From the NCBI RefSeq assembly GCF_016899935.1, contig NZ_JACJJK010000001.1:186001-250000 (forward strand): a stretch of 64,000 nt of DNA, read 5' to 3'. Made by a program: the position numbers and the translations under genes. The notes beneath the pieces are model-generated. The model was not told the DNA's origin. It saw only the letters and a list, made by a program, of their open reading frames with translations, and ran no database searches. Within the stretch, counting starts at the first letter, position 1; each line of letters starts with the position of its first letter. Below are positions 1 through 64,000 of the stretch, piece after piece. The stretch comes from Olsenella uli. Its GTDB lineage: Bacteria; Actinomycetota; Coriobacteriia; Coriobacteriales; Atopobiaceae.

Positions 1-49
1 GTACGACGTTATACGCCCTGCGAACGGACATGTACTCCTTGAGGTCCAA
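1..49 (-). CDS. 5' end of a gene running off the left edge
   Basis: An open minus-strand frame begins near position 49 (TTG) or 31 (ATG) and runs off the window edge. It gives about 16 residues starting MDLKEYMSV. A GGGGGCG purine-rich stretch lies upstream of the TTG; AAGGAG sits only 3 nt before the ATG. A TATACT -10-like hexamer lies at 134-139 on the minus strand, without a convincing -35. The gene follows argS on the same strand. Too little is present to assign a family. Confidence 0.35.
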   Translation of the reverse strand, partial: MDLKEYMSVRRAYNVV

Positions 50-203
50 GTTGCGCCCCCTGCTTCACGGAACCGATAGTGTCAACGAAGCGCAGGCCAC
101 GGACCCCTCCGGACCAGTCGCGCCGATGAGCGGAGTATAGCGGAGGAAATCGTTCCCACGATAGCGCAATCACATCTTTTATAAAACCGACAGAGACGCG
201 CCC

Positions 204-2048
204 CTACATGCTCTGCGGCGCGGACACCCCCACGAGCTCGAGCGTGAGCGCGAGCACGCGCCGCGTGGCGTCGCAGGCGGCCAGGCGCGCGTGGGAGAGG
301 CCCTCGTCGAGCGGCCGGCCAGTGCCGGGAAGGACCTGGCAGGCGGCGTAGAACGAGTGGAACTCCGCGGCCAGCTCCTCGGCGTAGTGCGTGAGGCGGA
401 ACGGCGCCCGGTCGCGCGCGCAGCTCTCCACGAGGCCCGGCAGCTCGGCGATCTTGCGGGCGAGCGCCGCCTCGGCCGGCTCGGCGAGCAGGCCCAGGTC
501 GTAGGTCTCCCCCACCGCGCGGCGCGCGACCTCGTCCATGCCCAGCTCGGCGGCCTCCTCCACGGTGACGCCCGCGCCGCGGCGCAGGATCGAGCAGATG
601 CGCGCGTGCGCGTACTGCACGTAGTAGACCGGGTTGGTGTTGTCCTGGCGCTTCACGCGCTCGATGTCGAAGTCGATCATCTGGTTGGAGGACTTGGAGA
701 TCAGCGTGTAGCGCGTTGCGTCGGCGCCCACCTCGGCGAGCAGCTCGTCAAAGGTGACCATCGTGCCCTTGCGCTTGGACATGCGCACCGGCTGGCCGTC
801 GCGCAGCAGGTTCACCAGCTGGCCGAGAAGAACCTCGAACTGCGTGGGGTAGCCGAGCGCCTCGCAGGCGGACTGCACGCGCTGGATGTAGCCGTGGTGG
901 TCGGCGCCCCAGATGTCGATCACGTGGTCCACGCGCTGGAACTTATTCCAGTGGTAGGCGACGTCGGAGGCGAAGTAGGTGTACTCGCCGTTGGTCTTGA
1001 TCAGCACGCGGTCCTTGTCGTCCCCGAAGGTGGTGGAGCGGAACCACAGCGCGCCCGCCTCGTCGCGGTAGAGGTGGCCCAGCTCGTCGAGCGCGGCGAG
1101 GGCGCGGTCCACGGCGGAGGTGCCGGTCTCGTCCTTGACGTAGAGGCTGCGCTCGGAGAACCAGACGTCAAAGTCGCAGCGCGCCTCGTGGCAGGTGTCG
1201 CGGATAGAGTCGAGCATCCAGCGGTAGCCGCGCTCGCGGAACTCCGCCATGCGCTCGTCCTCGGACGCGTCCGCCCACCTCTCGCCGTCCTCGCGCAGGA
1301 AGCGCACCGCGATGTCCACGATGTAGTCGCCGCCGTAGGCGTTGCCGCCGAGGGCCTCGTTGAAGGCGTCCGTGAGCGGGTGGGTCTCCGGGCGCTCGTC
1401 GTTCTCGTCCGCGACGAAGGCCTCGCGGTCGGCGAGCAGCGCCGCGCGGGCCGCGTCGAGGTCGCAGCCGCGCTCGCCCATCACCTCGAGAAGCTGCCGG
1501 TAGCGCATCGAGACCGAGTGGCCGAAGACGTCCATCTGGGAGCCGTGGTCGTTGATGTAGTACTCGCGCTCCACGTCATAGCCCGCGAGCTCCAGGACGC
1601 GGCAGAGCGAGTCGCCGAGCGCGGCCCAGCGCCCATGGCCGACGTGCAGCGGTCCCACGGGGTTGGCCGAGACGAACTCGACCTGGACCTTCTCGCCCGC
1701 GCCCATCTCCGAGCGCGCGAAGTCGCGGCCGCGCTCGCGGACGGTGCGGAAGACCTCGTTGGCCGAGGCGGTCGCCAGGTAGAAGTTGATGAAGCCGGGG
1801 CCGGCGACCTCGACGCGCTCGATCGAGGGGTCAGCGGGGATGTGGGAGACGATGGCATCGGCAATCTGGCGCGGCGCGCGGCGGGCGAGCTTGGCCGAGC
1901 GCATGGCCACGGTGGAGCTCCAGTCGCCGTTCGTCGGGTCGGCCGGGCGCTCGAGCCCGAGGTCCTCAACGTCAAACTCCGGCAGCTCGCCGGCCGACTG
2001 GGCGGCGGCGATGGCGGCGCGTACGAGTTCCTCGATCTTCTCGGGCAT
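204..2048 (-). CDS. argS: Arginyl-tRNA synthetase
   Basis: This cytoplasmic class I aminoacyl-tRNA synthetase charges tRNA-Arg. The 614-residue protein has the usual ArgS length. An N-terminal ArgS-specific domain covers about residues 1-95. The HIGH motif is HVGH (135-138) after a SANPVGPLHVGH stretch. The KMSKS loop is MSKRKG (423-428). A C-terminal anticodon-binding domain follows, ending near VGVSAPQSM. The ATG at 2048 gives the expected N-terminus. It lies 72 nt downstream of pncB on the same strand, so co-transcription is possible. Family assignment is secure. Confidence 0.97.
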   Translation of the reverse strand: MPEKIEELVRAAIAAAQSAGELPEFDVEDLGLERPADPTNGDWSSTVAMRSAKLARRAPRQIADAIVSHIPADPSIERVEVAGPGFINFYLATASANEVFRTVRERGRDFARSEMGAGEKVQVEFVSANPVGPLHVGHGRWAALGDSLCRVLELAGYDVEREYYINDHGSQMDVFGHSVSMRYRQLLEVMGERGCDLDAARAALLADREAFVADENDERPETHPLTDAFNEALGGNAYGGDYIVDIAVRFLREDGERWADASEDERMAEFRERGYRWMLDSIRDTCHEARCDFDVWFSERSLYVKDETGTSAVDRALAALDELGHLYRDEAGALWFRSTTFGDDKDRVLIKTNGEYTYFASDVAYHWNKFQRVDHVIDIWGADHHGYIQRVQSACEALGYPTQFEVLLGQLVNLLRDGQPVRMSKRKGTMVTFDELLAEVGADATRYTLISKSSNQMIDFDIERVKRQDNTNPVYYVQYAHARICSILRRGAGVTVEEAAELGMDEVARRAVGETYDLGLLAEPAEAALARKIAELPGLVESCARDRAPFRLTHYAEELAAEFHSFYAACQVLPGTGRPLDEGLSHARLAACDATRRVLALTLELVGVSAPQSM

Positions 2049-2120
2049 CTTGTCTCCTGTTCAAAGGCTCGTTGCAACCGGCCCAGTGTAGCAGACTCGG
2101 GAGAGCGGGCGCCAGGCGCG

Positions 2121-3611
2121 CTACTGCGCCGTGGGGCGACCGGACTCCGCGCGCTCCTCGCGGGCGAGGCGGCTGCGCAGCTCGGCCAGGCCCTCCTCCA
2201 GGCCCACGGGGTAGGTCTGCGGGTTGAGGAAGCGCGCGACCGCCGGGTCGAGGCGCATGAGCGCCTCACGACAGCGCTCGCGGGCCGCCTCGATGCCCTC
2301 CGGCTCGCCGCAGCGCGCGCCGTGCTCGACCATCCTCACGAGCAGCTCCTCCGGCTCGCCGGAGAGGCGGTGCACGAGATAGGGGTCGACGATGTCGACC
2401 ATCTCCCGGGCGACGCCCCCGCGGGCGGCCTCGTCCACGACGAGCATGTCCGCCGTCGGGCGCCCGGCCTGGTCGTAGTAGCGCAGGACGTGCTGGATGC
2501 CGGGGATGGTGCGCTTGTAGGACTGCTCGGAGAGCTTGATTACCGGCGCCCACGGGTCATTGGGGCCGCGCCGCACGGCGGAGAGCTTGTAAACGCCGCC
2601 GAGCGAGGGCTGCGGGTCGCAGGTGGCGAGCTTGGTGCCCACGCCGAAGGAGTCGATCGGTGCGCCCTGGGCGAAGAGCGACTGGATCGTGTACTCGTCG
2701 AGGTCGTTGGAGACCGAGATCTTGACGTACGGGAGGCCGGCCTCGTCGAAGGCGGCGCGCGCCTCCTTGGAGAGACGGGCGAGGTCGCCGGAGTCCAGGC
2801 GCACGGCGGAGAGGCGCTCGCCGGCGGCCTCCATCTCCTTGGCGACGGTGATGGCGTTGGCGATGCCCTGGTGGACGTCATAGGTATCGAGCAGCAGCAC
2901 GCAGTTCTTGGGGCTCGACTTGGCGAAGGCGCGGAAGGCCTCGAGCTCGCTCGGGAACGCCATGACCCAGGAGTGGGCGTGCGTGCCAAAGACCGGGATG
3001 CCGTAGATCTTGCCCGCGAGCACGTTGGACGTGGAGGACGCGCCAGCGATGTAGGAGGCGCGCGCCACGGCGAGGCCGCCGTCGGGGCCCTGGGCGCGGC
3101 GCAGGCCGAAGTCGGAGACCGGGTGGCCCTCGGCGGCGCGCACGACGCGGGCGGTCTTGGTGGCCACGAGCGTCTGGAAGTTCACGAGGTTGAGCAGGGC
3201 CGTCTCGATGAGCTGGCAGTCGATGACGGGGCCCTCGACGCGCACCAGCGGCTCGCGCCCAAAGACGACCTGCCCCTCGGGGACGGCGTGGATCGTGAGG
3301 TCGAGGTGGTGGTCGCGCAGGTACTCCAGGAAGGCGGGCTTGAACATCGGGCCGCCGCCGGGCGCCTGGATGCTCGCGAGGTAGGCGATGTCGTCGTCCT
3401 CGAAGACGAAGTTCTCCACGAGGTCGGCGATCTGCCCCGTGCCGCAGCACACCGCGTAGCCGCCCTCGAACGGGCAGTCGCGGAAGAACGCGTTGAAGCA
3501 CGCCTGGGCGTCGACGAGCCCTGCCTCCCAGAACCCTTGGGCCATGGTGAGCTCGTAGAGGTCGGTGTTGAGGCAGACGTCGGTCGGCTTGGTGCGATCG
3601 GTGAGGGACAT
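2121..3611 (-). CDS. pncB: Nicotinate phosphoribosyltransferase
   Basis: The enzyme makes nicotinate mononucleotide from nicotinate and PRPP in the NAD salvage pathway. The 496-residue protein opens with LNTDLYELTMAQGFW, typical of the long (about 490 aa) NAPRTase group. DFGLRRAQG (167-175) and GTHAHSWVMAF (209-219) are family hallmarks; the histidine in the second is the expected phosphorylated residue. LDTYD and RLDSGDL, the phosphoribosyl-binding region, follow. It is on the same strand as argS (72 nt downstream) and the small membrane protein (9 nt upstream), so a short operon is likely. No nicotinamidase is nearby. Confidence 0.96.
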   Translation of the reverse strand: MSLTDRTKPTDVCLNTDLYELTMAQGFWEAGLVDAQACFNAFFRDCPFEGGYAVCCGTGQIADLVENFVFEDDDIAYLASIQAPGGGPMFKPAFLEYLRDHHLDLTIHAVPEGQVVFGREPLVRVEGPVIDCQLIETALLNLVNFQTLVATKTARVVRAAEGHPVSDFGLRRAQGPDGGLAVARASYIAGASSTSNVLAGKIYGIPVFGTHAHSWVMAFPSELEAFRAFAKSSPKNCVLLLDTYDVHQGIANAITVAKEMEAAGERLSAVRLDSGDLARLSKEARAAFDEAGLPYVKISVSNDLDEYTIQSLFAQGAPIDSFGVGTKLATCDPQPSLGGVYKLSAVRRGPNDPWAPVIKLSEQSYKRTIPGIQHVLRYYDQAGRPTADMLVVDEAARGGVAREMVDIVDPYLVHRLSGEPEELLVRMVEHGARCGEPEGIEAARERCREALMRLDPAVARFLNPQTYPVGLEEGLAELRSRLAREERAESGRPTAQ

Positions 3612-3620
3612 GACGCGCTC

Positions 3621-3932
3621 CTATCCGAGAACGGTGACGGCGAGCCAGATGGCGGCGACGCCCACGACGGCGAGAATGACGATCTTCTGTCCCAGGGGCA
3701 TGCGGAGGTCGTCCTCGTCGGGCTGCATCAGCTTGCGGCCGCGCTCGCGTGCCGCCGCGTCACGGGCCTCGGCGGCGCGGGCCGCCTCGCTCTCGGCGCG
3801 CTGCGCGCGCAGGCGCTCCAGCTCGGCGCGCTCGGCGGCGTCCTTCTCGGCCTGCTGGCGCGCGGCCTTCTCGGCGCGCAGCTCCTCGAGCTCGGCGCGC
3901 TCCTGGTCGGTGAGGCCAGAGTTGTCCGCCAT
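3621..3932 (-). CDS. Small coiled-coil protein with one C-terminal membrane segment
   Basis: This 103-residue protein starts MADNSGLTDQ. Residues about 8-68 are a highly charged, Ala/Glu/Arg-rich heptad region likely to form a coiled coil. A hydrophobic segment (about 83-101, KIVILAVVGVAAIWLAVTV) follows and ends the protein. The topology is therefore a tail-anchored cytoplasmic coiled coil. The ATG at 3932 is preceded by GGAGGAGACAT-like purine-rich sequence on the coding strand. It lies 9 nt upstream of pncB. I recognise no family; a scaffold role is only a guess. Confidence 0.75.
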   Translation of the reverse strand: MADNSGLTDQERAELEELRAEKAARQQAEKDAAERAELERLRAQRAESEAARAAEARDAAARERGRKLMQPDEDDLRMPLGQKIVILAVVGVAAIWLAVTVLG

Positions 3933-3967
3933 GTCTCCTCCGTCCGTCGGGTCGGCAGTCCCCATAG

Positions 3968-4936
3968 TTATAGCGCTTGCGGGCCAGCGGGGCACGCGAG
4001 CTCGGGGCCCTCCACGCCCGTGGCGTCGAAGGCGGGCACGAAGCTCTCCGAGACCGTGCCCCCCTCCTGCCACCAGATCCGCTCGAACCCGAGGTCGTCC
4101 GCGTGGCAGAGCACGATCTCGTACTCCTCGTCCGAGACGGCGCGGGAGAGGGCCCCGCCGGCGCGGCGGCAGGCCTCGTTGGGCGTGTACTGGTTCATGA
4201 CCGAGAGGTCGACCTCGTTGCCGGCGATCTCCCACACGCGGTCGAGCACCGCGCAGGAGTCGTCCGCGTGGGAGGGCAGCACGAGGTGGCGCACGATGAC
4301 GCCGCGCCGCATCGCGCCGTCCTCGGCGAGAAGGCGCCCGCCCGCCGCCCGGACGGACTCGACCATCGCCGCCAGCGCGGCGGCCGCCACCTCCGGGTAG
4401 TCCGGGGCCGCCGAGAGCTCGCCGGCGAGCGTCCCGCTCGCGTACTTGAAGTCGGTGAGCCAGACGTCCACGACGCCCGCGAGCGCGCGGACCACCTCGA
4501 CGCGCTCGTAGCCGGACGTGTTGCAGACGATCGGCAGGGTGAGGCCCGCCGCGCGCGCCATCGAGACGGCCTCGCAGACGTGCGGCGCGAAGTGGAGCGG
4601 CGTGACGAGGTTGACGTTGAGGGCGCCCTGGCCCTGCAGCTCGAGCAACATCTCGGCCAGGCGCGCCGTCGTGACCGGCAGGCCGAAGCCCTCGCTCGAG
4701 ATCTCGTGGTTCTGGCAGAAGACGCAGCGCAGCGGGCAGCCGGAGAAGAAGACGGCGCCCGAGCCCGCCTCGCCGGAGATCGGGGGCTCCTCCCACAGGT
4801 GCAGCGCGCTTCTCGCGATCCTGAGCTCGGAGCTCATGCCGCAGAGCCCCGGCCGCCCCTCGGCGCGGCGCGCGCCGCAGCGACGCGGGCAGAGCTCGCA
4901 CGCCTCGTAGGCGGCATGCGTCAGCGCGGGCGCCAT
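3968..4936 (-). CDS. PflX-like radical SAM protein (pyruvate formate-lyase activase homolog)
   Basis: A 322-residue radical SAM protein. The [4Fe-4S]/SAM motif is C67-PLR-C71-VF-C74 followed by QNHEISSEGFG. A second group of cysteines at the N-terminus (C13, C16, C20, C32: CELCPRRC...GLCG) matches the COG1313/PflX group, homologs of pyruvate formate-lyase activating enzyme whose substrate is generally unknown. The C-terminal part contains LSVMNQYTPN, another mark of this group. It lies 6 nt after the WecA-like gene on the same strand. No pyruvate formate-lyase gene is in the window, so the target is unassigned. Confidence 0.88.
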   Translation of the reverse strand: MAPALTHAAYEACELCPRRCGARRAEGRPGLCGMSSELRIARSALHLWEEPPISGEAGSGAVFFSGCPLRCVFCQNHEISSEGFGLPVTTARLAEMLLELQGQGALNVNLVTPLHFAPHVCEAVSMARAAGLTLPIVCNTSGYERVEVVRALAGVVDVWLTDFKYASGTLAGELSAAPDYPEVAAAALAAMVESVRAAGGRLLAEDGAMRRGVIVRHLVLPSHADDSCAVLDRVWEIAGNEVDLSVMNQYTPNEACRRAGGALSRAVSDEEYEIVLCHADDLGFERIWWQEGGTVSESFVPAFDATGVEGPELACPAGPQAL

Positions 4937-4942
4937 GTCGCC

Positions 4943-6142
4943 CTACCGCCTGCCCCGACGGTGGAGGGGGCCGTGCTCGCGCAGGCGCTCGGCCTCCTCC
5001 TCGAAGGCGGCGTCCGCGGGCGTGACGAGCTCGTCCTCGCCCGTCTTGGGGTCGTAGTGGTGCAGCAGCACGGGGTCGAACAGGTGCAGGTGATGGGCGA
5101 AGGCGAACGACACCACCAGGAGCAGGACGAAGATGACGATCCGGGGGATGGTGTCGACCTGCGTCATGACGAGCGACCCCACGCACAGCAGCGCGGTCCA
5201 CCCGTAGACGAGCAGGACCGCCTGGCGCTGGTCGAAGCCCTCCGCCAGCAGGCGGTGGTGGATGTGGCCGCGGTCGGCGCGGCTGATGCCGGTGTGCCCG
5301 CGCAGGCGCCGCACGATGGCGGAGAAGGTGTCGATGATCGGCACGGCGGCGATCACGAGCGGGACGATGATCGTCGTGAGGCCGGCGAAGCGCGTCACCG
5401 AGAGCAGGGAGACCGACCCGAGCGCGAAGCCGAGCGTGAGCGCGCCGGAGTCCCCCATGAAGATGGACGCGGGGTTGAAGTTGTAGCGGAGGAAGCCGAG
5501 CGCCGAGCCCGCCACGGCGATGGAGAGCGCCGCCGCGTCGAGACGGCCCGCCAGGACGGAGAGCGCGAACATCGTGAGGCTCGCGAGCGCGGAGATGCCG
5601 GCCGCCAGGCCGTCGAGCCCGTCGATCAGGTTGATGATGTTCGTGTAGGCGACGAGGTAGACCACCGTGACGGGATAGGCGAGCCAGCCGAGGCTGACGA
5701 AGCCGCCGCCCAGGGGGTTGGAGATGTCGCCGATCACCAGGCCGCCGGCCACGGCGACCACCGCCGCGAGCGTCTGCCCGGCGAGCTTCTTGAGCGGGCT
5801 CAGGGAGAGGCAGTCGTCGAGGACGCCGGTGGTGAAGATGATGACGAAGGCGAGCACGAGCAGCCAGTAGTTGACCGCGAGGCGCGGCGAGGGCACGAGC
5901 ACGACCGGCCAGCCCAGATACGTGGTCCCAAGGTACTGGACCACGAAGGCGGCGACGATCCCGCAGAAGATGGCGATGCCGCCCATGCGCGGGATCGGGG
6001 TCTTGTTGATGCGGCGGGCGTTGGGGTAGTCGACGGCGCCCACGCGGACGGCGATGCGGCGGGCGATCGGCGTGGTGGCCATCGAGACGAGCAGCGCCGC
6101 GCAGAAGAGACAGAGGTAGGGAACCCCGTTCGGAACCACCAT
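4943..6142 (-). CDS. Undecaprenyl-phosphate GlcNAc-1-phosphate transferase (WecA/TagO family)
   Basis: A polytopic membrane enzyme of the MraY/WecA family (about 399 residues, around 10-11 hydrophobic segments). It transfers a sugar-1-phosphate from a UDP-sugar to undecaprenyl phosphate to begin a cell-wall glycan. Visible motifs: LDDCLSLSPLKKLAGQ, the DDxxD-type Mg site; NIINLIDGLDGLAAG; and GHIHHRL, the HIHH motif of the WecA branch. The start is placed at the ATG at 6142 because GGAAGGGAG lies just upstream; an extension to 6202 would add 20 residues without a good ribosome site. The final about 25 residues are basic and cytoplasmic. It is divergent from the 6S RNA candidate. Confidence 0.92.
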   Translation of the reverse strand: MVVPNGVPYLCLFCAALLVSMATTPIARRIAVRVGAVDYPNARRINKTPIPRMGGIAIFCGIVAAFVVQYLGTTYLGWPVVLVPSPRLAVNYWLLVLAFVIIFTTGVLDDCLSLSPLKKLAGQTLAAVVAVAGGLVIGDISNPLGGGFVSLGWLAYPVTVVYLVAYTNIINLIDGLDGLAAGISALASLTMFALSVLAGRLDAAALSIAVAGSALGFLRYNFNPASIFMGDSGALTLGFALGSVSLLSVTRFAGLTTIIVPLVIAAVPIIDTFSAIVRRLRGHTGISRADRGHIHHRLLAEGFDQRQAVLLVYGWTALLCVGSLVMTQVDTIPRIVIFVLLLVVSFAFAHHLHLFDPVLLHHYDPKTGEDELVTPADAAFEEEAERLREHGPLHRRGRR

Positions 6143-6239
6143 GCTCCCTTCCGCCAGACGCACGTACACACCCACTTTTGCCGAGTGCGCCACACAAGTC
6201 AAGACTGGTATTTCTCGTCCACAGACCTATAGTTGAGCT

Positions 6240-6408
6240 GTCGTTCCCCTGCGGGCTAACTGGGTGAACCGACAAGCGTTACTTGGGAGTCCGATATCTC
6301 GTGTTCAGTACGGAGATTCCCCGTTGCTGGGAAAGCCGGAACGCGCGATGGGGACACCCACCTTCTGAGAGGTGGGTTCATTGACGCACCGCAGGGGACG
6401 GCTTTTTA
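6240..6408 (+). ncRNA. ssrS: Candidate 6S RNA
   Basis: A roughly 168-nt transcript is predicted. A -10 hexamer TATAGT lies at 6228-6233. A long closing stem pairs 6242-6254 (CGTTCCCCTGCGG) with 6389-6400 (CCGCAGGGGACG), immediately followed by TTTTT. Inside, CCCACCT and AGGTGGG (about 6358-6376) form a stable hairpin followed by TTCATTGA. A long rod closed by its two ends, with an unpaired central region and a small 3'-side hairpin, is the 6S RNA design, and no ORF occupies the region. The call is from structure and remembered resemblance only. 6S RNA binds the housekeeping RNA polymerase holoenzyme. Confidence 0.55.
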
Positions 6409-6409
6409 T

Positions 6410-6436
6410 GTGGAAAGGGGACCGTCCCTTTTCCAC
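6410..6436. terminator. Palindrome after the 6S candidate
   Basis: GTGGAAAGGG and CCCTTTTCCAC form an almost perfect palindrome with a GACCGT centre. It follows the T-run of the RNA upstream and precedes the tRNA-Ala promoter. It probably reinforces transcription termination. Confidence 0.5.
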
Positions 6437-6459
6437 GTTCCGTCGCGGAGGATTTCTGC

Positions 6460-6488
6460 TTGACACGCCTCGTCGGCGCTGCCACAAT
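6460..6488 (+). promoter_or_regulatory. Promoter of tRNA-Ala
   Basis: TTGACA (6460-6465) and CACAAT (6483-6488) are separated by exactly 17 bp. The expected start of transcription is about 10 nt before the tRNA. The same TTGAMA-17-CACART layout occurs at the two ABC exporter operons, so this looks like the housekeeping sigma promoter of the organism. Confidence 0.75.
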
Positions 6489-6504
6489 ATCCACCGCACT
6501 GCAC

Positions 6505-6580
6505 GGGGACGTAGCTCAGCTGGGAGAGCGCTGCCTTCGCAAGGCAGAGGCCGGGGGTTCGAATCCCCTCGTCTCCACCA
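6505..6580 (+). tRNA. tRNA-Ala (anticodon CGC)
   Basis: Full cloverleaf of 76 nt including an encoded CCA. The acceptor stem GGGGACG pairs with CGTCTCC and contains the G3:U70 pair that defines alanine identity. The D arm is GCTC-AGCTGGGA-GAGC. The anticodon stem CTGCC/GGCAG encloses loop TTCGCAA, giving anticodon CGC (codon GCG). The T arm is GGGGG-TTCGAAT-CCCCT. Confidence 0.97.
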
Positions 6581-6590
6581 TGAACGTGAC

Positions 6591-6623
6591 GGGCGGGCGT
6601 CCTTCTCGACGTCCGCCCTTTTT
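6591..6623 (+). terminator. Rho-independent terminator of tRNA-Ala
   Basis: GGGCGGGCGT (6591-6600) pairs with ACGTCCGCCC (6609-6618) around an 8-nt loop, followed directly by TTTTT. Confidence 0.9.
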
Positions 6624-6631
6624 CGTGCCGG

Positions 6632-6710
6632 CGTTAACGTGCAGAATCAAGCACCGCTTTCTATATCTGCAGGTAAAAATAACGTACATGTCGAATTATG
6701 TACGTTATTT
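6632..6710 (+). repeat. 79-bp intergenic repeat, copy 1
   Basis: One of three intergenic elements of identical length (others at 21745-21823, inverted, and 46012-46090). The core shared text includes CAGAATCAAGCAC, CTATATC and AAATAACGTAC. The left end (TTAACGTGCAGAAT) and right end (ATTATGTACGTTATTT) are inverted relative to each other, and a second internal AAATAACGTAC pairs with the right end. It is strongly AT-rich against its surroundings. It sits 27 nt past the stop of the minus-strand ABC ATPase gene. Confidence 0.9.
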
Positions 6711-6737
6711 TTGGCTGGCCGCTGGCGACGGCACGCC

Positions 6738-7550
6738 TCACGCGTACGCGCCGCGCAGCGAGTACCAGCCGTCCGACTCCCCCACCACGAGCGGCACGTC
6801 AAAGAGCCCGCTCATGACCTCACTCGTGAGCAGGTCCGTCTTGGCGCCGTCAGCGAAGACCTCGGCGTCCTTGATGAGCAGCACGCGACCGATCTCCGGG
6901 ATGATGTCCTCGGGGTAGTGCGTCACCAGGACCACCGAGCGGCCCTCGGCGGCGAGCGTGCCCATGGTCCTGCGCACGTGGTACATGCCCTCCGGGTCGA
7001 GGCCCGTGCACGGCTCGTCGAAGATCAGCACCTGTGGGTCGCGCACCAGCTCGCGCGCCACGAGCACGCGGCGCACCTGCCCGGTGGAGAGCGTCATCAC
7101 GTCGCGGCCCGCGAGCTCGGCGATGCCCAGGCGCTCGAGGGCGTCGGTGGCGAGCGCGCGGTCCTGGGCGCTCACCTCGCCGCGCAGCGGCACCCCGAGC
7201 GTGCCGAAGAGGCCGCCCACCACGATGTCGATCACCGGCAGGTGGACGCGCACCTGGTCGTGCATCGTGGAGCTCACGATGCCGAGCGTGCGCTTGATGT
7301 CGGCGAGCTGCGGGCGCGCCTGGCCGCGAAAGCGCACCGGCGGCTCCTCGCGCCAGAGGGGGAAGACCTCGCGCGTGAGCAGCTGGATGAACGTGGACTT
7401 GCCCGCGCCGTTGGGGCCCAGGAGCGCCACGTGCTCGCCCTCCGCGAGCGAGAAGTCCGAGACGTGCAGGATGGTCTTGCCGCCGCGCACCACGCTCGCG
7501 TCGTGGATCTGGAAGAGCGGGGTCGGCTGCTCGGTGTCGCTGTCGCTCAT
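6738..7550 (-). CDS. ABC transporter ATP-binding protein (ModF-like)
   Basis: A 270-residue single-domain ABC ATPase. Walker A is GPNGAGKST (45-53), the signature is LSTGQVRR, Walker B is VLIFDEPCTGLD and the H-loop is LVTHYPED. The spread of motifs and the VVRGGKTIL start resemble the ModF/PhnC-like stand-alone ATPases. The start is placed at MSDSDTE (7550) because AAGGGAGCCCC precedes it; the open frame continues 13 residues further upstream without a ribosome site. No permease or binding protein is next to it, so the substrate and partners are unknown. It is divergent from ilvA. Confidence 0.85.
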   Translation of the reverse strand: MSDSDTEQPTPLFQIHDASVVRGGKTILHVSDFSLAEGEHVALLGPNGAGKSTFIQLLTREVFPLWREEPPVRFRGQARPQLADIKRTLGIVSSTMHDQVRVHLPVIDIVVGGLFGTLGVPLRGEVSAQDRALATDALERLGIAELAGRDVMTLSTGQVRRVLVARELVRDPQVLIFDEPCTGLDPEGMYHVRRTMGTLAAEGRSVVLVTHYPEDIIPEIGRVLLIKDAEVFADGAKTDLLTSEVMSGLFDVPLVVGESDGWYSLRGAYA

Positions 7551-7646
7551 GGGGCTCCCTTCGTCCGGCGGCGCCCGTCGGCGTCGCAAGGATTACTATA
7601 GGTAAATCGCGCCTGGGCGCGGACGGCCGTCACAAAGGAGTTGCAC

Positions 7647-8867
7647 ATGGCAGAGATGCTCACGCTCGAGGCGTTCGAGGAGGCCTCCGAGAAGGTCCGC
7701 GAGGTCACGCTCGAGACCAAGCTCGTGGAGAGCCCGCACTTCTCCGCGCAGACGGGCAACCGCGTCTGGCTCAAGCCCGAGAACATGCAGCGCACGGGCG
7801 CCTACAAGGTGCGCGGCGCCTACTACAAGATCTCCACCCTCTCTCCCGAGGAGCTCTCGCGCGGCATCATCACCGCGAGCGCCGGCAACCACGCGCAGGG
7901 CGTGGCCTTTGCCGCCACGCGCGCCGGGGCCCGCTCGATCGTGGTGATGCCCGAGACCACCCCGCTCATCAAGGTGGAGCGCACCAAGGGCTACGGCGCC
8001 GAGGTCGTGCTGCACGGCGACGTCTACGACGAGGCCTGCGAGGAGGCGCTGCGCCTGGCCGAGCGGGAAGGCTACACGTTCATCCACCCGTTCAACGACC
8101 CGTGCGTCTCCACCGGCCAGGGCACGATCGCGATGGAGGTCGTGCAGGAGCTGCCGCTCGTGGACACGATCCTCGTGCCGGTGGGCGGGGGCGGTCTGGC
8201 CTGCGGCGTGGCGACCTTCGCCAAGCTCTACAACCCCAAGATCCGCGTGATCGGCGTGGAGCCCAAGGGCGCGGCCTCGCTCACGGCGGCCCTCGAGGCG
8301 GGCCATCCCGTGAAGCTGCCGAGCGCCAACACGATCGCCGACGGCACGGCGGTCCTCGAGGTGGGCGACAAGGTCTTCCCGTACCTGCAGGAGAACCTCG
8401 ACGACGTCGTCTGCGTGCCGGACGACGAGCTCGTGGTGGCCTTCCTCGACATGGTGGAGAACCACAAGATGGTCGTGGAGAACTCGGGCCTGCTCACCGT
8501 GGCCGCCCTCAAGCACCTGCCGGCCGAGAACAAGCGCGTGGTCTCGATCCTCTCCGGCGGCAACATGGACGTCATCACGATGAGCTCGGTGGTGCAGCAC
8601 GGCCTCATCATGCGCGACCGCATCTTCACGGTGAGCGTGCTGCTCCCCGACCGCCCGGGCATGCTCGTGCGCGTGGCGCAGGTCATCGCCGAGAAGAACG
8701 GCAACGTGATCAAGCTGGAGCACAACCAGTTCGTGAGCACCAACCGCAACGCCGCCGTGGAGCTGCGCGTGACGATCGAGGCCTTCGGCACCGACCACAA
8801 GGCCCAGATCGTGGACGCCCTCGAGGCGGCGGGCTTCTCGCCCACCCTGGTGCAGACCTCGCTGTGA
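7647..8867 (+). CDS. ilvA: Threonine ammonia-lyase (threonine dehydratase)
   Basis: A PLP enzyme converting threonine to 2-oxobutanoate, the first step to isoleucine (or of threonine catabolism). The 406-residue protein has the PLP lysine in GAYKVRGA (K54), ASAGNHAQG and the phosphate-binding VPVGGGGLACG. A single ACT-like domain follows (about 328-406, FTVSVLLPDRPGML), so this is the short one-ACT form rather than the 510-residue biosynthetic type with two. The ATG at 7647 has AAAGGAG 6 nt upstream; an in-frame TTG two codons earlier overlaps that spacer. It precedes the ilvD operon by 474 nt, supporting a biosynthetic role. Confidence 0.93.
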   Translation: MAEMLTLEAFEEASEKVREVTLETKLVESPHFSAQTGNRVWLKPENMQRTGAYKVRGAYYKISTLSPEELSRGIITASAGNHAQGVAFAATRAGARSIVVMPETTPLIKVERTKGYGAEVVLHGDVYDEACEEALRLAEREGYTFIHPFNDPCVSTGQGTIAMEVVQELPLVDTILVPVGGGGLACGVATFAKLYNPKIRVIGVEPKGAASLTAALEAGHPVKLPSANTIADGTAVLEVGDKVFPYLQENLDDVVCVPDDELVVAFLDMVENHKMVVENSGLLTVAALKHLPAENKRVVSILSGGNMDVITMSSVVQHGLIMRDRIFTVSVLLPDRPGMLVRVAQVIAEKNGNVIKLEHNQFVSTNRNAAVELRVTIEAFGTDHKAQIVDALEAAGFSPTLVQTSL

Positions 8868-9341
8868 GGCAACGGGGGCAGCGGCGCTCTTGGGTCCGCA
8901 CTCCACCTGGCATCTCGATAGCCCCTCCCAAACGGACGTTTTTCTCGCCAGACTGAATGCTCGGGAGGGGCCACCGGTACAAACCGCAGGCGAGAAGGGC
9001 GCGCGGCCCGGGCGCCGCTCGCGGGAGGAAACAAGCCGTTCACGGATGGTCACGTCCCGGAAACACGGCGCGCGTAGAGTACCCCTCACTGAGCAAATGC
9101 GATGACAGGGCCAGTACGGGCCGCATCCGTCCCACAGCGAGCGGGCAGCGTGAGAACCCGCGCCGGACGGCCCCGAACACTCCCTCGAGCAGCTCGCGAG
9201 AACCTCCGCGCCGCCCGGCGGGCCACCCCCGCCACCGCGCCGAGAAGTACCGCGCGCCGGCGCCCACCGTGACGGGCTTCGAGGCCACGCCTCGCATTTC
9301 TCGCCAGACGCAGGACACGCGCAAGAGAAAGCGAGGGACAC
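8868..9341. other. 474-bp gap between ilvA and ilvD
   Basis: No convincing gene is seen. GCCCCTCCC (8921-8929) and GGGAGGGGC (8963-8971) form an inverted repeat with a 33-nt loop holding GTTTTTCTCGCC. No T-box specifier/AGGGTGG element and no leader peptide rich in Ile/Val/Leu codons was found, so how ilvD is controlled is not visible. The last 200 bp are GC-rich and featureless up to the AGGGACA ribosome site of ilvD. Confidence 0.5.
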
Positions 9342-11006
9342 GTGGAACTGAGAAGCGACGCCATCAAGCGGGGCCTGGCACGCGCGCCGCACCGGAGCCT
9401 CCTCAAGGCCGACGGCCTCACGGACGAGGAGCTCGACCGGCCGCTCGTCGCCGTCATCTCCGCCCAGAACGAGGTCATCCCCGGGCACCTCCACCTCCAG
9501 CAGATCGCCGACGCCGTCAAGGCCGGCGTTCGCATGGCCGGCGGCACGCCGCTGCAGGTGAACACCATCGGCGTGTGCGACGGCATCGCGATGAACCACG
9601 AGGGCATGCACTACAGCCTCACCAGCCGCGAGGTCATCGCGGACAGCGTTGAGTGCGCGGTCCAGGGCCACCAGTTCGACGCGATGGTGCTGATCCCCAG
9701 CTGCGACAAGATCGTCCCCGGCATGCTCATCGCCGCCGCGCGCCTGGACATCCCCACAATGCTCGTCTCCGGCGGCCCCATGCTCGCCGGGCGCGGCCGC
9801 GACGGCGGCCAGACCGACCTCAACTCCCTCTTCGACGCCGTGGGCCAGGTCACGGCCGGCACCATGACCGAGGAGGAGTGCCACTGGCTCGAGGGTACGG
9901 CCTGCCCCACCTGCGGCTCCTGCTCCGGCATGTTCACCGCCAACTCCATCTGCTGCCTCGCCGAGGCCCTGGGCATCGCCCTTCCCGGCAACGGCACGGT
10001 GCCCGCCGTCTACTCCGAGCGCATCCGGCTCGCCAAGAAGACGGGCATGAAGGTCATGGAGCTGGTCGAGAAGAACGTCACCGCCCGCCAGATCCTCACC
10101 CCGGCCGCCATCCACAACGGCATGGTGCTCGACATGGCCTTCGGCGGCTCCACCAACACGATGCTCCACCTCACGGCCATCGCGCAGGCGGCCGGCTGCC
10201 CCGTCACGATGGAGGACTGGGACCGCGCCAGCGCGGAGACCCCCAACATCGTCCGCATCGCGCCGGCGGGCCCGCTCCACATCCAGGACCTGAACGACGT
10301 GGGCGGCGTCTCGGCCATCATCGGCGAGCTCGGCCGCACCGGGCACCTCGACCTCTCTGCCGTGACCTGCCACGGCACGATGGCCGAGTGGGTCGCCGCC
10401 TGCCCGCCCGTGGACGGCGAGGTCGTCCGCAGCGTGGACAACGCCTACTCCCCCGACGGCGGCCTCAAGGTCATGCGCGGCAACCTCGCGCCGGACTGCG
10501 GCGTGGTCAAGAAGAGCGCCGTCGCGCCCGAGATGTGGCGGCACAGCGGCCCCGCGCGCGTCTTCGACTCCGAAGAGGCGGCCTGCCAGGCCATCTTCGG
10601 CGGCGCCATCAACCCGGGCGACGTGGTGGTCATTCGCTACGAGGGCCCCTCGGGCGGCCCCGGCATGCGCGAGATGCTCACCCCCACCTCCGCCATCTGC
10701 GGCATGGGGCTCGCGAGCTCGGTGGCCCTCATCACCGACGGGCGCTTCTCCGGCGCCTCCAAGGGCCCGTGCATCGGCCACGTCTCCCCCGAGGCGGCGG
10801 CCGGCGGCCCGATCGCGCTCGTCCAGGAGGGCGACGTCATCGACATCGACATCCAGGCTGGCACGCTCACGCTGGACGTGCCCGACGAGGTTCTCGCCGA
10901 GCGCCGCGCCGCGTGGGAGCCGCCCGCGCCCAAGTACACCACGGGAGTCCTCTCCCGCTACGCAAGGCTGGTCACGAGCGCAGACAAGGGGGCCTACCTC
11001 TCATGA
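9342..11006 (+). CDS. ilvD: Dihydroxy-acid dehydratase
   Basis: An Fe-S enzyme making the 2-oxo acids of the isoleucine and valine pathways. The 554-residue protein has the IlvD/Edd motifs [13 protein letters not shown]-like (about 76-89), [10 protein letters not shown] (C121) and [14 protein letters not shown] (C188, C191, C194), which supply cluster and active-site ligands. The C-terminal GRFSGASKG and [14 protein letters not shown] blocks are intact. It starts with GTG at 9342, with AGGGACA just upstream. Its TGA overlaps the ATG of ilvB, giving translational coupling. Confidence 0.96.
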
Positions 11007-12883
11007 TCACCGTTGAGGAGAAGATCGCCCGGCGGCGGCGCGCCATCGAGGGGCGCCCGTTCGGGCCGGGCAGCCACACCGAGCACGAGGGCAAGACCAT
11101 GACCGGGGCGCAGGCCATCATCGCCAGCCTCGAGGCCGAGGGCGTGGACACTATCTTCGGCTACCCCGGCGGCCAGGCCATCAAGATCTACGACGCCCTC
11201 TACGACTCCAAGAAGATCCACCACGTGCTCGCCCGCCACGAGCAGGGCGCCACGCACATGGCCGACGGCTACGCGCGCGCCACGGGCAAGGTCGGCGTGG
11301 TGCTCGTCACCTCTGGCCCCGGCGCCACCAACACGGTCACGGGCATCGCCACCGCCTACATGGACTCCGTGCCCCTCGTCGTCATCACGGGCCAGGTCAC
11401 GCGCGGCGTCATCGGCACCGACGCCTTCCAGGAGTCCGACATCGTGGGCATCACGATGCCCATCGTCAAGCACAGCTTCCTGCTGCAGTCCACCGACGAG
11501 CTCACCAGGACCTTCCGTGAGGCGTTCTACATCGCCTCGACGGGCCGTCCCGGCCCCGTGCTCATCGACATTCCGAGCGACCTCTCCGGCTCCGAGATGG
11601 TCTTCCACTATCCGGACACCGTGAGCATTCCGAGCTACCGCCCCACCTACAAGGGCAACGCGAAGCAGGTCAAGCAGGCCGCCGAGCTCATCTGCGAGGC
11701 GGAGCGCCCGCTCATCATGGCCGGTGGCGGCGTCGTGGCGTCGCACGCCTGCCCCGAGCTCGTGGAGCTCGCCGAGCGCATGCAGATCCCCGTGGTCACG
11801 ACCCTCATGGGCAAGGCCGCCATCCCCTGCTCCAACCCGCTCAACCTCGGGCCCGTGGGCATGCACGGCTCCAAGTACGCCAACATGGCCGTCACCGAGT
11901 CCGACCTCATCATCGCCTGCGGCGCGCGCTTCTCGGACCGCGTGACCGGCAAGGTCGACGAGTTCGCCCCGCACGCCAAGATCATCCACATCGACATCGA
12001 CCCGGCCGAGATCGGCAAGATCGTGAACCCCGACGTGCCGATCGTCGGCGACGTCAAGGTGGTCCTCGGCGCCGTCAACGAGCGCCTGGCCAAGATGGAC
12101 GCCCGCTCGACGTGCGAGGCCTGGCGCGACGAGGTCTTCTCCTGGCGCGAGCGCTGGCCGTTCTACACCCCTGACTTCGCGGACTACGAGGGCAAGATCG
12201 CGCCCGAGGTCCTTCTCGAGACGCTCTCCGACAAGCTCGACCCGCACGCGTCCATCGTGACCACCGAGGTGGGCCAGCACCAGATGTGGGCCCTCCAGAA
12301 CATCCACCGCGAGCACGCCCGCACGTTCATCTCCTCCGGCGGCCTCGGCACGATGGGCTTCGGCTTCCCCGCCGCCATCGGCGCCAAGATCGGCTGCCCG
12401 GACGAGCAGGTCGTCTGCATCGCCGGCGACGGCTCCTTCCAGATGAACAGCCAGGAGATGGCCACCGCCAAGATCAACGGCGTGAACGTCAAGGTCCTCA
12501 TCATCGACAACCGCGCCCTCGGCATGGTCCACCAGTGGCAGCACCTCTTCTACCACGACCGCTACTCGTTCACCGAGCTCGCCGACAACCCCGACTTCGT
12601 GAAGCTCGCCGACGCCTACGGCTGGCGCGCGCGGCGCATCGAGAAGCCCGAGGAGGTCGACGCCGCCCTCGACGAGATGCTCGCCTCCGAGGAGCCCTAC
12701 CTCCTCGACGTGCGCATCCCCGCCGAGCAGACCGTCTACCCGATGGTCGCCCCCGGCGCCCCGATCGACGACATCATCGGCGCCCTCGACGTCACGCTCG
12801 GCGGCGTCCGCGTCAGCGAGAAGGGCTTCGGCGAGGCCGGGCGCCCGCGCGTCAAGCCGTCCCACGAAGGAGTTGATGAGTGA
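11003..12883 (+). CDS. ilvB: Acetolactate synthase large (catalytic) subunit
   Basis: A TPP- and FAD-dependent enzyme forming acetolactate or acetohydroxybutyrate. The TPP-activating glutamate is E80 in [23 protein letters not shown] follows; the TPP/Mg motif GDGSFQMN lies near residue 475. The start at 11003 overlaps the ilvD stop (ATGA) and gives 626 residues, with a polar lead of about 32 residues. [15 protein letters not shown] at residue 33 would be the more usual N-terminus, so the true start may be 11099. The TGA overlaps the ilvN start. The C-terminal tail after VYPMVAPG is also long and charged. Confidence 0.95.
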
Positions 12884-13362
12884 TGAACTACCTGCTCTCG
12901 GTTCTTGTCGAGAACAAGCCGGGCGTGCTCAGCCGCGTCACGGGCCTCATCAGCCGTCGCGGCTTCAACATCGAGTCGCTCACCGTGGCCCCCACCGAGG
13001 ACGAGAGCCTCTCGCGCATGACGATCATCGTGGAGGCCGACGAGGTGGGCTTCGAGCAGATCACCAAGCAGCTGCACAAGCTCATCTCGGTCTACAAGAT
13101 CTCCGACCTCACCTACGAGGAGGCCGTCGAGCGCGAGCTCGTCCTCTTCAAGGTGCAGGCCGCCCCGGAGCGTCGCCACGAGGTCATCGAGATCGCCAAT
13201 GTCTTCCGCGCCAAGGTCGTCGACGTGGGAAAGAACACGCTCACGATCGAGGCCACCGGCACCGCGAGCAAGCTCGACGCGATGGAGGACCTCTTCCGCA
13301 GCTACGGCATCAAGCAGCTCACGCGCACCGGCAAGATCGCGATGTCGCGCGGCGCGCAGTAG
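12883..13362 (+). CDS. ilvN: Acetolactate synthase small (regulatory) subunit
   Basis: The regulatory partner of IlvB, carrying the valine-sensing ACT domain. It has about 159 residues and starts [34 protein letters not shown], typical of IlvN/IlvH. ACT fills about 1-75 and the second ACT-like half runs to [13 protein letters not shown] (12883) overlaps the ilvB TGA (TGATG). GAAGGAG lies 10 nt upstream. An alternative GTG at 12880 adds one residue. Confidence 0.95.
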
Positions 13363-13438
13363 GGCGCAAAAACGGCACCACCCGTCGATCTTCTCGGCGG
13401 ACGAAATGGCATCAACGGCTCAAGCAAAGGAGAAGAAC

Positions 13439-14437
<999 letters not shown>

Positions 14438-14464
14438 CCGATAAGAACGTCCTCTCGGCACGCA

Positions 14465-14498
14465 GGGGCCCGGCGCCGCACGGCACCGGGCCCCTTTT
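14465..14498 (+). terminator. Rho-independent terminator of the ilv operon
   Basis: GGGGCCCGG (14465-14473) pairs with CCGGGCCCC (14486-14494) and is followed by TTTT, 27 nt after the ilvC stop. Confidence 0.9.
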
Positions 14499-14510
14499 CG
14501 GTCGATTCCC

Positions 14511-14635
14511 TGCCCGCACACATATGTGTCGGCATCTGCGGGCACCGGGCCCCACACTCCTTGACGAAAGGCGAGAACCGGCCGACACTCCCGCTCATAA
14601 TCTGTCAGCTGAGCCGACACTCCCGGCCGACACTC
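14511..14635. repeat. Nested palindromes and GCCGACACTC direct repeats
   Basis: This stretch lies between the convergent ilvC and malK ends. TGCCCGCA (14511-14518) and TGCGGGCA (14537-14544) bracket the perfect palindrome ACACATATGTGT (14518-14529). GGCACCGGGCCCC of the terminator recurs at 14541-14553. GCCGACACTC occurs at 14581, 14613 and 14626, and its inverse TGTCGGC at 14527. No gene is present. Confidence 0.7.
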
Positions 14636-14655
14636 TTGAAGGGCCGCCCGCAATC

Positions 14656-15834
<1,179 letters not shown>

Positions 15835-15852
15835 GTGTGACCCTCTCCTTCC

Positions 15853-17352
15853 CTATCGGTCGCCGGGCGCGGGGATGCGCTCGCAGAGCTCCATCTGCCG
15901 CCGCAGCCGCCGCGTGAGCTCGGGCGTCGCGTAGCCTGCGGGCGCCCGCCATTTCCAGTTGTCCCCCACCGTGGAGGGCGTGTTCATCCGCGCCTCGCCG
16001 CCCAGGGCGAGGACGTCCTGCATCTGCACGATCGCGGTGTCCGCGACCGACGTCCAGATGCCGCGCATCATGCCCCAGGCCTCGCCCTCGGCCTCGCTGA
16101 GGCCGAGGTAGCTGCGGGCGCGCGCCGCGTCGTCCGCGCAGGCGTGCCCAAGCCAGCCGAGCGCGGTGTCGTTGTCGTGCGTGCCCACGTAGGCCACGCA
16201 GTCGCGCGGGTAGGAGTGCGGCAGGTAGACGCTTCCGCTGCCGTCCACGCTGTCGAAGGCGAACTCCAGGACACGCATCCCCGGCAGGCCCGTCTCCTCG
16301 CGCAGGCGCGCCACGGAGTCCGTGAGGTAGCCGAGGTCCTCCGCGACGAGGCGCTCGGTGCCGCACGTCGCGCGCAGCCGCTCGAAGAGCTCCATGCCCG
16401 GCCCCTCGCGCCAGCGCCCGTCGCGCGCGTCCGGCGCGCCGAAGGGGATGGCGTAATAGGAGTCGAAGCCCCGGAAGTGGTCGATGCGCAGGATGTCGTA
16501 GAGCTTGAGCTGGTGCGCGACGCGCGCGACCCACCACGCGTAGCCGTCCTCGGCCATGCGCGCCCAGTCGTAGAGCGGGTTGCCCCAGAGCTGCCCGCCC
16601 GCCGCGAAGCCGTCCGGCGGGCAGCCGGCCACCTCCGTTGGGACGAGGCGCTCGTCGAGCTGGAACTGCTCGGGACGCGCCCACACGTCCGCGCCGTCGG
16701 GGGCCACGTAGATCGGGATGTCCCCCATGAGCAGGACGCCGGCGCGCCCGGCGTAGTCCCGGAGGCGCTCCCACTGCCGGAAGAAGAGGCACTGGACGCC
16801 CTTCCAGAACTCGATCTTCTCGCCGAGCTCGCGGCGTGCGGCGGCGAGCGCGTCCGGGTCGCGACGGCGCAGGCCGTCCGGCCACGTGTCCCAGCTCGCC
16901 CCGCCCTGGCCGTCCTTGATTGCCATGAAGAGGGCGTAGTCCTCGAGCCATGCCGCCTCGCGAGCGCAGAAGGCCGCGAGCTCGCCGGCGCGCGTCTCGC
17001 GCAGCCGCCGGACCGCCCGCTCCAGGACCGGGCAACGCTCGCGGAAGAGCGTCCCGTAGTCCACGCGGAGCGGGTCGTCGCCCCAGGGGCGCCCCTCGTA
17101 CTCCGAGCGCTCGAGCAGGCCCTCGGCGGCGAGGTCGTCGAGGTCGATGAGGTAGGGGTTGCCCGCGTAGGCCGAGAAGGTCTGGTAGGGCGAGTCGCCG
17201 TAGCCGGTGGGACCGACGGGCAGGAGCTGCCACACGCTCTGCCCCGCCGCGGCGAGAAAGTCCACGAACTCGCGCGCGGCGGCGCCCAGCGTGCCGATCC
17301 CCCACGGGGAGGGCAGCGAGGTCACGCTCATCAGGATGCCGGCTCGTCTCAT
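15853..17352 (-). CDS. malQ: 4-alpha-glucanotransferase (amylomaltase, GH77)
   Basis: A cytoplasmic enzyme that disproportionates maltodextrins. The 499-residue protein starts RRAGILMSVTSLPSPWGIGTLG. GH77 catalytic motifs are present: nucleophile Asp in LRIDHFRGF, acid/base Glu in VAEDLGYLT and the third Asp in GTHDNDTALGW. The ATG at 17352 has AGGAGGTGGCGTC upstream and overlaps the lacI-type TGA (ATGA). Its position next to a LacI regulator and CUT1 transporter genes points to maltodextrin or starch-fragment use. Confidence 0.95.
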   Translation of the reverse strand: MRRAGILMSVTSLPSPWGIGTLGAAAREFVDFLAAAGQSVWQLLPVGPTGYGDSPYQTFSAYAGNPYLIDLDDLAAEGLLERSEYEGRPWGDDPLRVDYGTLFRERCPVLERAVRRLRETRAGELAAFCAREAAWLEDYALFMAIKDGQGGASWDTWPDGLRRRDPDALAAARRELGEKIEFWKGVQCLFFRQWERLRDYAGRAGVLLMGDIPIYVAPDGADVWARPEQFQLDERLVPTEVAGCPPDGFAAGGQLWGNPLYDWARMAEDGYAWWVARVAHQLKLYDILRIDHFRGFDSYYAIPFGAPDARDGRWREGPGMELFERLRATCGTERLVAEDLGYLTDSVARLREETGLPGMRVLEFAFDSVDGSGSVYLPHSYPRDCVAYVGTHDNDTALGWLGHACADDAARARSYLGLSEAEGEAWGMMRGIWTSVADTAIVQMQDVLALGGEARMNTPSTVGDNWKWRAPAGYATPELTRRLRRQMELCERIPAPGDR

Positions 17353-18398
17353 GACGCCACCTCCTGACGGGCGGGACGGGGCGCCGCAGGCGCCAGGGAG
17401 AGGACGCTCTCGCGGCGCAGCAGCCGGAAGGGCACGGCCTCGTGCACGCCGGCGGGCTCGCCCTCTCGAGCGGCCGCGAGCAGCGCGCCCACCCCCTTGC
17501 GGGCGAGAAGCCCGGTGTCCTGGCGGACCGTCGTGAGCCGCGGGACGCAGTACTGCGAGACGTCCACGCCGTCGAAGCCCACGAGCGAGATGTCGACCGG
17601 AACGCGGAACCCCCGGTCGGAGATCGCGCGCAGCGCGCCGAGGGCGATCACGTCGCCGAAGGCGAAGACCGCCGTCAGGTCGTCCGCGCGCTCCAGAAGG
17701 CGCATGGCCGCCTGATAGCCCTCCCCCATCGAGAAGCGGCAGGGCTCGTAGCAGCGCTCGGCGTCGAAGGTGGCGCCGTGGCGCTCGAAGGCGCGCTCGA
17801 CGCCCGCGAGCCGGTGCGTGGAGACCTCGCTGAGCTCGCGGTTGCCGCCCAGGATGCCGATGCGGCGGTGCCCGCACTCCCAGAGGTAGTCGATGACGGC
17901 GCCCGCCGCCTCGACGTCGTTGGTCGAGAAGCTCGAGAGGCCCCGGAGCCCCCAGTCCTCCGCCGTGTTGGTGAGCAGCACGCAGGGGACGCCGATCTGG
18001 TCGAAGCCCGCGCGGAAGTTGTTCGGGTCGCCGCCCAGGAAGAGGAACCCCTTGGGATGGCGGATCCGGTCGAGATGCGCCGCGCGGGCGACCTCGTCGG
18101 CGTCCTCGTCCACGAAGTGGACCCGGACCTCCTCGTCGGCCGCCGCGAACAGGCCCTCGGCCTTCTCGATCAGGTCGTTGAAGAGCATGTTCTGCATGCC
18201 CTTGACCATGATGGCAAAGGAGGCGCGCCCGCGCATCTTGAGATGGCGCGCGTTGGTGTTGGGCTCGTAGCCCACCTCGCGCACCACCTCGAGCACGCGG
18301 TCGCGGGCGCGGTCGCTGACGCCGGGGTGGTCGTTGAGCACGCGGGAGACGGTGCCCACGCTGTAGCCGGCCAGCCGCGCGATGTCCCTGATGTCCAC
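17349..18398 (-). CDS. LacI-family transcriptional regulator
   Basis: A sugar-responsive repressor of about 349 residues. The N-terminal HTH and hinge read IRDIARLAGYSVGTVSRVLN, followed by GYEPNTNARHLK. A periplasmic-binding-like effector domain follows (about 60-335). The start is placed at GTG 18398 since GAGAGGGGGCGTC precedes it; a longer frame to 18443 would run into the upstream permease gene. It sits inside the operon it probably controls. A matching GAAACGTTTC operator lies at 21588-21597 downstream of the operon -10 box. The effector is unknown, likely a maltodextrin. Confidence 0.92.
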   Translation of the reverse strand: MDIRDIARLAGYSVGTVSRVLNDHPGVSDRARDRVLEVVREVGYEPNTNARHLKMRGRASFAIMVKGMQNMLFNDLIEKAEGLFAAADEEVRVHFVDEDADEVARAAHLDRIRHPKGFLFLGGDPNNFRAGFDQIGVPCVLLTNTAEDWGLRGLSSFSTNDVEAAGAVIDYLWECGHRRIGILGGNRELSEVSTHRLAGVERAFERHGATFDAERCYEPCRFSMGEGYQAAMRLLERADDLTAVFAFGDVIALGALRAISDRGFRVPVDISLVGFDGVDVSQYCVPRLTTVRQDTGLLARKGVGALLAAAREGEPAGVHEAVPFRLLRRESVLSLAPAAPRPARQEVAS

Positions 18399-18414
18399 GA
18401 CGCCCCCTCTCGTC

Positions 18415-19260
18415 CTAGCCCTTGACGGCGCCCGCCGCGACACCCTTGATGATGTACTTCTGGCACGACAGGTAGAACACGACCACCGGGATGACGGCCA
18501 TGATCAGCGCCGCCATGATGGCGCCCATGTCCACGCGGCCGTAGGAGCCCTTCATGAACTGGATCACGATGGATATCGTCTTGTACTCGGTGGTGTCGAG
18601 CACGAGGTACGGCAGCAGGAAGTCGTTCCAGATCCACATGGTCTGCAGGATGCCGACAGATATGAACGTGGGCTTCATGATGGGGATGACCACGGTGAAG
18701 AACGTGCGAATCGGGCCCGCGCCGTCGATCAGCGCCGCCTCCTCGATCTCTATCGGGATGGTCTTCACGAAGCCGCAGAACATGAACACCGCGAGCCCCG
18801 CGCCAAAGCCCAGGTAGATGACGATGATGCCCCACGGGGTGGAGAGGCCCAGGCGGTCGGCGATCATGGAGAGCGTGAACATGACCATCTGGAACGGCAC
18901 GACCATCGAGAAGACGCACAGGTAGTAGACGGCCTTGGTGAAGCGGTTCTGCACACGCGTGATGTACCAGGCGCACATCGAGCAGCAGATGAGGATCACC
19001 GCGACCGAGCCCACCGTGATGAACACGGTCCAGCCAACGGAGTCGAGAAATCCGTACTTGTCGATCGCCGTCAGGTAGTTCTCGGCCCCGATGAACGTCT
19101 CCTCGGTGGGAAGCGTGAAGGGCTCGAGGTTGATGAAGAGCTTGTTCTTGAACGAGTTGAACAGCACCACCACGACGGGCAGCAGCCACACGACGCACAG
19201 AAACGCCATGAGGCCCGAGCCGGCCCAGTTGAGGGCGCGGCGCTCCTTCCTGGTTGCCAT
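18415..19260 (-). CDS. Sugar ABC transporter permease (MalG type)
   Basis: An inner-membrane permease of about 281 residues with six predicted hydrophobic segments. The EAA loop that contacts the ATPase reads IEEAALIDGAGPIRTFFTVVIPIMKP. The C-terminus ends QKYIIKGVAAGAVKG, the usual MalG-type ending. ATG 19260 overlaps the TGA of the MalF-type gene (TGATG) and GGGAGGT lies upstream; a GTG one codon earlier is possible. Confidence 0.92.
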   Translation of the reverse strand: MATRKERRALNWAGSGLMAFLCVVWLLPVVVVLFNSFKNKLFINLEPFTLPTEETFIGAENYLTAIDKYGFLDSVGWTVFITVGSVAVILICCSMCAWYITRVQNRFTKAVYYLCVFSMVVPFQMVMFTLSMIADRLGLSTPWGIIVIYLGFGAGLAVFMFCGFVKTIPIEIEEAALIDGAGPIRTFFTVVIPIMKPTFISVGILQTMWIWNDFLLPYLVLDTTEYKTISIVIQFMKGSYGRVDMGAIMAALIMAVIPVVVFYLSCQKYIIKGVAAGAVKG

Positions 19261-20102
19261 CACTGCTGCACCTCCCTCGAGCGCGTCGCACGGAGCTGGA
19301 TGAGGCCGATCGCCACGACGATGAGGCAGAAGATGACCGCCTTCGCCTGGCCGACGCCCTCCCAGCCGACGCGGCCGTAGAACGTGTTGTAGATGTTCAG
19401 GGCGAGCATCTCGGACATCTTGGACGGCTCGCCGGCCGTGAGCGACAGGTTCTGGTCAAAGAGCTTGAAGCCGTTGGTCAGCGAGAGGAACATGCAGATC
19501 GTGATCGACGACATCATCATCGGGATGGTGACGTCGACGAGCCGACGCCACGCACTCGCGCCGTCGATCTCGGCCGCCTCGAGCACGTCGCCGGGGATGG
19601 ACTGCAGGCCCGCGATGTAGATGATCATCATGTAGCCAATCTGCTGCCACGCCACGAGGATGACCAGGCCCACGAAGCCGTACCACTCGTTGAGGTTCAG
19701 CGCCTGCGAGTACTGCGCGAGGATGCCGTTGAAGATGAGCTGCCAGATGTAGCCGAGCACGATGCCGCCGATGAGGTTGGGCATGAAGAAGACCGTGCGG
19801 AACAGGTTGGTGCCGCGCAGCTTCTTGGTGAGCGCGAGGGCGATCGCGAACGCCACCACGTTGATCACGATGACGGACACGACGGTGAAGAGCGCCGTGT
19901 ACCAGAACGAGTGCTGGAAGACGGTGTCCTGCACCGCCAGGACGAAGTTCGAGAAGCCCACGAACTGCGCGTCGGTGACCGTGGTGAAGTCGCACAGCGA
20001 CAGCCACAGGCCGAGCAAAAACGGCGCCACGAAGCCGATGAGAAACGCCAGCAGCGTGGGCAGCACGAAGATGGGCAGGTACTTCTTGATCGCCTTTTCC
20101 AC
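19260..20102 (-). CDS. Sugar ABC transporter permease (MalF type)
   Basis: An inner-membrane permease of about 280 residues, partner of the MalG-type protein. Six hydrophobic segments are visible. The EAA loop reads LEAAEIDGASAWRRLVDVTIPMM. GTG at 20102 is chosen because GAGGAGGTCCC directly precedes it. It follows the binding-protein gene after an 86-nt gap holding a strong hairpin. Confidence 0.92.
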   Translation of the reverse strand: MEKAIKKYLPIFVLPTLLAFLIGFVAPFLLGLWLSLCDFTTVTDAQFVGFSNFVLAVQDTVFQHSFWYTALFTVVSVIVINVVAFAIALALTKKLRGTNLFRTVFFMPNLIGGIVLGYIWQLIFNGILAQYSQALNLNEWYGFVGLVILVAWQQIGYMMIIYIAGLQSIPGDVLEAAEIDGASAWRRLVDVTIPMMMSSITICMFLSLTNGFKLFDQNLSLTAGEPSKMSEMLALNIYNTFYGRVGWEGVGQAKAVIFCLIVVAIGLIQLRATRSREVQQ

Positions 20103-20125
20103 GGGACCTCCTCTCCCTATGGAAG

Positions 20126-20156
20126 GGGCGGTGGGTGAAGGGAGCACCCACCGCCC
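20126..20156 (-). terminator. Intra-operon hairpin after the binding-protein gene
   Basis: GGGCGGTGGGTG and CACCCACCGCCC form a perfect 12-bp stem with a 7-nt loop between the binding-protein stop and the first permease. There is no T-run on the minus strand, so it more likely protects the upstream mRNA or partially attenuates than fully terminates. This raises binding protein over permease. Confidence 0.7.
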
Positions 20157-20188
20157 GAAAAGGGGACGGGAACGCTGGGCGGACGGGC

Positions 20189-21529
20189 TTATGCCTTGGC
20201 CGCCGCAGCCTCGGTGGCCCAGCCGTCGACGAAGGCGGTCTTGACGGCGTCCCAGTTGGCGTCGGTCTGGTCGGCCGCGTAGGTGGTCAGCGCCGAGCCA
20301 ACGCCGTTCTTCCACTCCTCGGAGGGCATGGTCGAGAAGCACCACTTCACCGGGGTCTTGTCGGCGTTGATCTCGTCGGCGAGGTTGTTGAGGACGTTGG
20401 TGGACTCGAGGTTGGCCTCGAACGGGATCACGAAGCCCATGCCGGCCTCGCCGGAGGGCATCGCGCCCTCGGAGCCGCACATGGCCTTGACGCCCGTGTC
20501 GGAGGTGACGCACCAGTTGATGAAGTCGAGCGTCGCCTTGATGTCGTCCTCGGAGGCGTTCTTGTTCACGCACCAGTAGTTCTCGGAGCCCGTGCAGATG
20601 CCCTGGTCCTCCTCGCCGTCCACGCCGATGTAGATCGGCAGCAGGCCGAGGTTCTCGTCACCGACGTCGGCGACGTTGGCGTACTCCCACGTGCCGTTCT
20701 GGTAGAACACGCACTGGCCGGTCACGAACTCGGCGGTGGCGTCGTCGGCGGTCTTGGTGGAGAGCTGCGTGGGGTCGCAGGTGGCGTTGTTGATGTAGAG
20801 GTCCCAGATCTGGCGGTACTCGGGCAGGTAGGTGCCCTTGATGGCGTCGGTGGTGTCGATGCCGTCGGCCTTGTACTCGTAGTAGATCGGGAGGTTGGCG
20901 AGGTGCGTCTTGAAGCGCCAGTCGGAGGAGCCGTCCATGCCGGCCGAGCCGAAGGCCGAGAAGCCCAGCTCGTCCTTGCGGGCGGTGATGTCCTCGGCGA
21001 CCTTCTTCAGGCTATCGAAGTTGGTGATGTCCTCGGCGCTGTAGCCGGCCTGCTCGAGCAGGGACTTGTTGTAGATGATGCCGTAGGACTCGATGACGTA
21101 GGCGATGCCCTTGGTCTTGCCGTCGTCGCCCTTGAGGGCATAGTCGTCCTTGGTGAGCTGGCCCATGATGTCGGTGTCGTCGAGGTCGTAGCAGTAGTCC
21201 TTCCAGGACGCCAGGCCCACCGGGCCGTTCACCTGGAAGAGCGTCGGGGCCTCCGTCTTGGCCATCTCGGACTTGAGGGTGGTCTCGTACTGGCCGGATG
21301 CGGCCGTCATGACGGTCACGGGCACGCCGGTCTCCTCGGTGTAGACCTCGGCGAGCTCCTGCCACTGCGCGTCCTGCTCGGGCTTGAAGTTGAGGTAGTA
21401 GACCTTGCCGGCGGCCTGCTTGTCGCCGCCGTTGCTCTGGTCGCCGCCGCAGCCCGCGAGCGCGAGCGCGCCCGCGCCCGCCATGAGCCCGAGGCCCGCC
21501 TGCACGAACTGACGCCGCTTCATCAACAT
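20189..21529 (-). CDS. Sugar ABC transporter substrate-binding lipoprotein
   Basis: A secreted lipoprotein of 446 residues that captures sugar for the importer. The N-terminus is basic (MLMKRRQF), followed by a hydrophobic stretch and lipobox LAGC (cleavage before the Cys at about 27). A Ser/Gly/Asp-rich linker follows, then a family 1 extracellular solute-binding fold (YYLNFKPEQDAQWQELAEVYTEE). AGGAGGGAGC lies upstream of the ATG. It is the first gene of the six-gene operon and has its own promoter and LacI operator. The malQ gene in the operon suggests maltodextrin as ligand. Confidence 0.92.
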   Translation of the reverse strand: MLMKRRQFVQAGLGLMAGAGALALAGCGGDQSNGGDKQAAGKVYYLNFKPEQDAQWQELAEVYTEETGVPVTVMTAASGQYETTLKSEMAKTEAPTLFQVNGPVGLASWKDYCYDLDDTDIMGQLTKDDYALKGDDGKTKGIAYVIESYGIIYNKSLLEQAGYSAEDITNFDSLKKVAEDITARKDELGFSAFGSAGMDGSSDWRFKTHLANLPIYYEYKADGIDTTDAIKGTYLPEYRQIWDLYINNATCDPTQLSTKTADDATAEFVTGQCVFYQNGTWEYANVADVGDENLGLLPIYIGVDGEEDQGICTGSENYWCVNKNASEDDIKATLDFINWCVTSDTGVKAMCGSEGAMPSGEAGMGFVIPFEANLESTNVLNNLADEINADKTPVKWCFSTMPSEEWKNGVGSALTTYAADQTDANWDAVKTAFVDGWATEAAAAKA

Positions 21530-21585
21530 AACGTGCTCCCTCCTGCCGTCTCTGTCGAAACGCTCCCGGTTCTTCTCGTTTGATT

Positions 21586-21641
21586 TGGAAACGTTTCATT
21601 TCCGTTGGCTGTACTATGGCACGCCAAAGTACGACGTTCAA
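21586..21641 (-). promoter_or_regulatory. Promoter and LacI-type operator of the sugar operon
   Basis: Reading the minus strand, TTGAAC (21636-21641) and CATAGT (21613-21618) are separated by 17 bp. Just downstream of the -10 lies TGAAACGTTTCCA (21586-21598), whose 10-bp core GAAACGTTTC is a perfect palindrome of the LacI/CcpA type. A related half site, GAAACGCTCC, lies at 21568-21577. An operator over the start region implies repression, probably by the LacI protein encoded in this operon; a global CcpA-like factor is the alternative. Confidence 0.75.
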
Positions 21642-21744
21642 CTGGTATTTCTTTCAGGAACCGGCTGGCGGCGATTTGCTACCACTCACGAAACAACGGC
21701 CTAAATTGGAAAGGGTTCCAAGCGGCGACCCGCCGACTGCCCAG

Positions 21745-21823
21745 AAATAACGTACAGAATTCGACAAGTACGTTATTTTTACCTGCGGATATAGATAGTG
21801 GTGCTTGATTCTGTACGTTATTT
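21745..21823 (-). repeat. 79-bp intergenic repeat, copy 2 (inverted)
   Basis: This is the best preserved of the three copies. The ends AAATAACGTACAGAAT (21745-21760) and ATTCTGTACGTTATTT (21808-21823) are perfect 16-bp terminal inverted repeats. An internal GTACGTTATTT makes a second pairing partner. It lies between the sugar-operon promoter and the terminator region of the LuxR-type gene, and matches copies 1 and 3 in length with no indels. Confidence 0.92.
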
Positions 21824-21863
21824 CGGGCCGGGCGCCCGCGCGGGAGACCGTCTCCGCGCACGC

Positions 21864-21894
21864 AAAAAGGGGCGGCGCCCCATTGCGCCGCCCC
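21864..21894 (-). terminator. Rho-independent terminator downstream of the LuxR-type gene
   Basis: On the minus strand, GGGGCGGCGC pairs with GCGCCGCCCC (10-bp stem, loop AATGGG) and is followed by TTTTTGC. It lies nearly 300 nt beyond the LuxR-type stop codon, so the transcript has a long 3' tail. Confidence 0.9.
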
Positions 21895-22185
21895 GCCTCG
21901 TCTGTACTTTGGAATCACCCGTGTCTCTGCGTATTGATGTCGGACAACTGGGTATTCAACCTGGACCCGCTTCGAGTGTTCCTGTCATCAGTCCGTTCCG
22001 AAATGCGTTTCGGAGAACGTTGGCGAGTGCGCTCGCCCCAGATGTTATAGGACCTCGGTCGCACGGTCGGCGGGCCCAAACTGCGCGTTCTCTTCGCTGT
22101 TCACTGGACTCGCCTCCTCCTGACGGTCGCTTGCTTGTAGCGACGGTTCCTGTGCTTACTCACCTTGTTCCCGCGCGCGCCGTCC
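21895..22185 (-). other. Structured 290-nt tail between the LuxR-type gene and its terminator
   Basis: No conventional gene is seen. On the minus strand two adjacent perfect hairpins share loop CGCA: GGCGAG-CGCA-CTCGCC and TCCGAAA-CGCA-TTTCGGA. Two tiny overlapping frames precede them: a basic 20-residue frame (22101-22163, VSKHRNRRYKQATVRRRRVQ) and a 19-residue frame (22045-22104, GTG start, MNSEENAQFGPADRATEVL). They overlap as GTGA, with AGGAGGAGG inside the first serving as ribosome site for the second. This could be a structured RNA, coupled small ORFs or neither. Confidence 0.35.
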
Positions 22186-23499
22186 TTACGCACTTGTGTC
22201 GGGGTCGTCCGCAGACGGTCGGTTTTTGCCGGCGGACGGCACATGCCCCACGTCACGGGCGAGAATATCGGCGAGCTGGCGGCTCGTGTGCACGCCCAGA
22301 AGCTCGTAGCCCTGCGCCCGGTAGGCGTTCACGGTCCCCGGCGCCACGTGCAGGGCCTCGCAGACCTCGGGCGTGCTGAGCCCGAGCGCGATCTTGAGCA
22401 GGACGTGCGCCTGTAGCTCGCCGGCGCCGCGCCCGCGCAGGTAGAGCACGCAGCGCTCCTCGTCGAGCCGCGTCGCCTCGCGCGACGTGGGCCACAGCAG
22501 GTGCGGCGCGAGCGCCGCGAGCGCGACCGCGTAGCCCACCGGCGCGAGCGCGTTCACGCTCATCGAGACCGAGTCAAGGCGCACCTCGAGCCCGTACCAG
22601 CCGCCGCCCACGAGCGCCCCTGCCACGACGAGCGCGAGCAGGACCGCGGCGAGTCCCACCGTGAGCCGGCGGGGACGCACCCGCAGCCCGTGCAGGCGGG
22701 CGTAGCCGAGAAGGACGAGCCAGGGCACGACGAGCGCCGCCAGGACGAGCAGGATGCCGGTCGCCTGCGCGAGCGCCTGGTCGCTCGTCATGAGGACGCG
22801 CGTGAGCAGGCGCAGGGTCAGTCCCGCGCAGAGCGCGAGCACCATGAGCGCGGGCGCGCCGGCGGAGGTGACGTCCAGCGAGGGCGGCACGGCGGCCGCC
22901 CCGACCTCATGCGGCACGAGCTCCTCGAGCGAGCCCACGCCGAGCTTCTCGCATGCGCGGGCCCGGTAGGTGGCGACCGTCGAGGGGCTTATCGCCAGCG
23001 CCTCGGCGACCTGCGCCTGCGTTGAGCCCGTGGCGAGCGCCTCGACGACCTCGCGCTCGCGCTCCGTGAGCGCCTCGGCGCCGGGACGTCCCGCGAGCGG
23101 GGACGCGGGGACGTCGGACGACGCCCTCGGGAGCGCCCACGCCGCGAGCCCGACGCCCCAGAGCAGCCACGCCGCGTAGCGCAGCGCCCACTCGGGCCAG
23201 CGCAGGGCCGCGCCGAGGCTCATGCTCCCCGAGCAGCTCGCGAACAGCACGGCCAGGTAGCTGAGAAGCGCCGCGACGCCCGCAGCGACGAGCGCCCGCC
23301 GGCGGCGCCCCAGACGCTCGCGCAGCGCCCATCCGAGCGCGGCGGCCACGAGCGCGAGCGGGATCGCCGACGTCCAGAGGTAGTACTCGAACGGGAGGTG
23401 CGCGCCCTCCCCCATCGTCCTCGCGACGCCCGGGGCGAGCAGCAGGACCGCTCCCCACAGCACCCACACCGCCACGCGCATCGCCCTCTTCACGCTCAT
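22186..23499 (-). CDS. Membrane protein with two LuxR-type HTH domains
   Basis: A 437-residue protein with an unusual repeated plan. Four hydrophobic segments (about 8-28, 40-58, 68-88, 105-123) lead to a first LuxR-type HTH at about 142-198 (LTEREREVVEALATGSTQAQVAEALAISPSTVATY). Four more hydrophobic segments (about 215-335) lead to a second, more divergent HTH at about 345-415 (LSTPEVCEALHVAPGTVNAY). Membrane-bound proteins with C-terminal LuxR domains are common in Coriobacteriia; two HTHs in one chain are not usual to my knowledge. The start is at ATG 23499, preceded by GGGAGGCGGC. Ligand and targets are unknown. The strand and position suggest a single-gene unit. Confidence 0.85.
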   Translation of the reverse strand: MSVKRAMRVAVWVLWGAVLLLAPGVARTMGEGAHLPFEYYLWTSAIPLALVAAALGWALRERLGRRRRALVAAGVAALLSYLAVLFASCSGSMSLGAALRWPEWALRYAAWLLWGVGLAAWALPRASSDVPASPLAGRPGAEALTEREREVVEALATGSTQAQVAEALAISPSTVATYRARACEKLGVGSLEELVPHEVGAAAVPPSLDVTSAGAPALMVLALCAGLTLRLLTRVLMTSDQALAQATGILLVLAALVVPWLVLLGYARLHGLRVRPRRLTVGLAAVLLALVVAGALVGGGWYGLEVRLDSVSMSVNALAPVGYAVALAALAPHLLWPTSREATRLDEERCVLYLRGRGAGELQAHVLLKIALGLSTPEVCEALHVAPGTVNAYRAQGYELLGVHTSRQLADILARDVGHVPSAGKNRPSADDPDTSA

Positions 23500-23603
23500 G
23501 CCGCCTCCCATCCGCGTCTCGTCGGGAGCATCGTAGGCGCCGCAGGGCGCGCCTGTCACGTCACGGACGCTATGCACGTGCCCACGACACGGTCCTTCTC
23601 GGC

Positions 23604-23634
23604 AAAAAAACGCCCCGGACCGGAGTCCGGGGCG
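23604..23634 (-). terminator. Rho-independent terminator of infC-rpmI-rplT
   Basis: On the minus strand CGCCCCGGAC pairs with GTCCGGGGCG around a 4-nt loop, followed by seven T. It lies 25 nt past the rplT stop. Confidence 0.93.
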
Positions 23635-23658
23635 TCGACAATGCCGTGGTGCGCGGCG

Positions 23659-24024
23659 CTACTCGGCGTCGGCGAGGGCCTTCTTGGCGACCTCGGCGAT
23701 GTCGGCGAAGGTGGCCTCGTCGGAGTAGGCGATCTCGGCGAGGACCTTGCGGTCGAGCTCGACGCCGGCGAGCTTGAGGCCGTGCATGAGCTTGCTGTAG
23801 GACAGGCCGTTCATGCGGGCGGCGGCGTTGATGCGCTGGATCCACAGGGCGCGGAAGTCGCGCTTCTTGTTGCGGCGGTCGCGGTAGGCGTACTGACCGG
23901 AGTGCTGCGCCTGCTCCTTCATGCCGCGGAACGTGCGGGAACGGACCCCGTAGTAGCCCTTGGTGCGCTCGACGAGCGTGTTGCGCTTCTTACGGCCGGC
24001 GACGGCGCGCTTGACTCGTGCCAT
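23659..24024 (-). CDS. rplT: 50S ribosomal protein L20
   Basis: A 121-residue basic ribosomal protein starting [25 protein letters not shown]. It contains [21 protein letters not shown] and the C-terminal [15 protein letters not shown]. Length and motifs match L20. It is the last gene of infC-rpmI-rplT. In several bacteria L20 represses this operon by binding its leader; whether it does so here is inference. Confidence 0.98.
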
Positions 24025-24068
24025 ATCTGATCAACTCCTTGCTGGGAAACTTCACTCGGGGGCGCGGG

Positions 24069-24266
24069 CTACTTGGAGCCCATGCGCTGGGAGACGGTCT
24101 TGACGTCGGCGTCGGAGAGGACGGTCTCCTGACGGAAGCCGCGGATGCGCTTGGGCGACTTCTTGGTGAGGATGTGGCTCTTGAACGCCTTGGCGCGCAT
24201 GATCTTGCCAGAGCCGGTGCGGCGGAAGCGCTTCGCCGTACCCTTGTGGGTCTTCATCTTGGGCAT
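24069..24266 (-). CDS. rpmI: 50S ribosomal protein L35
   Basis: A 65-residue ribosomal protein starting [30 protein letters not shown], diagnostic for L35. It lies 1 nt after the infC stop and 44 nt before rplT, the conserved order. Confidence 0.98.
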
Positions 24267-24267
24267 G

Positions 24268-24840
24268 CTAGTTCTCCTTCTCCGTGACTTGCTCGTCGCC
24301 CTTCTCGTCCAGCTTCTCGAAGGCTCCCTTGATCGGGGCGATGGTCATGTGCATGTTGCGACCCTCCATGAGCGGCTTCTGCTCGATGGTGGCGACGTCC
24401 TTGAGGTCCTCCGCCAGACGGTCGAGCACGAGACGTCCCTGCTCGGGGTGGGCCATCTCACGACCGCGGAACATGATCGTGATCTTGACGCGCGCGCCCT
24501 TGCGCAGGAAACGCAGGACATGGCCCTTCTTGGTCTCGTAGTCGCCCACGTCGATCTTGGGGCGGAACTTCATCTCCTTGACCTCGACCTTGGACTGGTT
24601 CTTGCGCGCCGCCTTGGCCTTGCGGTCCTGCTCGTACTTGTACTTCTTGTAGTCGAGCATCTTGCAGACGGGAGGCTCGGCGTTGGGCGCGATCTCCACG
24701 AGGTCGAGACCCTGGTCGCCCGCGATGCGCAGGGCGTCGCGCACGCCGAACAGGCCCAGCTGGGAGCCGTCGACGCCGATCAGGCGACACGTGCGGGATG
24801 TGATCTCCTCATTGATGCGAGGACCGTCGTTTCTGGCTAT
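24268..24840 (-). CDS. infC: Translation initiation factor IF-3 with an AUA start codon
   Basis: IF-3 (about 190 residues) binds the 30S subunit and checks start-codon pairing. The first ATG/GTG in frame (24744) would cut off the conserved N-terminal domain. Upstream codons encode [20 protein letters not shown], clearly IF-3, and an in-frame TGA at 24844-24846 leaves ATA at 24838-24840 as the only sensible start, 7 nt after GGAAGGTG. Rare AUU/AUC/AUA starts on infC are the known basis of IF-3 autoregulation. The C-terminal domain includes [13 protein letters not shown]. Confidence 0.95.
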
Positions 24841-25015
24841 CGTTCACACCTTCCTCTCGTCGCGGCTCGCGCCGCACAAAAAAGCCCCTGGCGCCATGCA
24901 GCATCCAGGAGACATCGCGGGCCCGTGCGCGGGCTGAGGTTACGTTGTCTGACCAGACAGCTGCCGGAAGGCGCCGTGTAGGTGGGGGCTCTCGCCCCGC
25001 TTCGCAAAACGCACA
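24841..25015 (-). promoter_or_regulatory. Structured leader of infC-rpmI-rplT with attenuator-like hairpin
   Basis: The transcript leader contains several hairpins: GGGGC-GAGA-GCCCC, the near-palindrome TTGTCTGACCAGACA on the plus strand, CCTGG...CCAGG followed by GGCTTTTTTG (a terminator-like element at about 24877-24912), and GCGGC-GCGA-GCCGC just before the infC ribosome site. A terminator before infC matches the attenuation of this operon by L20 in other Gram-positives. Similarity to a known leader family was not tested. Confidence 0.65.
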
Positions 25016-25022
25016 CTGGAGA

Positions 25023-25051
25023 AAGATAGCACGCGCGCCGGGCCCGGGCAA
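25023..25051 (-). promoter_or_regulatory. Promoter of infC operon
   Basis: On the minus strand TTGCCC (25046-25051) and TATCTT (25023-25028) are separated by 17 bp. This gives a leader of about 175 nt before infC. Confidence 0.65.
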
Positions 25052-25133
25052 GAGGTTTTTCTCGCCCGGGGCCGGCGCGCGCGTGATTCAGAAACTCTTC
25101 ACAGGCCGAGGGCGACCGGCGCCCCGCATGCCC

Positions 25134-25652
25134 CTAGAGGTTGAGGGAGGCGGACTGCACGTAGGTGCGGGCCTGGTACTCGCGGTCCAGGTCGTAGAGG
25201 CCCTTGGGATCGCAGCCAAAGAGCTTCATGTTGGTGATCATGTCGCGCGCGTTGGTCTCCTCCTCGCCCTGCTCGGAGACGAACCAGTCCAGGAACTTCA
25301 TCGTGCGGACGTCGTGGGCGGCGTGGGCCACCTCGTAGCAGTGGTGGATGAGGCCCGTGACGTACTCCTCGTGCTCCAGGCCCGCCTCCAACGGCTGGAG
25401 GTCGTTCTCGAAGGTCTTGTCCGGCTTGGCGATGGCCTCCATCGTGGGCTTGAAGTCGTTGTCCAGGAGGTAGCGGCGGATGGCCAGGGCGTGGTCCATC
25501 TCCTCCTTGGCCTGGATCTCGTACCAGTTGGCAAAGCCCTTGAGGCCGCGGTCGTCGTAGTAGTCCGCGAAGGTGAGATAGAGGTAGCTGGAGTAGAGCT
25601 CCTTGTTGATCTGCTCGTTCAGGACCGAGGTGACCTCGCTCGTCAGCGCCAT
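25134..25652 (-). CDS. ftnA: Ferritin
   Basis: A 172-residue non-heme ferritin that stores iron as a 24-mer shell. It reads LNEQINKELYSSYLYLTFADYYDDRGLKGFANWY, then EIQAKEEMDHALAIRRYL, which holds the ferroxidase Glu and ExxH ligands, and later VSEQGEEETNARDM. The ATG is at 25652; the open frame upstream covers the tRNA-Leu region and is not coding. A TATAGT -10 (25692-25697, minus) and the inverted repeat CCGCAGG/CCTGCGG (25702-25724) lie upstream and could be iron or oxidative control sites; this is inference. Confidence 0.94.
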   Translation of the reverse strand: MALTSEVTSVLNEQINKELYSSYLYLTFADYYDDRGLKGFANWYEIQAKEEMDHALAIRRYLLDNDFKPTMEAIAKPDKTFENDLQPLEAGLEHEEYVTGLIHHCYEVAHAAHDVRTMKFLDWFVSEQGEEETNARDMITNMKLFGCDPKGLYDLDREYQARTYVQSASLNL

Positions 25653-25691
25653 GGGGGTTCCCTTCTCGTCGGAGGTTGTTCGAACACGCCC

Positions 25692-25735
25692 ACTATATAC
25701 CCCGCAGGCGACAAAAACCTGCGGTCTGGTATAGT
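25692..25735. promoter_or_regulatory. Divergent promoter region of ferritin and tRNA-Leu
   Basis: TATAGT occurs on the minus strand (25692-25697, ferritin) and on the plus strand (25730-25735, tRNA-Leu). Between them lies the perfect 7-bp inverted repeat CCGCAGG (25702-25708) and CCTGCGG (25718-25724). Neither -10 has a good -35, so an activator or operator role for the palindrome is possible. Confidence 0.45.
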
Positions 25736-25761
25736 TCCTCTTGCGTTTGGTGCGCGCCCTT

Positions 25762-25846
25762 GCCCGAGTGGCGGAATTGGCAGACGCGACGGTCTCAAAA
25801 ACCGTTGGGGAAACTCGTGCGGGTTCGAGCCCCGCCTCGGGCACCA
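25762..25846 (+). tRNA. tRNA-Leu (anticodon CAA)
   Basis: An 85-nt class II tRNA with encoded CCA. The acceptor GCCCGAG pairs with CTCGGGC. The anticodon stem ACGGT/ACCGT encloses CTCAAAA, giving anticodon CAA (codon TTG). A long variable arm TTGGGGAAACTCG and T arm GCGGG-TTCGAGC-CCCGC follow. Confidence 0.96.
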
Positions 25847-25896
25847 TCTCTTTTTTCTCGCCTCCCCCTGGCCCTAGCCCCGGCCCTGACCCCGGC

Positions 25897-26063
25897 TTGT
25901 CTGGGCAAACAGTTCAAACCAACTCGCCCCGTCCTCCCTATCTGGGTCGCCCTGAGCTGGGAAAACGCTCCCGAGAGGCGTTATCTGGGTCGCCCTGAGC
26001 TGGGAAAACGCTCCCGAGAGGCGTTATCTGGGTCGATATGGTTGAGAATCTTTGCCCAGACAA
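25897..26063. repeat. 43-bp tandem repeat inside 13-bp inverted repeats
   Basis: TTGTCTGGGCAAA (25897-25909) and TTTGCCCAGACAA (26051-26063) are perfect inverted ends. Inside, a 43-bp unit beginning TATCTGGGTCGCCC occurs at 25939-25981 and again, identical, at 25982-26024, with a third partial start at 26025. The unit contains AACGC/GCGTT inverted arms. The remaining gap to the next gene has four GGCGAGAAG-like runs (26083-26137) and no gene. Confidence 0.9.
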
Positions 26064-26143
26064 ACCCGGATCAGGTGAGGAGCGGGCGAGAAGAACCGGC
26101 GAGAAGGACCGACGGGCCAAGAAGGGGCCGGCGAGAAGGACGG

Positions 26144-26779
26144 CTAGCGCAGGAAGGGGTTCGTGGCGAGCTCGCGGGCCATCGTCGTGGCCGGGCCGTG
26201 GCCGCAGAAAAGCGTGGTCTCGGGCGCGATCTGGGCCGCCATGCGCGCGAGGGACGCCATGATCGTGGCCTCGTCGCCGCCCTTGAGGTCCGTGCGGCCG
26301 TGGCTGCCCGGGAAGAGCGTGTCCCCGACGAAGGCCACGCCCTCGGCGGACCCGCCGCCCACGAGCACGACGCCGCCCGGGGTGTGGCCCGGCGTCTCCA
26401 TCACGGTGAAGGTGGCCGTGCCCACGGCGATGACGTCGCCCTCGGCGAGCGTGCGGTCGGGAGCGGGGGCGTTCTCGTCGTAGCTGCGGCCGACCTCGCT
26501 CATCTCGCCCGCGTGGCGCGCGAGCTCGGCGTCGGCGGCGTTGATCGCGAAGGGGGCGCCGGTCGCGCGCACGAGGGCCGCGACGCCGCCCACGTGGTCG
26601 CCGTGGCCGTGGGTGGCCGCCACGCAGGTGACGCGCACGTCGTCGAGGACGGTGGCCAGCTGGTCGCCGGAGCCGCCGGGGTCGACGACCAGGCACTCCC
26701 CCGCGCTCACGTAGGCGTAGCAGTTGGTCGCAAGCGGCGTCACCACGTAGCGCCGCAGCTCGTCGTTCTTCTCGCCCAT
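26144..26779 (-). CDS. Metallo-beta-lactamase-fold hydrolase (glyoxalase II-like)
   Basis: A cytoplasmic 211-residue MBL-fold protein. The metal motif is THGHGDH (HxHxDH), followed by ETPGHTPGG, VGDTLFPGSHGRTD and the final CGHGPAT histidine. This order fits the short GloB-like group acting on thioesters or other esters; the substrate is unknown. The ATG at 26779 overlaps the rel TGA (TGATG), so it is translationally coupled to rel. In many Gram-positives this protein also follows relA and dtd; dtd is absent here. Confidence 0.88.
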   Translation of the reverse strand: MGEKNDELRRYVVTPLATNCYAYVSAGECLVVDPGGSGDQLATVLDDVRVTCVAATHGHGDHVGGVAALVRATGAPFAINAADAELARHAGEMSEVGRSYDENAPAPDRTLAEGDVIAVGTATFTVMETPGHTPGGVVLVGGGSAEGVAFVGDTLFPGSHGRTDLKGGDEATIMASLARMAAQIAPETTLFCGHGPATTMARELATNPFLR

Positions 26780-29199
26780 CACTTCACCCTCTGCTTCATC
26801 TGGTTGGCGCCCTCGCCGGGCATGATGCGGCGGGCGTCGAAGACCGAGGGCACGCGGCTCACGGCGGCGAGCAGCACGTCGAGCAGGCTCGCGTCCGAGA
26901 TCGCCACGAGGAAGCGCAGGCGCGCCACGCCCTGCGAGCTGGTCTGCGTGGCCGCCGAGAGGATGTTGGCACCCGCGTCGCCGATCGCGACGGTGATGTC
27001 CTTGAGCAGGCCCATCCGGTCGGTGGCCTCCACGACGATCTCCACGCGGAACTCCGTGGCTCCTGAGGTGTCCCAGGCGACCTCGATCATGCGGTCGGGG
27101 TTGCGCATGAGGTCGGCCACGTTGGGGCAGTTGGCGCGGTGCACCGAGACGCCGCGCCCGCGCGTGACGAAGCCCACGATCTCGTCGCCGGCCACGGGGT
27201 TGCAGCAGTGCGCCAGGTGGACGAGCAGGTCCGGGTCGCCCTTGACCACGACGCCGCAGTTGCTCCGCTTGCGCTTGCCCTTGGCGGTCTGGGTGATGGC
27301 GTAGGACTGCATGACGGGCGCGCCGGAGGTCATCGCGCGCTCGTGCTCGGCCTGCTTCTGCGCCTGCGCCGCCTGGGCGGCGAGCTGCTCGGGCGAGCCC
27401 TCCTCGAGGATCTCCTCGATGCGGTTGGCCGCCTGCTTGACGGAAACCTTGCCGGTGTGGACGCTCGCGAAGAGGTCGTCGGCGCTGCGCAGCTCGAAGG
27501 ACTCGCAGACCCGCTCGATGGCCTTGACCGTGCGGCGCGTGGAGATGCCGTAGCCGCGCTTGCGCAGCTCGTGGGCGAGCTCGGTGCGCCCCTGCTCGGC
27601 GTCGTCGTTCTTGGTCTGGGTCGAGAAGTACTTGCGGATCTTGGCGCGGCTCGACGGCATGGCCACGAGCTGCATCCAGTCACGGCTGGGCTTGGCGTTC
27701 TTGTTGGTGAGGATCTCCACGCGGTCGCCCATGTTGAGCTTGTAGGACAGCGGCACCACCGAGCCGTTGACCTTGGCGCCTACGCAGTGGTTGCCCACCT
27801 CGGTGTGGACGGCGTAGGCAAAGTCGAGCGGCGTGGCGTCGCGCCGGAGGCTCATGACCTCGCCCTTGGGCGTAAAGACGAAGATCTCGTGCTCGAAGAG
27901 GTCCACGCGCAGGTTGTCCAGGAACTCGTGCGGGTCATCGATGTCGTCCTCGGCGGCCCAGTCGAGGGTCTTACGGATCCAGCTGATCGTGGAGTCGATC
28001 GCGCGGTCCTCGGCGCTCATGCGGCCGCGCGAGTTGCCCTCCTTCTTGTAGAGCCAGTGCGCGGCGATGCCGTACTCGGAGGCCTCGTGCATCTCGACCG
28101 TGCGAATCTGGATCTCTATGGGCTTGCCGTCCGGGCCCACCACGGTGGTGTGCAGGCTCTGGTAGAGGTTGGCCTTGGGCGTGGCGATGTAGTCCTTGAA
28201 GCGTCCCGGCAGCGGGTTCCACAACGAGTGGACCGCGCCGAGCGCGGAGTAGCAGTCCCCCACCGACTGCGTGATCACGCGCAGGGCGATGAGGTCGTAG
28301 ATGTCGGAGAACTCGCGCCCCTTGCGCGTCATCTTCTGGTAGATGCTCCAGAGGTGCTTGGGGCGCCCGGTGATCTGGTAGCCGGTGAGGCCGGCGGACT
28401 TGAGCTCGTCGTCGAGCGTCTTGATGGCGGCCTCGGTGTCCTCCTCGCGCTGGGCGCGCGAGTCCTGCACCATGCGCGCCACGCGCTGGTACTCCTCGGG
28501 CTCGAGCCAGAAGAACGCCAGGTCCTCGAGCTCCCACTTGACCGACGAGATGCCCAGGCGGTCGGCGAGCGGCGCGTAGACGTCCATCGTCTCGCGCGCC
28601 TTGAAGAGCCGGCGGTCGGGCGGCAGTGCGGCGAGCGTGCGCATGTTGTGCAGGCGGTCCGCGAGCTTGATGATGACGACGCGGATGTCGCGGCTCATCG
28701 CGAGGAACATCTTGCGGAGGTTCCAGGCCTGCTTGGCGTCCATCGAGCTCACCTGGATCGAGGTGAGCTTGGTCACGCCGTCCACGAGCTCGGCGACCGT
28801 GGGGCCAAAGAGCTCGCCGACCTGGTCCTTGGTCGCGGGGGTGTCCTCCACCGTGTCGTGGAGCAGCGCGGCGCAGATCGTGTCCTCGTCCATGCGCAGG
28901 TCGTGCGCCAGGATGAGCGCCACCTCCACGGGGTGGTTGATGTAGGGCTCGCCCGAGCGCCGGCGCTGGTCGCGGTGGTACTCCGCCGCAAAGCGGTACG
29001 CGCGGTCGACCTTCTCGCAGCCCTCCTCGTCGAGGTAGCCGGCGCAGGCGGACTGGAGGAGGCGGAAGTTCGCGGCGTCGGGCGCCGCCTTCTTGGCGGG
29101 CGGCCGCTCGGACAGGGGCTGCGGCGCCGAGGGCCTCGCCATCGCGTCCTGCATCGAGGCGGGCTGCGGCGCCCGGACCTCGTTCTCGCTCATGCTCAT
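26779..29199 (-). CDS. rel: Bifunctional (p)ppGpp synthetase/hydrolase
   Basis: An 806-residue long RSH enzyme that makes and degrades (p)ppGpp in the stringent response. The HD hydrolase domain is intact (HPVEVALILAHDL, then AALLHDTVEDTPAT near 115), implying hydrolysis. The synthetase domain is near 300-370 (FSDIYDLIALRVITQSVGDCY). TGS is near 430-495, the Zn-finger/CC region contains HCCNPVAGDEIVGFVTRGRG, and a C-terminal ACT domain begins near 715 (EIVVEATDRMGLL). AAAGGGGGAG precedes the ATG. It lies 19 nt downstream of the recJ fusion. Confidence 0.96.
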   Translation of the reverse strand: MSMSENEVRAPQPASMQDAMARPSAPQPLSERPPAKKAAPDAANFRLLQSACAGYLDEEGCEKVDRAYRFAAEYHRDQRRRSGEPYINHPVEVALILAHDLRMDEDTICAALLHDTVEDTPATKDQVGELFGPTVAELVDGVTKLTSIQVSSMDAKQAWNLRKMFLAMSRDIRVVIIKLADRLHNMRTLAALPPDRRLFKARETMDVYAPLADRLGISSVKWELEDLAFFWLEPEEYQRVARMVQDSRAQREEDTEAAIKTLDDELKSAGLTGYQITGRPKHLWSIYQKMTRKGREFSDIYDLIALRVITQSVGDCYSALGAVHSLWNPLPGRFKDYIATPKANLYQSLHTTVVGPDGKPIEIQIRTVEMHEASEYGIAAHWLYKKEGNSRGRMSAEDRAIDSTISWIRKTLDWAAEDDIDDPHEFLDNLRVDLFEHEIFVFTPKGEVMSLRRDATPLDFAYAVHTEVGNHCVGAKVNGSVVPLSYKLNMGDRVEILTNKNAKPSRDWMQLVAMPSSRAKIRKYFSTQTKNDDAEQGRTELAHELRKRGYGISTRRTVKAIERVCESFELRSADDLFASVHTGKVSVKQAANRIEEILEEGSPEQLAAQAAQAQKQAEHERAMTSGAPVMQSYAITQTAKGKRKRSNCGVVVKGDPDLLVHLAHCCNPVAGDEIVGFVTRGRGVSVHRANCPNVADLMRNPDRMIEVAWDTSGATEFRVEIVVEATDRMGLLKDITVAIGDAGANILSAATQTSSQGVARLRFLVAISDASLLDVLLAAVSRVPSVFDARRIMPGEGANQMKQRVK

Positions 29200-29218
29200 C
29201 GCGCTCCCCCTTTCCCCA

Positions 29219-32200
29219 TCAGACGATGATACCGAAGTCCGGAGAGATGGGGCGCCGGATGCCGGCGAGAAGCTCCTCGGCGGGCGAGCGGAGGGCCCAG
29301 GCGCAGAACTCGTCGAAGGCCTCCCGGGAGCGGAGCCCCTCGAGGTAGCAGGCGGACTGCGTGAGCTCCATGCGCTCCGGGGAGGGCGCCATGCTCACCG
29401 TGCGGGCCTCCCCCCAGCCCGCGACCGAGCAGAAGCCCAGCTCCGAGAAGATCGAGAGCGCCGTGGCGACCTCGCGCGCGTCGATCGGCGAGATCGAGGC
29501 GCGGCTGGTGGCTACCTCGGCGATCGCGGCGTCGTCGAGCGCCACGGGCCCGTCCGCGCGGAAGAGCCGCGTCAGCGTGCGGTAGACGAGCACCAGGTCG
29601 TCGCGCGAGGGGGCGGCCGAGGCGAGGATGCGCTGACCGAGCGCCACGTCGCGCGACCCGAAGAGCAGGTGCACCGTGGCGGCGGCCCCATCGCGCCCCG
29701 CGCGGCCGCTCATCTGGTTGAACTCCACGCGGCCGAGCGGAAGGCCGTAGAGCACCACGTGGCGGATGCCGGGGAGGTTCACGCCCTCGCCGAAGGCGCT
29801 CGTGGAGACGATGCAGGTCAGGTCGTCGCCGCGAAAGGCGCGCTCGACGCGGCCGCGCACCGCGCGGGAGAGCCCCGCGTGATAGAAGGCCGTCCGGGCG
29901 GCAAGCTCGGGCACGCGGTGCCGCAGCGTCCGCACGAGCGAGACCGCCTGGTCGCGCGACGGCACGTAGACCACGCACTTCTCGCCCCGGGCGACGACGC
30001 TCACGAGCGCGGCCTCGCGGTCGCGCAGGTCGCGCCCATCGTCCACGAGGAGGTTCTCCCGGCTCTCGAGGTCGCAGACCACGTCGTCGCGCGCGATGCC
30101 GGCAAGGGCGCAGATGCGCTCCGCCACGTCCGGGGCGGCCGTCGCCGTGACGGCGAGCGTCACCGGGTCGCCGAGGTCGGCGCGGATGGCGGGCAGCTCC
30201 AGGTAGGCCCCCCGGGTCCCGGGGGCGGCGAGGCCGGCGTGGTGGGCCTCGTCGATGACGAGGAAGGACACGCGGCCCGAGCGCGCGAAGTCGGCGCGGT
30301 GGATGGCGAGAAACTCGGGCGTGGTGAGCACGATGTCGGCGGCGCCGGAGGCCAGAGCGCCGAAGACGCGCTCCCGCTCGGGGCCGGGGGTCTCGCCGGT
30401 CAGGACCTCGGCGACCACGCCCGCGCCCGCGAGCTGCTCGCGCAGGTGGAAGGCCTGGTCGGCGACAAGGGCGCGGAGCGGGTACACGAAGACGCTCGCC
30501 CGGCCGCGCGCGATCGCCTCGCGGGCGGCGTGGAGGTGGAAGACCAGCGACTTGCCGCGCCCGGTGGCCATGACCGCCAGGCACGAGCGGCCGGCGGCGA
30601 GCGTCTCGAGCGCGCGGGCCTGCGCCGGCAGGAGCGGACGGTCGCCGATGAGGTCGCGGCGCAGCGCGTCGGTGAGCCCGGTCTCCCCGAGGCGCGCGAG
30701 CTCGGCGCGGCGCTCGTGCGCGACCGGCGCGGGGGGCTCGGCGGCGCCGTCCTTCTCGCCCGGCGCGGGCCCCTCCTCGGGCGCGGCGGCCGTCCCGTCC
30801 CCGCCGTCGCGCAGCAGAAGGTCCCTGACCATGAGCTTGGGCTTGGTGCGCCCCTGCCAGGTCTCGTTGACCGCCTCGAAGACCACGTCCACCACGCCGT
30901 CCCAAGCGCAGGCCCGCTCGGCGTCCGGCGCGCGGAAGTAGATGGCGGGGACGGAGCTCACGCCGTCGGTGGCAACGAAGCGCAGGTGGGCGCCGTCGGC
31001 CCCCACGAGGGCGCGGTTGCGCGTGGTGACGCCCCGGACCGCGAGGAGCGGCCGCTTGTTGCCCTGGCCGAACGGCTGGAGCCGCTCGAGGGCGTCGATT
31101 GTCTCGACGGTGAGCTCGGAGAGGGAGACCACGGCCGTGATCTCGCCGACGTCCTCGAACTGCTCGGCGGGGAGCTCCGCGAGGACGCGGGCCAGGCGCG
31201 CGCGGAACTCGTCCAGGCGCGACGCCTCGCAGGTGACGCCCACCGCGCCGGCGTGCCCGCCGAAGCGCACGAGCACGTCCGAGCACTGCTCGACGGCGTG
31301 GAAGAGGTCGACCGAGCCGACCGAGCGCCCGGAGCCGCGCGCGACGCCGTCCGAGACGGAGAAGACGATCGCGGGGACGTGGTAGCGGTTCACGAGGCGC
31401 GAGGCCACGATGCCCTTCACGCCCTCGTGCCAGCCCTCGCCGCCCACGACGACCACGCGCCCGCCGTCGTAGGTGCGCGCCGCCTCGGCCAGCGCCGCCT
31501 CGGCGAGCGCCCCCTCCACCTCGCGCCGCTCCGCGTTGACCGCCTCGAGCCGCGCGGCGAGCACGGCGGCCTCGGCCGGGTCATCGGTGAGCAGGAGGTC
31601 GAGCGCCACGTCCGTGGAGCCCATGCGGCCGGCGGCGTTGAGGCGCGGGATGAGCGAGAAGGGCAGGTCGTCCGGGCGCACGCAGGAGAGGTCGCAGCCC
31701 GCCGCGGCCGCGAGCGCAACGAGGCCCGGGCGCGTGTGGCGGCGCATGCGGGCGACGCCCTCCGCCACGAGCGCGCGGTTCTCGCCCGCGAGCAGCATCA
31801 TGTCGGAGAGGGTGCCGAGCGCCGCGACGTCGGTGTAGGAGCGCCAGAGCTCGGGCGCGCCGCGGCGGCGGCCGAGCTCGCAGACCAGCTTCAGGGCCAC
31901 GCCGGCGCCCGCGAGCTCGCGCGAGGAGCAGTCGGGCGAGAGCTTGGGGTCGGTCACCGGCACGCCCTCGGGGACGAGGTCGGCCGGCTCGTGGTGGTCG
32001 GTCACGACCACGTCGACGCCGCAGTCGCGCAGCCATGCCACCTCGCCTGCGGCCGCGATGCCGTTGTCCACGGTCACCACGAGGTCGGGGTCGCACGACT
32101 CCCGCACGCGCGCGAGCGCCTCGCGGGAGAGCCCGTAGCCCTCGCCGAAGCGGTGCGGGATGAAGGGGTGGACCGTGGCGCCGAGCTCGCGCAGGGCGAG

Positions 32201-32512
32201 CGTGAGCAGGCAGGTCGACGTCATGCCGTCGACGTCGAAGTCGCCGAAGACGGCGATCGCCTCTCGGGCGTCCAGGGCGCGCTCGAGGCGGTCGGCGGCC
32301 TCGGCCATGCCTGGGACGCACAGCGGGTCCGCCCAGGAGGCGTCGAGCGAGGCGTCCAGAAACGCCCGCGCGTCGGCGGGGTCCGCATGGCCGCGCGCGA
32401 CGAGGACGCGCGCCACCAGCGGCGGGATCTGCAGCTCGGAGGCAAGCGCGCGCTCGGCGGCGGGGTCCGCCGGCAGCACCGTCCAGCGCCGGCTCTCGGC
32501 GAGCCCGGCCAT
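29219..32512 (-). CDS. recJ: RecJ exonuclease fused to a RecQ-like helicase
   Basis: A 1097-residue two-part protein. The N-terminal half is RecJ: DHH-family motif I GDFDVDGMTS (90-99), VVTVDN, DHH at 172-174 (VVTDHHEP), DHHA1 GGHAGA near 420 and an OB-like segment to about 590. After an acidic/proline-rich linker (about 590-615) comes an SF2 helicase: ATGRGKS (Walker A, near 647), YPLRALVADQ, VIDEAHH (DEAH box, near 752), TATAAPDV and QMSGRAGRDG (motif VI, near 937). RecQ and RecJ normally act together as separate proteins in the RecFOR pathway; here unwinding and 5'-3' digestion would be in one chain. The reading frame is continuous. The ATG at 32512 follows GGGGAGGG. rel is 19 nt downstream. 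Confidence 0.93.
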   Translation of the reverse strand: MAGLAESRRWTVLPADPAAERALASELQIPPLVARVLVARGHADPADARAFLDASLDASWADPLCVPGMAEAADRLERALDAREAIAVFGDFDVDGMTSTCLLTLALRELGATVHPFIPHRFGEGYGLSREALARVRESCDPDLVVTVDNGIAAAGEVAWLRDCGVDVVVTDHHEPADLVPEGVPVTDPKLSPDCSSRELAGAGVALKLVCELGRRRGAPELWRSYTDVAALGTLSDMMLLAGENRALVAEGVARMRRHTRPGLVALAAAAGCDLSCVRPDDLPFSLIPRLNAAGRMGSTDVALDLLLTDDPAEAAVLAARLEAVNAERREVEGALAEAALAEAARTYDGGRVVVVGGEGWHEGVKGIVASRLVNRYHVPAIVFSVSDGVARGSGRSVGSVDLFHAVEQCSDVLVRFGGHAGAVGVTCEASRLDEFRARLARVLAELPAEQFEDVGEITAVVSLSELTVETIDALERLQPFGQGNKRPLLAVRGVTTRNRALVGADGAHLRFVATDGVSSVPAIYFRAPDAERACAWDGVVDVVFEAVNETWQGRTKPKLMVRDLLLRDGGDGTAAAPEEGPAPGEKDGAAEPPAPVAHERRAELARLGETGLTDALRRDLIGDRPLLPAQARALETLAAGRSCLAVMATGRGKSLVFHLHAAREAIARGRASVFVYPLRALVADQAFHLREQLAGAGVVAEVLTGETPGPERERVFGALASGAADIVLTTPEFLAIHRADFARSGRVSFLVIDEAHHAGLAAPGTRGAYLELPAIRADLGDPVTLAVTATAAPDVAERICALAGIARDDVVCDLESRENLLVDDGRDLRDREAALVSVVARGEKCVVYVPSRDQAVSLVRTLRHRVPELAARTAFYHAGLSRAVRGRVERAFRGDDLTCIVSTSAFGEGVNLPGIRHVVLYGLPLGRVEFNQMSGRAGRDGAAATVHLLFGSRDVALGQRILASAAPSRDDLVLVYRTLTRLFRADGPVALDDAAIAEVATSRASISPIDAREVATALSIFSELGFCSVAGWGEARTVSMAPSPERMELTQSACYLEGLRSREAFDEFCAWALRSPAEELLAGIRRPISPDFGIIV

Positions 32513-32513
32513 G

Positions 32514-32609
32514 CTAGCGGCCCTCCCCTGCGGAAATGGGTGTGGTCGCGCGCGCGGTCCCGCCCGCGAGCGCGCCGTTCTTCTCGTTTGTCATGTCACG
32601 GTCTCTCAT
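32514..32609 (-). CDS. Possible 31-residue ORF directly upstream of recJ
   Basis: A short frame starting ATG 32609 (MRDRDMTNEKNG...) or 32594 ends with TAG one base before the recJ ATG. Its last codons contain the GGGGAGGG ribosome site of recJ. This could be a coupled leader peptide, but no strong ribosome site or conservation evidence supports it. Confidence 0.25.
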   Translation of the reverse strand: MRDRDMTNEKNGALAGGTARATTPISAGEGR

Positions 32610-32704
32610 GAGGTGGGACGCCCGGCGCCCGTCTGTTGATCGCCTCAGATTGTAGCAGAGAGCCCGGACGCCTCCCCGTCAGTCCCTCGCCGCCGAAAAG
32701 TTGT

Positions 32705-32729
32705 CTAAAAGGGGTCTGACCCCTTTTAG
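32705..32729 (-). terminator. Bidirectional terminator after tgt
   Basis: CTAAAAGGGG and CCCCTTTTAG pair perfectly around TCTGA. T/A runs flank both sides, so it can act in both directions; it lies 5 nt past the tgt stop. Confidence 0.85.
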
Positions 32730-32733
32730 GCAC

Positions 32734-33873
32734 CTACCAGTCCTGGGCGGCGGGCGAGGCCATCCAGTCGTCGAGGAAGGCGGCGTAGGTGCCGGCGAGC
32801 ACGGCCTCGCGCGCGCGGCGCATGAGGTCGAGCAGGTAGTGGATGTTGTGCTGCGAGATCAGGATGCCGGCGAGCATCTCCTTCTGGCGCACCAGGTGGT
32901 GGAGGTAGGCACGGCTGAACCCGCCCGCGCAGGCCGGGCAGGTGCAGGTCTCGTCGATCGGGCGCGGGTCGTGGGCGAAGCGGGCGTGGCGGAAGTTGAG
33001 CCGGCCCTCGCTGGAGAACGCCGAGCCCGTGCGGGCCGTGCGCGTGGGCAGCACGCAGTCGAACATGTCCACGCCGCAGGCCACGGCGCGCACGAGCGTG
33101 GTGGGGTTGCCCACGCCCATGAGGTAGCGGGGCTTGGAACGCGGCATGTGCTCGGAGACCAGCGGCGCGAGCGTCTCGAACATGGTCTCGTGGTCCTCGC
33201 CCACCGAGTAGCCGCCGATGCCGTAGCCCGGGAAGTCGCCGACCTCCTCGAGGTGGCGCAGGGAGCGCAGACGCAGGTCCAGGTGCATGCCGCCCTGGAC
33301 GATGCCAAAGAGCGCCTGTTCGGGGCGGGTGTGCGCGGCGTAGCAGCGCTCGGCCCAGCGGCTGGAGAGCTCCACGGAGCGCGCGACCTTGGCGCGCGGC
33401 GCGGGATAGCCCACGCACTGGTCGAGCTGCATGCAGATGTCGCTCCCCAGCTTCTGGGCGATGGCCATGTTGTCCTCGGGCGTCCAGGAGACCCATTTGC
33501 CGTCGTAGTCCACCGCGCGGAAGCGCACGCCGTCGTCGGAGAGCTTGCAGAACTCCTCGTGGGAGAAGACCTGGAAGCCGCCCGAGTCCGTGAGGATGGG
33601 GCCGTCCCAGCGCATGAAGGCGTGCAGGCCGCCCATCTCGGCCACGAGGTCCGCGCCGGGGCGCATGGAGAGGTGGTAGGTGTTGGCGAGCAGGATCTTG
33701 GTGCCGAGCTCGCGCAGGGTGGACGGCATGAGGCCCTTGACCGTGGCCTTGGTGCCCACCGGCATGAAGATGGGCGTGGGGACGTCGCCGTGGGGAGTGT
33801 GGAGGACGCCCGCGCGCGCATGGGTGGCGGGGTCCTCGGCGACGATGTCATAGGTGAAGAGGCTCTGGTCCAT
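32734..33873 (-). CDS. tgt: Queuine/preQ1 tRNA-guanine transglycosylase
   Basis: The enzyme swaps guanine-34 for preQ1 in tRNAs with GUN anticodons, the tRNA insertion step of queuosine. The 379-residue protein contains LANTYHLSMRPG, DSGGFQVFS with the catalytic Asp, GIVQGG, RYLMGVG and the Zn site CTCPACAGGFSRAYLHHL. The ATG at 33873 has GGAG 5 nt upstream. A 90-bp palindromic repeat begins 25 nt upstream of the start. No preQ1-synthesis genes (queCDEF) are in the window, only queA and queH. Confidence 0.97.
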   Translation of the reverse strand: MDQSLFTYDIVAEDPATHARAGVLHTPHGDVPTPIFMPVGTKATVKGLMPSTLRELGTKILLANTYHLSMRPGADLVAEMGGLHAFMRWDGPILTDSGGFQVFSHEEFCKLSDDGVRFRAVDYDGKWVSWTPEDNMAIAQKLGSDICMQLDQCVGYPAPRAKVARSVELSSRWAERCYAAHTRPEQALFGIVQGGMHLDLRLRSLRHLEEVGDFPGYGIGGYSVGEDHETMFETLAPLVSEHMPRSKPRYLMGVGNPTTLVRAVACGVDMFDCVLPTRTARTGSAFSSEGRLNFRHARFAHDPRPIDETCTCPACAGGFSRAYLHHLVRQKEMLAGILISQHNIHYLLDLMRRAREAVLAGTYAAFLDDWMASPAAQDW

Positions 33874-33898
33874 GTTGTCTCCGCTCGTGGGGTCGGCC

Positions 33899-33988
33899 GG
33901 CGAGAAGGACCGTGAGGTCCGGCGCTCAAACAGCTTGCCGCACGGGACGCGGCAAGAACTCGCGGCGGGCCACGCGGTCCTTCTCGCC
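33899..33988 (+). repeat. GGCGAGAAGG palindromic element, copy A (upstream of tgt)
   Basis: A 90-bp element with perfect 13-bp ends GGCGAGAAGGACC and GGTCCTTCTCGCC and an inner hairpin CTTGCCGC/GCGGCAAG. Copies B (37043-37119) and C (42753-42824, inverted) share CCGGCGCTC, ACAGC and AACTCGCGGCGG. It lies between ptsH and tgt. Confidence 0.9.
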
Positions 33989-34026
33989 GGCCTGCGTGTC
34001 CGTGGGCACGGCACCCCATCGTACAC

Positions 34027-34058
34027 AAAACGGCCCGGCACCGCAGGGCGCCGGGCCG
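34027..34058 (-). terminator. Rho-independent terminator of ptsH
   Basis: On the minus strand CGGCCCGGC pairs with GCCGGGCCG, followed by TTTTG, 25 nt past the ptsH stop. Confidence 0.88.
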
Positions 34059-34083
34059 TACCGAGTCTCGGTTGTGAGTGCGA

Positions 34084-34356
34084 CTACTCGCCGAAGCCGG
34101 AGTCGATGAGGGCGATGAGGGCGTCGAGGGCGGCCTGCTCGTCCTCGCCGTCGCACGCGATCTCGACCTTGGTGCCGGTGCCAAGGCCGGCGGCCAGAAT
34201 CATCATGATGGACTTGGCGTTGACGGGAGCGGAGTCCTTGTCGACGTTCTTGATGGTGACGTTGCACTGGTACTTCTTGGCCTCGGTCACGAAGACGGAC
34301 GCGGGACGGGCGTGAAGGCCGGTGGCGTTGATGATGCTCGTCTGCTTAGAAACCAT
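34084..34356 (-). CDS. ptsH: Phosphocarrier protein HPr
   Basis: The histidine phosphocarrier of the sugar phosphotransferase system. It has 90 residues. The phosphorylated histidine is H15 in NATGLHARPAS. The regulatory serine region AKSIMMILAAG (S49, equivalent to Ser46 of other HPr proteins) is intact, which would allow HPr kinase control. The ATG at 34356 is chosen over an upstream ATG (34386) because GGAAAGGAAGTCTACGC precedes it and the length fits. It stands alone; ptsI is not in the window. Confidence 0.95.
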   Translation of the reverse strand: MVSKQTSIINATGLHARPASVFVTEAKKYQCNVTIKNVDKDSAPVNAKSIMMILAAGLGTGTKVEIACDGEDEQAALDALIALIDSGFGE

Positions 34357-34565
34357 GCGTAGACTTCCTTTCCAGATTCCCAACAACCGGAAGGCCAGCG
34401 GGCCTCCCTGTAAACGCGGTCTATCCTAGCAAACATGCGCAATCTCGGCGATGAGGATGCCGCCGAGTATGCAAAGTCGGGGGCTGAACGGATTTATCGG
34501 CGGGATGAGCGCGCGCTTGCTGCACAATGAAGGGGATTGCGAAACGCCGGGCGAGAGGAGCCGCG

Positions 34566-35786
34566 ATGTCGGACGAGAAGGACCGCGGGGCCGCGGAGGA
34601 GCCGGGACGCGCCGAGGACCGCGGCGCTGACGTCCTCGACGCGGCACGGGGCGCCGCGTCCGGCGCCGCCGAGACGCTCAGGAGCGGGATCTCCGCCGTC
34701 CGCGACGTGCACGCCGCAGCGAAGCGCCACTCCGCCGCGCGCGCTCGTCTCAAGGAGCTCACCGCCGCGCTCGAGGCCGACGAGGCCACCCTCGCCCGTC
34801 GCGAGGAGGTCGAGGCCGGCTACGACGACATCGTCTCCGTGCAGCGCTCCGTCATCGCGGACGCGCTCGGCGAGATCTCCCGCCAGCAGGCGACCGTCGA
34901 GCGCCTTGAGGCGGAGGCCGCCTCCCTCGACGGCCAGCTCTCCGAGATGCGCGCCGAGCACGAGCGCGAGCTGCGCCCCTACAAGCAGATCATGGAGACC
35001 GCGCGCGGGCGCTCCGAGGAGGCCAACCGCGCGGTCGGCGAGGCCAAGCGCGCCGTGCGGAGCGCCGAGGGCCAGGTGAAGGACGCCACGGAGCGCCGCG
35101 AGCAGTCCATCGCCTCCGCCAACCGCGCCGTCGACGCCTCACAGACCCGCCTGCGCAAGGTGCAGGACGAGCTGAAGCGCGCCCAGAGCGGCCACGCCGA
35201 CGCCGCGGCCGTGCGCCAGCTCCACGATGAGGTCACGACCGAGCTCGCCCATGTGGAGTCCGCGCGCGGCGAGGTGAGCGTCGTCACGCGGGAGGCCCAG
35301 GCGTCGGTCGACGCGGCGCAGACCCACCTGTGGACCCAGAAGCAGTCCCTCGAGGAGGCCCAGCGCGAGGCTGACGAGGCGAAGCGCGAGTACGAGGAGC
35401 GCAAGGGCGAGTACGACGCCCTCCTGTCGAAGGCCCAGGGCGCGGAGAAGGAGCTCGAGGACCGCATCGCCGCGCTGCGGGAGGATGCCGAGGACGCCAA
35501 GGCCGCCCACGACGAGGCGGCGGAGCGCCACGACGCGGCGCGGGTCCTGCTCGACGAGGCCGAGAACGTGCACGCCACGCCCGAGGAGACCGTGCGCCTG
35601 CGGCGCAGCATCGCCCAGCAGCGCGCCGCGGTGACGGAGCAGCAGGCATCGGTCGACTCGCTCGCCGAGGGCGAGCGCAGCCTGCGCACGCGGACCCGGG
35701 GCGCCCGCCTCGCGCTGCTCGGCGCCGTGGTGGGCGCGGTGGCGCTCGTCGTGGTGATCGTCGTGCTGGTGCTGACCGCGCGATAG
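34566..35786 (+). CDS. Tail-anchored coiled-coil protein
   Basis: A 406-residue protein that is almost entirely heptad-rich, charged sequence (about 60-370; repeated runs of A, E, R, K, Q and D) and ends with one hydrophobic segment (about 382-404, LALLGAVVGAVALVVVIVVLVL) and a short TAR tail. The expected form is a long cytoplasmic coiled-coil rod anchored at its C-terminus. The ATG at 34566 follows GAGAGGAGCCGCG. The N-terminal about 40 residues are acidic and disordered. I recognise no family. It is divergent from ptsH and convergent with queA. Confidence 0.8.
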   Translation: MSDEKDRGAAEEPGRAEDRGADVLDAARGAASGAAETLRSGISAVRDVHAAAKRHSAARARLKELTAALEADEATLARREEVEAGYDDIVSVQRSVIADALGEISRQQATVERLEAEAASLDGQLSEMRAEHERELRPYKQIMETARGRSEEANRAVGEAKRAVRSAEGQVKDATERREQSIASANRAVDASQTRLRKVQDELKRAQSGHADAAAVRQLHDEVTTELAHVESARGEVSVVTREAQASVDAAQTHLWTQKQSLEEAQREADEAKREYEERKGEYDALLSKAQGAEKELEDRIAALREDAEDAKAAHDEAAERHDAARVLLDEAENVHATPEETVRLRRSIAQQRAAVTEQQASVDSLAEGERSLRTRTRGARLALLGAVVGAVALVVVIVVLVLTAR

Positions 35787-35823
35787 GTCCCCGCGTGCCG
35801 GCGGCCGCGCCCGGCTGGCCGCC

Positions 35824-36990
35824 CTACTCGATCAGCATCGCGTCGCCGAAGGAGAGGAAGCGGTAGCGCTCCTCGATGGCCGCGTGGTAGGCGGCCATGA
35901 TCTGGTCGCGCGTCGCGAAGGCCGAGACGAGCATCATGAGCGTGGAGCGGGGCACGTGGAAGTTCGTGATCATGGCGTCGACCACGTGGAAGCTCGACCC
36001 CGGCATGAGGTAGAGGTTCGTCGTGGCGTTCTCGCGCGCGACGATGTCGCCGGTTCCGGCAGCCGCCTCGAAGCGGAGCGCGGACACAGGCGGCTCGCTC
36101 GGCGCGGCGCCGGCCTCCCACGCGCTCTCGAGCGAGCGCACCGAGGTGGTACCAACGGCGATCACACGGTGGCCGGCGGCCTTGGTCGCGTGCACGGCGT
36201 CGACGACCTCCTGCGACACGTGGTAGCGCTCGGTGTGCATCACGTGCTGGGTCGGGTCGTCCTCGGTGACCAGGCGGAAGGTGTCGATGCCCACCTCGAG
36301 CTCGACGGTCGCCCAGCCCACGCCCTTCTCGCGAATCCGCTCGATGAGCTCGGGCGTGAAGTGGAGGCCGGCCGTGGGCGCCGCCGCGGAGTGCTCCTCC
36401 GTCATGGCGTAGACGGTCTGGTACTTCTCTGGGTCGCCCTCGTACTGGGTGATGTAGGGCGGCAGCGGCACGTGGCCGGCGGCGTGAATCGCCTCGTCCA
36501 GGGTGCGCGGCGAGCCGTCGTCCTTCTCGCCCACCGGCGAGAAGCGCACCAGCCGGCCGCCCTTGCTGCCCTCGACGAAGTCCATGATCTCGCCCGTGAG
36601 CACCACGGGCGCGGACTCCGGCGCGTGGAGGCCGCCCGCGCGGTACTCGATCACGATGCCCGGCTGGCGCAGGCGCTTGCCGGGGTTGACCAGGCACTCC
36701 CAGACGCCGCCGAGCGGGTCCACGTCCTCGCGGCGCTTGAGCAGCAGCGTCTCGCAGACGCCGCCGGTGCCGCGCTTGTGCCCGACGAGGCGCGCCGGCA
36801 TGACGCGCGTCCGGTTGGCCACGAGCAGGTCGCCGGGCTCCAGGTAGTCCACGATGTCCGTGAAGCGGCGGTGCTCGACGGAGCCGTCCTCGCGGTGCAG
36901 CACGAGCAGGCGGCAGGAGTCGCGCGGCTCGGCCGGGGCCTGGGCGATGAGCTCGTCGGGCAGCGGGTAGTCAAAGTCGTCGGTGCGCAT
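35824..36990 (-). CDS. queA: S-adenosylmethionine:tRNA ribosyltransferase-isomerase
   Basis: The enzyme adds the epoxycyclopentanediol ring from SAM to preQ1-tRNA, giving epoxyqueuosine. The 388-residue protein begins MRTDDFDYPLPDELIAQAPAEPRD. It contains VANRTRVMPARLVG, MTEEHSAAAPTAGLHFT and NLYLMPGSSFHVVDAMITNFHVPRSTL, all QueA hallmarks. The ATG at 36990 is preceded by CCGAGGAGGACCC. A GGCGAGAAGG element lies about 52 nt upstream, as for tgt. Confidence 0.97.
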   Translation of the reverse strand: MRTDDFDYPLPDELIAQAPAEPRDSCRLLVLHREDGSVEHRRFTDIVDYLEPGDLLVANRTRVMPARLVGHKRGTGGVCETLLLKRREDVDPLGGVWECLVNPGKRLRQPGIVIEYRAGGLHAPESAPVVLTGEIMDFVEGSKGGRLVRFSPVGEKDDGSPRTLDEAIHAAGHVPLPPYITQYEGDPEKYQTVYAMTEEHSAAAPTAGLHFTPELIERIREKGVGWATVELEVGIDTFRLVTEDDPTQHVMHTERYHVSQEVVDAVHATKAAGHRVIAVGTTSVRSLESAWEAGAAPSEPPVSALRFEAAAGTGDIVARENATTNLYLMPGSSFHVVDAMITNFHVPRSTLMMLVSAFATRDQIMAAYHAAIEERYRFLSFGDAMLIE

Positions 36991-37042
36991 GGGTCCTCCT
37001 CGGTTTTCCAGCGCACTACGATAGCACCGCTGCGGGACGTCT

Positions 37043-37119
37043 GGCGAGAAGGTCCGGCGCTCGGACAGCCTCGCGCGCACAGGACGCGCGCTGCGGAACT
37101 CGCGGCGGACCTTCTCGCC
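37043..37119 (+). repeat. GGCGAGAAGG palindromic element, copy B (upstream of queA)
   Basis: A 77-bp element with perfect 13-bp ends GGCGAGAAGGTCC (37043-37055) and GGACCTTCTCGCC (37107-37119). The middle carries CTCGCGCGC and GCGCGCTGCG, a changed version of the inner hairpin of copies A and C. Confidence 0.9.
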
Positions 37120-37146
37120 AGACCCCTGCGACGGCCTGCTGCCATA

Positions 37147-37274
37147 AATCCCGGGTAGCGCGCGCCAAAACGCCGCCTACGGTACGCGCTAGCCGGAAAA
37201 CGTGTCCGAATAACCACGAATCCCGACTAGCGCACGGCGAGAAGAGCGCGCTACCAGGAATTCCTGGTAGCGCG
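37147..37274. repeat. TAGCGCG-type inverted motifs ending in a 28-bp perfect palindrome
   Basis: AATCCCGGGTAGCGCGCG (37147), its reverse GGTACGCGCTAGCCGG (37181), AATCCCGACTAGCGCACG (37219) and a reverse/forward pair at 37247-37274 form alternating copies of one degenerate motif. The last pair is a perfect 28-bp palindrome with half CGCGCTACCAGGAA. It begins 30 nt past the corA stop. The 314-bp gap between corA and queA holds this, repeat copy B and no gene. Confidence 0.8.
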
Positions 37275-37304
37275 TGCAGCCCCGGACCGTCCCGTTCTTC
37301 GCGC

Positions 37305-38279
37305 CTAGCGCCAGAGCCCCTTGCGGTTGAAGATCCACGCCGCCGCGAGGCAGCCGACCACGGCCAGAAGCAGCGGGAAGCCCCAGCTGTCCAGCAGCGG
37401 GACGCCGTCGAAGGGCAGGTCCACGTTCATGCCGTAGAAGCCGAAGACGATGTTGGGGATCGCCATCACAATCGTGATGACCGAGAGCAGCTTCATCACG
37501 ATGTTGAGGTTGTTGGAGATGATGCTCGCGAACGCGTCCATCGTGCCGGAGAGCGTGTTGGAGTAGATGGTGGCCATCTCGATGGCCTGGCGCACCTCGA
37601 CGAGCACGTCGTCGAGCAGGTCCTGGTCGTCCTCGTAGAGCGGGATGATGCGGCCCTGCGCGATCTTGTTGAGCGTCACCTCGTCGGACTTGAGCGAGGT
37701 GGAGAAGTACACGAGCGACTTCTCCAGGTTGAGCATCTGGATGAGCTCCTCGTTGCGCACGGAGGCGTGGAGGCGCGTCTCGGTGTTGGACGAGAGGCGG
37801 TCGATGCGCCGTAGGTAGACGAGGTAGAGCTGGGAGATGTGCAGGAGCATCTGCAGCAGGAAGCGGGTGCGCAGGCGCGTGTCCACGTTGCGGACGCGGC
37901 CGCTCGCCATGTCGCTCACGACCTCGTTCTCGAGCAGGCTGATCGTGACGAAGAGGCCCCGCTCGGGGAGAAAGACCATCGAGAGCGGCATGGTGTCGTA
38001 CTGCAGCGGGCTCTGCGGGCGGACGCCCGCACCGTCCTCGCCGACGACCGGGTAGTCCACGATGACGAAGATCTGGTGCGCGTCCTCGTCGTAGTCGATG
38101 CGGGAGGTCTCCTCGTCGTCGAGGGCGGAGCCCACGAACTCCGGCAGCACGCCGAGCTCGCGCTCGAGCCAGGCGCGCTCCTCGGCCGTGGGTGCGACGG
38201 CGTTGACCCAGCAGCCGGGACTGGGCTCCGCGACCTTCTCGATGGTTCCGTTCTCGCCGGTCAGCAGACACTGGATCAT
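37305..38279 (-). CDS. corA: CorA-family divalent cation transporter
   Basis: A pentameric Mg2+ (or Co2+/Ni2+) channel in the membrane. The 324-residue protein has a cytoplasmic funnel domain (about 1-255) with a long alpha-helical stretch (TRFLLQMLLHISQLYLVYLRRID). Two C-terminal membrane segments follow, with the selectivity motif YGMN after the first (FGFYGMNVDLPF). The ATG at 38279 follows AAAAGGACGGTGAG. An Mg2+ sensor leader was not seen. Single-gene unit. Confidence 0.92.
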   Translation of the reverse strand: MIQCLLTGENGTIEKVAEPSPGCWVNAVAPTAEERAWLERELGVLPEFVGSALDDEETSRIDYDEDAHQIFVIVDYPVVGEDGAGVRPQSPLQYDTMPLSMVFLPERGLFVTISLLENEVVSDMASGRVRNVDTRLRTRFLLQMLLHISQLYLVYLRRIDRLSSNTETRLHASVRNEELIQMLNLEKSLVYFSTSLKSDEVTLNKIAQGRIIPLYEDDQDLLDDVLVEVRQAIEMATIYSNTLSGTMDAFASIISNNLNIVMKLLSVITIVMAIPNIVFGFYGMNVDLPFDGVPLLDSWGFPLLLAVVGCLAAAWIFNRKGLWR

Positions 38280-38373
38280 GTTCTCACCGTCCTTTTCGTC
38301 TCGGTTTGGGACCACCACGATAGAGCAGCGGCGACGCGCGCGGGCGAGAGGACCCGTGGTCTTGCCAAAACCC

Positions 38374-38997
38374 TTACACCTGAAGGGCGCCTGAACGCGC
38401 CGCGGCCTTGGCGGCCTTGCGCGCGTCGCGGGCGGCGTGGCGCTCGAGAGCGGCCTCGGCGGCGGAGAAGCGGCAGCCGCAGTAGTTCTGGCGGTACATG
38501 CCCAGCTCGCGGGACTCGCGCGTGGCCTCGGGGTAGTACGGGCGGAAGTCGCGCCAGACCGGCGTGAGGCCGTGGGCCGCGGCCGTGGCGGAAAGGATCT
38601 CACCGCAGGCGTCGAAGAGCTGGTACGGGGAGACCGCGAGCGTCGTGGAGACGTGGACGAAGCCGCGCTCGCGCGCGACGCGGCACGCCTCGGCCAGGCG
38701 CAGAGCGTAGCAGGCCCGGCAGCGCCGCTCGCGGTCAAAGCCCGCCGGCGCGACGGCGGCCTCCCACGCCGCACGGTCGTCGCCGGCCACGATTACGTCC
38801 ACGTGGGCCACCTCGTCCGCCCAGGCGCGCAGCGTGTCCAGGCGGCGCCGCCACTCGGGGACCGGCTGGATGTTGGGGTTGGTCCAGCAGATCGTGGGCT
38901 CGAAGCCCTCCGCGCGCAGCAGGCGCAGCGGCTCGAGCGAGCACGGCCCACAGCACGCGTGGAGCAGAAGCGGCGTGCGCTCCCCCGTCCCGCTCAT
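38374..38997 (-). CDS. queH: Epoxyqueuosine reductase QueH
   Basis: The Fe-S enzyme of the DUF208/QueH family that reduces epoxyqueuosine to queuosine in tRNA; it replaces the unrelated QueG. The 207-residue protein has LLHACCGPCS (Cys 15, 16, 19), RRCRACYALRL with two further Cys, and NYCGCRFS. These are the cluster and active-site cysteines of the family. The ATG at 38997 overlaps the nitroreductase TGA (ATGA). Together with queA and tgt it covers tRNA-level queuosine synthesis. Confidence 0.93.
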   Translation of the reverse strand: MSGTGERTPLLLHACCGPCSLEPLRLLRAEGFEPTICWTNPNIQPVPEWRRRLDTLRAWADEVAHVDVIVAGDDRAAWEAAVAPAGFDRERRCRACYALRLAEACRVARERGFVHVSTTLAVSPYQLFDACGEILSATAAAHGLTPVWRDFRPYYPEATRESRELGMYRQNYCGCRFSAAEAALERHAARDARKAAKAAARSGALQV

Positions 38998-39746
38998 CGT
39001 CCGGCCCCCGAGACGTCCGTCGCAAAGTCGGCGAGGATCGCCGCCGCCGAGCGCGTCATCTCGCGCGAGAAGCCCGAGTTCCACTTGCGCTCGCAGAACG
39101 CGCGCGCCCAGTCGGCGAGCTCGCGGCTCGCGGGGGCCTTGGGACGCAGGTCCTCGAGCAGGCGCGCGCCGTCGCGCTCCTCGTAGCGGTTCTCGAAGAC
39201 GACGTCTTCCAGCGGCAGCCGCGCCGGCTTCGTGCGGCGGCGCTGCCCCTCGGTGGGATGCCCGATCACGAGCATCACGGCCGGCACCACGTGGCGCGGG
39301 CACCCCAGGATGCGCGCCTGGTCCTCGCGCCGCTCCAGGATGTCGCCGATGTAGCACGAGCCCAGGCCCAGGCTCTCGGCGGCGACCACGGCGTTCTGCG
39401 CGGCGATCGCCGTGTCCTCGAGCGCGAGCAGGAAGTCCCCCACGCCCGGCTCGCGCGCCTCCGCGCCAGCGGCGAGAAACGCCTCGTGCCAGCGGAGCAC
39501 GTCCGCGCAGAACACGAGCACGAGCGGCGCGGCGGCAATGAAGGGCTGGTTGTCGCAGGTGACGGCGAGCTCGTCCTTCTCGGCCTGGTCGCGCACCACG
39601 ATGATGGAGTAGAGCTGCTGGTTGCCCGCCGTGGGCGCCTGGCACGCGGCCTCCAGGATGGCCCGCTCGTCGTCGGCGCTCACGGGCTCGTCGGTGTAGG
39701 CGCGCACGGAGCGGCGGGCGTGCAGCTGGGCGATGGTCTCGTTCAT
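38994..39746 (-). CDS. Nitroreductase family FMN protein
   Basis: A 250-residue flavoprotein. It starts with HARRSVRAYTDEPVS, the FMN phosphate-binding motif of the nitroreductase family. QAPTAGNQQ, TAIAAQNAVVAAESLGLGSCYIGDI and IGHPTEG follow. The C-terminal extension (about 195-250) contains W and C residues but no ferredoxin motif. It uses NAD(P)H to reduce nitro, quinone or related compounds; the physiological substrate is unknown. The start overlaps the upstream DUF3267-like gene (ATGA) and its stop overlaps queH. Confidence 0.9.
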   Translation of the reverse strand: MNETIAQLHARRSVRAYTDEPVSADDERAILEAACQAPTAGNQQLYSIIVVRDQAEKDELAVTCDNQPFIAAAPLVLVFCADVLRWHEAFLAAGAEAREPGVGDFLLALEDTAIAAQNAVVAAESLGLGSCYIGDILERREDQARILGCPRHVVPAVMLVIGHPTEGQRRRTKPARLPLEDVVFENRYEERDGARLLEDLRPKAPASRELADWARAFCERKWNSGFSREMTRSAAAILADFATDVSGAGR

Positions 39747-40285
39747 GCGACCTCCTCGCGGTCGGAGAGCAGGGTGATGCCGGTATTTGTGTCGCGAACG
39801 TGGGAGCAGGCGCGTTCGCGGAGGGCGGTCGCGGCCATGAGCAGGTCGCCGGCGCATCCCGAGAGGTGGATGCCGGCGAGCAGGACCGCGAGCACCGGGC
39901 GGGCGGCGGCAAGCGCGCCGACGAGCAGCGCGCCGCTCACCAGCACCGCCGGCGCCAGCAGTACGGCGACCATGCGAGCGCGCGCCAGCACGGCGCCGTC
40001 CGTCCTGGTGTAGAGAAAGGCGTCCTGGAAGCCAAAGCTCACCCGGCAGCCGGGACAGAGCAGCTTGAAGCCCGCCGCGTGCACGAGCTCGTGAACGGGC
40101 AGCGCGACGAGCGAGCCCGCCGCCAGCGCAAGCCACCACCAGACGTCGATCCTCTCGCCTCCCAGCGCGAGGCCGAGCAGGACGGCGAGCAGGACCGTCG
40201 CGCCGAGCAGCGCAAACGACAGCCGCGCCACGCACCGCTGCAGCGCGGCGGCCCCCAGGATGTCTATGTCCTCGATCACGTGCAT
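39743..40285 (-). CDS. DUF3267-like membrane protein with HExxH motif
   Basis: A 180-residue membrane protein with about four hydrophobic segments (about 23-43, 49-65, 102-122, 125-145). HELVHAAGFK (about 65-74) contains the zinc HExxH motif at the end of a membrane helix. This arrangement matches DUF3267 proteins, putative zincin peptidases of unknown substrate. It is the first gene of a three-gene coupled unit with the nitroreductase and queH. The start is at ATG 40285; an array of 31-bp repeats begins 38 nt upstream. Confidence 0.8.
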   Translation of the reverse strand: MHVIEDIDILGAAALQRCVARLSFALLGATVLLAVLLGLALGGERIDVWWWLALAAGSLVALPVHELVHAAGFKLLCPGCRVSFGFQDAFLYTRTDGAVLARARMVAVLLAPAVLVSGALLVGALAAARPVLAVLLAGIHLSGCAGDLLMAATALRERACSHVRDTNTGITLLSDREEVA

Positions 40286-40322
40286 GTCCCGATTGTATCC
40301 GCATGGCGGGCGGCGCGGGAGC

Positions 40323-40625
40323 GTCCGGAAATCGGCGGGGCTGTCACGCAGGGTTCTAGGAAGGGCCGACCTTGTTCCGGGGGCTTCCGGGAATCGGCGG
40401 GGTTGTTCCGCAGGGTTCTAGGAAGGGCCGACCTTGTTCCGGGGGCTTCCGGGAATCGGCGGGGTTGTTCCGAGGGTCTCCGAGAATCGCCAGGCTTGTA
40501 CCGGATGTGTCCGCAAATCCGCGTTCTTGTCGCGCGTAACCGCGTCTTTTGAGCCCACCGGGTGTGCACGGTCCCCGTTTCTTAGAAGCCGCCGGGACAA
40601 GGTCGGCCTTTTCCGGAAACGCGCA
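40323..40625. repeat. 31-bp repeat array 1
   Basis: Seven forward units of exactly 31 bp run from 40323 to 40539 (starts at 40323, 40354, 40385, 40416, 40447, 40478, 40509). A 24-nt centre follows, then two reverse units (40564-40594, 40595-40625). Units two and four are identical, and units 2-3 and 4-5 are a near-identical 62-bp duplication. Conserved cores are GGAA near base 6, CGGCG or GCCG near 12 and TTGT near 19. Some half-joins read TTCCGGAA. This fills the 408-bp gap between the DUF3267-like gene and metG; no gene is present. Confidence 0.92.
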
Positions 40626-40693
40626 CGCCCCGAGCGGGCGCGGGCGAGAAGTGCGAGAATGGGAGGGCTGTACCCAGACACGAAGGAGCACCC

Positions 40694-42718
40694 ATGCCCG
40701 AGACCTCCTCTCGCCCGAGCTTCCCTCGCCGCGCGGTCATCACCGGCGGCATGCCCTACGGCAACAAGAACCTGCACTTCGGCCACATCGGCGGCGTCTT
40801 TGTCCCGGCCGACTTCTTCGCGCGCTTCCTGCGCGACCGCATCGGACCCGAGAACGTGATCTTTGTCTCCGGCACGGACTGCTACGGCTCGCCCATCGCC
40901 GAGGGCTACCGCAAGAAGGTCGAGACCGAGGGCTACACCGGCACGATCGTCGACTACGTGCGCGCCAACCACGAGAGCCAGAAGGCCGCGCTGGACGCCT
41001 ACGGCATCTCGCTCGACCTCTTCGCGGGCTCGGGCCTGGAGCCTGCGGCCCCCGTCCACGCCCAGCTGACCGACGAGCTCATCCGCCGCCTCCACGAGCG
41101 CGGCTACCTGCACAAGCGCTCCACGCGCCAGTTCTTTGACGTGGAGGCCGGCACCTTCCTCAACGGCCGCCAGGTCCAGGGCCGCTGCCCGGTGCGCGGC
41201 TGCAAGTCCGAGAAGGCCTACGCCGACGAGTGCGACCTCGGCCACCAGTTTGACCCCGAGGAGCTGATCGCGCCCGTCTCGCAGGTCACCGGCACCACCC
41301 CCGAGCTGCGGCCGGTTGACAACTGGTACTTTGACCTGCCGGCCTTCCGCCACGAGCTCGAGCGCCTCATGGACGAGTGGGACGCCGACCCACAGGTCCG
41401 CGCCGTCGTGACCAAGACCGTGCGCGAGAGCCTCGTGGACCCCGTGATCTACATTCAGACCAAGTTCCGCGAGGCCTACGACGCGGTGGCCGACCAGCTC
41501 CCCGCCCACACGCTCGCGGAGGCCGAAAAGGGCCAGCAGTCCTTCTCGCTCACCTTTGCCGGCTGGGAGGAGCGCGACGAGGCGCGCGAGAAGCTCGAGG
41601 CGGCCGGCGTGCGCTTCCGCACCGGCAAGTGCCTGCTGCCGTTCCGCATCACCGGCAACATCGACTGGGGCGTGCCCGCGCCGGACCTGGAGGGCACGAG
41701 CGGCCTCACGGTCTGGTGCTGGCCGGAGAGCCTGTGGGCGCCGATCTCCTTCACGCAGACGGTGCTGGGCCTCGCCGAGGACGGCCGCTACTCCAGCCGC
41801 GACTGGCACGACTGGTGGTGCAGCGAGGACGCCCGCGTCTACCAGTTCATCGGCCAGGACAACATCTACTTCTACTGTGTGGCGCAGCCGGCCATGTGGG
41901 AGGCGCTCGGCTGGAACCTCACGCAGGACATCCCCGTGGCCAACTACCACATCCTGTTCATGAACAAGAAGGCCTCGAGCTCCGGCAAGATCGTCCCGCC
42001 GATGGCCGCCGAGCTGCTGGACGCCTACACGCCCGAGCAGCTGCGCGCGCACTGGCTCTCGCTCGGCCTGGACCAGAAGGCCGTGTCCTTCAACCCCAAG
42101 GCCTTTGACACCTCCGTCTCCCACAAGGACAAGGCGACCGGCGAGGACGTGCTTGTCCGCGACGACCCGCGCGTGGTTGACCCCGCCCTCAAGGAGAGCG
42201 CCTTCCTCACCAACATCTTCAACCGCCTGGCCCGCAGCTGCTTCTACGGCGCGGCCAACGTCTGCGACGCGCACCTGCCGGCTACGGCGCCGAGCGCGGA
42301 GGCCGTCTCCGCGGCGCGCGAGGCAACGCTGGCCTTCGAGCGGCGCGCCTACGAGTTCGACGCCCACGGCGCGCTCGCGGTGGCCGAGGAGTTCACCCGC
42401 GCGGCCAACAAGCGCTGGGACGACGCCTCCAAGGCCGCTCGCGGCGACGACGCCGCCTACGAGGCCGCGCTGGCCGACGCCTTCTGCGCGCTGCGCACGG
42501 CGGCGCTGCTCATGCACCCGGCCGTGCCCTTTGGGTGCGAGAAGATCTGCGAGCACATGGGCTTCTCGCCGGAGCTGTTCTTTAGCTGGGAGCACGCCTT
42601 CGACGGCCCGGCCGAACTGGCGGCCGCCTGCGGCGAGACCCCGGAGAGCCACAAGATCGTGCCGCTCCCCCCGCGCTACGACTTCTTCGAGAAGCACCCG
42701 TCGCAGCTCAAGAAGTAG
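40694..42718 (+). CDS. metG: Methionyl-tRNA synthetase
   Basis: A class I synthetase charging tRNA-Met, 674 residues. The HIGH motif is HFGH (28-31) after ITGGMPYGNKNLHFGH. A CPVRGC...CDLG cysteine group marks the zinc insert. WCWPESLWAP and FIGQDNIYFY fit MetRS. The KMSKS position (near 423-431) reads MNKKASSSGK, so the last S-K-S is altered. An anticodon-binding helical domain follows. No tRNA-binding EMAP-like domain is seen at the C-terminus. The start is ATG 40694 with AAGGAG 7 nt upstream. Follows array 1. Confidence 0.93.
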   Translation: MPETSSRPSFPRRAVITGGMPYGNKNLHFGHIGGVFVPADFFARFLRDRIGPENVIFVSGTDCYGSPIAEGYRKKVETEGYTGTIVDYVRANHESQKAALDAYGISLDLFAGSGLEPAAPVHAQLTDELIRRLHERGYLHKRSTRQFFDVEAGTFLNGRQVQGRCPVRGCKSEKAYADECDLGHQFDPEELIAPVSQVTGTTPELRPVDNWYFDLPAFRHELERLMDEWDADPQVRAVVTKTVRESLVDPVIYIQTKFREAYDAVADQLPAHTLAEAEKGQQSFSLTFAGWEERDEAREKLEAAGVRFRTGKCLLPFRITGNIDWGVPAPDLEGTSGLTVWCWPESLWAPISFTQTVLGLAEDGRYSSRDWHDWWCSEDARVYQFIGQDNIYFYCVAQPAMWEALGWNLTQDIPVANYHILFMNKKASSSGKIVPPMAAELLDAYTPEQLRAHWLSLGLDQKAVSFNPKAFDTSVSHKDKATGEDVLVRDDPRVVDPALKESAFLTNIFNRLARSCFYGAANVCDAHLPATAPSAEAVSAAREATLAFERRAYEFDAHGALAVAEEFTRAANKRWDDASKAARGDDAAYEAALADAFCALRTAALLMHPAVPFGCEKICEHMGFSPELFFSWEHAFDGPAELAAACGETPESHKIVPLPPRYDFFEKHPSQLKK

Positions 42719-42752
42719 CCAGTCGAGAAGAACCTTTGGGCAGGGCTTGCGG

Positions 42753-42824
42753 AACGAGAAGGTCCGCCGCGAGTTCTTGCCGCGTTCTTTGCGGCAAGCT
42801 GTCCGAGCGCCGGACCTTCTCGCC
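42753..42824 (-). repeat. GGCGAGAAGG palindromic element, copy C (upstream of the hydrolase-GNAT gene)
   Basis: A 72-bp inverted copy. The right end GGACCTTCTCGCC (42812-42824) is perfect and the left end AACGAGAAGGTCC lacks two bases. The inner hairpin CTTGCCGC/GCGGCAAG matches copy A. It lies between metG and the next gene and has the same orientation to the downstream gene as copies A and B. Confidence 0.9.
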
Positions 42825-42866
42825 CCGCAAGCCCGTTCGATTGACCTTCGGCGAAGGGATTCACCC

Positions 42867-44360
42867 ATGACCGTCACGCCGCCGCCGGTGCACGTTCCGC
42901 GCCCGTACGCCCTCCCGCAGACCGCGCTCGCCGCGCGCGTGGAGGTGCCCACGGCCGACGGCGCCACGATCGTGGCCTGGACCTACGCGCCCGCCGGGGT
43001 CGTCGACGAGCCGGGCACGCCGTTTGGCCTCGGCCTGGCCGTGCCGCCGGTCCTCATGCTGCACGGCAACGGCGAGGAGCACGGTATCTTTGGCCCCGTG
43101 ATCGACGCCGTCTGCGCGAGCGGGCGCGCCGTCATCGCCGTTGACTCCCGCGCGCAGGGCCAGAGCACGCGCGGCACGGCCCCGCTCTCGTACGAGCTCA
43201 TGGCCGCCGACGCCCGCGAGGTCTGCTCGCGCCTCGGCGTGCCACAGGTCCACGTCCTCGGCTTCTCCGACGGCGGCATCCTGGGCCTCCTCCTCGCCCG
43301 CGACTGGGGCGAGCACGTGCTCTCCGTGACCGCGCTCGGCGCCAACCTCACGCCGGCGGGCCTCCCCAAGGAGGACACGGACTGGATGGCCTACGCCGCC
43401 GCCGAGAACCGCCGCTGGGCCGAGGAGGGCGAGGAGGGCGTCACGCTCGAGGACGGCACGCCGGTGCCCTCCCCCGCCGAGTCCGCCCGCATCGCGGAGC
43501 TCCTGCAGCTCATGGTCGAGCAGCCGCAGATCGAGGCGGCCTCGCTCGCGCGCATCTCCTGCCCCGTGACCGTCATGGTCGGCGAGTTCGACGAGATCCT
43601 GCCCGAGGAGACCGACCGCATCGTGGCCGCCATCCCAGGCGCGACCAAGGTCGTGGAGCCCGGCGTGGACCACAACCTCCCCAAGATGGCGCCGGCCGCC
43701 GTGGCGCGCGAGCTTCTCGCCGCGATTGGGCGCAACGACGTGCGCCACGAGGGGCGCGCCGACGTGCCGGCCGACGTCGCCGTGGTACGCCTGCCCGTCT
43801 CGGGCCTCTGGGCCGAGAAGCTCGACGAGCTGTACGTCAACGTCTGCGCCGCCGGCGGCACCTGCGGCTGGGTCCCCGAGGTCTGGCCGCCCGCCGGCAT
43901 GGCGCGCGGGCTCCTCGCGGCGGGCTCCTACTGGGGCGCCTTCGACGCCGCGGCCGTCCGTGACGGCGCGCCCCGCGAGGACGCCGTTCTTCTCGGCGCC
44001 GTGGCGATGGACGCGGACGCGGACATGGGTGACGGCACGGCCCCCGGCCACGGCTCCGGCACGGGCGGCCCCGACTGGGAGGACCTGCCCGCGTGCGCGG
44101 TGCGGGGGCTCCACCTGCTCGCCGTGAACCCGGCGGCGCGCGGCCGCCACGTCTCCGTCGCCCTGCTCGACGCCGCGGCGCACGAGGCGCGCGCCGAGGG
44201 CGCCCGCGCGGTCCGGCTCAACACCTCGGTCCAGAGCGTCGAGGCCAACGCGATGTACACGCGCTGCGGCTTCACGCGCCACCGCCCGATCTGGCTCCCC
44301 TACCCCGAGCTGCCGATGCCCGGCTGGACCAACCTCTGGGAGCTGCGCCTCGACGCCTAG
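42867..44360 (+). CDS. Alpha/beta-hydrolase fused to a GNAT-like acetyltransferase domain
   Basis: A 497-residue two-domain protein. The N-terminal alpha/beta hydrolase (about 20-287) has the oxyanion motif HGNG (66-69), nucleophile elbow GFSDGG (S134), acid D242 in GEFDE and H269 in GVDHNLP, a complete Ser-Asp-His triad. The C-terminal part (about 295-497) has the GNAT signature LHLLAVNPAARGRHVSVALLDAA and LNTSVQSVEANAMYTRCGF. Both domains thus look active. The substrates are unknown. The start is at ATG 42867, preceded by GCGAAGGGA. The frame upstream is the metG shadow. Confidence 0.85.
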   Translation: MTVTPPPVHVPRPYALPQTALAARVEVPTADGATIVAWTYAPAGVVDEPGTPFGLGLAVPPVLMLHGNGEEHGIFGPVIDAVCASGRAVIAVDSRAQGQSTRGTAPLSYELMAADAREVCSRLGVPQVHVLGFSDGGILGLLLARDWGEHVLSVTALGANLTPAGLPKEDTDWMAYAAAENRRWAEEGEEGVTLEDGTPVPSPAESARIAELLQLMVEQPQIEAASLARISCPVTVMVGEFDEILPEETDRIVAAIPGATKVVEPGVDHNLPKMAPAAVARELLAAIGRNDVRHEGRADVPADVAVVRLPVSGLWAEKLDELYVNVCAAGGTCGWVPEVWPPAGMARGLLAAGSYWGAFDAAAVRDGAPREDAVLLGAVAMDADADMGDGTAPGHGSGTGGPDWEDLPACAVRGLHLLAVNPAARGRHVSVALLDAAAHEARAEGARAVRLNTSVQSVEANAMYTRCGFTRHRPIWLPYPELPMPGWTNLWELRLDA

Positions 44361-44368
44361 GCGCAAAG

Positions 44369-44397
44369 GGCGCCGGCCCCGCAGGGAGGCCGGCGCC
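44369..44397. terminator. Hairpin between convergent genes
   Basis: GGCGCCGGCC (44369-44378) pairs with GGCCGGCGCC (44388-44397) around a 9-nt loop. Both flanking genes end here. There is no T-run on either side, so the terminator role is probable but not certain. Confidence 0.6.
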
Positions 44398-44420
44398 GGA
44401 AACGGGCGCACGCGGAGTCG

Positions 44421-45440
44421 CTACGCGTGCGGGACCTCGACCGTGACGTCGCCCACCGTCACGCTCACGATGTCCTCGACGTTCACGATCCGGTCGAACG
44501 TGTCGCCCTTCGTGACGTGGCCCTCGTCGCCGTAGCCGCCGGACAGCGTGGCGTCAAAGCTCGTCCCGTCCGCAAAGTTCACGACGACGGGCAGGTTGAA
44601 CTGCGGGGAGTCAAAGTCGGAGTCCGGCGTGCCCTCCAGGTCGTAGGAGATCACGACGCCGAGCGGCGAGACGGAGAGCTCCGTCACCGTGACCGTGGCG
44701 CCCTCGTAGTCGACCGTCTGGCCGGAGGGCAGCTCGATCGCGGAGCTCTCGTAGTCGAGCGGCACGTCCAGCTCCCACGTGCCCGTCGCGAGCGGCTCGC
44801 CCGTGGGCTTGAGCGTCTCGGGGTCGAGCACCCAGAGGTCGACGAACTTCACGTGCGCGCTCGTCCCCGAAAGTCCGCCCGCGGTCTGCGCCCAGCACTG
44901 CTGGACGTACTGCACGCTCGGGTCGTCCGGGTCGGCGTCGTAGAAGTACGCGCCCACGCCGCCGCCGATCGCCCCCTCGTTCTCCGGGATCGCTATGTTG
45001 GAGAAGTCGAGAAGGACCGTCCCCTCGCCGCGCGGCACGTCCGCAAAGAGCGTCGGGTCGTCGGGCGTCAGGCTGTAGACGATCACGTAGTGCGTGTCGT
45101 CGCCGAGCACGGCGTCGGCCGTGACGGTCACGCCTCCCGCCGTCGCGCTCGCGCCCGCCGGCTGCGCGGCGCGCCCGATGGTCTCGGTCTGCGCCGACCC
45201 CGCGCCGAACACGTCGGTGATGAGCTCGCCCGCAGCGGACAGCGCACCGGTGGCGTAGGCCGTCGCCACGCCGACGCCGAGCGCCAGGACCACCCCCGCC
45301 GCCACCGCCGCGCGCGGCGCCCAGCGCGCCCGGCGCGGCGCGGAGGCGCCGAGCATCCCCCTGACCAGCTCGTCCTTCTCGCCCGGCGAGAAAGACAGGT
45401 CGTCGAGCTCCGTGCGGTACTCGTCAAACGTCTCCCTCAT
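44421..45440 (-). CDS. Anti-sigma factor-like membrane protein (DUF4179 type)
   Basis: A 339-residue single-pass protein. A short cytoplasmic N-terminus (about 1-40, with LSFSPGEKDELVRGML), one membrane segment (about 45-66) and a large extracellular domain with a beta-rich DUF4179-like start (AQPAGASATAGGVTVTADAVLGDDTHYVIVYSL) are visible. It overlaps the end of the sigma gene, as usual for sigma/anti-sigma pairs. The start is ATG 45440; an ATG three codons upstream touches the GAAGGGGG sequence itself. Presumably it holds the sigma factor inactive until an envelope signal. Confidence 0.82.
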   Translation of the reverse strand: MRETFDEYRTELDDLSFSPGEKDELVRGMLGASAPRRARWAPRAAVAAGVVLALGVGVATAYATGALSAAGELITDVFGAGSAQTETIGRAAQPAGASATAGGVTVTADAVLGDDTHYVIVYSLTPDDPTLFADVPRGEGTVLLDFSNIAIPENEGAIGGGVGAYFYDADPDDPSVQYVQQCWAQTAGGLSGTSAHVKFVDLWVLDPETLKPTGEPLATGTWELDVPLDYESSAIELPSGQTVDYEGATVTVTELSVSPLGVVISYDLEGTPDSDFDSPQFNLPVVVNFADGTSFDATLSGGYGDEGHVTKGDTFDRIVNVEDIVSVTVGDVTVEVPHA

Positions 45441-45930
45441 CGCAACCATCCCCCTTCAAGAGCTCCCTCAGCTTCGCGCGGCCGCGGCTCAGGCGCGCGG
45501 CGGCCGCGTCCTCGCCGCAGCCGCACGTCCGAGCGATGTCCTGGATCGAGTAGTTCTCGTAGTAGCGGAGGAAGATGGCCTCGCGGTAGACGAGCGGCAG
45601 GCGCATCACCGCGCGCAGGACGCGCGCCGTGGCCGCAAGCTCGTCGGCCGGCTCGCCCGCCGCAGGCTCCGGCACCTCGTCGAGCCCGAGCGTGGGGCGG
45701 GAGGACCGCCGGCGCAGCAGGTCGCGGCAGAGGTTGGCGGTCACGCGGACCACCCAGGCCCGCTCGTGCTCGGCGCTCTCGAAGGGCTCGTCGCGACGCA
45801 CCAGCCGCAGCAGCACCTCCTGGCAGACGTCCTCGGCGTCCGCGCGCGAGCCCAGATAGGTGTAGGCCACACGCAGGATCAGGTCGGCGTAGGTCCCGAC
45901 CAGGCGCTCCGCCCGCCGTCGCTCGCGCAT
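45424..45930 (-). CDS. ECF-type RNA polymerase sigma factor
   Basis: A 168-residue group IV sigma factor. Region 2 contains YADLILRVAYTYLGSRADAEDVCQEV. Region 4 contains LPLVYREAIFLRYYENYSIQDIARTCGCGEDAAAARLSRGRAKLR, with its HTH. The two regions are joined by an acidic linker. It is followed by an overlapping DUF4179-like anti-sigma gene. Its own promoter region carries TGTCAGGTTTT, a plausible ECF -35 element, so it may activate itself. Confidence 0.92.
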   Translation of the reverse strand: MRERRRAERLVGTYADLILRVAYTYLGSRADAEDVCQEVLLRLVRRDEPFESAEHERAWVVRVTANLCRDLLRRRSSRPTLGLDEVPEPAAGEPADELAATARVLRAVMRLPLVYREAIFLRYYENYSIQDIARTCGCGEDAAAARLSRGRAKLRELLKGDGCDEGDV

Positions 45931-45962
45931 CGCACACCTCCCGTCCTTCTCCCTCTACCTAC

Positions 45963-45990
45963 GATACGCACGGGGAGGCAAAACCTGACA
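45963..45990 (-). promoter_or_regulatory. Possible ECF promoter of the sigma/anti-sigma operon
   Basis: On the minus strand TGTCAGGTTTT (45980-45990) is followed after about 15 bp by CGTATC (45963-45968), 33 nt before the sigma ATG. The spacing fits ECF promoters. The assignment to this sigma factor is inference. Confidence 0.45.
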
Positions 45991-46011
45991 GCGGGAGACG
46001 CCGCGTCGGCG

Positions 46012-46090
46012 AATTAACGTACAGAATCAAGCACAGCTTTCTATATCCGCAGTTGGAAATAACGTACTTGTACGATTTAGTACGTTATTC
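46012..46090 (+). repeat. 79-bp intergenic repeat, copy 3
   Basis: Same length and layout as copies at 6632 and 21745. The left end TTAACGTACAGAAT (46014) and right end ATTTAGTACGTTATTC (46090) are inverted. The internal AAATAACGTAC is kept. It lies between the histidine kinase stop and the sigma promoter. Confidence 0.9.
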
Positions 46091-46134
46091 GGCGGGAGCA
46101 CGGCGGAACGACGGGCGAGAAGAACGCCCTCCCG

Positions 46135-47532
46135 CTACGCGCGCGGGAACGTCACGGTGATCGTGGTGCCCTTGTCGACCTCACTCTCCAGGGTGAGCGT
46201 GGCGCCGTGGTAGGCGGCCGCGTGCTTGACGATCGCGAGGCCCAGGCCCGTGCCGCCCATGTCGCGGCTGCGCCCCTTGTCCACGCGGTAGAAGCGCTCG
46301 AAGACCTTGTCCTGCGACGCCTCGGGGATGCCGATGCCGGTGTCGGACACGCGCAGCCGCGCGCCGCCTCCCTCGCCCGGCAGCACCCAGACGAAGACCT
46401 TGCCGCCCGGCCGGTTGTAGCGGATCGCGTTGTCGCAGAGGTTGCTCACGAGCTCGTCGAGCAGGCGCGGATTGCCCCGCACAATCATGGACACGCCCTC
46501 GACGGAGAGGTCCACCTGCGCCCGCTCGGCCTTGGGGGCCAGGCGGTCGGCCACGTCGCGCGCGACGGCGAGCAGGTTCACGCTCTCGGACGGGCCGAAG
46601 AGCTCGCGCGCGCCCTCGCCCGCGCGCTCGGCCTCGTCGAGCTTGGAGAGGGTCAGGATGTCGCTCACCAGGCTCGAGAGCCGGCGCGCGTCGTCGTAGA
46701 TGCGCCCCGCGAAGCCCGGCACGTCCTCAGGTCGGGCGATGCCGTCGCGGATGAGCTCGGCGGCGCCGGAGATGGAGGCAATCGGCGTCTTGAGCTCGTG
46801 CGTCACGTTGGCGGTGAACTCCCGGCGCAGGTCGGCGGCGTCCTGGATCTGGCTCATGCGGTGCACGAGCGCCTCGTGCTGCTCGTTCAGCCGGTTCACG
46901 AGCGGGTCGAGCTCCACGTAGGGGGCCACCCCGTCGCCCGACGACGGGTCAATCTCCAGGATAGGCCGGACAAAGCGGCGCGAGAGCCAGCGCGAGACGA
47001 GCCAGCTCACCCCCACCAAAAGCGCCGCCAGCGCGACGAGAAGGACGAGGTCCTGGAAAAGGAACGCCACCACGCCGGCCCGGTCCACCGACAGGCGCAC
47101 CACCTGGCCGGAGTCGAGCCGCTCCGCCTCGTAGAGGCTCATGTAGCCCGCAGTGTCGCTCGCGCGCTCCGACGAGCCCGTGCCGTCAGCGAGCGCGGCG
47201 AGCACCTCAGGACGGTCGGCGTGGCTCTCCAGCTCGGAGGCGTCCGCCAGGCTGTCGAAGGTCACCGTGCCGTCGGGGTCGATCAGCGTCGCGCGGACGT
47301 CGCCGAGGTCGAGCGCGGCGAGCGCGGCGGCGTCGTCGTCCGCGCCGTCGAGCAACGAGGCCAGCATACGGCACTCGCCGGCGAGCTGCTCGTGCTCGTC
47401 GGCGAGAAAGGCGCTCTGATAGATGAGGGAGGCGGCCACCGTCACGACGATGGCGACGCACGCGCAGGCCGCGACGAACGCCATGAACATGCGGTGCGAG
47501 AGTGACCCCTTGGCCCCGGGCTGTCTGACCAC
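46135..47532 (-). CDS. phoR: Sensor histidine kinase (PhoR type)
   Basis: A 465-residue membrane kinase, likely the phosphate sensor. Two membrane segments (about 15-40 and 160-182) flank an extracytoplasmic loop. The H-box is FTANVTHELKTPIASISG, the N-box NLCDNAIRYNRPGG, G1 DTGIGIPE and G2 GGTGLGLAIVKHAAAYH. It starts with GTG 47532, preceded by GGGGGACGGC, and lies 9 nt after the response regulator. Position downstream of pst-phoU argues for the PhoR role; the signal loop alone would not prove it. Confidence 0.87.
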   Translation of the reverse strand: MVRQPGAKGSLSHRMFMAFVAACACVAIVVTVAASLIYQSAFLADEHEQLAGECRMLASLLDGADDDAAALAALDLGDVRATLIDPDGTVTFDSLADASELESHADRPEVLAALADGTGSSERASDTAGYMSLYEAERLDSGQVVRLSVDRAGVVAFLFQDLVLLVALAALLVGVSWLVSRWLSRRFVRPILEIDPSSGDGVAPYVELDPLVNRLNEQHEALVHRMSQIQDAADLRREFTANVTHELKTPIASISGAAELIRDGIARPEDVPGFAGRIYDDARRLSSLVSDILTLSKLDEAERAGEGARELFGPSESVNLLAVARDVADRLAPKAERAQVDLSVEGVSMIVRGNPRLLDELVSNLCDNAIRYNRPGGKVFVWVLPGEGGGARLRVSDTGIGIPEASQDKVFERFYRVDKGRSRDMGGTGLGLAIVKHAAAYHGATLTLESEVDKGTTITVTFPRA

Positions 47533-47541
47533 GCCGTCCCC

Positions 47542-48222
47542 CTACCCCCGGATGCGATACCCCACGCCGCGCACGGTCTCGATCAGGTCGGACGATGCGC
47601 CGAGCTTGGCGCGGATCTGCTGGACGTGCACGTCCACGGTGCGCGAACCGCCGTCGAAGTCCCAGCCCCACACGCGCTGGAGCAGCGTCTCCCGTGAGAA
47701 GACCACGCCCGGGGAGCGCATGAGGAATTCCATCAGGTCGAACTCGCGCATCGTGAGCTGGACCTCGCGACCCCCCACGCTGACCTCGCGACGCTCGGGC
47801 CAGAGCGTGACGTCGCCACAGGTGAGCGACGTGGGCTGCTCGGTCGTCGCGGCGCCGCGCCCGGCGCGGCGCAGAAGCGCGCGCGTGCGGCTCACGACCT
47901 CCATCATGCCGAAGGGCTTGGAGAGGTAGTCGTCCGCGCCGCCGTCGAGCGCGCGCACGGTGTCGAGCTCGGTGTCCTTCGCGGTGAGCATCATGACGGG
48001 CACGTTCTTGAGACCGGGGGTGCGGCGCAGACGGGCCAGGATCTCCAGCCCGTCCGCGTCGGGGAGCATGATGTCGAGAAGGACGGCGTCGGGGGTGCGC
48101 TCCGCGCAGGCGCGACGGAACTCGGCGTCGTCGGCACAGCCCCGGGCCTCGATGCCGCCCTGGCCGAGCGCGTAAACCGTGAGCTCCCGGATGTTCTTGT
48201 CGTCCTCGACGTAGTAGACCAA
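47542..48222 (-). CDS. phoB: PhoB-type response regulator
   Basis: An OmpR/PhoB-class regulator of 226 residues. The receiver has the phospho-acceptor D50 (LLDIMLPDADG), acidic pair EDD near 6-8, T80/K102-type switch residues (MLTAKD, SKPFGMMEV). The winged-helix domain spans about 130-226 (LTMREFDLMEFLMRSPGVVFSRETLLQRVW, ending TVRGVGYRIRG). The start is TTG 48222, with GAGGGAAGCG upstream. It probably acts on the CTTACA repeats before pstS. Confidence 0.9.
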   Translation of the reverse strand: MVYYVEDDKNIRELTVYALGQGGIEARGCADDAEFRRACAERTPDAVLLDIMLPDADGLEILARLRRTPGLKNVPVMMLTAKDTELDTVRALDGGADDYLSKPFGMMEVVSRTRALLRRAGRGAATTEQPTSLTCGDVTLWPERREVSVGGREVQLTMREFDLMEFLMRSPGVVFSRETLLQRVWGWDFDGGSRTVDVHVQQIRAKLGASSDLIETVRGVGYRIRG

Positions 48223-48264
48223 CGCTTCCCTCTCCCGTCTCGTTGTCGTCTCTCCCAGCCTATC

Positions 48265-48954
48265 CTAGCGCTCGGCGCGCTGCTGGCTCGCCTTCTCGGC
48301 CACCACGTGCTCGCCGGTGACGCGGAAGATCGCCCACGCACCCACGCGCTTGGCGAGGTCGCCGATGCGCTCGAAGTACTTGGCCACCATCAGCAGCTCG
48401 GGGAGGTACTGAGCGGAGGACTTGCCGTCGCGGATGAGCCCCACGAGCTTCTTCTCGACCTCATCATAGAGCTCGTTGACGCGGTTGTCCTCCTCGACGA
48501 CCTTCTGGGCGCCCTCGACGTCGGCGGCGGCGAAGGCGGCGCCGGCCTGCTCGACCATCGAGGCGGCGCACTCGGACATCTCGGTGAACTCGGCGGAGAG
48601 CTTCTTGGAGGCCTTGTCCGGGATCTCCTCCACGAGGAAGGCGATGTCGCGCGTCATGCCGTCGATGTGCGTGAGGTCGGAGACGATGCGGAAGGCGCCG
48701 GAGACGAAGCGCAGGTCCTCGCCGATGAGCGGCTGCTGGAGCAGCATCACGTCGAGGCAGTTCTCCTCGATCGCGTTGCGCAGGCGGTCCTCGTTCTTGC
48801 GGCCGGACATGACGCCCTCGGCGGCGCCCTTGTCACCGGTGGCGGCGAGCCCGGAGGCGCGCACGTCGGCGGCGCACTTCTCGGTGAGGCGCCTCAGGTA
48901 CTCCTCGATGTCGTCGAGCTGCTTGGTGAACTTGGAGCGGGTTGCTGCGGACAT
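48265..48954 (-). CDS. phoU: Phosphate transport regulator PhoU
   Basis: A 229-residue two-bundle helical protein that links Pst transport state to PhoR and the PhoB response. FERIGDLAKRVGAWA matches the second metal-binding E(A)xRxxD motif; the first repeat is more divergent (HIDGMTRDIAFL). The ATG overlaps the upstream pstB stop (TAATG). It lies 42 nt before the response regulator. Confidence 0.93.
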   Translation of the reverse strand: MSAATRSKFTKQLDDIEEYLRRLTEKCAADVRASGLAATGDKGAAEGVMSGRKNEDRLRNAIEENCLDVMLLQQPLIGEDLRFVSGAFRIVSDLTHIDGMTRDIAFLVEEIPDKASKKLSAEFTEMSECAASMVEQAGAAFAAADVEGAQKVVEEDNRVNELYDEVEKKLVGLIRDGKSSAQYLPELLMVAKYFERIGDLAKRVGAWAIFRVTGEHVVAEKASQQRAER

Positions 48955-49748
48955 TAGCTGAACCTCCCTGATAGGTATTCCTGGGTGCGCTTCTCGCGCG
49001 GGTTGGCGAAGAACTCGCGGGTGGGCGCCTCCTCGACGAGCTCGCCGAGGTAGAAGAAGACGGTCTTGTCGGCCACGCGGGCGGCCTGCTGCATGTTGTG
49101 GGTCACGACGACCACGGTGTGGTCCTCCGAGAGCTCGCTCATGAGCTCCTCCACCATGCTCGTGGAGATGGGGTCGAGCGCGGAGGTGGGCTCGTCCATG
49201 AGCAGGATCTCCGGGTCGGTGGCGAGGGCGCGGGCGATGCAGAGGCGCTGCTGCTGGCCACCGGAGAGGCCCAGGCCGCTCTTGTCGAGGCTGTCCTTGA
49301 CCTCGTCCCAGAGCGCCGCGCGCGTGAGGCAGCGCTCGAGAATCTCGTCGGCCTCGCCCTTGGAGAGGCGGCCCATGCGACGGGGCCCGTAGAGGACGTT
49401 CTCGCGGATGCTCATCGGGAACGGGTTGGGGTGCTGGAAGACCATGCCCACGTAGACGCGCAGAGCGTTGGCGTCCATCTGGAAGATGTCGCGCCCGTCG
49501 AACTCGATCGTGCCCTCGGTGCGCACGGACTCCACGAAGTCGCACATCCGGTTGAACGTGCGCAGCAGCGTGGACTTGCCGCAGCCGGACGGGCCGATGA
49601 AGGCCGTGGCGCGGTTGCGCGGAATCTCCAGGTTGATCTTCTTGAGCGCCTGGAAGTCCCCGTACCACAGGTCGAAGTCGCGCACGCTGATCGCGGTCTC
49701 GGCGCTGTCCAGGGAGCGATAGACGCCCTCGTTAAGCTGTGTGTCCAT
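48954..49748 (-). CDS. pstB: Phosphate ABC transporter ATPase PstB (second copy)
   Basis: A 264-residue ATPase of the Pst phosphate importer. It has Walker [23 protein letters not shown], signature [17 protein letters not shown], Walker [17 protein letters not shown] and H-loop [14 protein letters not shown]. The C-terminus ends in [11 protein letters not shown], the PstB ending. It follows the other pstB by 8 nt. Two adjacent PstB paralogs occur in several Gram-positives. Confidence 0.94.
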
Positions 49749-49756
49749 GTTCCTCC

Positions 49757-50559
<803 letters not shown>

Positions 50560-50563
<4 letters not shown>

Positions 50564-51471
50564 TCGGCGGTCAGCCTCCTCGAGAGGAACTTGCCGAGCA
50601 GGCGGGCAAGGATGTTGAACAGAAGCACGCAGACGAGCAGGATCGTGGCCGTGCCCCAGACGATCTCCGTGGAGCCGTCCGTGGGCTCGGAGGTGAGGCG
50701 CCAGATGTAGACGGCGAGCGAGCAGGCCGGACGGAAGATGTTGAAGGGGTTCGTGGGGCTCAGGAAGTTCACGGAGCCGAAGTTCAGGCGCGCGGGCGCG
50801 GAGCCGGCGGTGAAGATCAGCGCCGCCGCCTCGCCGAAGACGCGGCCCGCCGAGAGCACGATGCCGGTGACGATCGCGGGCATGGCGGCCGGCAGCAGCA
50901 CGTTGACCGTGGTCTCCCAGCGCGTAAGGCCCATCGCGAGCGCTGCGTCACGCTGGCTGCGTGGCACGTCCTCGAGCGCCTGCTGGATCGTGCGGACGAG
51001 GATGGGGATGTTGAACATCGTGAGGGCGCAGGCGCCGGCGATGATCGAGATGCCCCAGCCGAGCGTCACCACGAAGAACAGCGAGCCGAACATGCCGACG
51101 ACGATCGAGGGCAGACTCGAGAGCGTCTCGATGGCGGTCTTGGCGGCGGAGGTCACCCAGTTGTCCGGCGCGTACTCCACAAGGAAGATCGCCGCGCCGA
51201 GCGAGATGGGCACCGAGATGACGAGCGTCACGAGCAGCAGGTAGAAGGAGTCCCACAGCTGGTAGAGGATGCCCGGCATGACCTTGCTGTTGTAGGGGTT
51301 GGTGAGGAACCCGGGCGTGAGCGCGCGGCCGGCGCCGCGTCCGACGATGTAGGCGATGATCGCGACGACGAGCAGGATGACCAGGCCCACGATCACGGTG
51401 AGGATGCCCGTCGCGATCTTGTCCTGACGGTCGATGCGCGCGACGTGGGCGTCCAGGGAGCGATTAGCCAT
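50560..51471 (-). CDS. pstA: Phosphate ABC transporter permease PstA
   Basis: A 303-residue membrane permease with six hydrophobic segments. The EAA loop reads [25 protein letters not shown] and is followed by [19 protein letters not shown], typical of PstA. The start lies inside the last codons of pstC (8-nt overlap) and carries its own GAAGGGGGCGAAGG site. Confidence 0.95.
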
Positions 51472-52363
51472 TCGCCTTCGCCCCCTTCCGTCCGATGAGG
51501 TGGATGATCATGATGAAAATGAGGGACATGACGAGAAGGAGCAGGCCGAGCGTCCACAGGGCGTGGTAGTACTCGGAGCCCGAGACCGCATTGGAGAGGC
51601 CGGCCGTGAGCGCAGCCGTGAGCGTGGAGGCCGGGTCAAGAAGTCCGGTGGGCATGGAGCGCTCGACGCCGCCGATGACCATCTGGACGGCGAGCGTCTC
51701 GCCGAAGGCGCGCGTCATGCCGAGGATGACCGCAGTCATCAGCGACGGCGTGGCGCTCTTGAGCACCACGTGCCAGGTGGTCTGCCAGCGCGTGCAGCCG
51801 AGGGCGTAGGAACCCTCGCGGTACTGGTTGGGCACCGCACGCAGGGCGTCCATCGAGAGCGTGGTGATCGTCGGCAGAATCATGATGGCGAGCACGATCG
51901 AGCCGGAGAGGATGCCCGCGCCGGTGGCCGCAGCGTCGCCGAAGATGGCCTTGATGAGGGAGTTGATCACATAGAGGCCGAGGACGCCGTAGACGACCGA
52001 CGGGATGCCCACGAGCAGCTCGATCACCGGCTGGAAGACGCGACGACCAAAGCCGGGCGCGACCTCCACGACGAAGATGGCCGAGCCGATCGCGATGGGC
52101 AGGGCGAAGACGGTCGAGAGCAGGGTGACCGCGAAGGATCCCACGATCATGGGCAGCGCGCCGTAGCGCTCCTGCTCGGGAATCCAGTTCTGGCCGGTGA
52201 AGAAGGCGATCGGGTCCATGCCGTCGACGAAGAACGTGGAGAGGCCCTGCTGGGCCACCATGAAGATCAGCGTGACGACGACGAGGGCGACAAGGGCGAC
52301 GCAGAAGCCCGTGATGCCCAGGCCTATGTTCTCGAGCCTCCGCTTGGGCATGAGATGTGCCAT
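51464..52363 (-). CDS. pstC: Phosphate ABC transporter permease PstC
   Basis: A 299-residue permease with six hydrophobic segments. It contains FFTGQNWIPEQERYGALPMIVGS, a PstC hallmark, and EAA loop EGSYALGCTRWQTTWHVVLKSATPSLM followed by GMTRAFGETLAVQMVIGG. The start at ATG 52363 is the furthest upstream; an internal ATG (MPKRRLENIG) is possible. It follows pstS after a strong hairpin. Confidence 0.94.
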   Translation of the reverse strand: MAHLMPKRRLENIGLGITGFCVALVALVVVTLIFMVAQQGLSTFFVDGMDPIAFFTGQNWIPEQERYGALPMIVGSFAVTLLSTVFALPIAIGSAIFVVEVAPGFGRRVFQPVIELLVGIPSVVYGVLGLYVINSLIKAIFGDAAATGAGILSGSIVLAIMILPTITTLSMDALRAVPNQYREGSYALGCTRWQTTWHVVLKSATPSLMTAVILGMTRAFGETLAVQMVIGGVERSMPTGLLDPASTLTAALTAGLSNAVSGSEYYHALWTLGLLLLVMSLIFIMIIHLIGRKGAKANG

Positions 52364-52390
52364 GTGGGAGAGCCTTTCTCGTCAGGGGGC

Positions 52391-52421
52391 GGCGGCGCCC
52401 CCGCGCATGGGGGGCGCCGCC
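52391..52421 (-). terminator. Intra-operon hairpin between pstS and pstC
   Basis: GGCGGCGCCCCC and GGGGGCGCCGCC form a perfect 12-bp stem with a 7-nt loop. The same stem and loop length occurs after the sugar-binding-protein gene at 20126. Both probably stabilise or cap the mRNA of the abundant binding protein. Confidence 0.7.
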
Positions 52422-52445
52422 GACAGGGGAACTGAGGTCTTTCGC

Positions 52446-53399
52446 CTAGGCGACCGGGGTGACGTTGCCCTCGGCGTCCTTCTGGACCTTCATGTCGCCC
52501 ATGGGGATGAAGCCCTCCTCCACCACGGTGGAAGCAAAGTCCTCGGAGAGCATGAACTCGATGAAGGCCTTGGTCACAGGAGCGGTGGCCTCGTCCTCGT
52601 CGGAGCGGGTGTACATGTGCTCGTAGGCCCAGATGTTGAAGTCGCCGGACTCGACGTTCTCCTGGGTCGGATCGATACCGTCAACGGAGAGGGCCTTGAT
52701 GCCGTCGGACTCCATGTAGTTGAAGGCGACGTAGGAAATGGAGCCCTCGGTCGCGGCGACCTGCTCGACGACGGTGCCCGAGGAGTCGACCTCGGCGACC
52801 GGGCGGAAGCTATCCGGGGCGGTCTCGCCGGCGAGGACGGCGTTCTCGAAGGTGGCGCGGGTGCCCGAGCCGGCCTCGCGCTGGATGACCTGGATGGCAC
52901 CCGCGGTGCCGCCCACCTCGGACCAGTCGGTGATCTGGCCGAGGAAGATGCCCTTGAGCTGGTCGGTGGTGATGTCGTCAACGTCGACGTTGGCGTTCAC
53001 GATCGGGCCCATGCCGACGATGCAGACCTGGTTGTCGACGAGGTTCTCGAGCTGGTCGGCCTCGAGCTTCTCCTCGGCGAAGACGTCGGAGCGGCCGATC
53101 TGGACGGAGCCCTCGGCGACCTGCGAGAGGCCCTGGCCGGAACCGCCGGCGGAGATGGCGATGGAGACGTCCCCATTGGCCTCCATGAAGGCATCGGCGG
53201 CCTTCTCGACGAGCGGCTGGAAGGAGGTGGCGCCGGAGCAGGAGATGGAGCCGGCGAGCGCGGCGTCCGCGGAGCCGGCGCCCTCGTCGCCCTCGGCGGC
53301 GGGCTGCTGGGTGCCACCGCAGGCGGCGAGGCCGGCGACGGCGGCGACGCCACCGGCGATGCCAACGAACTGACGACGCGTGAGATCAAGCTTGGACAT
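52446..53399 (-). CDS. pstS: Phosphate-binding lipoprotein PstS
   Basis: A 317-residue secreted binding protein. The N-terminus LTRRQFVGIAGGVAAVAGLAACGG has a twin-arginine-like RRQF motif and a lipobox LAAC. The phosphate-binding motif ISCSGATSFQPL, SGQGLSQVAEG and REAGSGTRATFENAVL are the PstS ligands. The ATG at 53399 was chosen because it starts the signal peptide. It is the first gene of pstSCABB-phoU-phoBR, with PHO-like repeats upstream. Confidence 0.95.
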   Translation of the reverse strand: MSKLDLTRRQFVGIAGGVAAVAGLAACGGTQQPAAEGDEGAGSADAALAGSISCSGATSFQPLVEKAADAFMEANGDVSIAISAGGSGQGLSQVAEGSVQIGRSDVFAEEKLEADQLENLVDNQVCIVGMGPIVNANVDVDDITTDQLKGIFLGQITDWSEVGGTAGAIQVIQREAGSGTRATFENAVLAGETAPDSFRPVAEVDSSGTVVEQVAATEGSISYVAFNYMESDGIKALSVDGIDPTQENVESGDFNIWAYEHMYTRSDEDEATAPVTKAFIEFMLSEDFASTVVEEGFIPMGDMKVQKDAEGNVTPVA

Positions 53400-53500
53400 G
53401 AATAATCCTTTCCCGTGGATGTGGCCGACGCCCGTGGGCCCCGACCGGTTCAGCGAGAATCCTAGGAGCGCGTCGCGTCCTTTTCGGCCGTATTTCCGAT

Positions 53501-53572
53501 GCATTACGGCGGCCTGACCGTCCCTTACATTTGGCTTACAGAGGACCTTACAAACGGCGCGCGATTGTAAGG
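53501..53572 (-). promoter_or_regulatory. Pst promoter with PHO-like CTTACA repeats
   Basis: CTTACA occurs as direct repeats at 53524, 53535 and 53547 (11- and 12-bp spacing, one helical turn). CCTTACA (53546) and TGTAAGG (53566) also form an inverted pair. On the minus strand, the repeat nearest pstS reads TGTAAG and lies exactly 17 bp upstream of TAATGC (53501-53506), so the boxes overlap the -35. This fits a PhoB-activated promoter. A second -10-like TAGGAT lies at 53459-53464. Confidence 0.65.
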
Positions 53573-53674
53573 CCGCCGTTCGCCGGCTCTTCTCACCTGC
53601 AGGTTCTACCGTTCGCCGGAACCTTACGAAGTTTTTCTCGCCCGGGGCGCGCCCGCGTTTGTGAATGGTTTGTC

Positions 53675-53732
53675 AGGTACCGTGCAACTTATCGCTAGGT
53701 ACCTTGAAATCTCTCCCACGCCGCCTCACAAT
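53675..53732 (+). promoter_or_regulatory. Promoter and operator of exporter operon 1
   Basis: TTGAAA (53704-53709) and CACAAT (53727-53732) are 17 bp apart. AGGTACC occurs at 53675 and AGGTACCT at 53697, 22 bp apart, with the second overlapping the -35. The same text and promoter layout occur before the marR gene at 59129, so the MarR protein may control both operons. Confidence 0.65.
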
Positions 53733-53755
53733 GACCCCTTGTCGAAAGGAGTCAC

Positions 53756-55612
53756 ATGAAGAAAAAAGAGGAGAAGGAGCTCACGGGCCGCGAGGTCATC
53801 CGCACCCTCGGCGGCAGCATCCGCGAGTTCAAGGGGGCGTCGATCGCCACGCCGATCATCGTCTCCGGCGAGGTCGTGATGGAGGTCGCGATCCCGTTCG
53901 TGACCGCCCAGCTCATCAACTCGATCCAGGCCGGGGCGGGCCTGTCCGAGCTTTTGCCCTACGCGGGCGTCCTCGTGGCCATGGCCCTCGCGTCGCTCGC
54001 CTTTGGCATCGGCGCCGGCGTCACGTGCAGCCAGGCCTCGTGCGGCCTGGCCATGAACCTGCGTCACGACGTCTTCGCCGCGGTGCAGCGCTTCAGCTTT
54101 GCCAACATCGACCAGTTCTCGTCGAGCTCGCTCGTGACGCGCCTCACCACCGACATCACCAACGTGCAGCTCGCCTACATGATGGTCATCCGCACCGCCA
54201 TCCGCTGCCCGTTCCTTTTGCTCGCGGGCATCGTCATGTCCTTCATCATGGCGGGACCGCTGGCGCTCGTCTTTGTGATCATCGTGCCGATCCTGGGCTT
54301 TGGCCTCTACAAGGTCGTGCGCACCGTGCACCCAATCTTCCGCTCGGTCTTCCACAAGTACGACGCCCTCAACGAGTCCATCGAGGAGAACGTCACCGGC
54401 ATGCGCGACGTCAAGAGCTACGTGCGCCAGGACTTTGAGAAGGAGAAGTTCGGCCGCGCCGCCCAGGACGTCTGCGCCGACTTCACCCGGGCCGAGAAGA
54501 TCCTCGCGCTCAACACGCCGATGATGAACTTCGCGGTCTACGCCGTCTTTGCCGTGGTGCTGCAGTTCGGCAGCTACCTCATCATCTCCAGCCGGGGCGA
54601 GCTGCTGAACGTGGGCCAGCTCTCCGCGCTCACCACCTACGGCTTCATGATCCTCATGGCCCTCATGATGGTCTCGATGGTCTTCGCCATGATCACGATG
54701 GCCCAGGAGTCCGCCGAGCGCATCTGCGAGGTCCTCACCACCGAGCCCACGATCAAGAACCCGGCCCACCCCGAGACCGAGATGGTCGACGGCTCGATCG
54801 ACTTCGACCACGTGACATTCAAGTACTCCGAGAAGGCCGAGCACCGCGCCCTCGCGGAGATCGACCTGCACATCAAGAGCGGCGAGACGATCGGCATCAT
54901 GGGCGGCACGGGCTCTGCCAAGACCTCGCTCGTGAACCTCATCAGCCGCCTCTACGACGTGACCGAGGGCTCCGTGAAGGTCGGCGGCGTGGACGTGCGC
55001 GACTACGACCTGGAGTTCCTGCGCAACAACGTGGCCGTGGTCCTGCAGAAGAACGTGCTCTTCTCGGGCACCATCAAGGAGAACCTGCGCTGGGGCAACC
55101 CGGACGCCACCTACGACGAGCTCGTGGAGGTCTGCAAGCTCGCGCAGGCCGACGAGTTCATCCAGCAGCTGCCCAAGCAGTACGACTACTACATCGAGCA
55201 GGGCGGCACCAACGTCTCCGGCGGCCAGAAGCAGCGCCTGTGCATCGCGCGTGCCCTGCTCAAGCACCCCAAGGTGCTGATCCTGGACGACTCCACCTCC
55301 GCCGTGGACACCAAGACCGACGCGCTCATCCGCGAGGGCCTGAAGTCCTACCTGCCCGAGGCCACCAAGATCATCATCGCGCAGCGCACGAGCTCGGTCA
55401 TGGACGCCGACCGCATCCTCGTGCTCGACAACGGCCACATCGCGGGCCTGGGCACCCACGACGAGCTCATGGAGAGCTGCCCGTTCTACCGCGACACCTA
55501 CCTCGCGCAGAACCGCACGAGCCAGGAGGCCGAGAAGGGCGCGGACGCCGAGAAGGACGACGCGCCCGCGCCCGCCGCGGCCGCGAAGGGAGGTGAGGCC
55601 GATGTCCGCTAG
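53756..55612 (+). CDS. Heterodimeric ABC exporter subunit with a degenerate ATP site (operon 1, first subunit)
   Basis: A 618-residue half-transporter: six-helix exporter domain (about 20-320) plus NBD. Walker A is GGTGSAKTS (near 383), signature NVSGGQKQR. Walker B is LILDDSTSAVD, with Asp in place of the catalytic Glu, and the H-loop is IIIAQRTSS, with Gln in place of His. Such changes mark the degenerate subunit of TM287/288- or LmrCD-like heterodimers. The C-terminal tail is Ala/Glu-rich. AAAGGAG precedes the ATG. Its stop overlaps the partner by 11 nt. The substrate is unknown. Confidence 0.92.
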   Translation: MKKKEEKELTGREVIRTLGGSIREFKGASIATPIIVSGEVVMEVAIPFVTAQLINSIQAGAGLSELLPYAGVLVAMALASLAFGIGAGVTCSQASCGLAMNLRHDVFAAVQRFSFANIDQFSSSSLVTRLTTDITNVQLAYMMVIRTAIRCPFLLLAGIVMSFIMAGPLALVFVIIVPILGFGLYKVVRTVHPIFRSVFHKYDALNESIEENVTGMRDVKSYVRQDFEKEKFGRAAQDVCADFTRAEKILALNTPMMNFAVYAVFAVVLQFGSYLIISSRGELLNVGQLSALTTYGFMILMALMMVSMVFAMITMAQESAERICEVLTTEPTIKNPAHPETEMVDGSIDFDHVTFKYSEKAEHRALAEIDLHIKSGETIGIMGGTGSAKTSLVNLISRLYDVTEGSVKVGGVDVRDYDLEFLRNNVAVVLQKNVLFSGTIKENLRWGNPDATYDELVEVCKLAQADEFIQQLPKQYDYYIEQGGTNVSGGQKQRLCIARALLKHPKVLILDDSTSAVDTKTDALIREGLKSYLPEATKIIIAQRTSSVMDADRILVLDNGHIAGLGTHDELMESCPFYRDTYLAQNRTSQEAEKGADAEKDDAPAPAAAAKGGEADVR

Positions 55613-57626
55613 CAGCAACTCCGCCGAGAACGTCCTCGTAAGCGTCACCGGCTCCAACCAGCCGACCGAGCCCGAGCGCGAGCCGGAGCGCCAGAACGTC
55701 GCCGGCCGCCAGGTCGAGCGTCCGCGCCGGCGCGGCGGCCGCGGCAGAACGCTGGGGCGCCTCATCAAGACGCTCTTCTCGTTCTATCCCAAGATGCTGC
55801 CGCTCGTGATCCTGTGCATCGTGGTCTCGGCCGTGCTCTCGGCCCTACCCGCCACGTTCATGCAGCGCACGCTGGAGATCGTGACCGCCAACTGGGAGGG
55901 CGGCGACTGGGAGGCCGTGGCCGGCCAGGTGAGCTCGCTCGTGCTCACGCTCGTGGGCATCTACGCGGTCTCGCTCGTCCTCAACTTCACCTGGACCCGC
56001 GCGATGGCCGTCATCACGCAGGGCTCGCTCGAGAAGTTCCGCGAGCGGCTCTTCGGCCACATGCAGGACCTGCCGATCAGCTACTTCGACCAGCACCAGC
56101 GCGGCGACATCATGAGCCACTACACCAACGACATCGACGCCCTGCGCCAGATGATCGGCCAGTCGCTGCCCAACATCACGCTCACCCTGGTCACGTGCTG
56201 CTCGGTCGTTGCCGTCATGGTCTACTACAGCGTGTGGATGTGCCTGGTCATCGTGGCCGGCGTGCTGTTCATGGCCTACATGACCAAGCAGCTCGTCGGC
56301 CGCTCCGCCCGCAACTTCGTGGCGCAGCAGCGCGAGATCGGCATCGTGGAGGGCCACGTCGAGGAGGTCATGAACGGCCAGCGCGTGGTCAAGGTGTTCT
56401 GCCACGAGCAGGCCGCGCAGGAGGACTTTGACGTCCGCAACCGGCGCCTCTTCGAGGCGAGCCGCGCGGCGAACATGTACACCAACACGCTCGGCCCGAT
56501 CCTCATGAACCTCGGCAACCTGATCTACGTGGTCGTGGCGCTCGTCGGCGGCGTGTTCATCGAGGCCGGCGTGCCCAACCTCTCGATCTCGGGCCTGCCC
56601 TTCTCGATCGCCGTCACGGTGCCCTTCCTCAACATGACCAAGCAGTTCGCCGGGCAGATCGGCCAGATCTCCCAGCAGATCAACTCCGTGGTCATGGGCC
56701 TGGCCGGCGCCGAGCGCATCTTCGAGCTCATGGACGAGCCCGTCGAGCACGACGAGGGCTACGTGGAGCTCGTGGCCTGCACGATCGACCGCGACGGCAC
56801 CGTCCACGAGTGCGACCGCCGCTCCGGCGACTGGGCGGGCCAGTGGGCGTGGCGCCACCCGCACGGCGACGGCAGCCTGACGTACACGCCGCTCGCCGGC
56901 GACGTGCGCCTCTTCGACGTGGACTTTGCCTACCGCAAGGGCCACACCGTCCTGCACGACGTGAGCGTGTGGGCCAAGCCCGGCCAGAAGATCGCCTTCG
57001 TGGGCGCCACGGGCGCGGGCAAGACCACGATCACGAACCTCATCAACCGCTTCTACGACATCGAGGACGGCAAGATCCGCTACGACGGCATCAACATCAA
57101 CAAGATCAAGAAGCCGGACCTCAGGCGCTCGCTCGGCATCGTGCTCCAGGACGTGAACCTGTTCACGGGCACCGTCATGGACAACATCCGCTTTGGCCGG
57201 CTCGACGCCACCGACGACGAGTGCATGGCGGCCGCGCGCCTGGTGGGCGCGGACGGCTTCATCAAGCGCCTGCCCGAGGGCTACAACACGATGCTCACGG
57301 ACAACGGCTCCAACCTCTCCCAGGGCCAGCGCCAGCTGCTCTCGATCGCGCGCTGCGCCGTGGCCGACCCGCCGGTGATGATCCTCGACGAGGCCACCTC
57401 CTCGATCGACACCCACACCGAGGAGATCGTCCAGCGCGGCATGGACGCGCTCATGACCGGGCGCACCACGTTCGTGATCGCCCACCGGCTCTCGACCGTG
57501 CGCAACTCCGACGCGATCATCGTGCTCGACCACGGCCGCATCATCGAGCGCGGTACGCACGACGAGCTGATCGCCAAGCGCGGCACGTACTACCAGCTCT
57601 ACACGGGAGCCTTCGAGCTGGAGTAG
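55602..57626 (+). CDS. Heterodimeric ABC exporter subunit with consensus ATP site (operon 1, second subunit)
   Basis: A 674-residue half-transporter and partner of the preceding protein. A polar, charged N-terminal stretch (about 1-50) precedes a six-helix membrane domain. An unusual about 60-residue hydrophilic insert (near 388-440, with VACTIDRDGTVHECDRR and WAGQWAWRHPH) lies between membrane domain and NBD. The NBD is consensus: GATGAGKTT, LSQGQRQ, MILDEATSSID with catalytic Glu, and FVIAHRLST. ATG 55602 follows GGGAGGTGAGGCCG. A 17-bp hairpin follows the stop. Confidence 0.92.
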   Translation: MSASSNSAENVLVSVTGSNQPTEPEREPERQNVAGRQVERPRRRGGRGRTLGRLIKTLFSFYPKMLPLVILCIVVSAVLSALPATFMQRTLEIVTANWEGGDWEAVAGQVSSLVLTLVGIYAVSLVLNFTWTRAMAVITQGSLEKFRERLFGHMQDLPISYFDQHQRGDIMSHYTNDIDALRQMIGQSLPNITLTLVTCCSVVAVMVYYSVWMCLVIVAGVLFMAYMTKQLVGRSARNFVAQQREIGIVEGHVEEVMNGQRVVKVFCHEQAAQEDFDVRNRRLFEASRAANMYTNTLGPILMNLGNLIYVVVALVGGVFIEAGVPNLSISGLPFSIAVTVPFLNMTKQFAGQIGQISQQINSVVMGLAGAERIFELMDEPVEHDEGYVELVACTIDRDGTVHECDRRSGDWAGQWAWRHPHGDGSLTYTPLAGDVRLFDVDFAYRKGHTVLHDVSVWAKPGQKIAFVGATGAGKTTITNLINRFYDIEDGKIRYDGININKIKKPDLRRSLGIVLQDVNLFTGTVMDNIRFGRLDATDDECMAAARLVGADGFIKRLPEGYNTMLTDNGSNLSQGQRQLLSIARCAVADPPVMILDEATSSIDTHTEEIVQRGMDALMTGRTTFVIAHRLSTVRNSDAIIVLDHGRIIERGTHDELIAKRGTYYQLYTGAFELE

Positions 57627-57648
57627 CCGTCGTCACAAATCCGGGAAG

Positions 57649-57714
57649 CCCGACCCGGCGTTCCTCCGAGAAGTGCGCTTCGCGAAACTTCTCTCCGGAA
57701 CGCCGGGTCGGGCG
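57649..57714. terminator. Long perfect hairpin between convergent genes
   Basis: GCCCGACCCGGCGTTCC (57649-57665) and GGAACGCCGGGTCGGGC (57698-57714) form a perfect 17-bp stem. Inside the loop GAGAAGT and ACTTCTC make a second stem. It lies 22 nt past the exporter stop and 28 nt from the convergent zinc-ribbon gene stop. No T-run, so termination would need the stem alone. Confidence 0.7.
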
Positions 57715-57742
57715 TCTCTGTGCCGGGGCTGGTGCCGAGGGA

Positions 57743-58576
57743 TTACTTGGTGGTGGCTTGCTCCTCGAGGGCTATGCTCACGATGCCGGCGAGGTCCCCG
57801 TTTGGGTCCTCGACGTAGTAAACGTGCATCGAGGGATCGGCGTTGGGGACGTTCCGCAGGGTGTACGTCGTGTCAAAGCCGTAATCGGTCGAATAGTAGT
57901 ACGGGTAGTTCTGGTAGACGCCAGAGTAGACCTCGTCGATGGACTGGGCCTCGTCCAGAATGCACGTACCTGCTTCGGCCGCCTCCGGAGGCACCAGGGA
58001 GTTGAGCGACCTCGCGGTCCCGTCCTCGTCGATCTGGGCGACGACGTATGCAACGCCGTCCTGGGAGGTCAACTCGACATACCACCTGCCGGTGGGGTCG
58101 CCCTCCGCCGCGCCCTCGGGAAGCTGGACGCGGACGGATTCCACGTTCCACGCATCCCCTGAGGGGAACGTGACGTCCTCGACGCGCCAGATGGGACCGA
58201 GGTCGTTCGAGCCATCCTCGACGAGCCTCCCGGAGAACATGACCGTGTCGTTGACGTCGTTTGGATAGACGAACGCTATGGTTTGTCCTCCGTCGCCCTC
58301 GCTGACCACAAAGGTGTACGGAATAAATCCGTACAGCTCGTATCTACCGTTCGGCAGCTTTGCCTCTCCCCTGCCGAGCACTCCCGTGGCGAGGAGGGCG
58401 ACGACGGAGGCGATCGCCACCGCCGCAACGGCAACGGCACCGAAGACGAGCAGTCGCTTTGACCGTCTGGGCGCCGGCGGGGCGGAGCCCGATGCCCCAT
58501 TCCCGACCGCCTTCCCGCACCCCGGGCAGAACCGGGAACCTTCCGGCAGCTCCCTGCCGCACGTGGGACAGAACAT
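57743..58576 (-). CDS. Zinc-ribbon membrane protein
   Basis: A 277-residue protein. The N-terminal zinc ribbon is MFCPTCGRELPEGSRFCPGC (CxxC-x10-CxxC). A basic linker, a single membrane segment (about 42-66) and an extracellular domain of about 200 residues follow, with no recognised family; it is rich in Tyr, Asp and Val. The start is ATG 58576 with GGGAGGTCCTC upstream. The open frame continues upstream through an A10 tract. The location between two exporter operons may be accidental. Function unknown. Confidence 0.8.
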   Translation of the reverse strand: MFCPTCGRELPEGSRFCPGCGKAVGNGASGSAPPAPRRSKRLLVFGAVAVAAVAIASVVALLATGVLGRGEAKLPNGRYELYGFIPYTFVVSEGDGGQTIAFVYPNDVNDTVMFSGRLVEDGSNDLGPIWRVEDVTFPSGDAWNVESVRVQLPEGAAEGDPTGRWYVELTSQDGVAYVVAQIDEDGTARSLNSLVPPEAAEAGTCILDEAQSIDEVYSGVYQNYPYYYSTDYGFDTTYTLRNVPNADPSMHVYYVEDPNGDLAGIVSIALEEQATTK

Positions 58577-58626
58577 GAGGACCTCCCATCTCGAGGAGCC
58601 AGTTTTCCCCATGATGAAAGTCATTG

Positions 58627-58636
58627 AAAAAAAAAA
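58627..58636. repeat. Homopolymer A10 tract upstream of the zinc-ribbon gene
   Basis: Ten A (plus strand) sit in an AT-rich block (58605-58655) 51 nt upstream of the zinc-ribbon gene start. It is the longest mononucleotide run I noticed. It may form a promoter UP element or be prone to slippage. Confidence 0.75.
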
Positions 58637-58712
58637 TAAGCAAACAAAAAGAGGTTGGTGTCCTAACGGCACGGACCGCCCCACGCGACCTGTTGCGTCC
58701 GAAAGGGCCTCG

Positions 58713-59094
58713 TTCCGGGAATCGCCGCCCTTGTCGCGCGCGGTTCTAGGAACTTCCGCCTTTGTCCTTCTCGCTTCTAGAAATGCTAGCCCTTGTCCCG
58801 GCGCGTCCAAGAATCCCGGCCTGTGCGCACGTACGATCCGGAAATCGGCGCCCGTGCGCACCTGAAGGCGCCTCCGTGCGCGCACGGGCGGCGATTCCTA
58901 GACGCACGCGCGACAAGGGCGCCAATTTCAAGACGCGGACGCGCACGGGCGCCAATTCTTAGACGCGCGTGCGACAAGGGCTCCGATTCCTGGACGCGCG
59001 TGCGACAAGGGCGGCGATTCCCGAACAAACCCGGCGACGGGCGCACGTTCTTCTCGCCTGACCTGCGCACGGTCGGCCTTTCCTGGAACGGCTC
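58713..59094. repeat. 31-bp repeat array 2
   Basis: Forward units start at 58713, 58744, 58775, 58806 and 58837 (31-bp steps). Reverse units start at 58880, 58911, 58942 (a 30-bp unit), 58972 and 59003, with two more divergent ones to 59094. The two halves meet at a hairpin GCCCGTGCGC (58850-58859) and GCGCACGGGC (58880-58889). The central units carry CCGTGCGC where outer units carry CTTGTCGCG. Together with the A-rich tract and the MarR promoter this fills the 622-bp gap; no gene is seen. Confidence 0.92.
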
Positions 59095-59128
59095 GCGCCA
59101 AGAAACGGAAATCCTGGAGCGAGTTCGC

Positions 59129-59165
59129 AAGGTACCTTGACATCTTCCCGACCGGGGCGCACAGT
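59129..59165 (+). promoter_or_regulatory. Promoter and operator of marR-exporter operon 2
   Basis: TTGACA (59137-59142) and CACAGT (59160-59165) are 17 bp apart. A perfect 10-bp palindrome AAGGTACCTT (59129-59138) overlaps the -35. The site is shared with exporter operon 1. It probably binds the MarR protein encoded just downstream. Confidence 0.7.
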
Positions 59166-59198
59166 GGGTACGTCCGAACCAACGAAAGGAAGCCCATC

Positions 59199-59666
59199 GT
59201 GTGCGAACCAGCCACGCCGGAGAGCACCGAGCTGCAGATCCTGCACAAGCTCGGCTACTTTGGCTACTACCTGCACCAGCACTGGGGCGGCCGCAACGGC
59301 AAGCAGCACATCCTCGTGCAGCTGCTCGCCCATGACGGCCACATGACCCAGCGCGACCTCCAGGAGGCGTCGTGCATCACGTCCGCCTCGCTCTCCGAGG
59401 TCGTGACCAAGCTCGAGACCGAGGGGCTGCTCTCCCGCGAGCGCTCCGAGACCGACCGTCGCCAGCTCACGCTCACGCTCACCGAGGAGGGCGAGCGCCG
59501 GGCGCGGGCCTTCGTGGAGAGCCGCCGAGCGTTCGAGCGGAGCGCGTTCGACTGCCTGACGGCCGACGAGGCCGAGCGCCTGCTCGACCTGCTGAGCCGC
59601 GTGGCCGCGCACTGGGAGGGCATCGAGACGCAGAGCCGAGAGGAGGCCGCATGCGCCAGGAACTAG
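59199..59666 (+). CDS. MarR-family transcriptional regulator
   Basis: A 155-residue winged-helix dimeric regulator. The HTH reads MTQRDLQEASCITSASLSEVVTKLETEGLLSR and the wing RSETDRRQLTLTLTEEGE. It starts with GTG 59199, with GAAAGGA 8 nt upstream. The stop overlaps the first exporter subunit by 16 nt. It probably represses this operon and responds to a compound carried by the exporter, as in many MarR/exporter pairs. A shared operator suggests it also controls operon 1. Confidence 0.92.
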   Translation: MCEPATPESTELQILHKLGYFGYYLHQHWGGRNGKQHILVQLLAHDGHMTQRDLQEASCITSASLSEVVTKLETEGLLSRERSETDRRQLTLTLTEEGERRARAFVESRRAFERSAFDCLTADEAERLLDLLSRVAAHWEGIETQSREEAACARN

Positions 59667-61495
59667 CCGCCGAAGAGCAGTTCGAGAAGACCGCCGCGCA
59701 CATGACCTATCCCCAGATCATGCACCGGCTCATGGGGAGCATCCGCCAGTACAAGGGCGCCGCGCTCGCCACGCCCCTGCTGGTTTTGGGCGAGGTCGTC
59801 TTTGAGGTGCTGATCCCGCTGCTCACCGCCGACCTCATCGACGCGATCAAGGCCGGGGCGGACCTGAACCAGATCCTCACCACGGGCGGGCTTCTCGCCC
59901 TCATGGCGCTCGTCTCGCTCGCCTTTGGCGCCGCGGCGGGCCTCACCTGCGCGAAGGCCTCCGTCGGCTTTGCCAAGAACCTCCGCAAGGACATGTTCTA
60001 CAACATCCAGACCTTCTCCTTCGCGGTGATCGACCGCTTCTCCAGCTCATCGCTCGTGACGCGCCTCACCACCGACGTCATGAACGTGCAGATGGCCTAC
60101 ATGATGCTCATCCGCACCGCCATCCGCTCCCCGTTCATGCTGATCGGCGCCTTCATCGCCGCCTACACGATGGCGGGCTGGCTGGCCGTGGTCTTCGTCG
60201 TGGTGATCCCGGTACTGGCCGTGGCCCTTCTCGCTGTGGTGCGCAAGGTCACGCCGATCTTCCGCCGCATCTTCCGCAAGTACGACGCCCTGAACGAGCG
60301 CGCCGAGGAGAACCTCTCCGGCATCCGCGTGGTCAAATCCTACGTCCGCGAGGACTACGAGAAAAAGAAGTACGACGCCGCCGCGAGCGAGGTCCAGCGC
60401 GACTTCACGCACGCCGAGCGCATCCTGGCCCTCAACGCCCCGATCATGAACTTCTGCGTCTACACCGTCATGGTCTTCGTGATCTACGTGGGCTCCTACG
60501 CGATCGTCTCCACGCGCGGCGAGCTTCTGGACGTGGGGCAGTTCTCGTCGCTCATCACCTACGGCTTCATGATGCTCATGAGCCTCATGATGCTCTCGAT
60601 GATCTTTGCCATGGTCGTCATGTCCGAGGAGAACGCGCGCCGCATCTTTGAGGTGCTCGACGCCAAAACCACGATCGAGGAGCCGGCCGACCCCGTGACG
60701 GAGGTGGCGGACGGCTCGATCGACTTCGACCACGTGGGCTTCTCCTACAGGGGCGACAAGGACCACGAGGCCCTGCGCGAGGTCGACCTCCACATCAGGA
60801 GCGGCGAGGTCATCGGCGTGATCGGCTCGACGGGCTCGGCCAAGTCCACGCTCGTCCAGCTCATCCCGCGCCTCTACGACGTCACCGAGGGCACCGTGCG
60901 CGTGGGCGGCGTGGACGTGCGCGACTACGACCTCGAGACCCTGCGCAACGCCGTGGCCATGGTGCTGCAGAAGAACGTGCTGTTCAGCGGCACGATCAAG
61001 GACAACCTGCGCTGGGGCAAGCAGGACGCCACGGACGAGGAGATCGTCGAGGCGGCGCGCCTGGCCCAGGCCGACGAGTTCGTCCGCACCTTCCCGGACG
61101 GCTACGACACCCACATCGAGCAGGGCGGCACCAACGTCTCCGGCGGCCAGAAGCAGCGCCTGTGCATCGCGCGCGCCCTGCTCAAGAGCCCGAAGATCCT
61201 CATCCTGGACGACTCCACGAGCGCCGTGGACACCAAGACCGACAGGCTCATCCGCGAGGGCTTCCGCAGCTACCTGCCCGAGACCACCAAGATCATCATC
61301 GCCCAGCGCACCTCGAGCGTGGAGGACGCCGACCGCATCGTGGTCATGGACTCGGGCCGCATCAACGACGTGGGCACCCACGAGGAGCTGCTGCGCCGCA
61401 ACGCGATCTACCGGGAGGTCTACCTCTCGCAGAACAAGCAGAGCCACGACGAGAAGAACCTCGACGAGCTGGAGGTGAGCGAGGATGGCCGATAA
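59651..61495 (+). CDS. Heterodimeric ABC exporter subunit with a degenerate ATP site (operon 2, first subunit)
   Basis: A 614-residue half-transporter, clearly a paralog of the subunit at 53756 across its whole length (shared LVTRLTTD, RKYDALNERAEEN/HKYDALNESIEEN, VRVGGVDVRDYDLE). Walker A is GSTGSAKST, signature NVSGGQKQR, Walker B LILDDSTSAVD (Asp for Glu), H-loop IIIAQRTSS (Gln for His), so the same degenerate ATP site. ATG 59651 has GAGAGGAGG upstream and overlaps marR by 16 nt. Confidence 0.92.
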   Translation: MRQELAAEEQFEKTAAHMTYPQIMHRLMGSIRQYKGAALATPLLVLGEVVFEVLIPLLTADLIDAIKAGADLNQILTTGGLLALMALVSLAFGAAAGLTCAKASVGFAKNLRKDMFYNIQTFSFAVIDRFSSSSLVTRLTTDVMNVQMAYMMLIRTAIRSPFMLIGAFIAAYTMAGWLAVVFVVVIPVLAVALLAVVRKVTPIFRRIFRKYDALNERAEENLSGIRVVKSYVREDYEKKKYDAAASEVQRDFTHAERILALNAPIMNFCVYTVMVFVIYVGSYAIVSTRGELLDVGQFSSLITYGFMMLMSLMMLSMIFAMVVMSEENARRIFEVLDAKTTIEEPADPVTEVADGSIDFDHVGFSYRGDKDHEALREVDLHIRSGEVIGVIGSTGSAKSTLVQLIPRLYDVTEGTVRVGGVDVRDYDLETLRNAVAMVLQKNVLFSGTIKDNLRWGKQDATDEEIVEAARLAQADEFVRTFPDGYDTHIEQGGTNVSGGQKQRLCIARALLKSPKILILDDSTSAVDTKTDRLIREGFRSYLPETTKIIIAQRTSSVEDADRIVVMDSGRINDVGTHEELLRRNAIYREVYLSQNKQSHDEKNLDELEVSEDGR

Positions 61496-63419
61496 GCCCA
61501 CGACCGCGCGCGGGCGCGCCCCCAAGTCGATCGGGCGCACGGCGCTGCGCGTCCTCAAGATGCTGCGGAAGTTCTACCCCGTGATGCTGCCGACCGTGGC
61601 CGTCTGCATCCTCGTCCAGTGCGTGGTCCAGGCGACGCCCAACATCTTCATGGAGCGCTGCCTCACCGTGGTGGGCGAGTTCTGGGAGAGCGGCGACTGG
61701 GCGGCCGCGCAGCCGCAGGTCTTCACCAACGCCGCGATCCTTGCCGTCATGTACCTGGCGAGCCTCGTCTGCAACGCCGTGTGGCAGCAGCTCATGGCGA
61801 TCCTCACCCAGGGCGCGCTCAAGAAGTTCCGCTGCCTCATGTTCGACCACATGCAGGACCTGCCGATCCGCTACTTCGACACGCACCCGCACGGCGACGT
61901 CATGAGCTACTACACCAACGACGTGGACGCCCTGCGCCAGATGATCGCGCAGTCGCTGCCGCAGCTGTTCCTGACGACGCTCATGCTGATCTCCGTGGGC
62001 TGCATCATGGTCTACTACAGCCTGCCGCTGACGCTCGTCGTGGTGGGCGGCGCCGTGGTGATGGCGCTTCTCGCCAAGACGCTGGCGGGGCGCTCCGCGC
62101 GCAACTTCCTGCGCACGCAGCGCGCGGTGGCGACCGTGGAGGGCCACGTCGAGGAGGTCATGAACGGCGAGAAGGTCGTCAAGGTGTTCTGCCACGAGCG
62201 CCAGACCGAGGCCGCCTTCGACGAGCTGAACGACGAGCTCGAGGCGGCGGCGCGGGCGGCCAACTCCTACGCCAACACGCTGATGCCGATCCTCATGAAC
62301 GCGGGCAACCTGCTCTACGTGATCGTGGCCGTGGCGAGCGGCGTCTTCCTGGTGACGGGCATCCCCAACCCGTCGCTCTCCGGCCTGCCGCTCTCCATTG
62401 CCGTGGCGGTGCCGTTCCTCAACATGACCAAACAGTTCGCCAACCAGATCGGCCAGATCTCCAACCAGGTGAACTCCGTGGTCATGGGCCTGGCCGGCGC
62501 GGAGCGCATCTTCGAGCTGCTCGACGAGCCCGTGGAGGAGGACGAGGGCTACGTGGAGCTCGTGGCCTGCACGATCGGGCGCGACGGCACCGTGCGCGAG
62601 TGCGACCGTCGCGACCACGACTGGGCCGGCCAGTGGGCGTGGCGCCACCCGCACCAGGCTGACGGGACCGTCACCTACACGCCGCTCGCCGGCGACGTGC
62701 GCCTCTTCGACGTGGACTTTGCCTACGAGCCGGGCCACACCGTGCTGCACAACGTCTCGCTCTACGCCAAGCCCGGCCAGAAGGTGGCCTTCGTGGGCGC
62801 CACGGGCGCGGGCAAGACCACGATCACCAACCTGCTGAACCGCTTCTACGACATCGAGGACGGCAAGATCCGTTACGACGGGATCAACATCAACAAGATC
62901 AAGAAGCCGGACCTCAGGCGCTCGCTCGGCGTGGTCCTGCAGGACGTGAACCTCTTCACCGGAACCGTCATGGACAACATCCGCTACGGGCGCCTCGACG
63001 CAACGGACGAGGAGTGCGTCGCCGCCGCGCGGCTGGCCGGCGCGGACGACTTCGTGCGGCGCCTGCCGGAGGGCTACGACACGATGCTCACGGACAACGG
63101 CGCGGCGCTCTCGCAGGGTCAGCGGCAGCTGCTCTCGATCGCACGCGCGGCGGTGGCCGACCCGCCGGTCATGGTGCTCGACGAGGCAACGTCCTCGATC
63201 GACACGCGCACCGAGGCCATCGTCCAGCGCGGCATGGACGCGCTCATGACCGGGCGCACGACGTTCGTGATTGCCCACCGGCTGAGCACGGTCCGCAACT
63301 CCGACGTCATCATCGTGCTGGACCACGGCCGGATCATCGAGCGCGGCACGCACGACGAGCTGATCGCCAAGAAGGGCACGTACTACCAGCTCTACACCGG
63401 CGCGTTCGAGCTCGAGTAG
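61485..63419 (+). CDS. Heterodimeric ABC exporter subunit with consensus ATP site (operon 2, second subunit)
   Basis: A 644-residue half-transporter and paralog of 55602. It has a shorter N-terminus. The same about 60-residue hydrophilic insert lies before the NBD (VELVACTIGRDGTVRECDRR and WAGQWAWRHPH). The NBD is consensus (GATGAGKTT, LSQGQRQ, MVLDEATSSID, FVIAHRLST). The start overlaps the first subunit by 11 nt, as in operon 1. A strong terminator follows the stop. Confidence 0.92.
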   Translation: MADKPTTARGRAPKSIGRTALRVLKMLRKFYPVMLPTVAVCILVQCVVQATPNIFMERCLTVVGEFWESGDWAAAQPQVFTNAAILAVMYLASLVCNAVWQQLMAILTQGALKKFRCLMFDHMQDLPIRYFDTHPHGDVMSYYTNDVDALRQMIAQSLPQLFLTTLMLISVGCIMVYYSLPLTLVVVGGAVVMALLAKTLAGRSARNFLRTQRAVATVEGHVEEVMNGEKVVKVFCHERQTEAAFDELNDELEAAARAANSYANTLMPILMNAGNLLYVIVAVASGVFLVTGIPNPSLSGLPLSIAVAVPFLNMTKQFANQIGQISNQVNSVVMGLAGAERIFELLDEPVEEDEGYVELVACTIGRDGTVRECDRRDHDWAGQWAWRHPHQADGTVTYTPLAGDVRLFDVDFAYEPGHTVLHNVSLYAKPGQKVAFVGATGAGKTTITNLLNRFYDIEDGKIRYDGININKIKKPDLRRSLGVVLQDVNLFTGTVMDNIRYGRLDATDEECVAAARLAGADDFVRRLPEGYDTMLTDNGAALSQGQRQLLSIARAAVADPPVMVLDEATSSIDTRTEAIVQRGMDALMTGRTTFVIAHRLSTVRNSDVIIVLDHGRIIERGTHDELIAKKGTYYQLYTGAFELE

Positions 63420-63425
63420 CGCGTG

Positions 63426-63452
63426 GTGGCCCCGGCGGCGTGCCGGGGCCAC
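63426..63452 (+). terminator. Terminator of exporter operon 2
   Basis: GTGGCCCCGGC (63426-63436) pairs with GCCGGGGCCAC (63442-63452) around a 5-nt loop, followed by GTTCGTT. It begins 7 nt past the stop. Confidence 0.8.
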
Positions 63453-63457
63453 GTTCG

Positions 63458-63749
63458 TTCCGGGAATTACCGCAGTTGGCGCGGGATGCTCCGGGAATTG
63501 GCGCGGTTGGTGCGGGGCGTTCCGTAAATCACCGCCCTTGTCGCAGCGTGCTCTAGAAAGTCGCGCCCGTGACGCACTCTCGTCCGAAAATCTCCGCCCG
63601 TGCGCAGTCTGGACACGCTCCAGCTGCGCACGGGCGGACTTTCTTAGAACGCCACGGGACAAGGCCGGCAATTCTGAGAGTGGATCGGGACAAGTGCCGC
63701 ATTTCTCGGAACGCGCTGGGACTAGGCCGGCAATTCCCGGACGCCAGCC
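63458..63749. repeat. 31-bp repeat array 3
   Basis: Five forward units (starts 63458, 63489, 63520, 63551, 63582) and four reverse units (63626, 63657, 63688, 63719), each exactly 31 bp. The centre is a perfect 15-bp stem, TCCGCCCGTGCGCAG (63593-63607) with CTGCGCACGGGCGGA (63624-63638), and its loop holds a further CTGGA/TCCAG stem. The layout is the same as array 2. Confidence 0.92.
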
Positions 63750-64000
63750 ACGACGCGGGCGAGAAGAACGACGAACCACCCAAGACCACCCCGAACCAGG
63801 GCAGACCACCCCTTTTTGGCGCCAACGGCGAACGGCGGCGCATCCCCGGGCGAGCGGACGTCCACCGGCGCGGGGCAGCTCCCCGATACGGTGTCCGACG
63901 AGTGTCCCCATCTGGGCAAACGGCCCGTGCGTCAGTGAGCGGAAAGTCAGCCGTCAGCCAGCGAGCGACGTTTTTCCAAACGTGCCTCAGCGCCGACGGC
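63750..64000. other. Right-end gap
   Basis: No gene, promoter or terminator that I can support. It starts with a possible degenerate further repeat unit and a GGGCGAGAAGAACG run, and the rest is unremarkable GC-rich sequence cut by the window edge. Confidence 0.5.

Follow-up and report, generated by a model that had tools for sequence, protein, structure and literature searches.

Helically phased, inverted rows of intergenic repeats and a candidate nuclease-like partner gene in Olsenella uli and related Coriobacteriia

The repeat arrays described here, and the protein encoded between two of them (below, the partner protein), find their closest described counterparts in the Foldback and Galileo elements of Drosophila, the REP/BIME repeats with their RAYT proteins, the EDxHD homing endonucleases, and the AbiEi-type antitoxins (type IV TA). 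The Foldback (FB) element has a 31-bp subrepeat, and we know of no helical step law for Foldback or Galileo elements. Like the arrays, these elements have long inverted arms built from tandem sub-repeats, and Galileo sub-repeats are reported as transposase-binding; unlike the arrays, they are eukaryotic and transposase-based. REP/BIME repeats (PMC2817692) resemble the arrays in being dispersed between genes, in flanking a cognate gene, in forming families that differ from paralog to paralog, and in co-varying with the protein. The RAYT protein is of the Y1 type, however, whereas the arrays accompany an unrelated EDxHD/AbiEi-like protein, and REP/BIME repeats are short palindromes in alternating orientation, whereas the arrays consist of asymmetric units of about 24 bp, set in same-strand rows at a helical step, with arms that meet at a centre. 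In its logic, REP/RAYT comes closest of all to the arrays and their gene; in its protein it does not match.

The partner protein is like the EDxHD homing endonuclease I-Bth0305I in its predicted catalytic fold and its E-D-x-H-D residues, and like AbiEi-type antitoxins in the predicted fold of its front half. I-Bth0305I is reported to dimerize on a target of nearly 60 bp (PMC3943268). The inverted repeats to which AbiEi and Rv2827c are reported to bind measure 23 bp, and the gap within a pair is 3 or 13 bp (PMC7319586), a 10-bp difference of the kind also seen in the linkers of the arrays. The two precedents fit rows of approximately 24-bp sites with 10-bp linker changes. Unlike genes of EDxHD homing endonucleases, the partner gene is free-standing between arrays, its product has an AbiEi-like front half, and the putative recognition words lie in multi-copy arrays. 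Unlike AbiE systems, it has a nuclease-like domain fused to the AbiEi-like part, a scan of its neighbours in the O. uli genome found no adjacent DUF1814 toxin gene, and sites lie far from the gene.

The window, that is, the whole stretch of 64,000 nucleotides of the O. uli genome (G000) that was analysed, has three arrays (Table 1). All of them lie in the gaps where a sequence-only reading had reported 31-bp units in forward and then reverse orientation, and the signal is stronger than that reading had noted. Array 1 is situated between the start of a minus-strand gene (39743–40285) and a MetRS-like gene (40694, plus strand), and its centre is irregular, with a step of 48 bp (37 + 11). In Array 2, two inner units of the forward arm carry GTGCGC, and the reverse arm includes a 62-bp step (58996–59058) with space for one weak unit.

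Table 1. Arrays of the window and the candidate cognate gene beside it. Positions are those of the window unless a contig or locus is named.
Feature	Position	Strand	Description
Array 1	40323..40618	.	7 forward units, 31-bp step (40323-40539); 2 reverse units (40557-40618)
Array 2, forward arm	58713..58866	+	5 units of the 31-bp word, CTTGTC end facing the centre
Array 2, centre	58867..58872	.	6 bp between the two innermost units, start-to-start 37
Array 2, reverse arm	58873..59119	-	7 scored units
Array 3, forward arm	63458..63612	+	5 units, step exactly 31 bp
Array 3, centre	63613..63618	.	6 bp
Array 3, reverse arm	63619..63742	-	4 units; the complete array flanks the candidate cognate gene on its 5' side
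Candidate cognate gene	G000:C49:250020-251111 (locus L308:1501-2592)		20 bp past the last base of the window; 364 aa

A profile refined on 18 loci and the window gives a unit consensus of TTCCAGGAATCGCCGCCCTTGTCCCG plus 5 nearly free bases (positions 27–31), with fixed contacts at TC (positions 2–3), AA (8–9), G15, and CTTG (18–21). A profile scan had been proposed as a check by the sequence-only reading. At a score of 12 it gave 1389 matches in 741 kb (an array-enriched and partly redundant set with overlapping loci), far above the 8 matches in the same sequence read backwards; the 31-bp step and the layout were kept, and neither chance-level matching nor a 31-bp periodicity no higher than that of shuffled sequence was found. 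The suspicion that the three gaps belong to a family was borne out as well: the genome has at least 44 such places, hand-merged from the rows listed among 173 centre-model matches, and these are elements of set design dispersed between genes. A strict one-unit pattern matches G000 118 times and, read backwards, 0 times.

Spacing was analysed in 97 array entries from five species (29 from G000; 65 from G062, G072, and G083; 2 from G066; and 1 from a metagenome-assembled genome [MAG] labelled Collinsella). Duplicates had been removed, although at least two entries still repeat part of another, and a pair of G087 arrays that step at 41 bp was left out of this count. The same-strand step is 31 bp in 597 of 631 cases, and the centre step is 37 bp in 79 of 100 centres and 37 bp plus one or two whole units in 9 more. 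Most arrays (89 of 97) have a plain forward-then-reverse layout, with four compound (+-+-) arrays and four partial or odd ones, and the inverted arms made of tandem sub-repeats are a Foldback-type feature of this set. Fourteen steps deviate by more than 2 bp, 12 of them by 9–11 bp (binomial P = 1e-6 when set against a uniform range of 3–15 bp, a yardstick of our own choice). Because these larger deviations amount to about one helical turn, and because sister species have 41-bp steps, the arrays are phased double-stranded DNA. As part of the joint explanation developed below, and with the same reserve, we favour a unit made of a roughly 24-bp asymmetric site and a linker, in which a 7-bp linker would give the 31-bp step (three helical turns) and a 17-bp linker the 41-bp step (four turns). 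It had also been suggested that position within an array is coded. This holds in part. In this genome [TG]TGC stands in place of TTGT in 22 of 38 innermost units, 4 of 36 second units, and 2 of 29 third units; in the other species it does so in only 14 of 84 innermost units.

The candidate cognate gene has a further 5 + 12 array on its 3′ flank, at C49:251128, and it lies between two arrays in all four species with the 31-bp word; the adjacent genes in G000 encode an ABC exporter and a DUF308 protein. Because the gene starts beyond the window, it was out of view for the sequence-only reading. Relatives of the partner protein are found in all 31 genomes of the genus (5–14 in each) and, outside it, in 50 of 57 genomes of the same order, with or without arrays, and in 1 of 12 others. 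When the best homolog was taken from each of 30 genomes, out of 31 in the genus (L308–L337), 19 had periodic arrays on both flanks, 5 on one flank, and 6 on neither. In an enlarged set of 70 homolog entries (69 genes), periodic arrays are present on both sides in 35 and on at least one side in 51, leaving 19 without detectable arrays, compared with 0 (both sides) and 82 (one side) of 626 control genes (Fisher test, P = 9e-40 for both sides and 1e-25 for at least one). This test used only the intergenic sequence beside each gene, and the controls came from the window and from samples of G064, G067, and G003. The 70 comprise the best homologs of the 30 genomes, picked by score, and 40 further regions, of which 20 were taken from the match list with their flanks unseen (6 with arrays on both sides, 2 on one). 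The last 20 (10 both, 9 one) lean toward the array-bearing side, because they were chosen in the knowledge that distant paralogs lack arrays. An earlier version of the test with another period filter found arrays on both flanks of 17 of 50 and 3 of 19 homologs versus 1 of 637 controls. For 30 homologs from outside the genus, examined over a wider period range and with no control run, both flanks are periodic in 7 and one flank in 9.

On a quick tree of the 70 homologs, 61 fall on one side of a branch with SH-aLRT support of 99, and 50 of these have arrays, versus one (on one side only) of the other nine. The class of step also follows the tree. Among 47 homologs with a clear step (three-turn, 29–32 bp; four-turn, 40–43 bp), the class changes 3 times, compared to an average of 14.5 in shuffles, none of which was as low (0 of 300, never below 10). 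The partner family is associated with flanking arrays, and their step co-varies with the protein tree. In ten flank pairs that were inspected, the array words differ between paralog lineages; the same word occurs on both sides of the gene in seven pairs, on the upstream side only in two, and on neither in one (a damaged gene). In G087 the ortholog is matched up to residue 339, after which it passes into a longer frame; no arrays accompany it.

No match was found for the G000 protein in Pfam or NCBIfam, in the PDB by sequence, or with Foldseek at an E-value of 0.001; BFVD likewise gave none at E ≤ 0.001, its weak rows including Vsr, DUF559, and TnsA types. Over 29 family members, all Pfam matches are weak (MTES_1575 REase in nine, with a best E-value of 0.019; DUF2726 in four; DUF5315 in one), and defence annotation with PADLOC gave no more than two JAB matches, both weak and each confined to one member. 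The AlphaFold model of the partner protein has a mean pLDDT of 89.7. When the model was compared with known structures using VIA-align, residues 178–299 were placed on the EDxHD catalytic domain of I-Bth0305I (3r3p; Z 9.4, r.m.s.d. 2.7 Å, 95 residues), and a Neisseria endonuclease-like protein (3hrl) was matched at Z 8.3. Residues 1–173 were placed on an AbiEi antitoxin (6y8q; 3.3 Å, 118 residues) at Z 7.9, and a Z below 8 can reflect a common arrangement. These fold matches have Z-values of 8–9, and mitoribosomal chains scored 8.6 and 7.9 in the same region; TnsA reached Z 5.9. As modelled, the front half of the protein thus resembles AbiEi, and its back half resembles an EDxHD/Vsr-type nuclease. 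In the 29 aligned homologs, with damaged L313 left out, four residues of the back half are conserved and may be read as the E-D-x-H-D motif: E181 (29 of 29), D225 (29 of 29), H249 (28 of 29), and D258 (27 of 29).

Other species of the genus have arrays with words and steps of their own, which we call dialects. Units similar to GTCCCGGAATCGCCG recur at 41 bp in G036, G074, and G087, as do GCCGAGAAAACCGCGGGGCTGTACC units in G067 and CTTAAGAATCCGGGGTTGTGGC units in G003, and further species without the 31-bp word have their own dialects, as read by eye. In a blind periodicity scan of non-coding sequence, 14 of the 32 periodic gaps of G067 peak at 41 bp. In G003 the peak is at 61 bp (14 of 24) and belongs to a different, palindromic repeat, with 3 further gaps at 41 bp; periods are mixed in G064 (16 gaps) and in G030, which is of another genus (6 gaps). 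At a few orthologous positions, dialect and step vary with the species. The gap at 58713 of the window corresponds, through one homologous flank, to a 41-bp array of G087, and L025 versus L177 and L059 versus L173 differ in dialect between two homologous flanks. Upstream of an mraZ-like gene (named by eye), there are 31-bp arrays in G072 and G083, 41-bp arrays in G036 and G074, a decayed remnant in G062, and no array in G087 and G000. Downstream of a PTS-IIA-like gene (also named by eye), G087 has a single inverted pair of the word ACGCAGAATCCGGGTTTCTCGT (L227) where G072, G062, and G083 have full arrays; this pair is perhaps a minimal or founding form. In G036 (L170–L177), at least seven arrays belong to the GTCCCGG dialect; the gene of this dialect was seen in G074 (L312), and no near ortholog of that gene was found in G036.

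Wide dispersal was documented for the 31-bp dialect only. Among the 31 genus genomes, the strict unit pattern has 43, 52, and 49 matches in three other species, two matches in a fifth, a single match in each of two further genomes, and 0 in the remaining 24; read backwards, it matches once across all 31. Besides G000, 31-bp arrays are plentiful in the three genomes whose orthologs of the partner protein are the closest (76–77 per cent). Loci chosen by the 31-bp word number 21 in G072, 13 in G062, and 15 in G083, and the dialect is absent from the samples of G064, G067, G003, and G030. A looser pair pattern, sought in 296 genomes of the class, has 17, 17, 7, 6, and 4 matches in five members of the genus, and another five members have one or two each. 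In other genera it matched once or twice in 18 genomes, mostly with odd spacing, compared with 4 genomes for the pattern read backwards. When five other gene-linked dialects were sought in samples of their own genomes, three (G067) were not found, one from G003 (L330) was at 2 sampled loci, and one from G072 (L345) was at 2 examined loci, one of them the gene's own. There are strong hints of a second widely dispersed dialect in G067, whose gene was not among the flanks examined.

A phage origin of the arrays was rejected, as there are 0 two-unit matches in viral_contigs. A Kiritimatiellia MAG (L054) has one two-unit match, and no array was called in it. The only array on a contig labelled Collinsella (CASEEY010000155.1, L069) has flank genes 97–100 per cent identical to those of UBA1382 (L073), from which a binning error seems likely. 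In T. provencensis, two 31-bp arrays lie about 7 kb apart (L137, G066:C3:328001–348000), and each has one flank gene about 90–98 per cent identical to that of a G072 array. Because of this identity the segment was probably transferred, and the idea that a partner gene lies between these two arrays was rejected.

Orthologous arrays occupy the same places and change in number by gain or loss of whole 31-bp units. Across nine pairs of close orthologous arrays (53 units), 22 of 530 comparisons show a difference at contact positions, against 70 of 371 in linkers (Fisher P = 1e-12) and 122 of 689 at the remaining unit positions; three of these pairs share three arrays, and the units were called in one member with at least 22 of 31 bases shared, which may bias the counts somewhat. 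Comparison of these sequences indicates that the contact positions are under purifying selection and that the arrays are maintained. When 37 pairs are compared under looser criteria, the flanks nearly always agree better than the arrays do. Homologous genes are found on both sides in 45 array pairs, three of which represent one place twice and one of which represents two arrays in one gap. One tabulated array overlaps a predicted gene by more than 60 bp. Arrays lie near gene 3′ ends (median 24.5 bp, n = 128, versus 118 bp to 5′ ends, n = 90), and gaps between convergent genes make up 33 of 104 array gaps, with a few places counted twice, compared with 9 among 153 background gaps that measure 80 bp or more. 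Neither a clean empty site nor a target duplication was found at one locus read by eye in 28 of the 31 genomes or at another read in 17.

We think it probable, though well short of certain, that an AbiEi/EDxHD-type protein, whose gene lies between two of the arrays, uses them as binding sites set in phased rows. We infer that the partner protein binds the arrays, and we hypothesize that they are also cut and copied. With linkers of the lengths given above, bound monomers would line up on a single face of the helix, and the row would reach a symmetric centre where its arms meet; the protein would load cooperatively on both arms and would nick or cut at or near the centre. Repair from another array would then copy, lengthen, and homogenize arrays, and through this homogenization one species would share one main dialect and step, with sister species differing. 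We advance more tentatively, as a possibility to which we give rather less than even weight, that this is a new class of genome-rewriting element in Coriobacteriia, in which the nuclease cuts the arrays and repair keeps the chromosome in one dialect and one helical step. On this reading, a change of the protein, for example, from four to three turns, would spread to dozens of loci, and every paralog would run a dialect of its own, usually one that has not yet left a small number of loci. Full-text literature searches, in which few subscription journals and preprints were covered, retrieved no description of such arrays or of such a pairing, and the combination of arrays and nuclease-like protein appears to be a type of genetic element that has not been described before. 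It connects a class of long, otherwise unexplained intergenic repeats of strict spacing with one particular protein family that has no Pfam name, and it offers a natural test of joint change in a DNA-binding protein and dozens of genomic sites, including a jump of one helical turn. Beside REP/RAYT, it would also be another and unrelated way of pairing repeats with an enzyme of their own.

Other readings of the arrays account for part of these observations. They could be phased docking sites with a role in host chromatin or regulation (nucleoid organization, insulation, or autoregulation), used by the partner or by some other protein, with the nuclease activity incidental or lost. Such a role would suit the purifying selection on contact positions, the preference for convergent gaps, and the nearness to gene 3′ ends, and AbiEi proteins autoregulate from inverted repeats (PMC7319586). 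However, the nuclease residues are conserved, the strict 31-bp unit is absent from 24 of the 31 genus genomes, and dialects differ between sister species, and we regard a host function as unlikely, albeit with a chance that deserves to be taken seriously. Remnants of Foldback-type transposons, moved by another transposase and with the nuclease gene as a passenger, are improbable: dialect and step follow the nuclease phylogeny and contact positions stay conserved after divergence, even though the inverted arms of tandem sub-repeats are as in Galileo and Foldback elements and the presence of an array differs between species at the mraZ-like locus. The systematic transposase search covered PF01797 only.

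That search bears most directly on the possibility that the arrays are REP/BIME elements moved by a RAYT (Y1) transposase. The REP/BIME-like character proposed by the sequence-only reading stands as far as intergenic dispersal is concerned, and the arrays are inverted and PF01797 matches occur in 28 of the 31 genus genomes. Nevertheless, the RAYT search that the same reading had proposed came out negative: the array-rich G072 has 0 such matches, which contradicts a RAYT origin there unless its assembly (98 per cent complete) lacks the gene. What the arrays flank is an unrelated nuclease-like gene without any Pfam match, and 89 of the 97 arrays lack an alternating layout. A RAYT origin is the least probable of the readings considered. 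Hardly more credible is a structured RNA or DNA cruciform in which the arms pair into one long rod. The inverted consensus words of the arms would permit pairing, and innermost facing pairs are 59.2 per cent alike, compared to 56.7 per cent for innermost units of different arrays. Yet facing pairs at ranks 1–4 are 58–62 per cent alike (67.5 per cent at rank 5, n = 13) versus 60 per cent for non-facing units of the same array, and linkers are 28–42 per cent alike in facing pairs versus 34 per cent. Facing units of equal rank thus show no excess likeness, and we see no sign of selection for pairing between the arms. In addition, step classes differ by 10 bp, and besides two tRNAs, Rfam has no match in the window at the curated threshold. 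The rod, cruciform, or non-coding RNA that had been envisaged from the sequence consequently finds no support in complementarity, and spacing is quantized at about 10 bp, near the pitch of DNA. We read the arrays as DNA, without an RNA rod, because facing units are not unusually alike and steps differ by one turn.

Several other repeats were observed in the same genomes. Just downstream of a tRNA (25762–25843), the window has a perfect 43-bp tandem repeat in 2.3 copies (25939–26035). Palindromic units of alternating orientation and 61–63-bp period, similar to BIMEs, occur in G003 (L289–L296), G067 (L281:13086), and G030 (L297, L299, and L303); the G003 repeat, of which CCGTCCGCAACCTGCACG is an example, is abundant despite the lack of a PF01797 match in that genome. 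The motif CGTYCTTCTCGCC / GGCGAGAAGRACG lies mostly 10–40 bp outside arrays and points inwards; of 187 arm flanks, 30 have it within 200 bp. It is also found alone or in tandem in other gaps, and in the window it was noticed at 26085–26140 and 46113. In G036, the letters of this motif fill the long linker of some 41-bp units.
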